From Desulfobacula sp. (GTDB taxonomy: Bacteria > Desulfobacterota > Desulfobacteria > Desulfobacterales > Desulfobacteraceae), in assembly GCF_030611305.1 (NCBI RefSeq), contig NZ_JAUWQB010000030.1, positions 1 to 39,382 of the forward strand: a stretch of 39,382 nucleotides of DNA, written 5' to 3'. The notes below the pieces were generated by a model. That model was given only the letters and a program-made list of their open reading frames with translations. It ran no database searches and had not been told where the DNA came from. Within the stretch, counting starts at the first letter, position 1. Each line of letters begins with the position of its first letter. Positions 1-39,382 of this stretch are shown piece by piece. The position numbers were made by a program, and so were the translations under genes.

Positions 1-126
1 CCCCCATATTTTTTATTAATATCCAGATCATGAAGCCTGTTAACCTTGAAGGCGGTATGCTCCGATAAAAAAAACAGGTGCGCTAAATTTGAAAATAGTA
101 CGTGACCGAGAATTGCTTTTATTTCA

Positions 127-164
127 TTGACAATATTGTTAAAATATGGTTCTCTACTTAGATT
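127..164 (+). promoter_or_regulatory. possible promoter region of carD
   Basis: A perfect TTGACA lies at 127-132 but has no good -10 box at normal spacing. A weaker pair, TTGTTA (136-141) and TAGATT (159-164), has a 17-base spacer. Either could drive the downstream gene, so the exact promoter is uncertain. Bases 1-126 hold no gene I can support. One forward frame is open from the left edge to a TAA at 66-68 and could be the last 21 codons of an upstream gene, but I do not recognise it. Confidence 0.3.
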
Positions 165-199
165 GGGCTAATTGTTTTTAAAAAAAGGTGGGGTATCAA

Positions 200-724
200 A
201 TGGGCGAAAAAACCAAGGTAAAAAAAGTAACATCAACCAAAAAAGAATTTTCCAAAGGCGATCTGGCTGTTTATCCTGCGCACGGTGTTGGCTACATCGA
301 GTCAATTGAAAGAAAGGAGATAAATGGTGACTTCATGAACTTTTACATGATGAAGATCGTGGAAAATGGTATGGTGATCATGATTCCGACTTCCAACGTG
401 GAATCAGTGGGCTTAAGAGATGTTATCCCTGAAACAGAGGTTCCTGAAGTCTACAAGGTTATGCAGGAAAAAGCACAAGGTGCTGATAATCAGACCTGGA
501 ATCGAAGATATAGGGAATATATGGATAAAATTAAAACCGGTTCCATTTATGATGTTGCTGAAGTTTTCAGAGATCTTTTCCAGTTAAAGCTTGAAAAAGA
601 TCTTTCCTTTGGTGAGCGCAAGCTTCTTGATACAGCTCAGAATTTATTGGTTCAAGAGCTGTCTACCGCTAAAGATATTGACGAAAAAGCAATGATGCAG
701 GAGATTGAGAGTCTTTTCGACTAA
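200..724 (+). CDS. carD: CarD/CdnL-family RNA polymerase-binding regulator
   Basis: The 174-residue product has an N-terminal CarD/TRCF-type RNA polymerase interaction domain at about residues 17-80, containing the typical GDLAVYPAHGVGYIESIE stretch. A helical C-terminal half follows, which in this family contacts promoter DNA at the upstream edge of the transcription bubble. Family members bind the RNA polymerase beta subunit and stabilise open complexes, often at rRNA and housekeeping promoters. I chose the ATG at 200 over an in-frame GTG at 188, because that GTG lies inside the AAGGTGGGG ribosome-binding site. The N-terminus is lysine-rich (KTKVKKVTSTKKEF). The gene appears monocistronic, because a strong terminator hairpin follows 25 bases after the stop. 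The family call is firm; the regulated genes cannot be read from the sequence. Confidence 0.9.
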   Translation: MGEKTKVKKVTSTKKEFSKGDLAVYPAHGVGYIESIERKEINGDFMNFYMMKIVENGMVIMIPTSNVESVGLRDVIPETEVPEVYKVMQEKAQGADNQTWNRRYREYMDKIKTGSIYDVAEVFRDLFQLKLEKDLSFGERKLLDTAQNLLVQELSTAKDIDEKAMMQEIESLFD

Positions 725-749
725 TACCCTTTATTATTAAACAAATTTG

Positions 750-787
750 AAAACCGGCGGGCAAAATAAATAGTTCGCCGGTTTTTT
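750..787 (+). terminator. intrinsic terminator after carD
   Basis: AAAACCGGCG (750-759) pairs perfectly with CGCCGGTTTT (776-785) around a 16-base loop, and the T run continues to 787. It ends only five bases before the rluD start codon at 793. Confidence 0.85.
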
Positions 788-792
788 GGTTC

Positions 793-1734
793 ATGAAAGT
801 AAATATTAACATAGATGATGATCAAAAAGATACCCGCCTTGATACGGTCATTTCCGGTTTTTATAAAGCCTGTTCCAGAAGCAGGGCCGCTATTCTGATA
901 AACAACAGCGATATCCTTGTTAATCATAAAAAAAAGAAACCAGGATTTCGGGTAAAATCAGGTGATATCATTACCGGGATTATCCCTGATGCAGACATTT
1001 ATGCTACAGTTTTACCTGAAAAAATTTATCTGGATATTGAATTTGAAGATAATCATATTATTGTTATCAATAAAAAGTCGGGGATGGTGGTCCACCCCGC
1101 ACCGGGAAATATGACCGGAACTCTTGTGAACGCATTATTGTTTCATGAACCAAAAATAAAAGGGGTTGGAGAAGATCGATTTAGATCTGGTATTGTTCAC
1201 AGACTGGATAAAGATACCAGCGGTTTAATGGTTGTTGCTAAAACTCAAAAGGCTTTACATTTTCTGCAAAAAGAATTCAAACAGCGGCGTGTGGAGAAAA
1301 AGTATCTCGCCCTGGTTTCCGGAAATTTTCCTGACGATCAGGGAGAAATCAATCTTCCCATTGGCCGGCATCCGGTGAAAAGAAAAATAATGGCTATAAG
1401 CCATGAAGATGGGAAACCCGCCAGAACATGCTGGAAAGTCAAAAAGCACTTTAAAGCAGCCTGTCTGATTGAGGCACTTTTAAAAACCGGGAGAACCCAT
1501 CAAATCAGGGTGCATTTTTATGCCATTGACCACCCGTTGATTGGAGACCGGATATATCAGCCCAGAAGATACCGCAAAAAAAAGAGTCTGGCTCCCAGGC
1601 AAATGCTTCACTCCTGGCAGCTTGCTTTCAGACATCCTTATTCAGGCCAAAGAATATTTTTTGAAGCTGAGTTGCCCGAAGATTTTTTGCAGACCCAGGC
1701 TTTGCTTGAACCGATTTTATTTAGCTCTCTTTAA
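793..1734 (+). CDS. rluD: RluD-family 23S rRNA pseudouridine synthase
   Basis: This 313-residue protein has an S4-like RNA-binding domain at about residues 15-75 and an RluA/RluD-type pseudouridine synthase domain from about residue 85. The catalytic signature HRLDKDTSG is present, with the predicted catalytic aspartate at residue 139. The downstream KTGRTHQIRVH motif is also typical of the family. RluD converts specific uridines in helix 69 of 23S rRNA to pseudouridine, but related family members modify other sites, so the exact target is inferred. The start has no obvious Shine-Dalgarno sequence, because the carD terminator T-run occupies that position. Its stop overlaps the 3' end of the convergent unknown gene by 14 bases. 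Confidence 0.88.
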   Translation: MKVNINIDDDQKDTRLDTVISGFYKACSRSRAAILINNSDILVNHKKKKPGFRVKSGDIITGIIPDADIYATVLPEKIYLDIEFEDNHIIVINKKSGMVVHPAPGNMTGTLVNALLFHEPKIKGVGEDRFRSGIVHRLDKDTSGLMVVAKTQKALHFLQKEFKQRRVEKKYLALVSGNFPDDQGEINLPIGRHPVKRKIMAISHEDGKPARTCWKVKKHFKAACLIEALLKTGRTHQIRVHFYAIDHPLIGDRIYQPRRYRKKKSLAPRQMLHSWQLAFRHPYSGQRIFFEAELPEDFLQTQALLEPILFSSL

Positions 1735-2815
1735 GTTCTTCAATAAAATCATCGTACATATCTTCAGTATTATATAAAATTATGTCAATTTGTTTAATAT
1801 TTGCAGTCTGCGGGATCTTTTTTTTTGCACTTCTCAATGCATATAAGAACCTATTGCGCTGATCCTGGTCAGGAATGTAAATATCGAACAGGTTAACCAG
1901 TTTTTCAATTATTGCATCTATTTTTGATATTGCCTTTATACGGCAGGCTTTAGTTTTTTCCTGCACAATTAGATCATTGTGGTTACTAACCATTTTCAAT
2001 AATTTTTCTGCTTCCGTGATCAAATCATAAGGAGATGATGATTCTAAAATCTGGATCAACCTGTTAAACCCGGAAAATATTTCTGACCTTTTCTTTATCT
2101 CAGATAAGTTAGCACGAAATTCTTCAATCGATTTAATCAACAACTCCCAGAATTCAACCTGCTTTGTATAAAATTTTGAAATGATTTTTACATCATCAGC
2201 TATTTCAGCAATTTTTTCTTTATTATCATAACAAGAGTAAATCAGTGAATAAGAGTCTTGTTTGGCCAATAATATTTTTAATGATTGCAAATGCTTATTA
2301 ACCTTTTTGCAGCCCGGATAAAATGGTTTTTGAGCAATGGGTTTGAATGAACAAAGGCTGGTTTCCCATTTTTTTAAATCCGATAACAATGAACGGGCAA
2401 AGTCATATTGATCATTGTCATCATTTTTCTTGGATATTTTTTGATAAAAACTTGTGGCATCCTTAAATATTGAATTCTTCACATTTTTGTTTGTAATTAT
2501 TTTCACATTTTTTTTTGGAGATTGGAGTAAAATTTGTTTGGTTTCAAAAGGAGTAATATTTTTACCATCAATTCTAAAATGTATTTTCAATTCTTGCGCA
2601 GACCAGAAAATATATTGAAGCGTATCAATTTCTGCCAAATCATGCACTTCCTTTACATGGGCAACAAATTTATCCAAGACTACCTGTCCGTGGTTTTCAA
2701 ATTGCTCGACGATACAGGAGATTACAAAATTTTGTTCTTTCTGGGTGTTATTATCAAATCCAAATGTCAGCTGTCTGGGACCCAGTATCATTTCTTTTAT
2801 AATTTGTATTTTCAT
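1721..2815 (-). CDS. hypothetical protein, unrecognised, AT-rich
   Basis: A 364-residue protein that I do not recognise. It is lysine-, isoleucine- and asparagine-rich, with long predicted helices in its C-terminal two thirds and no signal peptide, membrane segment or obvious catalytic motif. The ending DMYDDFIEELKES is acidic. The gene is visibly more AT-rich than its neighbours, with many AAA, AAT and ATT codons, which suggests a different origin. It converges with rluD and the two overlap by 14 bases. The start is tentative: the only ribosome-binding match is a weak AGAAAG about 13 bases upstream. An inverted repeat, ATTGAT (2836-2841) with ATCAAT (2852-2857), lies just upstream and may be regulatory. 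The protein could also be the remnant C-terminal part of something larger. Confidence 0.6.
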   Translation of the reverse strand: MKIQIIKEMILGPRQLTFGFDNNTQKEQNFVISCIVEQFENHGQVVLDKFVAHVKEVHDLAEIDTLQYIFWSAQELKIHFRIDGKNITPFETKQILLQSPKKNVKIITNKNVKNSIFKDATSFYQKISKKNDDNDQYDFARSLLSDLKKWETSLCSFKPIAQKPFYPGCKKVNKHLQSLKILLAKQDSYSLIYSCYDNKEKIAEIADDVKIISKFYTKQVEFWELLIKSIEEFRANLSEIKKRSEIFSGFNRLIQILESSSPYDLITEAEKLLKMVSNHNDLIVQEKTKACRIKAISKIDAIIEKLVNLFDIYIPDQDQRNRFLYALRSAKKKIPQTANIKQIDIILYNTEDMYDDFIEELKES

Positions 2816-2913
2816 AATCCGATATCTTTCTAATTATTGATGCTAAAAAGTATCAATGTATACTTAAGATGAATTATGCAGGAGTCAGGTTTCTGTAAAG
2901 AAAAATATTAAGT

Positions 2914-2940
2914 AGGCAAAGGGTGTGATACCCTTCACCT
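2914..2940 (-). terminator. possible terminator after fdhA
   Basis: On the minus strand, GGTGAAGGGT and ACCCTTTGCC form an imperfect stem with a six-base AAGGGT/ACCCTT core and a five-base loop. An interrupted T-rich tract (TTAATATTTTT) follows. It begins 21 bases after the fdhA stop. The weak T tract lowers confidence. Confidence 0.45.
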
Positions 2941-2961
2941 ATTCAATATTGTAATGGAGTT

Positions 2962-5730
2962 TTAAACTGTGCCAGGTTCAATCTTTATGGCACAGACTTT
3001 AAACTCAGGTATTTTTGCTATTGGGTCCAGTTTTGCATTTGTCAGCTCATTGGCTGCAGCTTTGGCAAAATGGAATGGAATAAAAACGGTTCCATCCACT
3101 GCTTTTGAGGATACTTTCAGTTTTGCACTGATTTTACCCCTGCGGGACGACACATCCACCATAGATCCCGTATCAAGGCCGATTTTTTTTGCATCGGTCG
3201 AAGATATTTCCACAAAACATTCAGGTGAGAGCATGTTAAGCCCATCTGTTTTCATGGTCATGGTTCCGGTGTGATAGTGGTATAATACCCTTCCTGTTGT
3301 CAGGATATAGGGATATTGTTCATCCGGCTCTTCAGCCGGCGGGGTATGGTCAATTGCATGGAACATGCCTTTGCCTCTGGTAAATTGAGTGGTATGAAGA
3401 ATGGGAGTTCCTTCATGGGCTTCATCGGGACAGGGCCAGTGGATGCCGATTTTATCGATTCTGTCCCAGGTAATCCCTTTATAGGAAGGCGTGACAGATG
3501 CGATTTCCTTGAAGATGTCCTGGCTGTTTTCATAGGACATCTCATATCCCATTTTTCGGGCAATTTCACAAAGGATTTCCCAGTCCTGCTTTGCTTGGCC
3601 GGGTGCGTCCACTGCTTTCCTGACCCGTTGAACCCGCCGTTCCGTATTACTGAATGTACCGTCTTTTTCAGCAAAACAGGCTGCCGGCAGAACTACATCA
3701 GCTATTGCTGTGGTTTCTGTCTGGAAAATATCCTGAACAACAAAAAAGTCCAGGTTGGCAAGAGCTTTTCGTACATGGTTAAGGTCCGGGTCGGAAACCA
3801 GGGGGTTCTCGCCAATAATAAAGAGTGATTTAAGCTCTCCTTCAAAGGCTTTTTGAATCATTTCCGTCACGGGCAATCCCGGGGTTGCTGACATGCCTGT
3901 TGTGTTCCATACCTTTTCATAATTTTTTCTGGCCTCATCATTGCTGACCAGTTGATATGCGGTAAAAACATTTGGAAGCCCACCCATATCACAGGCGCCC
4001 TGAACATTGTTCTGACCACGCAATGGGTTCACGCCACCACCTGGTTTTCCTAAGTGCCCGCAAAGCATGGAAAGATTGGCAAGGGATTTTACATTGTTCG
4101 TACCACAGGTATGCTGAGTAATTCCCATGCAGTATAAAATAGATGCTACAGAAGCTTTTGCAAACTGCCTTGCAACTTCAATAATGTCGTCTGCCTTGAT
4201 TCCTGTGATATTTTCCACATAGTCGGGTGTATATTTTTCAACTATTTCTTTGAGGGCTTCAAAATTCTCTGTTCGGTCTTCAACAAATTTTTTGTTATGA
4301 AGATTTTCTTTTATGATGACGTGCATCAGGCCGTTGATCCAGGCAATGTCCGTACCGGGAAACTGTCTGAGCCATTTATTGGCATGGTCGGTAAGACCAA
4401 CCCGTCGAGGGTCGATTACATAAAGTTTCTTGCCCTTTAAGACGGCCCGTTTAACAAAACTTGAGAGAACAGGATGATTTTCAGTTGTATTGGAGCCTGT
4501 TACCAGTATCAAGTCAGAAGTTTCAATATCTGCGATTGTGTTGGTCATTGCACCGCTTCCAAATGCTGCAGCCAGACCGGCTACGGTTGAGCTATGTCAC
4601 AGGCGGGCGCAATGGTCTATATTATTTGTTTTCAAAACGGCACGGGTAAATTTCTGGGCAATATAGTTTTCTTCATTGGTGATCCTGGCAGAGGTCAGAA
4701 AACCCTGACTGTCCGGACCGAATTCTTCTTTAATGGAGCCAAGTTTCCGGGCCACAAGATCCAGTGCCTCATCCCATGATGCTTCAACCTGTTTGCCGTC
4801 CTTTTTAATTAAAGGTTTGGTTAACCGTTTGGGAGAAGCAACAAATTCGTATCCAAATCTGCCTTTGACACAAAGACTTGCATTGTTTGGCGGAAGGTCA
4901 ACGTCAGCTCCATCAATCTTAACAATTTTATTGTTCTGGACAAAAAGATCAACCTGGCATCCGACTCCGCAGAAGGCACAAGTGGTTCTAACTTTTTTTG
5001 TATCTGTAAACCTGCCGTCTCTGAAAGCTTTATCCGGCACGAGAGCACCGACAGGGCAGACCTGGATGCATTCACCGCAAAAGACACAGTCAGAATCTTT
5101 TAAAACAGCATCGTTTTTTGCTATGATTTTAAGATCTTTTCCGCTGTAACCGAACTCAATGGCATTGTTTACCTGGATTTCCCGGCAGGCTTTTACACAT
5201 CTTCCGCAAAGGATACACCGTGAAAAATCTCTGATAATAAAAGGATTGGCACGTTCAGTTTCATATTTGCATTCATTTAACGGCATACCGCGTGTTATGA
5301 CCTGATACCGGTAAGCAAGGTCCTGGAGTTCACAATCACCCCAAACCGGGCAAAGATCCTCTTTGCCGTCACTTTTTAGGACAGAAAGTTGAAATGATGT
5401 CCAGTCATTTGTATCAAAATCTCTTATAGCACAATTATGATTACCTGAAGCCAGAAGTTTGCTGATATTCTTCTGACGTGCTTTTATAACCTTTGAAGAT
5501 TCCGTAAAAATGATCATATCTTGTTTGGCTTTTGTTGCACAAGATTCAACCAGATCGGATTCACCCTTTATTTCAACCAGGCATATCTTGCATGTCGTGG
5601 TTGGAATCGTGTTTTTTAAATGGCACAGAGTGGGAATATCAATTTTATTTCGTTGCGCAACTTCAAGAATTGTCTCACCAGGTTCAAAGGTCAACTCATT
5701 TTCGTTTATTGCTATAATATTACGTTCCAT
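2962..5730 (-). CDS. fdhA: selenocysteine-containing formate dehydrogenase, NuoG-like (TGA read as Sec378)
   Basis: The coding region is interrupted by one in-frame TGA (4597-4599), which I read as selenocysteine; the product is then 922 residues. The surrounding residues DHCARL-U-HSSTVAG match the active site of Sec formate dehydrogenases. Domains in order are a 2Fe-2S ferredoxin (Cys36, 47, 50, 64), a NuoG-type His/Cys cluster (His98, Cys100, Cys127, Cys133), two 4Fe-4S sites (Cys172/175/178/182 and Cys215/218/221/225), and the molybdopterin oxidoreductase domain with its own 4Fe-4S site (Cys251/254/258/287) and Sec378. The enzyme interconverts formate and CO2 using Mo or W bis-MGD. This architecture resembles cytoplasmic NAD(P)- or ferredoxin-linked enzymes, and no Tat signal is visible. 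No other formate dehydrogenase subunit lies beside it. The gene is divergent from the RnfB/GltD fusion, a possible electron partner (inference). Confidence 0.93.
4568..4599 (-). promoter_or_regulatory. bacterial SECIS element of fdhA, with the Sec TGA
   Basis: The Sec codon TGA is at 4597-4599 on the minus strand. After 18 bases comes a perfect six-base stem, GTAGCC/GGCTGC (4579-4584 with 4568-4573, one G-U pair), closing a GGUCU loop (4574-4578). The loop sequence and the 18-base distance match the E. coli fdhF SECIS as I remember it. SelB would bind this apical loop to deliver Sec-tRNA. Confidence 0.92.
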
Positions 5731-5852
5731 GATTATTTTCCCGGATATGATTTTATAGTTATTTCACCAATTTGCCCTGACAACGAATAATTTTGTACAC
5801 TGTCGGCCAATTAATGTCAATGTAGCAAATAAAATAAATTTTATTGATATTA

Positions 5853-5882
5853 TTGACTTTTCATTTTTCAAGTGTTTATACA
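5853..5882 (+). promoter_or_regulatory. sigma70-type promoter of the RnfB/GltD fusion gene
   Basis: TTGACT (5853-5858) and TATACA (5877-5882) are separated by 18 bases. A TAAGGA ribosome-binding site (5931-5936) follows, seven bases before the ATG at 5944. The promoter lies in the 213-base spacer between divergent fdhA and the fusion gene, so regulation of the two could be linked. Confidence 0.55.
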
Positions 5883-5943
5883 GTAGTGGATTATTTAATA
5901 TTAAAATGAGTAAACAAGAAATACAAACCGTAAGGATATATTC

Positions 5944-8010
5944 ATGTTTCAATCTATTTTAATGATGGGCGGACTTGGTGTTGCAATCGGTACTGTATTA
6001 GTGATTGCTTCAAAAACTTTTTATGTATACGAAGATCCAAAGGTTGTCGCCATTGACGATGTTCTGCCGGGAGCCAATTGCGGCGGGTGCGGGTTTCCAG
6101 GGTGTAATGCCAATGCAGAAGCCATTGTAAAGGGAGTTCAAGATGTGAATTCCTGTGTGGCTGCCGGGGATGATGTGGCCATGGCTATTGCAGGGATTAT
6201 GGGTGTATCTGTTTCGGATAAGGAACCTGAATTTGCAGGACCCGGATGCTACTATGGCAAAGATGATGCAGATATGGAATATAAATATCTTGGTGTGACC
6301 GATTGCAGGGCAGCCGCGTTGTTGTTCGGAGGAATGAAGGTCTGCAGGATCGGGTGCCTGGGACTTGGGACCTGTGTAAAAGCGTGTATGTTTGGTGCTT
6401 TGTCCATAGGCAGTGATGGTTTACCTAAGGTTGATCAGAAAAAATGTACGGGGTGCGGAGCCTGTGAAAGGGTCTGCCCCAAAAATATTATCCGGCTCAC
6501 ATCCGTGACCCGGAGGATTATGAGAGAATATACAAAGGAAGAGTGTATTACCCCATGTCAGAGGGCCTGTCCTACGGGTATAGATATTAAAGAATATATC
6601 CGGCTGATCAAAGAAGGGGATTATGAGGGATCTGTCAAAGTAATAAAGGAAAGAAATCCTTTCCCAACTGTTATTTCAAGGATTTGCCCGGCTCCATGTG
6701 AGTTTAAATGCAGAAGACTTATGCAAGACGAATCGGTTGCCATAAATCATTTAAAACGGTTTGTCTGTGATTATGAAATGAATCAGAACAAGCGGGTAAT
6801 GCCTTATAAAGCACCGGCAACAGGGAAAAAAGTTGCGGTCATTGGCGGTGGTGTTGAAGGATTGTCATCCGCATTTTTCACCGCAAGACTCGGGCATGAC
6901 CCAACGATTTTTGAAGCGACTGATTCTTTGGGCGGTATTCTTCGTAAGGCCATTGACAGGGAAAGATTGTCCATGGATGTGCTTGACTGGGATATTGAGG
7001 GTGTGAAAGAAATGGGTGTAAGTATCCACACAAATGCCAAGGCTGGTATGGATTTTACCATTGAAGGGCTTTTAAAAGATAATTTTGATGCCGTTTTTAC
7101 CGCTACCGGCGGTTGGGATTCCAGGCTTGCAAGGGGAGATATTGATCGGGCGGCAACGGTTTTCCCCGGGGCATATCTTTTGATCGATCTTTTAAGAAGT
7201 AAATCAGATAAGAATATCAGTGTACCATCAGGAAAAAACGTCGTGATTGCAGGCGGTGGCATCAGCGTACCGGATGCCGTTGATATTTTAAAAGAAAACG
7301 GATCAAAGAAAATAACCGTTATTTCAAGAAAATACCCGGATGATTCTTCTTTTGACTCGGAAGCCATTGATAAGTTGTCCAATGCCGGCGCAACCATTAT
7401 TTATAATGCCGGGGTCACCAAAGTAACCGGTGAAGACGGACAGTTAAAAGCAATTGAATGTGTAGAACTTGATACAGGCGTGAAACATGTTATTGATACA
7501 GATATGCTGATCATAGGTTCAGGAAGATTTCCGGAGCTTGTGTTTATGCCTGTAAGAAATGAGGAACAGGAACAGGAAGAGGAAGAGGAAGAGGAGGATA
7601 CAGCAAATAACGGGCCGTTAGTTTGGGAAGGTGTTGAACTGCAGAAAAAACCGGATGCAAACAGAGAACTGGGGTTGCTTTCAAATCAAGATGTCATCAG
7701 TGAGTATTCTTCTGCTGTGGCAGCTATCAATGGCGGTAGAAAAGCTGCTGCTGCAATTCATAACCTGATGTATGGAATTGAGTTCCAGGAGTCTTCCAAA
7801 TTTATAACGGAACAATCCGTGCTTCAGGATGTTGCATTGTTGAACAATGTTGATATTGTTCCAAAAAACATTATGGAATTGAGCAAAATCGAAAAAGGGT
7901 CTACAGATAAATTTTCAACGGGCTTTTCAATAGAGGAAGCACAGGCTGAAGCGAACAGGTGCTTAAGATGCGGTCTTGTCTGTTATGAAAAATCCAAGGC
8001 AGCCGGATAA
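5944..8010 (+). CDS. rnfB: RnfB-like ferredoxin fused to GltD-type FAD/NAD(P) oxidoreductase
   Basis: A 688-residue fusion. Residues 1-24 form a membrane anchor like that of RnfB. An RnfB Fe-S domain follows with Cys46, 49, 54 and 71 (CGGCGFPGC), then two ferredoxin sites (Cys134/138/144/148 and Cys168/171/174/178). From about residue 200 the protein resembles the small subunit of glutamate synthase. It has an N-terminal Fe-S domain (Cys201/205/209 and Cys248/252/256), an FAD Rossmann motif GGGVEG near 301, and a second nucleotide-binding motif GGGISVPDA near 432. The tail ends in RCLRCGLVC. Rnf complexes couple ferredoxin:NAD oxidoreduction to ion pumping, and RnfB is the likely ferredoxin entry point. 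No rnfC, D, G, E or A lies in this window, so it may act alone or with a distant complex. The usual FAGGD motif is altered to LLSNQD, and an acidic repeat tract interrupts the flavin domain. Confidence 0.85.
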   Translation: MFQSILMMGGLGVAIGTVLVIASKTFYVYEDPKVVAIDDVLPGANCGGCGFPGCNANAEAIVKGVQDVNSCVAAGDDVAMAIAGIMGVSVSDKEPEFAGPGCYYGKDDADMEYKYLGVTDCRAAALLFGGMKVCRIGCLGLGTCVKACMFGALSIGSDGLPKVDQKKCTGCGACERVCPKNIIRLTSVTRRIMREYTKEECITPCQRACPTGIDIKEYIRLIKEGDYEGSVKVIKERNPFPTVISRICPAPCEFKCRRLMQDESVAINHLKRFVCDYEMNQNKRVMPYKAPATGKKVAVIGGGVEGLSSAFFTARLGHDPTIFEATDSLGGILRKAIDRERLSMDVLDWDIEGVKEMGVSIHTNAKAGMDFTIEGLLKDNFDAVFTATGGWDSRLARGDIDRAATVFPGAYLLIDLLRSKSDKNISVPSGKNVVIAGGGISVPDAVDILKENGSKKITVISRKYPDDSSFDSEAIDKLSNAGATIIYNAGVTKVTGEDGQLKAIECVELDTGVKHVIDTDMLIIGSGRFPELVFMPVRNEEQEQEEEEEEEDTANNGPLVWEGVELQKKPDANRELGLLSNQDVISEYSSAVAAINGGRKAAAAIHNLMYGIEFQESSKFITEQSVLQDVALLNNVDIVPKNIMELSKIEKGSTDKFSTGFSIEEAQAEANRCLRCGLVCYEKSKAAG
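7561..7599 (+). repeat. in-frame hexanucleotide repeat encoding a poly-Glu tract
   Basis: Repeats of GAACAG (twice) and GAAGAG (three times), flanked by related GAG codons, encode residues 540-552 (NEEQEQEEEEEEED context) inside the flavoprotein domain of the RnfB fusion. The six-base unit keeps the frame, so copy-number change would lengthen or shorten an acidic loop without breaking the protein. Confidence 0.75.
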
Positions 8011-8039
8011 GATAAAGTTAAGATTAAACGTAAAAAATA

Positions 8040-8080
8040 AAGGGCCCGGGATAAATTTTCATCCCAGGCCCTTGTTTTTT
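8040..8080. terminator. bidirectional intrinsic terminator
   Basis: AAGGGCCCGGGAT (8040-8052) pairs with ATCCCAGGCCCTT (8061-8073), with one C-A mismatch, around an eight-base loop. A T run (8075-8080) follows on the plus strand, and TATTTTTTA follows on the minus strand. It sits between the convergent RnfB fusion gene and ppaC and can serve both. Confidence 0.9.
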
Positions 8081-8085
8081 ATTGC

Positions 8086-9006
8086 TTAACCAAGAATTTT
8101 TTCAAGATCAGGAATGATCTGTTTTTTACGGCTCATAATGCCGGGCAGCCAGGCTTTCCCTTCAGCAGGAACAACGCCAAACGCTTTTTCAACGATAGAG
8201 TCATCGTCTGAAGCAATCAAAAGTTCCGTGCCTTCTTTCATGATATCCGTCAGCATAAGGAATACACTCTGATGGCCTTTTTCTTCTTTAAGGGTTTGAA
8301 TATCTTTTTCAAGATCTGCTTTGATACCGTCAACAATTGAAAGATCAACCAGTTCAAGCTGTCCGACACCAATACCTTTTCCACCCATATTAAAATCTTT
8401 GTAATCACGGAGAACAAGGTCGCGAATCGGGGTACCTTCTACAGCAGATTTAACCTTAAACATTTCAATGCCTAAAGTTTCCAGATCGCTTTCACCACAG
8501 ATTTCAGAAAGCTGGGCACATATTTTTTTGTCAGTATCCGTACAGGTAGCTGATTTGAAAATGACTGTATCGGAAAGAATTGCGCAAAGCATAATACCTG
8601 CAATATCTTTTGGTATTTCAATGTCAAAATAATTATACATGGACGCAATAACCGTGCAGGTACAGCCAACAGGCCATATCCAGCATTCAAGAGGCTGTCC
8701 CGTAGTTACATCTCCAAGTTTATGGTGATCGACAATACCAAGAATGTTGGCATCACCAAGATCGTCAGGGCTCTGGGTAAGATCGGAATGATCCACGAGA
8801 TATACATCTTTTCCTGCATAAGAAGTAATAACTTCGGGTCCTGCAACACCAAATTTTCCAAGTACGAAACTAGATTCAGGGTTTAATTTTCCCTGCATTG
8901 CAGGAACAATATCTTCACCCAGTTTTTTCTTAAGATTTGCAAGTGCAATCGCCGCACAAACTGAATCTGTATCTGGATTTTTGTGACCAAATACTAAAAT
9001 TGACAT
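8086..9006 (-). CDS. ppaC: manganese-dependent (family II) inorganic pyrophosphatase
   Basis: The 306-residue protein is the usual length for family II pyrophosphatases. It has the DHH phosphoesterase signature GHKNPDTDSVCAA at residues 7-19 and the VDHHK motif near 92-96. The C-terminal DHHA2 domain ends with the substrate-binding SRKKQ motif near residue 295. The enzyme hydrolyses pyrophosphate to phosphate with Mn or Co. In sulfate reducers this pulls sulfate activation by ATP sulfurylase, which releases pyrophosphate; that link here is inference. A strong AGGAGG precedes the ATG by four bases. The leader contains an inverted repeat, GATGATC (9046-9052) with GATCATC (9065-9071), which might be an operator. 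The 218 bases to the next gene otherwise show nothing clear. The gene shares a bidirectional terminator with its convergent neighbour. Confidence 0.95.
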   Translation of the reverse strand: MSILVFGHKNPDTDSVCAAIALANLKKKLGEDIVPAMQGKLNPESSFVLGKFGVAGPEVITSYAGKDVYLVDHSDLTQSPDDLGDANILGIVDHHKLGDVTTGQPLECWIWPVGCTCTVIASMYNYFDIEIPKDIAGIMLCAILSDTVIFKSATCTDTDKKICAQLSEICGESDLETLGIEMFKVKSAVEGTPIRDLVLRDYKDFNMGGKGIGVGQLELVDLSIVDGIKADLEKDIQTLKEEKGHQSVFLMLTDIMKEGTELLIASDDDSIVEKAFGVVPAEGKAWLPGIMSRKKQIIPDLEKILG

Positions 9007-9224
9007 AAAACCTCCTAAGTTTTTTTATTTTTGTTTCTATGCTTTGATGATCTAAAACTTTTATGATCATCTTATGTTTTTATTTGTTTTAATCTCTATA
9101 CAAAAACCGCAATATTTTATAGAATTAATTGGCAATATAAACAAGGAAAATTTTAAAATATCTATGATCAGGCGCCAACCACATATCCATAATCTTATTC
9201 GCAATTCAGTTAAATAAATATTTT

Positions 9225-9878
9225 TTATAATCCAAGGTCTTTATTTATTAACACAATTTTAATTCTCTTTTTTGGAAAAGATTTTTGTGTGATTGTCCAT
9301 GTATTACAGATTCTGGCGCTGCTTTTACATTCGGAACAGACTCCGGTTTTAATGCAGGGAGTTTTCATATCAAGACGCATAACATTAGCAGGGGCAACAA
9401 AATCTTTAATCCGTTCCATTGCAGATTCTATATCAGGAACAATCTTGTTTCTTCCGGTGAGAACCAGAACATTTTTAGGGCCGAACGTAAGTGCACCAAC
9501 CCTGTTACCTATCATATCAAGGTTAACCAGGTATCCATCTTCAGTTATAGCATTAGTCCCGGTTATAAAAAAATCTGTTAAAAGCGCTTCTCGTCTCAAT
9601 TGTGTTTTTTCATCATCAGATAGTGATTTGTCATAGGTATCAAGAACCTCAAAATTCTTTTGATCTTTAAGGTTATCATAAAGACCCGTTTCTACAAAAG
9701 TCATGGAACCTCCCCATGATATCCTTTTGATATCTATTGCAGGTATGATATTTTCTAAAACTATTTTTGAAGCTTCCGTTGCATTATCAGCAATAAAAAC
9801 TTCAAAATTATTTGATTCAAGCGACTCTTTTACATCTTCAAGTTTAAGTTTCCAGAAGTTATCAATTGGATTCTTCAT
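9225..9878 (-). CDS. LUD-domain (LutC/YkgG-like) protein
   Basis: A 217-residue LUD (DUF162) domain protein, close to the size of stand-alone members often labelled lactate utilization protein. Typical features are the central RISWGGSMTFVETGL and NLDMIGNRVGALTFGP segments. Near residues 175-191 it carries the cysteine pattern CIKTGVCSECKSSARIC, which looks like a metal or Fe-S site found in a subset of the family. LutC belongs to the LutABC lactate oxidation system, but no lutA, lutB or lactate permease is adjacent, so a lactate role is not supported by context. An AAAGGA lies seven bases before the ATG. The gene stands alone, with about 220 bases on one side and 520 on the other. Confidence 0.82.
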   Translation of the reverse strand: MKNPIDNFWKLKLEDVKESLESNNFEVFIADNATEASKIVLENIIPAIDIKRISWGGSMTFVETGLYDNLKDQKNFEVLDTYDKSLSDDEKTQLRREALLTDFFITGTNAITEDGYLVNLDMIGNRVGALTFGPKNVLVLTGRNKIVPDIESAMERIKDFVAPANVMRLDMKTPCIKTGVCSECKSSARICNTWTITQKSFPKKRIKIVLINKDLGL

Positions 9879-10401
9879 TTTTTTTCCTTTCTTTAGAATT
9901 TAATTTTGTCTGTTAGTGTAATTCGGTTTTGATAATAATAAAAATTCTTGTTGGAAATAAAGTGTTTTTAAATTTATATAATAAAAAAATCAATTCTATT
10001 TAGGATATTAACACAAACAAAGGTGACCCATGAACCCTCTACTTATATAAAAATCACAATCCACAAATCCATCCATCTGTTTTTATAACACCTGCCACGC
10101 TGATGAAAATATCCCATTAAAAATAGAAAACAGCGTTACCAAAGGTTAAAAAAACATGGGAATAAAGAGCAGATTGAGGGGGATATAAGGACCATGTCTG
10201 AGTGTTATATGGGCAGCGAACAGAATTTTGGTTCAAATGAAATATTTTACGAGATTAAAGATTAATCATTTGACACAATTACCCCCCCCAAAGTGTCGTG
10301 TTGCTTGTTAGGACAAAGACTGCCTCACAATCACGAACATTTCAGGGGCGAAATCAATTTTATGATAAATATTCCTGTTTTATCTGACTTTGATGTAATA
10401 A
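9879..10401. other. 523-base AT-rich intergenic region
   Basis: No convincing gene is visible. A 23-codon frame at 10194-10265 (+) starts MSECYMGSEQ and has a purine-rich AGGGGGATATAAGGA upstream. It resembles nothing I know and is too short to call. A run of eight C residues (10282-10289) stands out in the AT-rich surroundings. It is flanked by TGACAC and GTGTC, which could pair loosely. I see no RNA gene or repeat unit. Confidence 0.5.
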
Positions 10402-10608
10402 TTATTCAAGCTTAAAGGATACTTTTAATTTGGTCCGATAACCCACGATTCTATTATCCTCCAAACGCATATCCATCTTGACAACCTCAGCTACACGCAT
10501 ATCGCGTACAGATTTGTCAACAGCTGCAACGGCTACCTTAGCAGCATCTTCCCAAGAAGTCTCTGAGAATCCTACCACCTCAATCATTTTGTAAACGCTT
10601 TTTTCCAT
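10402..10608 (-). CDS. dodecin family flavin-binding protein
   Basis: A 68-residue protein with the full dodecin signature: YKMIEVVGFSETSWEDAAK at the N-terminus, the AAVDKSVRDMRVAEV helix and the beta strand ending VGYRTKLKVSFKLE. Dodecins form hollow twelve-subunit shells that store or buffer riboflavin, FMN, FAD or related flavins in the cytoplasm. The length is normal for bacterial dodecins. An AGGAGA ribosome-binding site lies about seven bases before the ATG. The gene is isolated between long AT-rich spacers and its promoter could not be placed with confidence. A role in protecting flavin pools is family knowledge, not visible here. Confidence 0.93.
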   Translation of the reverse strand: MEKSVYKMIEVVGFSETSWEDAAKVAVAAVDKSVRDMRVAEVVKMDMRLEDNRIVGYRTKLKVSFKLE

Positions 10609-11055
10609 GACAATCTCCTTTCAAAGGTTAAAATGGTTTTAAAAATAAGCTTGCTACAATTTTAAATGTGGTTAGAAAATTATTGAGCCCGTTGATTAAT
10701 GATACATATATCTAAGCGGTTTGCAAAGTGATTTTTATATAAAAGAGAATAGAGTATTTCCAGAACAACGAAATAACATCACCTGCGCATCAAGAATTTT
10801 ATTCATAGGGGGATCTCTTTATCAATAAAGAGTGGTGTTGGAAGGTTTCAAATTTTTAATTTATCGGTACATTCCATATCTAATTATAGGATCTTGCCTG
10901 TATATTATTTGAAATGGGGATTTGTGTTTCAAATGGAATACTGCCTGCTTGCTGTATGAAACGATTGACTAAATTGTCTTTATTTGCTTAAAATAAACGA
11001 TCTAAATTTATAGTGGGAAGAATGGCTGTATAACTTTATTATCAAAGGAAATCCA
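10609..11055. other. 447-base intergenic region with inverted repeats
   Basis: No gene is seen. A perfect hairpin, CTCTTTAT-CA-ATAAAGAG, lies at 10815-10832 but has no following T run. A second inverted repeat, TTTGAAA/TTTCAAA, lies at 10908-10914 and 10927-10933, about 30 bases upstream of the promoter for the next gene, where a regulator could bind. This region also holds the upstream regulatory DNA of the dodecin gene. Confidence 0.5.
10965..10994 (+). promoter_or_regulatory. sigma70-type promoter of the small membrane protein gene
   Basis: TTGACT (10965-10970) and TAAAAT (10989-10994) are 18 bases apart. They lie about 60 bases upstream of the ATG at 11056, which has an AAAGGA ribosome-binding site. 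Confidence 0.6.
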
Positions 11056-11385
11056 ATGTTTATTGTTAACATTCTTATTTTAAGTGTTGCTGTTTTTCTA
11101 GTTGCTAATTTGCTTCCGGGAATTCGGATTAAGAATTTTTTTACGGCAATTATAGTAGCGCTTGTCTACAGTATTATTAATTTTTTAACCGGTTGGTTGC
11201 TGGTCCTCTTAACCCTTCCGTTTATTATTATTACTTTTGGGTTATTTAAGTTTGTGATTAACGCATTTCTTCTCTGGCTGACAGATAAAATTATAGAAGA
11301 TTTTGAGATTAAGGGTATTTTTACCACAGTCATTGCCGCATTTTTAATTACCATTGTGGATTCGTTAATAAAATGGATATTTTAA
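11056..11385 (+). CDS. small four-helix membrane protein, phage-holin superfamily IV (PF04020-like)
   Basis: A 109-residue, strongly hydrophobic protein with four likely membrane segments (about residues 2-20, 27-50, 52-75 and 88-107). The LLPGIRIKNFFTAIIVALVY stretch between the first two helices and the TLPFIIITFGLFKFVINAFLLW core are characteristic of the widespread family annotated as mycobacterial 4 TMS phage holin, superfamily IV. Despite the name, these proteins occur widely in chromosomes without phage genes, and their function is unknown. No lysin or phage gene is nearby, so I do not infer a lytic role. The gene converges with the radical SAM gene across a 28-base spacer; a short AAGA/TCTT stem plus T run there may be a weak terminator. 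Confidence 0.82.
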   Translation: MFIVNILILSVAVFLVANLLPGIRIKNFFTAIIVALVYSIINFLTGWLLVLLTLPFIIITFGLFKFVINAFLLWLTDKIIEDFEIKGIFTTVIAAFLITIVDSLIKWIF

Positions 11386-11413
11386 GGAAATAAAAATAAG
11401 AAGGGCTCTTTTT

Positions 11414-13060
11414 TTAAATACAGGTTTTGCAAGTTTTACAGTCTATCATAGGACAGGCCGCAGTTTTTTTTTCTTGTTTGGCCTGTATAAATTCTTTTGC
11501 AAGGAATTCTTTTTTCACTCGAGTATCAAGAAAATCCCAGGGCAGGGGAGTATCGATGGGTTTTTCCTGATAGATAACTGAATTACAATATGCTTTATTC
11601 TTTCTTATGGCAGAGACCCATCCAACCTTTAATGCAGATTCTATGATGTCTGCAGTTTTCTGATCACCACGAGAAAGAAGAGCATGAATTTTTGCCTTTC
11701 TCAATGATTCAAAGTTCACCTTTACATTGGCGATTTTTTTTAAGCCTTGTTTAATAATATTCACCCTTTGTTTTAATGTGGTTTCATCCTCCATGGCTGT
11801 CCATTGAAACGGGGTGCTGGGTTTCGGAATAAACGGGTTAACACTTAAGGTAATGGTTCCGATCTTTTTTTTCTTTTTTGAGGCTTCAAGAAAAACCGTT
11901 TTTATTTTTTTTGTTAAGTCTACGATGGCGTGAACATCGCTGTCCTGTTCAAAGGGAAGCCCGATCATAAAATATAGCCTTAAATTGATGATACCGGCAT
12001 TGACCAGTCTCTGGGTGGCAAAAAGGATGTCCTGATCTTCAATTTTTTTATTAATAATATTGCGCATCCGTGTCGAACCTGCTTCCGGGGCAATGGTTGC
12101 AGTTTTGACCTTTGAGCTTGAAAGTGCGCAAATAAGTTCATCCGTCAGTTTGTCAGCCCGGATTGATGAAAATGACAGTTTGAAATTATGTTTCAGACCA
12201 TAGTTGCAAATGTTTGTAATTTCAGGATGATCTGCAATCGCTGAACTGACAAGACCTATTTTATCTGTTTTGCCGAAAGCTTTATCCATGGCGGCATGGA
12301 TATTTTTGGCAGGGTAAATTCTGGGCGGCCTGTAAATAAAGCCTGCGCTGCAGAACCTGCAGCCATGGGGGCAGCCTTTGAGGGTTTCGATAAGGAAGGT
12401 ATCCCTAAACGCTGTTCCGGAGGTGAGAATACAGGTGCTGGTTGTAACCATGTCAAGATTTTTAAGGTATTGCACCTTGATTTGAAATGGATTTTTGTCA
12501 GTGTGAAGGGAAGGAACATATGCGCCGGGTATTTTTTTTTCGAGAGTTTGTAAAAAGGATTTTCTGTCGGTTTTTTTTGAAACAGCACTAAAAAATTTTT
12601 CCAGCAGGCATTCTGCTTCCCCCAAAAGGAAACAGTCCATGAAGGGGGCGATGGGCTCGGGGTTTAAAAAACAGGCGACTCCCCCTGCGACCACCAGGGG
12701 GTGGATATGGTTTCGATCGGGTGATCGCAAGGGGATGCCTGCTTCTCCAAGGAGTTGGACAAGATGTGTAAAATCGTTTTCAAATGATATTGAAAACAGA
12801 ATGATATCAAATTGATCAAGGCTTAACCCGGTTTCAAGGCTTTTAAGGCGTCGATTTTTTTGTTTCGGGTCCAACCAGAAGACCCTTTCACATGCCACAT
12901 TGTCTATCTGATTTGCAATCCTGTAAACGGTTTGAAATCCTAAGGACGACATGCCTGCCTTATAAGTGTTGGGATAAACAAGAGCTGTTTTTATCAGGCC
13001 TTTGTTTTTTTTAACAATAGCCCCCTGTTCAACGAGCTCATTTTTGGGCCTTTTTTTCAT
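11414..13060 (-). CDS. radical SAM protein of unknown function, last gene of the dcw operon
   Basis: A 548-residue radical SAM protein. The N-terminal 190 residues resemble a B12-binding-like fold without the DxHxxG cobalamin motif. The radical SAM domain has the cluster motif CPHGCRFC near residue 230, binding the 4Fe-4S cluster that cleaves S-adenosylmethionine, and later blocks APEAGSTRMR and LYFMIGLPFEQD. The extreme C-terminus is a cysteine cluster, CPMIDCKTCKTC, which could bind an extra Fe-S cluster. It resembles uncharacterised families near BchE/YgiQ (TIGR03960-like); the substrate is unknown. Its ATG begins three bases after the ftsZ stop, so it is almost certainly co-transcribed with the division genes. 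No clear terminator is visible after it. Confidence 0.85.
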   Translation of the reverse strand: MKKRPKNELVEQGAIVKKNKGLIKTALVYPNTYKAGMSSLGFQTVYRIANQIDNVACERVFWLDPKQKNRRLKSLETGLSLDQFDIILFSISFENDFTHLVQLLGEAGIPLRSPDRNHIHPLVVAGGVACFLNPEPIAPFMDCFLLGEAECLLEKFFSAVSKKTDRKSFLQTLEKKIPGAYVPSLHTDKNPFQIKVQYLKNLDMVTTSTCILTSGTAFRDTFLIETLKGCPHGCRFCSAGFIYRPPRIYPAKNIHAAMDKAFGKTDKIGLVSSAIADHPEITNICNYGLKHNFKLSFSSIRADKLTDELICALSSSKVKTATIAPEAGSTRMRNIINKKIEDQDILFATQRLVNAGIINLRLYFMIGLPFEQDSDVHAIVDLTKKIKTVFLEASKKKKKIGTITLSVNPFIPKPSTPFQWTAMEDETTLKQRVNIIKQGLKKIANVKVNFESLRKAKIHALLSRGDQKTADIIESALKVGWVSAIRKNKAYCNSVIYQEKPIDTPLPWDFLDTRVKKEFLAKEFIQAKQEKKTAACPMIDCKTCKTCI

Positions 13061-13063
13061 CTA

Positions 13064-14287
13064 TCAGTCGGCTTTTCTTCTAAGAAATGTCGGCACCTCC
13101 AAATCATCGTTATCATATGGTATTGTACCGTAATCATCCATAATATCATCACCGCCGACAGCTTTTTTATGTTTAACGGTGACAGGGTTGTCAAATTCAT
13201 TCCAGTTTGCAAGCTCATCTTGGGTTGGGGTTCTTAACTGTCCTCTTACAATTGGGTCGGCTGGTTGTTGATATGCAATAGGCTGAACCAGAGGATCAAA
13301 ATGGTGGATGTTACCGGATACTTTGGGATCTTCAGTTCCAATACCGGTAGCAATTACTGTAATTCTCATTTCATCTCCCATTTCATCATCAAATGTCTGA
13401 CCCCAGATGATATCCGCATCATCTCCAACTTCCTTGTAAATTCGATCTGATGCTTCTGTCATTTCGTCCAGGGTAAGATCAGAACTTGATGTGATGTTCA
13501 TCAATACACCTTTTGCACCTGAAATGGAGATATCCTCAAGAAGCGGATGGGAAATCGCTTTTTCAGCAGCTTCAAGAGCACGGTTTTCTCCGGAGGCAAT
13601 ACCAATACCCATCAATGCTTTGCCTGCTTTCTGCATGGTGGTTCTGACATCTGCAAAGTCAAGATTGACATGGCCTGGCATCATAATCAAGTCTGTAATA
13701 CCCTTTACAGAATGATGAAGGATTTCATCTGCCTTAATAAACATATCCACCATTCTGGCACCTTTGGGTGCAATCCCTCTGAGTCGGTCATTTGGAATCG
13801 TAATGACGGTATCTGTAATCCCATGAAGTTTTTCAAGGCCTTCAAGAGCCTGTTTTTCTCTTTTTTTGCCTTCAAAAGAAAAAGGTTTAGACGCAACGGC
13901 TACTGTTAATATCCCTAGGTCTTTACAGATTCCGGCAATAACCGGGGCAGCCCCTGTTCCTGTCCCGCCACCGAAGCCGGCAGTGATAAAAACCATGTGG
14001 CTATCCTCTAAAGCTTCCCTCAGCTCATCTATATTCTCTAAAGCTGCATCCCGGCCTGTATTGGGATTAGCTCCTGCGCCAAGTCCTTCTGTCAGATCCT
14101 TTCCAATCTGAATTTTTACTTCAGCCCTTGAGGCTTCAAGGGCCTGGATATCGGTGTTCACAGCAATGAATTTTACCCCTTTGAGTTTTGCATCAATCAT
14201 GTTGTTTACTGCATTGCCGCCGGCACCGCCAACACCAATAACCTTAATTTTTGCTGAATTTTCGTTTTCTACATAAGAAAAAGTCAT
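13064..14287 (-). CDS. ftsZ: cell division protein FtsZ
   Basis: A 407-residue tubulin-like GTPase that polymerises into the Z ring at midcell. It has the N-terminal glycine-rich motif GVGGAGGNAVNNM, the tubulin signature GGGTGTGAAPVIA near residue 107, and the T7-loop region NLDFADVRT with catalytic acidic residues. The conserved C-terminal peptide LEVPTFLRRKAD, which binds FtsA and other partners, ends the protein. I start it at the ATG at 14287 rather than an in-frame GTG at 14293, because GGGAGG ends six bases before that ATG and would overlap the GTG. It follows ftsA in the dcw operon and is followed within three bases by a radical SAM gene. Confidence 0.98.
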   Translation of the reverse strand: MTFSYVENENSAKIKVIGVGGAGGNAVNNMIDAKLKGVKFIAVNTDIQALEASRAEVKIQIGKDLTEGLGAGANPNTGRDAALENIDELREALEDSHMVFITAGFGGGTGTGAAPVIAGICKDLGILTVAVASKPFSFEGKKREKQALEGLEKLHGITDTVITIPNDRLRGIAPKGARMVDMFIKADEILHHSVKGITDLIMMPGHVNLDFADVRTTMQKAGKALMGIGIASGENRALEAAEKAISHPLLEDISISGAKGVLMNITSSSDLTLDEMTEASDRIYKEVGDDADIIWGQTFDDEMGDEMRITVIATGIGTEDPKVSGNIHHFDPLVQPIAYQQPADPIVRGQLRTPTQDELANWNEFDNPVTVKHKKAVGGDDIMDDYGTIPYDNDDLEVPTFLRRKAD

Positions 14288-14304
14288 ATCCACCTCCCTA
14301 AAAA

Positions 14305-15531
14305 TTATATTATATCTTTAAACCACTGTTTCATTTTGTTTAATACTCCGTCAAACCCTTGAGTTTCCATGTTTTTAAAACCCATTTTGCATCTTGCACT
14401 GGAACCGAAAAGGACAAGTCCGACACCAGCCGCATAGGCCGGGTTTTTAACAATATCTTTCAGGCCGCCAATTTTATTGGGTTCGCCGATTCTCACCGGT
14501 ACATTGAAAACAGATTCTGCAATTTCAGTGATCCCGTTGAGAACCGCGCTTCCACCCGTAAGGACAAATCCTGCCGGAAATGAATTCTCAAGACCGCTGG
14601 AGAACAGTTCTTTTTTTAAAAGAGAGAAAATTTCTTCTACCCTGGGTTCAAGGATTTCAGCCAGAATCCCCTTGGAAAGTTTTTTGGGCGATCTTCCTCC
14701 TACAGCCGGAACTTCGATGGTTTCACCGTTCCTTACATTTTCAGGTACACAGGTGCCGTGTTCAATTTTTATTTTTTCAGCTTCTGGAAGAGGGGTTCGA
14801 AGACCGATGGAAATATCATTAGTCAAATTATGCCCTCCCAGAGTAAGTTCATAGATAAATTTTAAATTATTATCTTTAAAAAGGGCCAGGTCGGTTGTAC
14901 CACCACCCATATCGGCGATTACACATCCCAGTTCCTTTTCTTCGTCTGTGAGAACGGCTTCGCCGGAGGCAAGGGATTCAATGGCGATGTCACAAACCTC
15001 GAAACCTGCCTTGTTGCAGCATTTCACAATATTTCTGGCTGAAGAGACAGCGCCGGTAACAATGTGAATTTTAGCTTCAAGCCTGATCGCTGTCATGCCC
15101 ACAGGATTTTGAATGGATTCCATATCATCAACAATAAACTCCTGGGGGATGACATGAAGGACCTCTCTATCGGTCGGGATCGCCACAGATTTTGCTGCAT
15201 CGATGACACGGTCAACATCTTGTTTTGTAATTTCACGGCCCTTGATAGCGATAAGCCCGTGGGAATCGAACCCTTTGATGTGATTCCCTGCGATTCCCAC
15301 GTAAACAGAAGAGATGTCGCATCCAGCCATGAGTTCTGCCTCTTCAACCGCTTTTTTGATTGAATCCACAGTTGATTCGATATTGACGACAGATCCTTTA
15401 CGAAGCCCGGTGGATGGATGGGAGCCGACGCCTATAATGCTTATCTCATCTTCAAGTATCTCTCCGACTACAGCAGCAATTTTTGTTGTGCCGATATCCA
15501 GGCCTACGATTATTTTTTCATTTCCCTGCAA
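14305..15531 (-). CDS. ftsA: cell division protein FtsA
   Basis: A 408-residue actin-like ATPase that tethers FtsZ filaments to the membrane. The phosphate-1 motif GLDIGTTKIAAVVGE is at residues 10-24, and the adenosine-binding FVLTGGSAVLNGI motif is in the C-terminal half. The last residues, MKQWFKDII, form the short amphipathic membrane-targeting helix. Translation must begin at TTG (15531), because no later Met precedes the first conserved strand. AAGGGGG sits about six bases upstream and supports that start. One base separates it from the ftsQ stop, and ftsZ follows 17 bases downstream. Confidence 0.97.
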   Translation of the reverse strand: MQGNEKIIVGLDIGTTKIAAVVGEILEDEISIIGVGSHPSTGLRKGSVVNIESTVDSIKKAVEEAELMAGCDISSVYVGIAGNHIKGFDSHGLIAIKGREITKQDVDRVIDAAKSVAIPTDREVLHVIPQEFIVDDMESIQNPVGMTAIRLEAKIHIVTGAVSSARNIVKCCNKAGFEVCDIAIESLASGEAVLTDEEKELGCVIADMGGGTTDLALFKDNNLKFIYELTLGGHNLTNDISIGLRTPLPEAEKIKIEHGTCVPENVRNGETIEVPAVGGRSPKKLSKGILAEILEPRVEEIFSLLKKELFSSGLENSFPAGFVLTGGSAVLNGITEIAESVFNVPVRIGEPNKIGGLKDIVKNPAYAAGVGLVLFGSSARCKMGFKNMETQGFDGVLNKMKQWFKDII

Positions 15532-15532
15532 A

Positions 15533-16414
15533 TCAGACCCCCTTTTCTAAATTGTTGTGCAGAGCATCGTTCATTTTTGTTTTGATAAATACTTTTTTAA
15601 TATTAAAAAGATCCATGGCGCAGATTGTTTTTGTTGGAAAGTTTTTATCAATATAGTCGCTTATTTTTTTTGCTTTTTTCAGTTTTGCTTTAAAATTATT
15701 AAATCCCAGTCTGATTTGAACGGTTCCTTGTTCGTAAGAAGATAACCGGTTATAGATATCGTTGGCTTCAATGGTGATACCCGTACGGTCATCTCCATTT
15801 ATTTGCCGTACATTACCTGATTCACCTGTTTGTAAAAAATTCATGATTGAGTTAAACAAAGTACCGTTGAACGCATACTGGTTATTGGTATTTGTAAGAT
15901 CAAGACCGGTGATAATTGGCAGGTTTTTTAAATGATCCTTAAGAGGATCGTATTCTTTAAACGGCTGGCCCTGGGTATTAATTAGAATATCTGCCAGATT
16001 TTTGATTTTAACAATTGCTAAGGGCTTTTGCTCAATAATGGATATGGAAAGCACAGATGACAGATTCCTTTTTACATAAGCTGACTGAATCCAGGGATGA
16101 GAAGCAATGAGTTTTTCAATGGTAAATAAATTGAGCCCATAAATATTCTCGTCACCGGTTAAGTTTGCAAGTTTAAGAATATCGTCTTTAAAGATCCGTT
16201 TTGTGCCTGAAATTTCTACTTTTTTAATATTAAAAAAGTCTGATTGAGTAATAAAATCGTAAATAAAGATAGAGGCAAGGCTTAAGATACTGATAAAGGC
16301 CACAGTCATGATGCATTTGATGCAAAAATCAATGACGATTCCTGAATCGGACTTCAGGATCTCACCCTCTTTGGTCACAGGTTTATACTTGTTTGGTTTG
16401 ATTTTTTTACTCAC
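15533..16414 (-). CDS. ftsQ: cell division protein FtsQ/DivIB
   Basis: A 293-residue bitopic membrane protein. It has a cytoplasmic basic N-terminus, one membrane segment at about residues 32-52, a POTRA domain beginning near FFNIKKVEISGTKRIF, and a C-terminal FtsQ domain. FtsQ bridges early and late divisome proteins by binding FtsB and FtsL. The start is GTG (16414) with GAGG seven bases upstream; it overlaps the end of murB by eight bases, suggesting translational coupling. The position between murB and ftsA is standard for the cluster. Confidence 0.92.
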   Translation of the reverse strand: MSKKIKPNKYKPVTKEGEILKSDSGIVIDFCIKCIMTVAFISILSLASIFIYDFITQSDFFNIKKVEISGTKRIFKDDILKLANLTGDENIYGLNLFTIEKLIASHPWIQSAYVKRNLSSVLSISIIEQKPLAIVKIKNLADILINTQGQPFKEYDPLKDHLKNLPIITGLDLTNTNNQYAFNGTLFNSIMNFLQTGESGNVRQINGDDRTGITIEANDIYNRLSSYEQGTVQIRLGFNNFKAKLKKAKKISDYIDKNFPTKTICAMDLFNIKKVFIKTKMNDALHNNLEKGV

Positions 16415-17327
16415 CTTCCAACCTCACTTCTGTTTCGAGTTTAATATGGTATTTATTAAATACGGTTTTCTGGATATGCTGTTTTAATAAAAGGATATCG
16501 TCACAGGTTGCATTGTTGGTGTTTACAATAAAATTTGCATGTTTTTCAGACACTAGTGCGTCATTGACTCTCATTCCTTTAAGTCCGGATTTTTCAATCA
16601 GCTCCCCGGCAGACGTTCCTAAGATTGGATTTTTGAAAAAACATCCGGCACTTGCAAAGGAAACAGGCTGCGTTGCATTTTTTTGGCTAAGGTTTTGTTT
16701 AAAAGCTTTTTCTATTTTTTCTAAGGTTCCTTTTCTTAATGTTAATGTTGCTGCTGTAATAATACCGGCCAGATTGAGTTGGCGGTAAGAAAAATCAAGA
16801 TCTTTTTTTTCAATGGTTTCAGTCTCCAAGGTTTTTTTGTTCAACACTTCAATGGATTTAACAATGCCTGACATCTCCCCTGACTCAGTTCCGGCATTCA
16901 TCATAATGGCACCCCCGATGGTTCCGGGGATTCCGGCGGCAAATTCAAGTCCTGACAGCGAGTGCGTGATGGCAACCTGACAGACTTTTGATAAACGTTC
17001 TCCAGCTTCAACATAAATGGTTTTTTCATGAAAATCTGTTTGGGTTATACGGATTTCAGATTTTAATTGTCTGGTGATAACCACAAGACCCCGTATGCCT
17101 TTGTCGGTAATTAAAAGATTTGTGCCGCCCCCAAAAAGAGTAACCGGAATATTCAGTTCCGAAGCTTTTTTCAACAGCTTTTTCAATTCTTGTTTATCTT
17201 TTGGCAGTGCAAGAAGATCAGCAGGGCCTCCGATTTTAAACGAGGTGTATTTTTTCAACGGCTCATCAACCAGAAGGTTAAAATTTTGAGCCAGTGTTGA
17301 ATGTGCTGTGTTGTCTGTTTTTAACAT
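16407..17327 (-). CDS. murB: UDP-N-acetylenolpyruvoylglucosamine reductase MurB
   Basis: The 306-residue enzyme uses FAD and NADPH to reduce UDP-GlcNAc-enolpyruvate to UDP-MurNAc. The FAD-binding segment TLFGGGTNLLI lies near residue 60, and GLEFAAGIPGTIGGAIMMNAG is spread across 125-145. The FASAGCFFKNP motif near 225-235 carries the serine thought to protonate the intermediate. The length and short C-terminal domain fit type II MurB. An AAAGG lies six bases before the ATG. Nine bases separate it from murC, and it overlaps ftsQ by eight bases. Confidence 0.96.
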   Translation of the reverse strand: MLKTDNTAHSTLAQNFNLLVDEPLKKYTSFKIGGPADLLALPKDKQELKKLLKKASELNIPVTLFGGGTNLLITDKGIRGLVVITRQLKSEIRITQTDFHEKTIYVEAGERLSKVCQVAITHSLSGLEFAAGIPGTIGGAIMMNAGTESGEMSGIVKSIEVLNKKTLETETIEKKDLDFSYRQLNLAGIITAATLTLRKGTLEKIEKAFKQNLSQKNATQPVSFASAGCFFKNPILGTSAGELIEKSGLKGMRVNDALVSEKHANFIVNTNNATCDDILLLKQHIQKTVFNKYHIKLETEVRLEGE

Positions 17328-17336
17328 GCTGTGCCT

Positions 17337-18704
17337 TTACAATATTTCAATCAATTTTTCTCCAAGGATATAAATGTCTCCGGCGCCCAGTGTCAGGACG
17401 ATATCACCTTTTTTAACTTTATGGGTAATCATGGATAAGGCCTGGGTAAAATCAGGCGAATAGGAGACATCTTTATGTCCATGTTTTCTGATGCCTTCGC
17501 AGAGACATTGGGCACTAACTCCTTTAATTTCTTTTTCACTTGCAGCATAAATCGGGAGTATAATCAGGATATCGGATTGATAAAAAGACCGGGTGAATTC
17601 ATGAAACAATCCTTGGGTCCTGGTGTACCTGTGGGGCTGGAATACAACAACCAGCCGCTTCTCCTTATAACTTTCCCTTATAGCTGTCAGTGTTGCCATG
17701 ATTTCTGTCGGATGATGGCCGTAATCATCCATTATGGTGATCCCCTTTTTTTCTCCTTTGATTTCAACCCGCCTTTTTACGCCTTTAATTTGTTCCAGTG
17801 CTTTCTTAATTGTTTTAAAAGGTATGTTCAGCTCAATTCCTGTGGCAATCGAAGCAAGTGCATTGGAGACATTATGTTTTCCTGCAATATTGAGGTTGAT
17901 TTCATCTAAGAGTTTCTCATGGTGAAAAACTTTAAAAAAACTTTTGCTTCCCATAAATGAGATATCCCTGGCTTGAAGATCAGATTGGGCTGTCATGCCA
18001 AATGTGGTATAGCGAACCTTTATCCTGGGAAGGATGTCCTGTACGTGCTCGTTATCAAGACAGAGAATGGCAAGGCCGTAAAAAGGAACCGAGTTGATAA
18101 ACTGGACAAATTTATCTTTTATATCTTCAATGTCCTTGTAAAAATCCAGGTGTTCCAGATCAATATTTGTGACGGCTGCAATGGCAGGCGCATACTTCAG
18201 AAAAGAACCGTCGCTTTCGTCGGCTTCGGCAACAATATATTCCCCTTTGCCATGTAATGCATTGGTATCGAGCCCTGTGAGAAGCCCTCCAATGACCACG
18301 GTAGGGTCAAGTCCGGCCGTATTGAGGATTTGCGAAATCATGGCGGTGGTTGATGTTTTACCGTGGGCTCCGGATACCGCAATGGAATATTTGATCCGCA
18401 TCAGTTCAGCCAGCATTTCAGCCCTCGGGATAATGGGAATAGACAGTTGTCTTGCATGAACCACTTCCGGATTTTCACGGGCGATAGCCGAAGAGGTGAC
18501 CACCACGCTGGCCCCAACTATTTGTTCCTTGCTGTGGCCCTGGAAGATGATGCCGCCTTTTTTTTCCAGCCTTTTGGTAATATGGGAGAGCTTTAAGTCA
18601 GATCCGGACACTTTATATCCAAGATTTAAAAGAAGCTCTGCAATGCCGCTCATGCCGATGCCGCCGATTCCAACAAAATGGATATGGTAGTTTTTTTGAT
18701 ACAT
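17337..18704 (-). CDS. murC: UDP-N-acetylmuramate--L-alanine ligase MurC
   Basis: A 455-residue Mur ligase adding L-Ala to UDP-MurNAc with ATP. The N-terminal UDP-binding motif HFVGIGGIGMSGIAELL, the ATP P-loop SGAHGKTSTTAMI near residue 110 and the MDDYGHHPTEI motif near 330 are all present. It lies between murG (four bases upstream) and murB (nine bases downstream), the normal order. Confidence 0.97.
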   Translation of the reverse strand: MYQKNYHIHFVGIGGIGMSGIAELLLNLGYKVSGSDLKLSHITKRLEKKGGIIFQGHSKEQIVGASVVVTSSAIARENPEVVHARQLSIPIIPRAEMLAELMRIKYSIAVSGAHGKTSTTAMISQILNTAGLDPTVVIGGLLTGLDTNALHGKGEYIVAEADESDGSFLKYAPAIAAVTNIDLEHLDFYKDIEDIKDKFVQFINSVPFYGLAILCLDNEHVQDILPRIKVRYTTFGMTAQSDLQARDISFMGSKSFFKVFHHEKLLDEINLNIAGKHNVSNALASIATGIELNIPFKTIKKALEQIKGVKRRVEIKGEKKGITIMDDYGHHPTEIMATLTAIRESYKEKRLVVVFQPHRYTRTQGLFHEFTRSFYQSDILIILPIYAASEKEIKGVSAQCLCEGIRKHGHKDVSYSPDFTQALSMITHKVKKGDIVLTLGAGDIYILGEKLIEIL

Positions 18705-18708
18705 GGAT

Positions 18709-19839
18709 TTAAGCCTTAATATCCTTTGTTTTTAAAATGCGGGTTGCTATTTTTTCATCGGCATTGGGCATGGCAAGGTGGTTTAGCATTTCTGCCATGT
18801 GGTTAAGCCTTTCTTTATTCCCGATCAGATCTTCCATGGTTTGTTTTAGTATCTGTCCTGTCAGTTCATTGTCTTTTATCATCACAGCAGCCCCCTGATC
18901 TTCAAGGGCCTTTGCATTAAAGGTCTGGTGGTCGTCGGCTGCATGGGGAAAGGGAACCAGAATGGCTGGCCGGCTCTTGATACAGAGTTCTGAAATAGTT
19001 CCCGCACCCGCTCTTGTGATGACAAGATCCGCCATATCCTGAAGCTGCGGCATGTTATGGAAAAAGGCTTTAGCCGTTGCTTTAATTTTCAGGCCTGAGT
19101 ATTTTTCCCGGATGGCGGATTCATCATTGATGCCGGTCTGATGGATAATATTGAATCTGCCGGTATTACCCATTAATTCAAGAGCATCCATAAATGCAGT
19201 GTTGATACTGCGGGCACCCTGGCTTCCACCTGTGACAAGAATGGTAAATTTGTTTGGATAAAAATAGTTCAAATTAAGATTAGCCTCAGATTCGACGCTG
19301 TCTGTTTTCCGGACAGGGTTGCCGACATATTTTACTTTAGGGTTGTGGGCAAGTCCTTTTGTTTCTTTAAATGAGGTGAAAATGGTCTTGGCAAATCTTG
19401 ATAACAGCCGGTTGGTTAACCCGGGGATGGCGTTCTGTTCCTGGATGGCGGTTGGAATTCTTAAAACCCAGGCAGCCAGCACAACGGCAAAGGATGAGAA
19501 TCCTCCCACACCAAGGACAAAATCAGGTTTAAAACTTTTCATGATGATCATGGACTGTATCAGGGAAACCAGGATAATACTGATCGAAAAAACCTTAGTG
19601 ATAATATTGCCGCCTTTAATCGGTTTTGAGAAAATACTTTTATGGGCATACCCGTATTTTTCAAGAGTTTTTGTTTCAAAGGGGGCATTGGTACCAACAA
19701 AAAGAATTTCTGTATTCTGGCTTGGCCGATCAAGGTTCTGGTCAAGGATCCGGTTAAGGGCCTGGGCAATGGCAATACCCGGGAACAGGTGTCCGCCTGT
19801 CTTTCCTCCGGCTATGATAATGTTAAATTGCTTATTCAT
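18709..19839 (-). CDS. murG: lipid II synthase MurG
   Basis: A 376-residue GT28-family, peripheral-membrane glycosyltransferase that transfers GlcNAc from UDP-GlcNAc to lipid I on the inner face of the membrane, making lipid II. Diagnostic motifs are the N-terminal GGKTGGHLFPG, the interdomain GGSQGARSIN near 205-215, and TRAGAGTISEL near 285, which binds the donor nucleotide. Its ATG lies inside the last codons of ftsW (eight-base overlap), which suggests coupling of the flippase/polymerase-family and lipid II genes. Confidence 0.97.
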   Translation of the reverse strand: MNKQFNIIIAGGKTGGHLFPGIAIAQALNRILDQNLDRPSQNTEILFVGTNAPFETKTLEKYGYAHKSIFSKPIKGGNIITKVFSISIILVSLIQSMIIMKSFKPDFVLGVGGFSSFAVVLAAWVLRIPTAIQEQNAIPGLTNRLLSRFAKTIFTSFKETKGLAHNPKVKYVGNPVRKTDSVESEANLNLNYFYPNKFTILVTGGSQGARSINTAFMDALELMGNTGRFNIIHQTGINDESAIREKYSGLKIKATAKAFFHNMPQLQDMADLVITRAGAGTISELCIKSRPAILVPFPHAADDHQTFNAKALEDQGAAVMIKDNELTGQILKQTMEDLIGNKERLNHMAEMLNHLAMPNADEKIATRILKTKDIKA

Positions 19840-20950
19840 AATCCTTGGATGCCCCGATATTCATTAAAATTCCCATGGCCGCCATATTGATCACAAGGGA
19901 TGTTCCTCCATAACTGATAAACGGCAGGGTAAGCCCTTTTGTTGGTAGAACCCCTAAAGCAACCCCTGTGTTGATGATGACCTGAATCCCAATATAAATG
20001 GTAAGCCCTGCAGCAGTGATGGCGCCAAAAAGAGTCTTTGAGGTTTTGGCAATCCGGATGCCTTTTAATAATAAAATCAAATAGAGGGATAGAACCGTAA
20101 GCACACCAATCAGTCCCAGTTCTTCTCCAATGATTGAAAAAATAAAATCTGTGTGGGGTTCCGGAAGGTAGTGCATTTTCTGCATCCCAAGGCCAATGCC
20201 TTTTCCGAAAATACCGCCTGAACCAAAGGCTTTTAAGGAATGGGTGATCTGGTACCCGGTGTTATAGGGGTCATCCCAGGGATTTAAAAACGAAAGAATT
20301 CTTTCCAGCCGGTACTCAACCTTATAAACCGAAAAATAAATTACCGGGATCAGCAAGGGAGTCGGAGAAAGAAGATGGGTGATCTTAACCCCTGCAACAA
20401 ACATCATCCCCCATGTGATCATCCCTAACACAACAATCGTTCCGAAATCAGGCTGGATAATGATCAAACAGGCAAACAGAGCAAAAATGAATGCATGGGG
20501 GAAAAAACCAATGGAAAAAACTTTTATCATATCCTGTTTTTTGGACAGGGAATATCCAAGGAAAATGATGAGTGCCAGTTTTGCAAATTCAGACGGTTGA
20601 AAGGTAAATCCGCCAAGATTCAGCCACCGGTGGGCACCGCCGGCCTTAATATTTAATGCTGGAAAGAGCACAGCCACAAGCAGTGCAATGGCAGCAAAAA
20701 GAATGATATAGGAAAAGTTTCTGTAAAGTTTATAGGGGAAAGAGGCTGCGACAAACATGACACACAGGCTGATACCCAAAAACAGGGCCTGTTTTTTCAT
20801 ATAGTAAAATGCCGTGTTGTGGTTTTCCATGCTGATGGACGAACTTGCTGAATAAACCATGATAATGCCGATCCCCGAAAGAAGAATAACAGGGAAAAGA
20901 ATACTCTTTTCACTGAAAAAGGGATGTATGGTTTTTGTGGGTTCAGCCAT
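19832..20950 (-). CDS. ftsW: SEDS-family division glycosyltransferase FtsW
   Basis: A 372-residue polytopic SEDS protein (about ten membrane helices) that polymerises lipid II into septal glycan with its partner FtsI. Family motifs are FQPSEFAKLALI, PEPHTDFIFSIIGEELGLIG and LTLPFISYGGTSLV; the last two lie in the extracellular loops that carry catalytic and partner-binding residues. I prefer the ATG at 20950 over an upstream in-frame TTG at 20965. The TTGGAAAA sequence serves as the ribosome-binding region, and the ATG begins one base after the murD stop. Confidence 0.95.
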   Translation of the reverse strand: MAEPTKTIHPFFSEKSILFPVILLSGIGIIMVYSASSSISMENHNTAFYYMKKQALFLGISLCVMFVAASFPYKLYRNFSYIILFAAIALLVAVLFPALNIKAGGAHRWLNLGGFTFQPSEFAKLALIIFLGYSLSKKQDMIKVFSIGFFPHAFIFALFACLIIIQPDFGTIVVLGMITWGMMFVAGVKITHLLSPTPLLIPVIYFSVYKVEYRLERILSFLNPWDDPYNTGYQITHSLKAFGSGGIFGKGIGLGMQKMHYLPEPHTDFIFSIIGEELGLIGVLTVLSLYLILLLKGIRIAKTSKTLFGAITAAGLTIYIGIQVIINTGVALGVLPTKGLTLPFISYGGTSLVINMAAMGILMNIGASKDYE

Positions 20951-20951
20951 T

Positions 20952-22316
20952 TTATTTTTTTCCAAGTGCGTTTACATGGGTTGTAAAATCATTACCCCTG
21001 TGGGCATAGCTGTCATACATGTCAAAGCTTGCACAGGCAGGGGAGAGAAGAACAATGTCATCCTTGTCAGCTAGATCAAAAGCCGTTTGAACGGCATCTT
21101 TCATGGTTTGTGCCTCTTTTGTCGGGCAGATGTTCTCAAAGGTGTCTTTGATGTGTGTTCTGGATTCTCCAATGGCAATAATGGTTTTGACACTCTTTGT
21201 TACATCATTGACAAGCAGGGAAAAATCAGTGCCTTTTCCCCTCCCTCCTAAAATCAGGATAATATTATTTTTAAAGTACTCAATGGCTCGAATAACCGCG
21301 TCCGTATTGGTTGCCTTTGAATCATTATAGAAAGAAATACTGTCAATGGTTTTGATGAACTCCATTCTGTGGGGAAGATTCTTAAAGGTTTTCAATCCCT
21401 TTAGAACATCATTTATATCTGCACCAAGGGCAAGGCAGGCAAGAACGGCAGCCGCAACATTCTCTTTGTTGTGAGTGCCGGTAAGCTCCTTGAATTGAGC
21501 TGTCTTTATCCTATGATTAAAATCCTGCACAGTAATTTCAATGTCTTTAGAGCTGATTTTAGCACTGCACTTCATCGGGGTGTCTGATGATGCTGAAAAC
21601 GTAAAAATTGTTGATGGCAGTTTTGAAAATTTTTCGTCAAACCCTTTAATGGATTGATTCAGCACAGCTTTGTCAAAAGAGTTCTGGTTTTTAAAAATGC
21701 TCCATTTGGAATTTTCATATGCCTTGTAGTTTTCGTATCGGTCCAGATGGTCCTCTGAGATGTTTAAGAGTACGGCCACATCAGGTTTGAACTTTTTTGA
21801 AATATCCAGTTGGAAACTGGATACTTCAGCCACAATGACATCGGTTTTTTCTTTGGTCATTAAGTGATCAACCAGAGGTGTTCCGATATTTCCCCCGACA
21901 AAAGGATTCATTCTGCAGGCCTTTAACATGTCACCGATTAAAGTGGTTGTGGTAGTCTTGCCATTGGTGCCCGTAATGGCAATGATCGGCAGATCATTGT
22001 ACCGGGTGAAAATATCCAGTTCACCGGTGATGCCAACCCCCAGGTTGAGTGCCGTCTTGATAAACTCATTGCTTAATGGGATTCCGGGACTTGGAATCAT
22101 AACGCCGGCCCGGTTAAAGGTTTGCTGGTTGTGAAAACCGATTTCGGTTTTTATCCCAAGCGCATTGAGTTCTTTTGCAATATCAATCCTTGAGTTATCA
22201 ATATCCGTGGCAATCACAGTTTCCCCTTTGGAGCGCAGGAACTTTGCCATGGAAATCCCTGATGCTCCCAGGCCAATGATCAGAAAATATGAAGGATTTT
22301 TTTCTTTCACATTCAT
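20952..22316 (-). CDS. murD: UDP-N-acetylmuramoyl-L-alanine--D-glutamate ligase MurD
   Basis: A 454-residue Mur ligase that adds D-Glu to UDP-MurNAc-L-Ala. The N-terminal Rossmann-like uridine-binding segment IIGLGASGISMAKFL, the ATP P-loop ITGTNGKTTTTTLI near residue 118, and the NISEDHLDRY and FYNDSKATN motifs are all present. The ATG directly abuts the mraY stop, with no gap. The protein is of standard length. Confidence 0.97.
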   Translation of the reverse strand: MNVKEKNPSYFLIIGLGASGISMAKFLRSKGETVIATDIDNSRIDIAKELNALGIKTEIGFHNQQTFNRAGVMIPSPGIPLSNEFIKTALNLGVGITGELDIFTRYNDLPIIAITGTNGKTTTTTLIGDMLKACRMNPFVGGNIGTPLVDHLMTKEKTDVIVAEVSSFQLDISKKFKPDVAVLLNISEDHLDRYENYKAYENSKWSIFKNQNSFDKAVLNQSIKGFDEKFSKLPSTIFTFSASSDTPMKCSAKISSKDIEITVQDFNHRIKTAQFKELTGTHNKENVAAAVLACLALGADINDVLKGLKTFKNLPHRMEFIKTIDSISFYNDSKATNTDAVIRAIEYFKNNIILILGGRGKGTDFSLLVNDVTKSVKTIIAIGESRTHIKDTFENICPTKEAQTMKDAVQTAFDLADKDDIVLLSPACASFDMYDSYAHRGNDFTTHVNALGKK

Positions 22317-23396
22317 TTACCTTATTTTCAGGGTACTCAATGATAATAACGCCAGGGTAATGGATATGATCCAGAACCGAACAATCACCTTTGATTCATG
22401 CCACCCTTTAAGCTCAAAATGATGGTGTAAGGGGGCCATCCGAAAGACTCTTTTTCCTTTTGTCAGTTTAAAATATGATACTTGAATGATGACGGATAAG
22501 GCTTCAATGACAAACAGCCCGCCAACAATAACTAAGAGAATTTCCTGTTTTGTAATGACAGCAATGGTTCCTAAAATGGCGCCCAAAGGAATAGATCCTG
22601 AATCTCCCATAAAAATCTGGGCCGGATGCGCATTAAACCATAGGAACCCTAATCCGGCACCTGCCAGGATTCCGCAGATGACGGCTATTTCACCGGCAGA
22701 GGCAATATGTCTGAGATGAAGATATTCAGCGATCTGGACATGGCCTGTAACATATGCAAAGAACATGTAGGTGACACTGGCAACGATATAGGGGCCGATG
22801 GCAAGTCCGTCAAGTCCGTCAGTCAGGTTTACTGCATTGGATGTGCCCACAATGACAAGACAGGCAAATGGGATGTACCAGATTCCTAAATCCGGGGAAA
22901 TATCTTTAAAAAAAGGAATTGTCAGCGTTGAATTAAAGTCAGGACATTCATAGATCAACCAGCCGATAATCAGGGCAAACAATACCTGGATGAGAAATTT
23001 GCCTTTGGCAGAAAACCCCATATTCCTTTTTTTTATCTGCATGAGATAATCATCAACAAATCCGATAAAACCGAAAAGCATCAGGGTCAGAAGAAGAATG
23101 TTGACATAATGATTGGACAGGTTCCCCCAGATCACTGTGGTCACGAAAACAGAAAAAAGGATCAGGAGGCCGCCCATGGTTGGAGTACCTTGTTTGCCCA
23201 GGTGAGACTGCGGCCCATCAGTCTGGATGATTTGTCCGATTTGCATCTGAGTAAGTTTTTTGATGACAAAGGGTCCGAAAAGAAAACAGATTAAAAGGGC
23301 GGTGAGCCCTCCGTAAATCGATCTGAATGTAATATATCGAAATATATTCAAGAATGTGAAATCAACATGATATGGGTATAAAAATTCGTACAGCAT
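22317..23396 (-). CDS. mraY: phospho-MurNAc-pentapeptide translocase MraY
   Basis: A 359-residue polytopic enzyme that transfers phospho-MurNAc-pentapeptide to undecaprenyl phosphate, making lipid I. Motifs are GTPTMGGLLIL, the aspartate pair GFVDDYLMQ, NLTDGLDGLAIGP, FMGDSGSIPLGA and the histidine cluster MAPLHHHFELKGW. About ten membrane helices are expected. One base separates it from the murE-murF stop. It is a conserved member of the dcw cluster. Confidence 0.98.
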   Translation of the reverse strand: MLYEFLYPYHVDFTFLNIFRYITFRSIYGGLTALLICFLFGPFVIKKLTQMQIGQIIQTDGPQSHLGKQGTPTMGGLLILFSVFVTTVIWGNLSNHYVNILLLTLMLFGFIGFVDDYLMQIKKRNMGFSAKGKFLIQVLFALIIGWLIYECPDFNSTLTIPFFKDISPDLGIWYIPFACLVIVGTSNAVNLTDGLDGLAIGPYIVASVTYMFFAYVTGHVQIAEYLHLRHIASAGEIAVICGILAGAGLGFLWFNAHPAQIFMGDSGSIPLGAILGTIAVITKQEILLVIVGGLFVIEALSVIIQVSYFKLTKGKRVFRMAPLHHHFELKGWHESKVIVRFWIISITLALLSLSTLKIR

Positions 23397-23397
23397 T

Positions 23398-26346
23398 TTA
23401 TGCCTTCGTTAATATTTGTTGAAGCTCGTGTATGACGGTTTCCATGGCCATACCTCTTGAACCTTTTACAAGAATCCAGGTGTCAGAATTTTTGCTTTCC
23501 AATACCTTTTGAGCAATTTCCTTTTTTGTACCGTGAAATATATTGTCTGCTGGAAAACCATTTTCAATCGCACCTTCTATGGTGTATTTAACCTGACTGC
23601 CGAACACGTATAATTTACAGATTCCCAAAAGAGCAACTTTTTGTCCGATCTGCCGATGAAGGGAGTCCGATTCTTTTCCCAGTTCCAGCATATCCCCGAG
23701 AACGGCAATGCTGTTTTTGACGCCGCTGACAGCGTGCAGCGTATTCAAGGCCTGGGTGACGGAAGCAGGATTTGCATTGTATGTGTCGTCGATAATACTG
23801 ATAGAATCCGAAAGCCTGTAAATATTCATTCTTCCGGATACAGGGGAAAAGGCGTTGATCCCTTTTTTGATACCATCAGTACAGATTCCCGCTCTTGTGG
23901 CGGCAAGGATTGCAGCAAGGCAATTGTCAATCATAAAAAGGGCAGGGGAATTGATGGAAAAAACAGTCTCCATGTTTTTAACCTTTGCTGTAAATTCAAT
24001 GGAAGTTGCAGAATTTTTAATTTTGGCAGATTGAATGTCTGAACCATTACTTGAACCAAAAAAAAGGAGTGTTTTAATAGTTTTTTTCTTTTTGGCTTTT
24101 GTTTCAAGGATATTACGTCTGGGATCATCAGCAAAGAGAATCGCAGTTCCGTTTTCCCGGACGCCGTCAAAAATTTCAGCCTTTGCTTTTGCCACATTAT
24201 CTATACTGCCAAGTCCTTCAAGGTGAACACCTGCCGTATTGGTCACCATGGTAATATCGGGAAGTGCTATCTGGCTGAGTCTTGATATTTCACCCGGATG
24301 GTTCATACCCATTTCCACGATGGCCCATTCATGGGCGGCCGAAAGATTTAGAAGGGTTAACGGCAGTCCGATTTCATTATTAAAATTACCTTGGGTAGCA
24401 TGGGTATGAAATTGGGTTTTAAAAATTTCTTCCGTAATTTTTCGTGTGGTTGTCTTTCCGCTGGAACCTGTAATGGCAAGCAGTTTGACATTTGATCGGA
24501 GTCTCTGATATCGGGCAAGCTGCCCTAAAGCGGTTAACGTGTTTCCGGTTTCAAAAATAATCAGACTTTTCTGGTCAATTTCTCTTTTCGTGTTCTCATC
24601 AAGCGTATCAACAAATCCTTTTTGAGTAACAAATCCTTTTATTCCTTTATCAATAAGGTCTTTAATAAAGGTGTGACCGTCAAAGTTTTCTCCTTTGAGG
24701 GCAAGAAAGATTTGGGTTTTAGTGGTTGTTCTTGAGTCTGTAGAGATCCCGGTAAAACTATGATCCTTTTCAGTCGTTGAAAAAACAGGATCACAGCCTA
24801 ACGCCTTTGTAAGATCGTCTATTTCCCACCCAATGGGTTTGAACTGGTCTGAAAATTCAATCGCTGCTTTCTTAAGTTCTTCTTTGTCATCAAAATGAAT
24901 GGTGCCTGCATTGGTGATCTGGTAAGTTTCGTGTCCCTTTCCGGCAGCGATAATAATGTCCCCTGGTTTTGAAATAAAAACAGCCTTTTTAAGGGCTTTC
25001 TTCCGATCAACCTCAACCAGATAGCCTTTTTTAAAAGGGGTTAACAAAAGATCATTTTCAGAAAGTTTATCAAACTCATCTATTCCTTCAAGGATATCAT
25101 TTATGATGGAATCAGGATGTTCAGTTCTCGGGTTATCAGAGGTCACAATGGCAATGTCGCTGTGTTTGCAGGCAATCTGTCCCATTAACGGCCGTTTTGA
25201 GCGATCCCTGTCGCCACCGCACCCGAAAACTATAATGATCCTTTTAGGGGCTCTTAGTTTTAAAGTGACTAAAATGGTTTCAAGCGCATCAGGCGTATGG
25301 GCGTAATCGACGAACAAAAACCTGTTAATAGGCGTATCGATTTTTTCAAGGCGGCCCGGAATTGTGTGGCAGGCCTCAATGCCTTCTTTAATTTGCTCCG
25401 GGCCAATATTCAAAGCATGGGCAGCTCCCACAGCGCACAAGATGTTCTCCAAATTGAATTTACCCGTAAGTGATGATATCAGGTCGAATGAGCCACTGGG
25501 CAGACAAATGGTTCCCGACAATCCGTTAATATTATCTGTGACATCTTTTACAAAAACATCCGTTTTCTTTTTTGTGCTGACGGCAAGTGTTTTATAGTCA
25601 AGAGATGTGAAAAGGTCTTCTCCTTTCGAGTCATCAATATTCAGGATGGCAGGGGCATTGTTTTTTCCGTTTGGTCCGAGAAACCGAGTGAAAAATCTTT
25701 TTTTACAATTAAAGTATTCATCTATGGTTTTGTGATAGTCCATGTGATCCTGGGTCAGGTTCGTGAACACGCCCGCATCAAACCGGCAAAAATCCACCCT
25801 GTTAAGGTCAAGTCCATGGGAAGAGACTTCCATGATGACATGGGTAACACCGGCTTTGTTCATATCATAAAGGGTTCTTTGAAGATCGATGGAATCAGGT
25901 GTTGTCACAGGGTTGTCAAAAATCTGATTATTATATCGGATGTTGATGGTTCCAATGACACCGGTTGAAAATCCACAGGCCTTGAAAATCCTTTCCAGCA
26001 GCCATGTGGTTGTGGTCTTGCCATTGGTCCCGGTGATGCCGACAAGGGTCAGTTTTTTTGAAGGATTGCCATAAAAATTGGCTGCAATGGAGGCCATGGA
26101 AAGCCTTGTGTTTTCAACCAGAAGAACATGGTTCAAATTTTTTGGATTGGTTTCGGCAATAACGGCCATTGCCCCGTTTTGGAAGGCCTGTTCAATATAA
26201 TCGTGGCCGTCAGCCATAAGTCCTTTAACAGCAATAAACAGCCCTCCGGGCTTGATATCCCTGGAGTTTGAAGCAATAGAGGAAATATCCGGATCATGGG
26301 TCATCCCTGTCGTTGAACAATCTTTGATCAGATCAGACAGCTTCAA
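23398..26346 (-). CDS. murE/murF: MurE-MurF fusion: two consecutive Mur ligases in one protein
   Basis: A single 982-residue frame encodes two complete Mur ligases. Residues 1 to about 500 are MurE: N-terminal UDP-binding domain, P-loop GITGTNGKTTTTWLL near 105, and the DNPR motif near 405, which in characterised MurE enzymes selects meso-diaminopimelate as the third amino acid. From about 505 to the end is MurF: a STDSR segment, P-loop ITGSSGKTTTRKI near 624, and DDTYNANPASV, and it adds D-Ala-D-Ala. The junction has no linker of note beyond the WEIDDLTKALG start of MurF. The fusion makes the UDP-MurNAc-pentapeptide from the dipeptide in two successive steps. The start overlaps ftsI by four bases (ATGA). 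Similar fusions are known in Bordetella, as I recall. Confidence 0.96.
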   Translation of the reverse strand: MKLSDLIKDCSTTGMTHDPDISSIASNSRDIKPGGLFIAVKGLMADGHDYIEQAFQNGAMAVIAETNPKNLNHVLLVENTRLSMASIAANFYGNPSKKLTLVGITGTNGKTTTTWLLERIFKACGFSTGVIGTINIRYNNQIFDNPVTTPDSIDLQRTLYDMNKAGVTHVIMEVSSHGLDLNRVDFCRFDAGVFTNLTQDHMDYHKTIDEYFNCKKRFFTRFLGPNGKNNAPAILNIDDSKGEDLFTSLDYKTLAVSTKKKTDVFVKDVTDNINGLSGTICLPSGSFDLISSLTGKFNLENILCAVGAAHALNIGPEQIKEGIEACHTIPGRLEKIDTPINRFLFVDYAHTPDALETILVTLKLRAPKRIIIVFGCGGDRDRSKRPLMGQIACKHSDIAIVTSDNPRTEHPDSIINDILEGIDEFDKLSENDLLLTPFKKGYLVEVDRKKALKKAVFISKPGDIIIAAGKGHETYQITNAGTIHFDDKEELKKAAIEFSDQFKPIGWEIDDLTKALGCDPVFSTTEKDHSFTGISTDSRTTTKTQIFLALKGENFDGHTFIKDLIDKGIKGFVTQKGFVDTLDENTKREIDQKSLIIFETGNTLTALGQLARYQRLRSNVKLLAITGSSGKTTTRKITEEIFKTQFHTHATQGNFNNEIGLPLTLLNLSAAHEWAIVEMGMNHPGEISRLSQIALPDITMVTNTAGVHLEGLGSIDNVAKAKAEIFDGVRENGTAILFADDPRRNILETKAKKKKTIKTLLFFGSSNGSDIQSAKIKNSATSIEFTAKVKNMETVFSINSPALFMIDNCLAAILAATRAGICTDGIKKGINAFSPVSGRMNIYRLSDSISIIDDTYNANPASVTQALNTLHAVSGVKNSIAVLGDMLELGKESDSLHRQIGQKVALLGICKLYVFGSQVKYTIEGAIENGFPADNIFHGTKKEIAQKVLESKNSDTWILVKGSRGMAMETVIHELQQILTKA

Positions 26347-28076
26347 TTTTTTTCTCCGGTTGGCAATAGAGCAATCATTACTTTGTTTTTTTCAGGGGGT
26401 ATATTTAAATAATTAAAGGATTCAGCCATAATGGTTTTAAAGGCGGGAGCCGCCACATCTCCGCCATAATATTGTTTTCTCGGCTCATCCACCACCACAA
26501 GAATTGCAAGTTCAGGATTATCCTCCGGTGCAAATCCGGCAAAAACCGAAATGTAGTTATTTTTTGAATAGCCCCTTTTGTTTTTTAAGGCTTTTTGTGC
26601 GGTTCCTGTTTTGCCGCAAACCGTATATCCATCCATAGCGGCTTTTGTACCGGTGCCTTCTTCTTCTACGACAAGGCTCATCATTTTTTTAACCTGTCGG
26701 GCACTTTTTTGGGAGATGACCCGCCGTATTGTTTCAGGGTGATACACTCTTAAGTCTTTTCCTTTATTGGATATAATTTTTTTTATCAGCATGGGTTTCA
26801 TCAGGTTGCCGTTATTGGCAATCGCACTGATACCAGTGATAAGCTGCATGGCAGAAACAGAAATGCCCTGGCCAAAGGAGATGGCGCTGGTATCAATTCT
26901 AGACCATTTCCGGTAGGGTATCAGATTGCCGGATGTTTCTCCGGGAGATCCGACCTGGGTTTTGTCCCCAAACCCAAAATCGGTAAGATAATTGTACAAG
27001 ACTTTATTCCCAAGTGTTCCAGCAATTTTTGAAGCGCCTATATTGCTTGAAAATTTGATAATCTGGTTAATGGAAAGCCAGTCATAGGGGTGGGTATCAT
27101 GAATAGTAAATGTTCCGATTTTATAGGTGCCGTTTTCACAAAAAAAGATAGATTTAGGGGTAAACCCGGTTTCAAGCGCGGCTGCTGCTGTAAAGACCTT
27201 CATGGTAGATCCCGGCTCAAATGCATCTGTAATGGCACGGTTTCTGAAAGCTTCGTTGTCATATCCTTTGAAATTGTTTGGATTGAATTGCGGGAAATGT
27301 GCAATGGCAAGAAGCTCTCCGGTTTGGGGTCTCATCACCAGAGCAATCCCTGATTTTGCCCGATGGGCCGTTACGGTTCTTTCAAGGGTTTGTTCACTAA
27401 GAAATTGAATCTTTTTATCAATCGTCAGGACAATTGAATTTCCTTTTAGTTCAGCCCTCTTTTTTTTGTCAAGATCAAGAGTCCCTCCATTCCCATCCCG
27501 TTTAACCCTGATTTTCAAGGAACTGCCTTCCAGAACAGAATTATACTTAAACTCAAGGCCTTCAAGCCCGGAATCTTCAGCCCCTGTAAACCCGATGACT
27601 TGTGCCGCAAGGCCTCTATTGGGATAAAATCTTTTAGAATCATTTTCAAAATAAATACCCTTTAGATTCAATTGTCTGATTTGATTGGCCTGATCCGGTG
27701 AAACTCTTCTGGTCACCCAGGCGAACATGCGCTGAGATGAAAGAGTGTCTTGAAGTTTTTTTCGGTTAATATTCAGTATTTTTGAAAGTTTTTCAGCGGT
27801 GATGGCCGGGTCTTTTATTTTTGAAGGACAAGCAGTGATGGATATGGCATCAATGCTGGTTGCAAGTTTATTCATGCTTCTGTCCAGAATCTGCCCTCTT
27901 TCCCCTTTGATGGTGAGACGTCTGGAATAATCGCTTTCAGCTTTTTGTGTCAGCTCCCGGGCTTTGAAAATTTGGATGTCAAAGGATTTGGCTCCCATAA
28001 GAAAAATCGAGACAACAATCAGAACCTGAATCACAATAATTCTTTGTTTCAGTCTTTTGTTAAAATTCTTTGACAT
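26343..28076 (-). CDS. ftsI: septal penicillin-binding protein FtsI (PBP3, class B)
   Basis: A 577-residue class B transpeptidase that cross-links septal peptidoglycan, partnered with FtsW. It has a short cytoplasmic N-terminus, a membrane anchor at about residues 12-30, a PBP dimerisation domain and the transpeptidase domain. The active-site motifs are complete: FEPGSTMK (nucleophile Ser), SSN near 350 and CGKTGTAQ near 495. The ATG overlaps the ftsL stop by one base (TAATG). There is no C-terminal PASTA domain. Confidence 0.96.
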   Translation of the reverse strand: MSKNFNKRLKQRIIVIQVLIVVSIFLMGAKSFDIQIFKARELTQKAESDYSRRLTIKGERGQILDRSMNKLATSIDAISITACPSKIKDPAITAEKLSKILNINRKKLQDTLSSQRMFAWVTRRVSPDQANQIRQLNLKGIYFENDSKRFYPNRGLAAQVIGFTGAEDSGLEGLEFKYNSVLEGSSLKIRVKRDGNGGTLDLDKKKRAELKGNSIVLTIDKKIQFLSEQTLERTVTAHRAKSGIALVMRPQTGELLAIAHFPQFNPNNFKGYDNEAFRNRAITDAFEPGSTMKVFTAAAALETGFTPKSIFFCENGTYKIGTFTIHDTHPYDWLSINQIIKFSSNIGASKIAGTLGNKVLYNYLTDFGFGDKTQVGSPGETSGNLIPYRKWSRIDTSAISFGQGISVSAMQLITGISAIANNGNLMKPMLIKKIISNKGKDLRVYHPETIRRVISQKSARQVKKMMSLVVEEEGTGTKAAMDGYTVCGKTGTAQKALKNKRGYSKNNYISVFAGFAPEDNPELAILVVVDEPRKQYYGGDVAAPAFKTIMAESFNYLNIPPEKNKVMIALLPTGEKN

Positions 28077-28402
28077 TAACCTTCTTCCCCCGACAGAGAA
28101 ATCGGCAGATAAATAGTTTGATTCGCTGTGTCCGTTAAAAGGTTTAACCTGGTTTTTGCAATTCGAGTTATACGGTCGCCTGATTTCAGCCGGTCTCTTT
28201 CAACAGATAAGGCCTTGTGGTAAGATGTGTTTTCTACAAACGCTGCTTGTCCCTTGGATACCCGTAATATAGTCTGGGTGGATTCTGTCCTGACCCAGGT
28301 GTAAACCAAAAGCTCACAAAAGATGATAGAAATAATGACAAGCCAGCGAAAACTTGATTTTCGTGATGGTATTTTTTTGGGTATGTTGTTTTTAATCGCC
28401 AT
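28076..28402 (-). CDS. ftsL: cell division protein FtsL
   Basis: A 108-residue bitopic protein with a basic N-terminus (NIPKKIPSRKSSFR), one membrane helix at about residues 19-37 and a periplasmic helical region of about 70 residues. Sequence conservation in FtsL is low, so the call rests largely on size, topology and its exact position between rsmH and ftsI. FtsL forms a complex with FtsB and FtsQ and activates FtsWI. Only three bases separate it from rsmH. Confidence 0.85.
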   Translation of the reverse strand: MAIKNNIPKKIPSRKSSFRWLVIISIIFCELLVYTWVRTESTQTILRVSKGQAAFVENTSYHKALSVERDRLKSGDRITRIAKTRLNLLTDTANQTIYLPISLSGEEG

Positions 28403-28405
28403 ATA

Positions 28406-29344
28406 TTAAACCTTTTGAGCCACCCTTAATTTGCTACTTCTTGCCATGGGATTGAGAGCTATTTCTTCTTTTGTGGGCACCAAAGGTTTCCTGAAAACCG
28501 ATTTCATCTGCGGGACAAACCCGCACAAACAGAACGGAAGATCCTTCGGGCATGTACAGCCGTTTTCGAATTTTCGTAATGCCTGTTTTACAATTCGATC
28601 TTCAAGGGAATGGAAAGAGATAACACAAAGCCGTCCTTCCTTTAAAAGAAGGGAGGGTGCGGTTTTCATAAATTTTTCAAGCTGTTCCAGTTCCCTGTTT
28701 ACCGCAATTCTTAGTGCCTGGAAAATTCTTGTTGCAGGATGAATGCGCTGACTATATACAAATTTTGCAGGGATGGCTTTTGTAATAGTTTGTGCAAGTT
28801 CAGAACTGGTATGAATGGGTGTAACCCTTCTTGTTTCCACTATCCTTTTTGCAATTCGTCTGGAAAATTTTTCTTCACCAAACTTAAAAAAAATATTTAC
28901 CAACTCACTCTCAGGGAATGAATTGATAATCTCAAAGGCTGTCAGATCGTTTCGAATATCCATTCGCATATCCAATGGTTCATTCTTGTTAAAACTAAAT
29001 CCGCGGTTGCCGTTTTTTAGTTGGTTCAGTGAAAAGCCTAAGTCAAGGAGTATTGAATTTACACCCGTTATTCCGTTAGAGTTCAGAATCTTTGGAAGAT
29101 CAGAAAAATTGCTGTGAAACAATAACGCATTTTCTTTAAACGGATGTAAAATCTTTTTAGCATGATTAATGGCATCCGAATCCTGATCAATCCCGATCAG
29201 CATCCCATCCGGGAGAATTGCCTTGATTGTCGCAAGCGCATGACCTGCCCCACCCAGAGTACAATCCACACTAATGTTTCCGGGTTTAAGGTTCTGGTGC
29301 TCATGCACCTCTTGAGGCATTACAGACGTATGCTCAAATCCCAT
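28406..29344 (-). CDS. rsmH: 16S rRNA (cytosine1402-N4)-methyltransferase RsmH (MraW)
   Basis: A 312-residue SAM-dependent methyltransferase. It has the N-terminal HTSVMPQEV segment, the SAM-binding DCTLGGAGHALA motif near 30-41, and LDLGFSLNQL near 105. The RIHPATRIFQALRIAVN block and the closing ISFHSLEDRIVK are RsmH signatures. It methylates N4 of C1402 in the ribosomal decoding centre. It lies second in the operon, two bases after mraZ. Confidence 0.97.
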   Translation of the reverse strand: MGFEHTSVMPQEVHEHQNLKPGNISVDCTLGGAGHALATIKAILPDGMLIGIDQDSDAINHAKKILHPFKENALLFHSNFSDLPKILNSNGITGVNSILLDLGFSLNQLKNGNRGFSFNKNEPLDMRMDIRNDLTAFEIINSFPESELVNIFFKFGEEKFSRRIAKRIVETRRVTPIHTSSELAQTITKAIPAKFVYSQRIHPATRIFQALRIAVNRELEQLEKFMKTAPSLLLKEGRLCVISFHSLEDRIVKQALRKFENGCTCPKDLPFCLCGFVPQMKSVFRKPLVPTKEEIALNPMARSSKLRVAQKV

Positions 29345-29346
29345 TC

Positions 29347-29787
29347 CTACAACCCTAGGGAGGCTATTTCTTCTCTTACTTCCTCTTTTTTGAGTTTCTG
29401 CTCCATTCTTTTGTTGACCTTGTCCCAGTGACCACGCGCCCAGATCTCAAAACGATCCAGGTTGCCCACAAGAACAATATCTTTTTCAAGGTTTGCATAT
29501 TCTCTTAAACTTTTAGGGATCAGGATACGATCCTGCTTGTCACACATGCATTCACAGGAGTTGCCGAGGAAAAATCTTCTGAAATCTCCCATAACACTGC
29601 TTTTTGTTGATAAAATCCTGGTTTCAACTTTTTCCCATTCACTAAAAGCATAAGCGTATAAACAATCGTCCTTGTTTGAGACCATAACCCCGTAAATTTT
29701 ATCCGCCTTCAGGATATTCCTGAACCTTGACGGGATAATTACCCGGCCTTTGGAATCAATTGTATGAAAGGAGCTTGATCGAAACAC
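29347..29787 (-). CDS. mraZ: MraZ, dcw operon transcriptional repressor
   Basis: A 146-residue protein with two AbrB-like SpoVT/MraZ DNA-binding halves: FHTIDSKGRVIIPSRFR near the N-terminus and CDKQDRILIPKSLREYA near residue 80. MraZ forms ring-shaped oligomers that bind short direct repeats upstream of its own gene and repress the dcw operon. The start is GTG (29787) with GAGG nine bases upstream. Three correctly spaced GTGG repeats lie just upstream, strongly supporting autoregulation. It is the first gene of a run of 15 co-directional genes. Confidence 0.96.
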   Translation of the reverse strand: MFRSSSFHTIDSKGRVIIPSRFRNILKADKIYGVMVSNKDDCLYAYAFSEWEKVETRILSTKSSVMGDFRRFFLGNSCECMCDKQDRILIPKSLREYANLEKDIVLVGNLDRFEIWARGHWDKVNKRMEQKLKKEEVREEIASLGL

Positions 29788-29821
29788 TTATTTAAGCCTC
29801 AGTTAAAAATTATTAACTCAT

Positions 29822-29845
29822 CCACTTTCCACCACCATGATCCAC
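29822..29845 (-). promoter_or_regulatory. MraZ operator: three GTGG direct repeats
   Basis: On the minus strand, GTGG occurs at 29845-29842, 29835-29832 and 29825-29822, an exact 10-base period, so all copies face the same side of the helix. This is the arrangement of MraZ binding repeats. A fourth off-register GTGG overlaps the middle copy. The array covers the expected transcription start, which fits autorepression. Confidence 0.8.
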
Positions 29846-29846
29846 A

Positions 29847-29874
29847 CTTTTACGAAAAATAGTAGCTAAGTCAA
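29847..29874 (-). promoter_or_regulatory. sigma70-type promoter of the dcw operon
   Basis: On the minus strand, TTGACT (29874-29869) and TAAAAG (29852-29847) have a 16-base spacer. Transcription would begin near 29840, inside the MraZ repeats. This is the only clear promoter I see for the operon. The AT-rich stretch 29880-29982 between it and hrpA holds nothing else recognisable. Confidence 0.6.
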
Positions 29875-29982
29875 GAAAAAAATAATTTTTTTTAATAAAT
29901 TAATTATATAGCCTATAAATTAGGTAGATTTGAGATATAGTTAAAAATGGAGTGAAGTGGAGTTATCTCTTAATGAAGGGCA

Positions 29983-32900
29983 TCAGATCATTGTAGAAAT
30001 CTTTATTAAAAATTGATCCAGCTTTTTGGCAGAAACCTTTATGGTTGTCTTCAACTCCTGTGCAAACAAAGATATTTTGTACTCTTCCAGGAGCCAGAAA
30101 AACGCTTCAATATGCTGGGATTTTTCAGGCGAAGAGTTGTCAGAAAGGGAGGACAAAAGATTATTTAGGTGGTTGGTATATCCTGCCAGCTGCAACGCTT
30201 TCTTCTCTTCCTTTAAAGGATTGTCAACCGCTCTTTGGGCCCTGATGCTGATGCAGGCGACATATCGGTGAAGATCCCTGATTCTTTCAACCGTATAAAG
30301 ATCGGTAAAATTTTGGGGTACAAGATTTTTCAGGTCTTTGAAAAGGGCGGTAATAATATTAAAACTTTTTTTCTTTTTCTGGTGCTGGAAGGATAATTTT
30401 TGGATGAGTTCAAAACAGGATTGATATTCTTTTCCAAGCCCGAGAATGATCTTAATAAATTCCTGCCCGGTATTGTACAGATGTTTCAATTTTTTTTGGG
30501 CATGAAGTTCAAATTCTTTTTTTGTTCTGATATTTTTGGCAAACGAGGTGGTGGTGATCAGGTTGAATAAAGAATGCTGAAATTTTGTCTGACCGTTAAA
30601 AAAAGGTGCGATCTGCTTTATCCCGGGATGAGCATTGATATCTTTTTTCAAGGCCTTGAAATCATCCGGATAACAGATTTGGAAAAGTTTTTTTATCCCT
30701 TGGGTATGGGAATTTTCAGCAGCCTGCTCTGACTTGAACAGTCTTAAGGATAAGACCTTGGCTTTGTTTTTCGGATCAGTTTCGATTTTCAGTCCGGGGT
30801 ATCCTTTTTGCGTAAATTCTTTTTTCCGGGTTATGAGAATAAACGCTTCAAGGTTTTCAAAATCCCATTTTTTTATATTGGTTCTTTCATATTTTTTTTG
30901 GGCCAGGCGAAATTTATCTTTTTGAGGAAAGGATACTGCTGAAAATTCCTTCAAAACGGAATAGTCCCTTAAGGCTTTCATCTCCTTTCCTTTTTCATCC
31001 CTGATGGAGATTCTCATTTTCAAGTGGTCCGGCAGCTCTTTATCTGACCATTCGGTGGCGGGAATGATAAGATCAAACCGGTTTTGAATAAAAGAAGAGA
31101 GCAGTGAGAACAAGGGTTTGTCTTTTTTTGGCATTTCCCTGGCAAGAATGGCGGCTTTTTCGGATACCGGTGCCAGTTTTATCCGGTATTTTTTTGGAAG
31201 GGCTTTTATCAGGGCAGCAACTTTTTCTTCAAACAGGCCTGGCACCAGTCTGTCCACGTTGTTTTTTGAGACAAGCAGGGTTGAGGAGGCCGGGACTTTT
31301 ATGGTGACCCCATCTTTTTTAGATCCCGGATTGAATTCATATTCAAGCTTGAATTTGCCCTGCTCCATTGTCAGAGTATCGGGAAACAAAGATAATGCAT
31401 GATCATCAATGGAAGATTTTTGAAGGTCTTCCAGGGTCATTTTCAAGAAATCCTGGTTTTCCCGGTCTTTAATAAATTTGGAAAATGTTCTGATATTATG
31501 AAAAGGTTTTGGAAGCCTTGACTGGTAAAAAAGATATATATCCTGTTCAGATGCCAGAATATCCTTTTTCCGGGTTTTATGCTCAAGGGCTTCAAGCTCA
31601 TCAATCAGCTGCCGGTTATGGGTCATAAATTCAAATTTCTGATGAATTTCTCCCTGGACCAAAGCATGGCGGATAAATATTTCTCCGGATTCCTCGGGAT
31701 TTACCTTGCCATAGGCAATACTGCGGTTGTTGACAATAATCAGTCCGAACAGGGAAACTTGTTCTTTTGCAATGACTTCTCCCCACTTTTTTTCCCAGTG
31801 CGGTTCTGAGTATATAGAGGTGCAAAGGTCTTCTCCGATTTGTTCCAGCCATTCAGGATCAATATTGGCCACAGATCTGGCAAAAAGCTGGCTCGTTTTA
31901 ACAAATTCTGCTGCCACAATCCAGTTTCCGGCAGCGCCAAAAAGACCGGACCCGGGAAATATCATTGCCTGCTGTCCTTTGGCTGCATTGAAGATATTTT
32001 TTTCCTTTTTATGGGCAATATTGGCAAGATAGCCTGATAAAATGGCTTTATGCAACGCAATATACAAGGGCCCGCCAATGTCAAACTCTTTGGCCTTCAT
32101 CCCTTTGGTTCCGGTTTGAGAGAGGATCTTTTTTTCCCCCTTAATATGATGTTCTTTTAAGATCCTGGTAACCTGCCTGTGGATGTCGTTCCATTCCCTC
32201 AGGCGCTTGAAAGATAGGAAATGGTCCCGGCAGTATTTTTTGAGTTTGGAACGCGAGCCTAATTTTTTTTCAGCTGCCTTAACTGCATTCCAGATATTTA
32301 GAATGGTAACAAAGTCAGAACTCGGATCCTTGAACAGCGCATGCTTTTGATCGGCTGCCTGGGTTTTGTCAGCCGGTCTTTGCCGTGGATCTGAAATGGC
32401 AAGGGCCGTCGTAATAATGGCAGCCTCTTTTAAGCATCCGTTCCTGTCGGCTTCTATCAGAATCCTGGATAATTTGGGATCAATAGGCAGTTTTGCCATG
32501 ATCCGGCCGATCTTTGTGAGGGTGTATACTTTTTTCTTTGTCTGTCTGTTGCCGGGCTTTTTTTCTTTAATAGCAGAAAGTTCAATCAGGGTGTCAAATC
32601 CGTCCTTAATACTTTTAGGCGCGGGTGCATCAATGAACGGAAAGGTTGTGACATCCCCCAGGTTCAAGGAGATCATCCTTAATATGACTTCAGCAAGATT
32701 GCTTCTTAAGATTTCAGGGGAGGTAAAAAAGGGCCTTGCCCCAAAATCATCTTCATCAAACAGCCTGATGCAAACTCCGTTTTCAACCCTGCCGCACCGG
32801 CCTAGTCTCTGGTTGGCGGAGGACTGGGAAATGGGGCTGACCGGAAGTGCTGTGGTTCTTGTCCGGGGTGAATAGCTGGGAATCCTTGCAAGCCCTGTAT

Positions 32901-33849
32901 CCACTACATATTTAATCCCGGGTATGGTCAAGGAGGTCTCGGCCACATTGGTTGCGACAATAATTTTTTTCCCCGCCTGCCGTGAAAAAATTTTTGACTG
33001 CTCTTTAGCTGAAAGTCTGGCAAAAAGAGGCAGAACTATAATCCCTGGATGATGTTTGCCCCGGATCAGTTCCATGGTTTCTCCGATATCCTGTTCCGTG
33101 GGCATAAATACCAGAATATCACCTGATCCGGATTGGGAAAGAAGAAAGTCTACAGCATCGGCTGCTGCTTCAACATACCCCTGGTCTTCAATGGTCCCAT
33201 TTTCATCCTCTTTATTTAAAAAGGGCATATAGATAGTCTCAACCGGGTACATTCGTCCTGTGACTTCAATGATAGGCGCATTGTCAAAAGCTTTGGAAAA
33301 TTTCTGCGTATCAATGGTGGCAGATGTGATAATCAGTTTGAGATCTTTTCTTTTTTTAACCAGGTTTTTTAGAAGACCTAAGGTAAAGTCAATATTCAGA
33401 CTTCTTTCGTGGGCCTCATCTATAATAATGGTATCATATTTATTTAAGAATCTGTCGGTCTGGGTTTCAGCAAGCAGGATGCCGTCGGTCATCATTTTGA
33501 TATACGCATGATCAGAGGTTTTATCATCAAATCTGATTTTATATCCAACCGATTGACCAATGCTCTCATTGAGTTCCTCGGCAATTCTTCTGGCAACATT
33601 GATGGCTGCGATGCGTCTTGGCTGAGTACAGCCGATCAGTCCTTTAATTCCCTGTCCTGCCGCAAGGCAGAATTTTGGAATCTGGGTGGTTTTCCCGGAC
33701 CCGGTTTCCCCTGATATAATCACAACCGAGTTTTTTTTGATGGCCCCAATGATTTCATCTTTTTTATGGGTAATGGGCAGATCAGGATTAAAGGTTATAT
33801 TGGAAGGTTTGTGTAAAAGCCTCGCCTGTATCTTTTTTAGTTTATTCAT
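29983..33849 (-). CDS. hrpA: HrpA-type DEAH-box ATP-dependent RNA helicase
   Basis: A 1288-residue protein close to the usual length of HrpA (about 1300). The N-terminal helicase core has the P-loop ISGETGSGKTTQIPKF near 45-60, the DEAH box in TIIIDEAHERS near 143, the SAT motif, and motif VI in NQRLGRCGRVENG near 345. HA2 and OB-fold regions follow, then the long C-terminal DUF3418 extension that distinguishes HrpA from HrpB. HrpA acts on RNA; in E. coli it has been linked to mRNA processing and rescue of stalled ribosomes. The gene is divergent from the downstream Sec-protein gene and lies upstream of mraZ on the same strand, but mraZ has its own promoter. Confidence 0.95.
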   Translation of the reverse strand: MNKLKKIQARLLHKPSNITFNPDLPITHKKDEIIGAIKKNSVVIISGETGSGKTTQIPKFCLAAGQGIKGLIGCTQPRRIAAINVARRIAEELNESIGQSVGYKIRFDDKTSDHAYIKMMTDGILLAETQTDRFLNKYDTIIIDEAHERSLNIDFTLGLLKNLVKKRKDLKLIITSATIDTQKFSKAFDNAPIIEVTGRMYPVETIYMPFLNKEDENGTIEDQGYVEAAADAVDFLLSQSGSGDILVFMPTEQDIGETMELIRGKHHPGIIVLPLFARLSAKEQSKIFSRQAGKKIIVATNVAETSLTIPGIKYVVDTGLARIPSYSPRTRTTALPVSPISQSSANQRLGRCGRVENGVCIRLFDEDDFGARPFFTSPEILRSNLAEVILRMISLNLGDVTTFPFIDAPAPKSIKDGFDTLIELSAIKEKKPGNRQTKKKVYTLTKIGRIMAKLPIDPKLSRILIEADRNGCLKEAAIITTALAISDPRQRPADKTQAADQKHALFKDPSSDFVTILNIWNAVKAAEKKLGSRSKLKKYCRDHFLSFKRLREWNDIHRQVTRILKEHHIKGEKKILSQTGTKGMKAKEFDIGGPLYIALHKAILSGYLANIAHKKEKNIFNAAKGQQAMIFPGSGLFGAAGNWIVAAEFVKTSQLFARSVANIDPEWLEQIGEDLCTSIYSEPHWEKKWGEVIAKEQVSLFGLIIVNNRSIAYGKVNPEESGEIFIRHALVQGEIHQKFEFMTHNRQLIDELEALEHKTRKKDILASEQDIYLFYQSRLPKPFHNIRTFSKFIKDRENQDFLKMTLEDLQKSSIDDHALSLFPDTLTMEQGKFKLEYEFNPGSKKDGVTIKVPASSTLLVSKNNVDRLVPGLFEEKVAALIKALPKKYRIKLAPVSEKAAILAREMPKKDKPLFSLLSSFIQNRFDLIIPATEWSDKELPDHLKMRISIRDEKGKEMKALRDYSVLKEFSAVSFPQKDKFRLAQKKYERTNIKKWDFENLEAFILITRKKEFTQKGYPGLKIETDPKNKAKVLSLRLFKSEQAAENSHTQGIKKLFQICYPDDFKALKKDINAHPGIKQIAPFFNGQTKFQHSLFNLITTTSFAKNIRTKKEFELHAQKKLKHLYNTGQEFIKIILGLGKEYQSCFELIQKLSFQHQKKKKSFNIITALFKDLKNLVPQNFTDLYTVERIRDLHRYVACISIRAQRAVDNPLKEEKKALQLAGYTNHLNNLLSSLSDNSSPEKSQHIEAFFWLLEEYKISLFAQELKTTIKVSAKKLDQFLIKISTMI

Positions 33850-33947
33850 GGCCTTTGAATAGTAGCTTATAGTTCCAAAATGTCAAATTTTGAATTGTGG
33901 TTTTAAAATATGGTTGACATGAATCGTGGAATAAGAGACAAAGAACA

Positions 33948-33975
33948 TTGTTTAAAAAAAATGGAGATATACAAT
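33948..33975 (+). promoter_or_regulatory. possible promoter of the Sec-containing Fe-S oxidoreductase gene
   Basis: TTGTTT (33948-33953) and TACAAT (33970-33975) have a 16-base spacer. A perfect TTGACA at 33914-33919 has no good -10 partner. The ribosome-binding site AGGGGG lies nine bases before the ATG at 34024. Confidence 0.4.
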
Positions 33976-34023
33976 ACTAGAATGAAAGTACTTTAATTTT
34001 AAATAGATAGGGGGAATGATAGC

Positions 34024-35343
34024 ATGGGAGATATTGCTATTAAAATCGGAAACGCAAGAAAGAGCGTTTTTAAAGATAAGGTAATGAAGCTTCTGCCTGA
34101 TGGCGGGAATTTGAATGCATGCCTGACATGCGGTGCATGTGCATCAGGTTGCCCTGCAACCGGTCTTGAAGGAATGGATCCAAGAAAGTTCCTGAGAATG
34201 GCAGCACTTGGAATGGATGAAGAAATACTGAGCTCAAATTGGGTATGGATGTGTACCATGTGTATGCGATGTATTTATGTCTGTCCCATGGAAATTAATA
34301 TTCCTCAGCTTGTATTCAATGCAAGAGCACAATGGCCAAGAGAAGAAAGACCCAAAGGTATCAGAGGCTCCTGTGACATGGCACTAAAAAACGACACCTG
34401 CTCAGCCATGGGTGCCAATGAAGAAGATTTTCAATTTGTTGTGGAAGATGTTCTTGAAGAGTACCAGGAATCGCAGCCTGAGTTTGCCCAGATGAAAGCA
34501 GATGTAAACAGGGAAGGCGCTTATTACTTTTTAAATCAGAACTCAAGAGAACCGGTAACAGAACCCGATGAAATGGTCCCGTTGTGGAAAATTCTGAACC
34601 TTGCAGGCGCAGACTGGACCTATGGTACAAAAGGCTGGGCTGCTGAAAATTATTGCATGTTTCTGGCTGAAAATGAATCCTGGGAAAAAATTATTCGGAC
34701 AAAGGTCAAAGCAGTGGAGGATCTGGGCTGTAAAGTCTGGCTCAACACCGAGTGAGGGCACGAACTTTTTGCAGTCCTGGCAGGACTGAAAAAATTTAAT
34801 ATCCCTTACAACTTTGAAATTAAAAGTATTATTCAACTCTATGCAGAGTGGATCAGAGAAGGTAAACTTAAACCATCTTCAGACTGGAATAAAGATAGAA
34901 AAATCAAGTTCACACTTCAGGATCCTTGTCAGCTGGTGAGGAAAACACTTGGTGATCCGGTTGCAGAAGATATGAGATACGTTGTCAAGAAAGTTGTTGG
35001 TGAAGAAAATTTTATTGACATGACACCCAATAAATCCAACAATTTTTGCTGTGGCGGCGGAGGTGGATTCCTCCAGTCCGGTTTCCAGGAACAAAGACGG
35101 GCGTATGGGCAGACCAAGGCCAACCAGATCCTTGCAACAAAAGCTGCCTATTGCATCACGCCATGCCATAATTGTCATGCCCAGGTGCATGATATGGCCG
35201 ATGTCAATGACCATGCATGGGAAACCGTTCATCTCTGGACACTCTTAAACCTTTCCCTGGGTATATTGGGCCCCAATGAAAGGGAATATCTTGGTGAAGA
35301 TTTAAAAGAAGTGGATGTGTTTCATCCGGAATCTGCCATGTAA
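34024..35343 (+). CDS. Sec-containing Fe-S oxidoreductase, HdrD/GlcF-like (TGA read as Sec244)
   Basis: Read through one in-frame TGA at 34753-34755, the product is 439 residues. Two ferredoxin motifs come first (Cys33/36/39/43 and Cys77/80/83/87). A region with an incomplete first CCG-type half follows, ending in LNTE-U-GHE with the proposed Sec244. The C-terminal CCG domain is complete: Cys302, Cys342-Cys343 and Cys381-x2-Cys384, close to the CX31-39CCX35-36CXXC pattern. In heterodisulfide reductases, such domains hold the noncubane cluster that breaks disulfides. Sec244 falls where GlcF and HdrD relatives have Cys (compare SGCGA). Without readthrough, the first part would lose the whole catalytic domain. 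The downstream sequence stays in frame and fully conserved-looking, arguing against a nonsense mutation. I infer a cytoplasmic thiol/disulfide or electron-transfer role; partner and substrate are unknown. A terminator follows 32 bases after the stop, so it is monocistronic. Confidence 0.85.
34753..34794 (+). promoter_or_regulatory. probable SECIS element with its Sec TGA
   Basis: The TGA is at 34753-34755. After 22 bases a perfect six-base stem, CAGUCC/GGACUG (34772-34777 with 34783-34788), closes a UGGCA loop; a U-A pair may reduce the loop to GGC. A U5/A6 lower stem with one bulged G extends it. The position and guanines at the loop are typical of bacterial SECIS elements, though the loop differs from the GGUCU of fdhA. 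Confidence 0.75.
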
Positions 35344-35374
35344 TTTATATATTTTAAATGTTAAGATCAAACCG

Positions 35375-35415
35375 GCCTTGTACGGCAAGTAATTTGCTGT
35401 ACAAGGCTTTTTTTT
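35375..35415 (+). terminator. intrinsic terminator after the Sec Fe-S oxidoreductase gene
   Basis: GCCTTGTACGGCAA pairs with TTGCTGTACAAGGC (one G-T wobble) around a five-base loop, followed by eight T residues (35408-35415). It separates this gene from the parAB operon. Confidence 0.93.
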
Positions 35416-35490
35416 ATGAGCCATATTTTTTAAATATGAAAAAAGATATTTGAGTCTTTTAACTGATTGCCTAAGGGGGGTAATTGTGAT

Positions 35491-35502
35491 ATGAAAATTT
35501 GA
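35491..35502 (+). other. possible three-codon leader reading frame before parA
   Basis: ATG AAA ATT TGA follows the ribosome-binding sequence AAGGGGGG (35473-35480) and stops two bases before the parA ATG at 35505. The parA ATG itself lacks a nearby ribosome-binding site. Ribosomes might start here and reinitiate at parA. Confidence 0.25.
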
Positions 35503-35504
35503 TT

Positions 35505-36281
35505 ATGACTCAGATTATCAGTGTAGCAAACCAGAAAGGGGGCGTTGGTAAAACAACGACCTCAGTAAATCTTTCATCTGCTCTTGCCAAACTCGGAAAA
35601 AAAGTACTGCTTATTGATTGTGATTCCCAGGCAAACGCAACAACAGGTATGGGAATTGATAAGCCCTCTCTTGAATATTCTCTGTATCACGGGCTTATTG
35701 GTGAGGCAGGTATTGATGACATTATTTGTCCCACAATGTTACCCAAACTGATGATGATTCCGGCCAATATTGATCTCATCGGATTTGAAATAGAGATGGT
35801 GCCTGACAAGAACAGGGAAAAGAAGCTTAAATATCTTCTGGAGCCGATAAAAGAAAGGTATGATTATATTATCATTGATTGTCCGCCGGCGTTAAGTTTG
35901 TTGACATTGAATGCACTTACAGCTTCGGATGCCGTTTTGATACCCCTTCAAAGCGAATTTTATGCCCTTGAAGGCCTGGGGCAGCTGCTGGATACCATAA
36001 AACGAGTCAAGGCATCTTTTAATCCCGGGTTGAAGATCAAAGGTATTCTTTTTACCATGTATGATAAAAGAACAAACCTTGCTAAACATGTCGTTGCAGA
36101 TGCGAAAAAATATTTCAATGATATGGTTTTTAAAACAAAGATACCGCGTAATGTAAAGCTTGGAGAGGCACCAAGCTTTGGATTGCCGGTAACATTATAT
36201 GATAAACATTCACAAGGATCAAAAAGCTATATTGCTTTTGCAAGGGAACTTCTAACCCGGAGGTCACACGTAAAAAGATGA
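35505..36281 (+). CDS. parA: chromosome-partitioning ATPase ParA (Soj)
   Basis: A 258-residue ParA/Soj family deviant-Walker ATPase. The signature KGGVGKTTTSVNL begins at residue 10, with the second lysine that defines the deviant P-loop; Walker B in YIIIDCPPALS lies near residue 120. ParA forms ATP-dependent dimers on nucleoid DNA and moves ParB-parS complexes. I use the ATG at 35505; an in-frame TTG at 35499 is the only earlier option. The stop overlaps the parB start (ATGA). I found no parS-like TGTTTCACGTGAAACA palindrome in this window, and gidA and gidB, common neighbours, are absent. Confidence 0.94.
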   Translation: MTQIISVANQKGGVGKTTTSVNLSSALAKLGKKVLLIDCDSQANATTGMGIDKPSLEYSLYHGLIGEAGIDDIICPTMLPKLMMIPANIDLIGFEIEMVPDKNREKKLKYLLEPIKERYDYIIIDCPPALSLLTLNALTASDAVLIPLQSEFYALEGLGQLLDTIKRVKASFNPGLKIKGILFTMYDKRTNLAKHVVADAKKYFNDMVFKTKIPRNVKLGEAPSFGLPVTLYDKHSQGSKSYIAFARELLTRRSHVKR

Positions 36282-37147
36282 CAAAAAAGAAAAAGAAAAA
36301 CACCGGACTGGGACGGGGACTTTCAGCACTGATTCCTGATTTTGAATTTTCTGAGAGCAGTCCCGATTTTCTCATGTGTCCCATTGGGGATATTGCACCT
36401 AACAGATATCAGCCCAGAACTGTATTCAGCCGGGAAGAACTTGACAGATTAAAGGAATCTATTGCACAACAGGGTGTTTTGCAGCCTTTATTGGTAAGGC
36501 ACCGTGATGATTCCTATGAATTGATAGCAGGAGAGAGAAGACTTCGTGCTGCCAGAGAAGCCAGTTTGACCCATGTACCGGTGTTTGTAAAAGACTTAAC
36601 CGATGAACAGGTTTTAGAAGTTTCCATTATCGAGAATATTCAAAGGGAAGATCTAAATGTTCTTGAAGAGGCAGAGGCTTATTACCGATTGATTCATGAG
36701 TTTAGTTATACTCAGGAAAAAGTGGCGAAAAAAATTGGGAAGAACCGTTCTACCATCGCAAATCTGATTCGTCTCAGAAGCCTTCCCCAGGTGATTAAAG
36801 ACAGCCTGATTGCGGAAAAAATATCCATGGGACATGCAAGAACCCTTTTAGGGGCCGGTTCCCAGGAAAATCAAATCTATCTTTTTGAAATAGTCCTTGA
36901 AAAAGGATTATCTGTAAGGCAGACGGAAAAACTTGTCAACAACGCCAAAAAAGAACCCAAAAAATTTCAGAAAAAAATATCTGCTGTGGAAAAACAATTT
37001 CTTGATGAAACCTGTTCCTTTCTTTCCAATCATATTCAATCCACCGTCAAAATTAAAAAGAACGGGGATAAAGGTAAAATAGAAATCAATTTTAAATCAA
37101 AAACAGAGTTTCAACGCCTGGTCGATCTTTTGACTAATCTTTCATGA
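36278..37147 (+). CDS. parB: chromosome-partitioning protein ParB (Spo0J)
   Basis: A 289-residue ParB/Spo0J CTPase that loads at parS sites and slides on DNA. It has the N-terminal ParA-stimulating peptide NTGLGRGLSALIP after a lysine run and the CTP-binding nuclease-like domain with NRYQPR and GERRLRAAREA. The helix-turn-helix is YTQEKVAKKIGKNRSTIANLIRL, split here as YTQEKVAKKIG followed by KNRSTIANLIRL. A C-terminal dimerisation domain follows. Its first four bases overlap parA and its last four overlap the IspH-UbiA start (ATGA), making three coupled genes. Confidence 0.95.
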   Translation: MTKKKKKNTGLGRGLSALIPDFEFSESSPDFLMCPIGDIAPNRYQPRTVFSREELDRLKESIAQQGVLQPLLVRHRDDSYELIAGERRLRAAREASLTHVPVFVKDLTDEQVLEVSIIENIQREDLNVLEEAEAYYRLIHEFSYTQEKVAKKIGKNRSTIANLIRLRSLPQVIKDSLIAEKISMGHARTLLGAGSQENQIYLFEIVLEKGLSVRQTEKLVNNAKKEPKKFQKKISAVEKQFLDETCSFLSNHIQSTVKIKKNGDKGKIEINFKSKTEFQRLVDLLTNLS

Positions 37148-38862
37148 AAATAGTTGTCGCGAAAACCGCTGGATTTTGTATGGGAGTCCGGCGTGCTGTG
37201 GATATGGTGTTGGATGCATCCAATTTGTCTTCTGAGTTGATTTATACCTACGGTCCTTTGATTCATAATCCCCAGGTCCTGAAAATGCTTGAAGAAAAAA
37301 AAATTTTCAGGATTGATGAAATCCCGGAAACAGGGAGTGGTATTGTCTTAATCCGGGCTCATGGCGTTCCGCCGGAAGATGAAAAAGCCCTTAAGGATGC
37401 CGGCTTTACTGTGATAGATGCGACATGCCCCAGGGTGGTAAGGGTCCAGGCGATTATTAATAAGTATGCCCAAAAAGGGTATTCAACTATTATTATCGGG
37501 GATCAAAAACACCCGGAAGTCGTGGGCCTTTTAGGCTATGCAAAGGGAAACGGGCATACCATCACATCCATGGATCAGCTTTGTGCACTGCCTGAGTTTG
37601 AAAATGCTGTTGTGGTAGCTCAAACCACCCAGGACACTGTTTTTTATAATGAAATAAAGGCATGGTGTAAAATCAATGCGCCTCATTATCAGATATTTGA
37701 TACCATTTGCGGCTCCACTGAGAAGCGGCAGACCGAAATCCGAATGCTTGCCAGGGAAAATGATGCGGTTATTGTTGTCGGCGGGAAACAAAGCGGAAAC
37801 ACAAAACGGCTGGCACAGATCGCGTCCCGGACAGGGAAACTCACAGTCCATATTGAGGATATTTCTCAAATTGATTATGGGAAATTGTCATCAGCCAGGT
37901 CTGTCGCGATAACAGCCGGGGCTTCCACACCAAACTGGATCATTAATGATGCATACGATCAAATAGAAAGCAACCTTCAACGCCAGCATCCTGCCCAGGC
38001 ACTTTTATTTTTAATCCGGGATTTCTTATTGAAAACCAATATAATGACCGCAGCAGGCGCGGGTTTTTTGACTTATGCGTGTTCTGTGCTTCAAGGGATT
38101 ACTCAAAATTTGCAACATGCCATGATAGCCATGTTGTATGTACTTTCAATGCAGATACTGAATAATTTATTCACCATTAAGCCGGATAAATATAATCATC
38201 CCCAAAGGGCACTTTTTTATAAGAAAAATCGAGCGTATCTGTTGTTTTTTGCTGTTTTATCAGGCGCATCAGGTCTTTATCTCAGCTTTATCACCACCGG
38301 GGTATTGTCTTTTTTTATTCTGTCTGTCATGAGCCTTTTGGGATTGTCATACAATTTAAAAATCATCCCTTTTATGTCAAAAAAAGGACAATTCGCACGA
38401 TTAAAGGATATCCCCGGCTCAAAAACCATTCTGATTACCATTGCCTGGGGAACAGTGACCTGTCTTTTGCCGGCAGTGGCAAATCAAAGTGAGTTGCTGT
38501 CTGTTGCAATGGTATTCTTATTTGCTACAGGCTTGGTATTTGCGAGGACAGCCTTTTTTGATATTCTTGCCATTCAGGGTGACAGAATCACCGGAAAAGA
38601 AACCCTTCCTATCCTTTTAGGGGAAAAACGAAGTTTTGAAATCATACAATATATTTTAATTGCTGATATGGGTATTATCCTTTTGACATTTTTTACCGAT
38701 ATATTGGTAAAAAAAGCGTTCTTTTTTGCTTTCATTCCCTTTATTATGTTTTTGTTAATAAAGTTTTTTCAAAAAGACAGCCTTATACCAGGTGCGCATC
38801 GGGAATTTTTTATTGAATTTTTATTTATTTTCACCGGATTGTTGGCGGCTGTAATTACATAG
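37144..38862 (+). CDS. ispH: IspH-UbiA fusion: HMBPP reductase joined to a membrane prenyltransferase domain
   Basis: A 572-residue fusion. Residues 1 to about 280 are a complete IspH (LytB): cluster cysteines Cys12, Cys95 and Cys189, His41, His73 and His123, and the HPE motif (residues 123-125). IspH reduces (E)-4-hydroxy-3-methylbut-2-enyl diphosphate to IPP and DMAPP, the last step of the MEP pathway. From about 285 to 572 is a hydrophobic UbiA-like domain with about eight helices. Its second aspartate-rich motif is well kept (DILAIQGDRITGKETLP, Asp473 and Asp480). The first is degenerate: NNLFTIKPDKYNHPQR replaces the usual NDxxDxxxD. The prenyl acceptor is unknown. The ATG overlaps the parB stop. 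The membrane domain would place a soluble Fe-S enzyme at the membrane, an inference. Confidence 0.88.
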   Translation: MKIVVAKTAGFCMGVRRAVDMVLDASNLSSELIYTYGPLIHNPQVLKMLEEKKIFRIDEIPETGSGIVLIRAHGVPPEDEKALKDAGFTVIDATCPRVVRVQAIINKYAQKGYSTIIIGDQKHPEVVGLLGYAKGNGHTITSMDQLCALPEFENAVVVAQTTQDTVFYNEIKAWCKINAPHYQIFDTICGSTEKRQTEIRMLARENDAVIVVGGKQSGNTKRLAQIASRTGKLTVHIEDISQIDYGKLSSARSVAITAGASTPNWIINDAYDQIESNLQRQHPAQALLFLIRDFLLKTNIMTAAGAGFLTYACSVLQGITQNLQHAMIAMLYVLSMQILNNLFTIKPDKYNHPQRALFYKKNRAYLLFFAVLSGASGLYLSFITTGVLSFFILSVMSLLGLSYNLKIIPFMSKKGQFARLKDIPGSKTILITIAWGTVTCLLPAVANQSELLSVAMVFLFATGLVFARTAFFDILAIQGDRITGKETLPILLGEKRSFEIIQYILIADMGIILLTFFTDILVKKAFFFAFIPFIMFLLIKFFQKDSLIPGAHREFFIEFLFIFTGLLAAVIT

Positions 38863-38901
38863 GGTAAATCCCTGAATTTTAGCTAATAAGACTGTTGGTG
38901 T

Positions 38902-39382
38902 TCAGCAGTCAAGATCAAACAGGTACTTGAACTTTTGAAGATAGCCTTCTATGGAAAGGGGCAGCACATATGTAAACACGTCCAGTAGAATAATCGCATT
39001 AACGGCGGAATCTGTTTTGCTCGCAGCCTTCAACCGTTCGGCGATTGCCATATTGACTATGTGCATATCGTCATATATTTTTATGAGTTCCTTTAAATCA
39101 AAATCTGTAGGTTTCCCTTCATTTTTCAGGAAATATTGCTTGAGCAGATACATGGATGCCGCACGACTGATGGTTTCTTCTTCATCAGCCAGTGGAAGGT
39201 GGAACCGTGCCATGGATTTAAAAAATCTTGTGCGCGGGCAGCCGCTGGTGGCAATCACCAGGCCCATCAGCGAACTGATCCCTTTTTGAATTGTTGTGTC
39301 CTGGGTGATGGTCCTGTTTTTCATAATCACCTTGACCCGGATCTGGTGGTAGGAACAAAGAATATCAAGATGCTTGATAATA
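38902..39382 (-). CDS. hypothetical protein, partial at the window edge
   Basis: The frame is open to the right edge, so the true start lies outside; 159 residues are visible. An internal GTG at 39330 could be taken as a start, but the frame continues upstream with coding-like sequence (KHLDILCSYHQIRVKV). I do not recognise the protein. It has a conserved-looking block ATSGCPRTRFFKSMARFHLP, then helical segments with acidic residues, ending KYLFDLDC. The Cys-Pro-Arg-Thr stretch may be a motif of an unnamed family. It converges with the IspH-UbiA gene across a 39-base spacer. A GACTGTTG/CAGCAGTC hairpin (38890-38910) overlaps its stop but has no T run. Confidence 0.65.
   Translation of the reverse strand, partial: IIKHLDILCSYHQIRVKVIMKNRTITQDTTIQKGISSLMGLVIATSGCPRTRFFKSMARFHLPLADEEETISRAASMYLLKQYFLKNEGKPTDFDLKELIKIYDDMHIVNMAIAERLKAASKTDSAVNAIILLDVFTYVLPLSIEGYLQKFKYLFDLDC

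Follow-up and report, generated by a model that had tools for sequence, protein, structure and literature searches.

The window analyzed in our study, a stretch of 39,382 nucleotides from a Desulfobacula sp. contig, carries on its forward strand a reading frame at 34024-35343 that is interrupted by an in-frame TGA. The frame comprises 243 sense codons, the TGA as codon 244 (34753-34755, + strand) and 195 further codons up to a TAA, in agreement with the original prediction that it resumes in frame for 195 codons after the TGA. With this codon read as selenocysteine (Sec) in the motif TEUGHE, a reading that is based on comparison with relatives, the gene encodes an HdrD-like protein of 439 residues with Sec at position 244. 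From the frame, the Pfam domains and the alignment it is a soluble HdrC-HdrB fusion. An RBS-like GGGGGA precedes the gene at 34010-34015. Directly 3' of the gene an intrinsic-terminator-like hairpin was found at 35374-35408 (+ strand), which consists of a 16-pair stem followed by TTTTTTT; three terminator-like sites were found in the region compared with 1.4 expected. As this hairpin and its T-run follow right after the gene, the Sec hdrD gene is probably transcribed alone. It is located between a divergent hrpA and a downstream parA, and no hdrA, mvhD or met gene is found next to it. Ordinary gene calling divides genes of this kind into two at their TGA, which happened here as well.

The window also codes for a second selenoprotein at 2965-5730 (- strand), a formate dehydrogenase alpha subunit that is extended at its N-terminus by a 2Fe-2S/ferredoxin part. 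Its Sec378 lies in the motif HCARL-U-H, and the listing of open reading frames breaks the gene into two frames. Divergent from it, at 5944-8010 (+ strand), lies a gene for a 688-residue fusion of an RnfB-like Fe-S part with a glutamate-synthase-small-subunit-like NAD(P)/FAD part, both names being read from Pfam domains.

Domain layout and cluster site

The Pfam domains of the Sec protein flank the TGA. Upstream of it, a ferredoxin-like domain (residues 30-91; 34111-34296, + strand; Fer4_8/Fer4_17) holds two CxxCxxCxxxC motifs at 33/36/39/43 and 77/80/83/87 and is expected to bind two cubane [4Fe-4S] clusters. A reduced first CCG half at residues 198-247 (34615-34764, + strand), delimited by profile alignment with EtfD (9ojn), retains U244-G245-H246. 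Beyond the TGA follows a complete second CCG domain, PF02754, at residues 297-388 (34912-35187, + strand), which was recognized by Pfam and aligned with EtfD and which had been expected there from the first inspection of the sequence. This domain carries the five-Cys motif of a noncubane cluster, namely C302, C342, C343, C381 and C384. We aligned 66 sequences, i.e. the window protein and 65 of the 131 other distinct members after an 88% identity filter. Cysteines 33, 36, 39, 43, 77, 80, 83, 87, 302, 342, 343, 381 and 384 were invariant in this alignment, position 244 was invariant as well and H246 was conserved in at least 90%. Two complete five-Cys CCG motifs of the HdrD/HdrB type were not found among the invariant columns, in which the second motif alone is complete. 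The proposed architecture of two ferredoxins, an incomplete first CCG half and a complete second one was thus upheld by Pfam and by the invariant cysteines. Judged by these motifs, the protein joins a ferredoxin domain of the HdrC type to a half of the HdrB type that has one complete CCG motif.

The label HdrD/GlcF-like, which had been given to the protein beforehand, holds at the level of domains but not at that of NCBIfam equivalogs, since none of the curated cut-offs was reached among the 25 best matches listed. HmcF scored 149.7 bits (cut-off 750), TmcB 141.9 bits (735) and DsrK 103.7 bits (400), and the models for GlpC and for the anaerobic glycerol-3-phosphate dehydrogenase subunit C gave 40.9 and 33.2 bits with cut-offs of 278 and 279.9. 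Due to these missed cut-offs we rejected an equivalog identity as DsrK/TmcB/HmcF or as GlpC.

The profile of the family matched EtfD of Mycobacterium smegmatis (9ojn) with an E-value of 8.7e-23. In the resulting alignment C302, C342, C343, C381 and C384 correspond to EtfD Cys637, Cys672, Cys673, Cys709 and Cys712, H246 corresponds to His583 and U244 to Cys581. The five cysteines of EtfD have been described as ligands of its noncubane cluster with His583 as an extra ligand, and Cys581 as one of the ligands by which its first CCG domain binds a linear [3Fe-4S] cluster (PMC13083937). All noncubane ligands of the EtfD type in the second domain, including the equivalent of His583, are therefore aligned in the Sec protein. 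An AlphaFold2 model of the protein, which contains no cofactors, reached a pLDDT of 90.6. Its best match among PDB folds was EtfD (TM 0.66 over the query, 17% identity), followed mainly by HdrB chains. From the alignment and the model we infer a single noncubane cluster, for which His246 is a likely ligand and whose site also includes Sec244.

A variant that is compatible with this placement assumes that Sec244 is not a reactive selenolate but an iron ligand in a leftover cluster of the first CCG domain. The alignment of U244 with the linear-cluster ligand Cys581 would fit such a role. However, position 244, occupied by Sec, is the only ligand position of the linear cluster that is kept: Glu247 takes the place of Cys584, and no conserved Cys was found at Cys503 or Cys538. 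We regard this variant as a rather doubtful option.

Decoding of TGA244 and the SECIS hairpin

The TGA at codon 244 almost certainly encodes selenocysteine, as judged by comparison of relatives. TGA was present at the aligned codon in 80/80 fetched relatives, which were the best 80 of 492 matching stretches and shared 75-95% identity. Cultured strains among them are Desulfospira joergensenii DSM 10085 (L048) and Desulfocicer vacuolatum DSM 3385 (L055), both with TGA in the gene. For a broader sample we used 138 frames, from which L009 as a copy of the window had been left out; removal of six duplicates gave 132 distinct members. Codon 244 was TGA in 117 of these, TGC in 13 and TGT in two, so that alignment with the Cys homologues revealed TGA or a Cys codon in 132/132 and no other codon. 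The UGH motif was found in 120/120 Sec frames. In the original prediction the TGA had been placed in LNTE-U-GHE at a site where relatives have Cys; the motif was recovered, but Cys is limited to a minority of members (15/132) and to paralogues. Three close paralogues are encoded in the same genome, two with TGA (C110, 71% identity; C154, 57%) and one with TGC (C129, 60%).

Moreover, in 12 pairs chosen for ungapped full length dN/dS stayed at or below 0.06 on either side of the TGA for all halves with a finite dS; three pairs had one half with saturated dS, and in several others dS exceeded 1. By this measure, purifying selection acts both upstream and downstream of TGA244. The genome encodes selA, selB, selD and tRNA-Sec, each scoring above its cut-off, and its selD carries a TGA itself. 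Sequence features that characterize bacterial selenoproteins were hence found together, i.e. a conserved in-frame TGA at a Cys site, purifying selection, a SECIS element with a G in the loop and the decoding machinery. The early reading of Sec at a conserved Cys site gained support from the Cys alignment, the Sec machinery and the covarying SECIS. TGA ordinarily is a stop and a product of 243 residues would retain the ferredoxin domain, but a true stop that yields a truncated protein, a pseudogene or a sequencing error is highly improbable and was rejected in view of the TGA conservation in all 80 fetched relatives, the low dN/dS past the TGA, the SECIS covariation and the complete Sec machinery.

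The putative SECIS hairpin, which is supported by pairing and covariation, starts 16 nt past the UGA at 34772-34788 (+ strand). Its 6-bp stem CAGTCC/GGACTG (34772-34777 paired with 34783-34788) encloses the loop UGGCA (TGGCA in the DNA), which confirms the perfect six-base stem with a G-bearing loop noted earlier. Among 108 Sec members with at least 50% identity 98.1% of the pair cells were formed, compared with 6.6-56.5% in control registers in which the partner strand was shifted by 1-4 positions. All six pairs were formed in 96 of these members and five of six in the other 12, and adjacent GG in the loop segment occurred in 108/108. The nine Cys members formed one to five pairs (two of them five), and the mean MFE at this position was -11.4 kcal/mol in the Sec members versus -4.1 in the nine Cys members. 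According to these comparisons the hairpin is mostly lost in Cys members. The Cys members nested in Sec clades mostly retain a partial stem, which is expected after a replacement of Sec by Cys. One Cys member, L149, retains 3/6 stem pairs at the SECIS position.

In a subset of 28 sequences that had been chosen for diversity from the 108 Sec members, 97.0% of the cells were paired and 3/6 pairs showed two-sided changes. The covariation score and the count of two-sided cells were matched by 0/500 shuffles, while 14/500 reached the number of two-sided pairs and 25/500 that of the pair types; shuffles of this kind may be outperformed by shared ancestry without any selection for pairing. The hairpin of the window taken by itself is only modestly special. 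Folds as good were obtained with 14/300 synonymous-codon shuffles, and dinucleotide shuffles equalled the window fold in 14/200 cases (segment from the TGA) or in 1/200, depending on the segment. Across 85 TGA members the fold z averaged -2.3 and was below -2 in 48/85; the lowest z of 411 in-gene windows started at codon 248 and the second-lowest at codon 9. The strong evidence for the SECIS is thus comparative and does not come from the fold of the window sequence alone. Rfam returned 0 gathering-level matches in the window and only chance-level ones at a relaxed E-value, and likewise none for the Sec site of FdhA, so that the lack of a match to the SECIS carries no information. In nine distant Sec members (<50% identity) a hairpin was located at about the same place, in several of them with a bulge. 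Another stem register, often with a bulged base, was observed in the Sec members L156, L157 and L160-L166 (34-43% identity).

The Sec/Cys label requires at least nine changes on the tree of the 66 proteins and at least seven if well supported branches are considered. When the tree is rooted on distant Cys paralogues, one gain and eight losses are one shortest account; if losses of Sec are forbidden, 14 gains are needed. The root itself is unsure because the three outgroup rows have long branches. In this phylogeny the Cys members are nested among the Sec members, and the several apparent natural Sec-to-Cys replacements would allow a comparison of selenium and sulfur at a noncubane-cluster site.

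Gene neighbourhoods and candidate partners

Gene neighbourhoods of relatives were scored by tblastn with marker proteins, and profiles served to name representatives (MetV C-terminal domain PF12225, MetF PF02219, HdrA, MvhD PF02662). In the 30 loci with at least 84% identity, the window included, hrpA lay opposite in 25 and parA was present in 26. No hdrA, mvhD, metF or metV adjoined the gene in these loci (0/30; 20/30 with full flanks). A different picture was obtained at 60-84% identity, where 78 distinct loci remained after removal of six duplicates from 84, which lowered the count of loci with hdrA/mvhD from 39 to 37. Within 6 kb and on the same strand hdrA/mvhD was found in 37 of the 78, MetF in 25 and MetV in 24, many flanks being short. 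The 37 loci with full flanks, among which one genome may appear twice, gave 19 for hdrA/mvhD and 16 each for MetF and MetV. At 45-60% identity hdrA/mvhD neighbours were present in 6/7 loci. In L099 (Sec) and L149 (Cys) the genes hdrA, the HdrD-like gene, frhB, vhuG and vhuA are consecutive, the names in L099 being the family names of the L149 members in the same clusters. Besides, two Sec hdrD subtypes stand in tandem in Desulfamplus (L053, L054), both with TGA and SECIS stem.

MetV was found in 301/395 genomes and in 46/50 genomes that bear the clade (Fisher p = 0.004, kinship uncorrected; the 50 were counted by eye from a match list with E up to 4e-143). Since MetV occurs in 301/395 genomes anyway, this co-occurrence says little. 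In four of the 50 clade-bearing genomes (G186, G213, G277, G391) a MetV match was absent. MetVF therefore cannot be the partner everywhere.

The genome of the window harbours many parallel Hdr/Met modules. It contains six MetV (PF12225) genes, on C120, C156, C150, C9, C154 and C32, and eleven MvhD (PF02662) domains, of which four contain an in-frame TGA. Clusters of hdrA-mvhD-metV-metF are located on C150, C154 and C156, and further Met modules on C120 (metF, metV, mvhD) and C32 (hdrA, metV, metF and an HdrC-like match). The cluster on C154 has its own Sec HdrD copy. For those on C150 and C156 neither an HdrD-like nor an HdrB match was found in the respective contigs. C156 contains one weak HdrC-like match (21.2 bits) more than 10 kb from the cluster, and a pair of HdrB and HdrC, for both of which the genome was checked, is absent from C150. 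Conversely, the hdrD gene of the window (C139) and a second one on C110 are orphans. All four genes of the C150 cluster best matched L081, L092 or L100, loci that carry an hdrD of the window subtype (UGHELFA/UGHEFFA). HdrA, MvhD and MetV of C156 best matched L096, where the hdrD belongs to the C110 subtype (UGHVTFS); MetF of C156, contrary to a pairing with C110, best matched L127 with an hdrD of the window subtype. Going by these best-match subtypes, the orphan hdrD genes (C139, C110) may have their counterparts in the two clusters that lack hdrD (C150, C156), a pairing that rests on loci selected by similarity to the window protein. Alternatively, the separate HdrB and HdrC pairs on C65, C40 and C108, which all score below the curated cut-offs, might supply the partners of these two clusters. 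In Thermacetogenium phaeum hdrBC is described apart from the metFV-hdrA cluster, which is a precedent for split partners (PMC6895022).

Proposed function and comparison with known systems

We favour, as a fairly probable reading, that one Sec protein of 439 residues forms the HdrBC-like arm of an HdrA-MvhD complex with Sec placed beside the noncubane cluster. The partner of the Sec HdrD-like protein we infer from the neighbourhoods of its relatives, and the HdrA-MvhD role would probably serve the methyl branch of the Wood-Ljungdahl pathway. In the proposed mechanism SelB and tRNA-Sec would insert Sec at UGA244, aided by the predicted downstream SECIS. The two cubane clusters of the N-terminal ferredoxin domain would take up electrons and hand them on to a noncubane [4Fe-4S] cluster that motif and alignment place on C302, C342, C343, C381 and C384. 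The first CCG domain would lack a cluster site of its own and keep only U244-x-H246, in which H246 probably ligates the noncubane cluster like His583 of EtfD. Sec244, two residues away on the same loop, would lie at the redox site and could act there either through a reactive selenolate or as a ligand. The protein would replace HdrBC in flavin complexes of HdrA-MvhD. In many relatives its gene lies in hdrA-mvhD-metV-metF clusters, which would act in the Wood-Ljungdahl pathway at the methylene-/methyl-THF step. In the lineage of the window the gene is split from such partners and may serve the C150 cluster in trans, which is the weakest step of the proposal.

A narrower version assumes a flavin-bifurcating methylene-THF reductase complex with Sec at or on the noncubane cluster of its HdrBC-like arm, and further that C139 and C110 serve C150 and C156; it is possible though unlikely as a whole. 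If it is true, a disulfide-cleaving cluster site would have been rebuilt around selenium in sulfate reducers, with the selenolate occupying the EtfD cluster-Cys position of the first CCG domain next to the His ligand.

Alternatively, the same selenoprotein might act like DsrK, TmcB or HmcF as the cytoplasmic subunit of a membrane complex and reduce, for instance, the disulfide of DsrC. These three models gave the best NCBIfam matches, and the ECGH motif also occurs in CCG proteins of the genome that are more distantly related (L013-L015). However, their scores were far under the cut-offs, the gene stands alone between hrpA and parA with its own terminator-like hairpin, and among the more distant relatives roughly every second gene adjoins hdrA/mvhD. 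We consider such a membrane-complex role improbable. A stand-alone Sec disulfide or peroxide reductase outside any Hdr complex appears slightly less probable still. Many Sec proteins are thiol-type reductases, and the 30 loci with at least 84% identity are devoid of hdrA/mvhD/met neighbours, which both would suit this explanation. On the other hand, all 66 sequences preserve both ferredoxin-cluster motifs as well as the noncubane motif without change, which fits electron transfer within a complex, and homologues adjoin hdrA/mvhD in almost half of the 78 loci at 60-84% identity.

The tie to HdrA-MvhD, often together with MetVF, and the position at a noncubane cluster turn a predicted family into testable biochemistry. 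The proposed role of the Sec protein as HdrBC-like arm bears on the electron flow at the methyl-THF step in sulfate reducers that use the Wood-Ljungdahl pathway, and on why selenium was kept there.

A selenoprotein predicted as 'Fe-S oxidoreductase (GlpC)' or 'Fe-S oxidoreductase-like protein' with a UGH motif has already been described (PMC13188914, PMC1794560). It was listed as early as 2006 (PMC1794560) and is reported from Deltaproteobacteria in an operon with hdrA and frhD/frhG/frhA (PMC1794560, PMC13188914). The family named in the original prediction hence exists and shares the motif, whereas the novelty hinted at there does not hold, as the family had been predicted before. A review of 2026 describes the functions of such predicted families as largely uncharacterized (PMC13188914). 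The window gene adds a member to the predicted UGH Fe-S oxidoreductase family, an assignment based on its motif, its type of domains and the order of genes in its relatives. It shares UGH (TEUGHE in the window), and the gene order of L099 and L149 resembles the operon reported in 2006, but the window gene itself stands outside any hdrA/frh operon. The 2006 table counts two Cys-to-Sec and no Sec-to-Cys events among five sequences (PMC1794560), in contrast to the one gain and eight losses on our tree. In the open-licence PMC papers covered by our search we found no link of this selenoprotein to methylene-THF reductase; the placement at the cluster site and the link to HdrA-MvhD/MetVF were likewise not encountered in these papers and are added here.

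Among structurally known proteins EtfD of M. smegmatis is the best fold match and has all noncubane ligands and His583 aligned; it differs by its membrane domain, by the linear [3Fe-4S] cluster and by Cys581 at the position of Sec (PMC13083937). Methanogen HdrABC (5odc, 7bkb, 8rvu) shows the same order of HdrC and HdrB domains, with an HdrC match at E 1e-12 and the HdrB fold. Unlike methanogen HdrB and HdrC, the window protein is one fused chain with one complete CCG motif instead of two, and contains Sec. HdrD4 of the sulfate reducer Desulfobacterium autotrophicum HRM2 is similar by its description as a soluble HdrC-HdrB type with Sec (PMC2702500). In Sporomusa ovata pull-downs HdrB, HdrA and MvhD were reported to interact with MetF, and the Hdr/MvhD proteins were reported not to copurify with MetVF as a stable complex (PMC9430772). 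Similar to the acetogen MetVF-HdrCBA-MvhD system, many relatives of the window gene adjoin hdrA, mvhD, metV and metF at the place where acetogens have hdrBC (PMC9430772). Here, however, a Sec fusion of the HdrD type would replace HdrB and HdrC, and in the lineage of the window it is encoded apart from the cluster.
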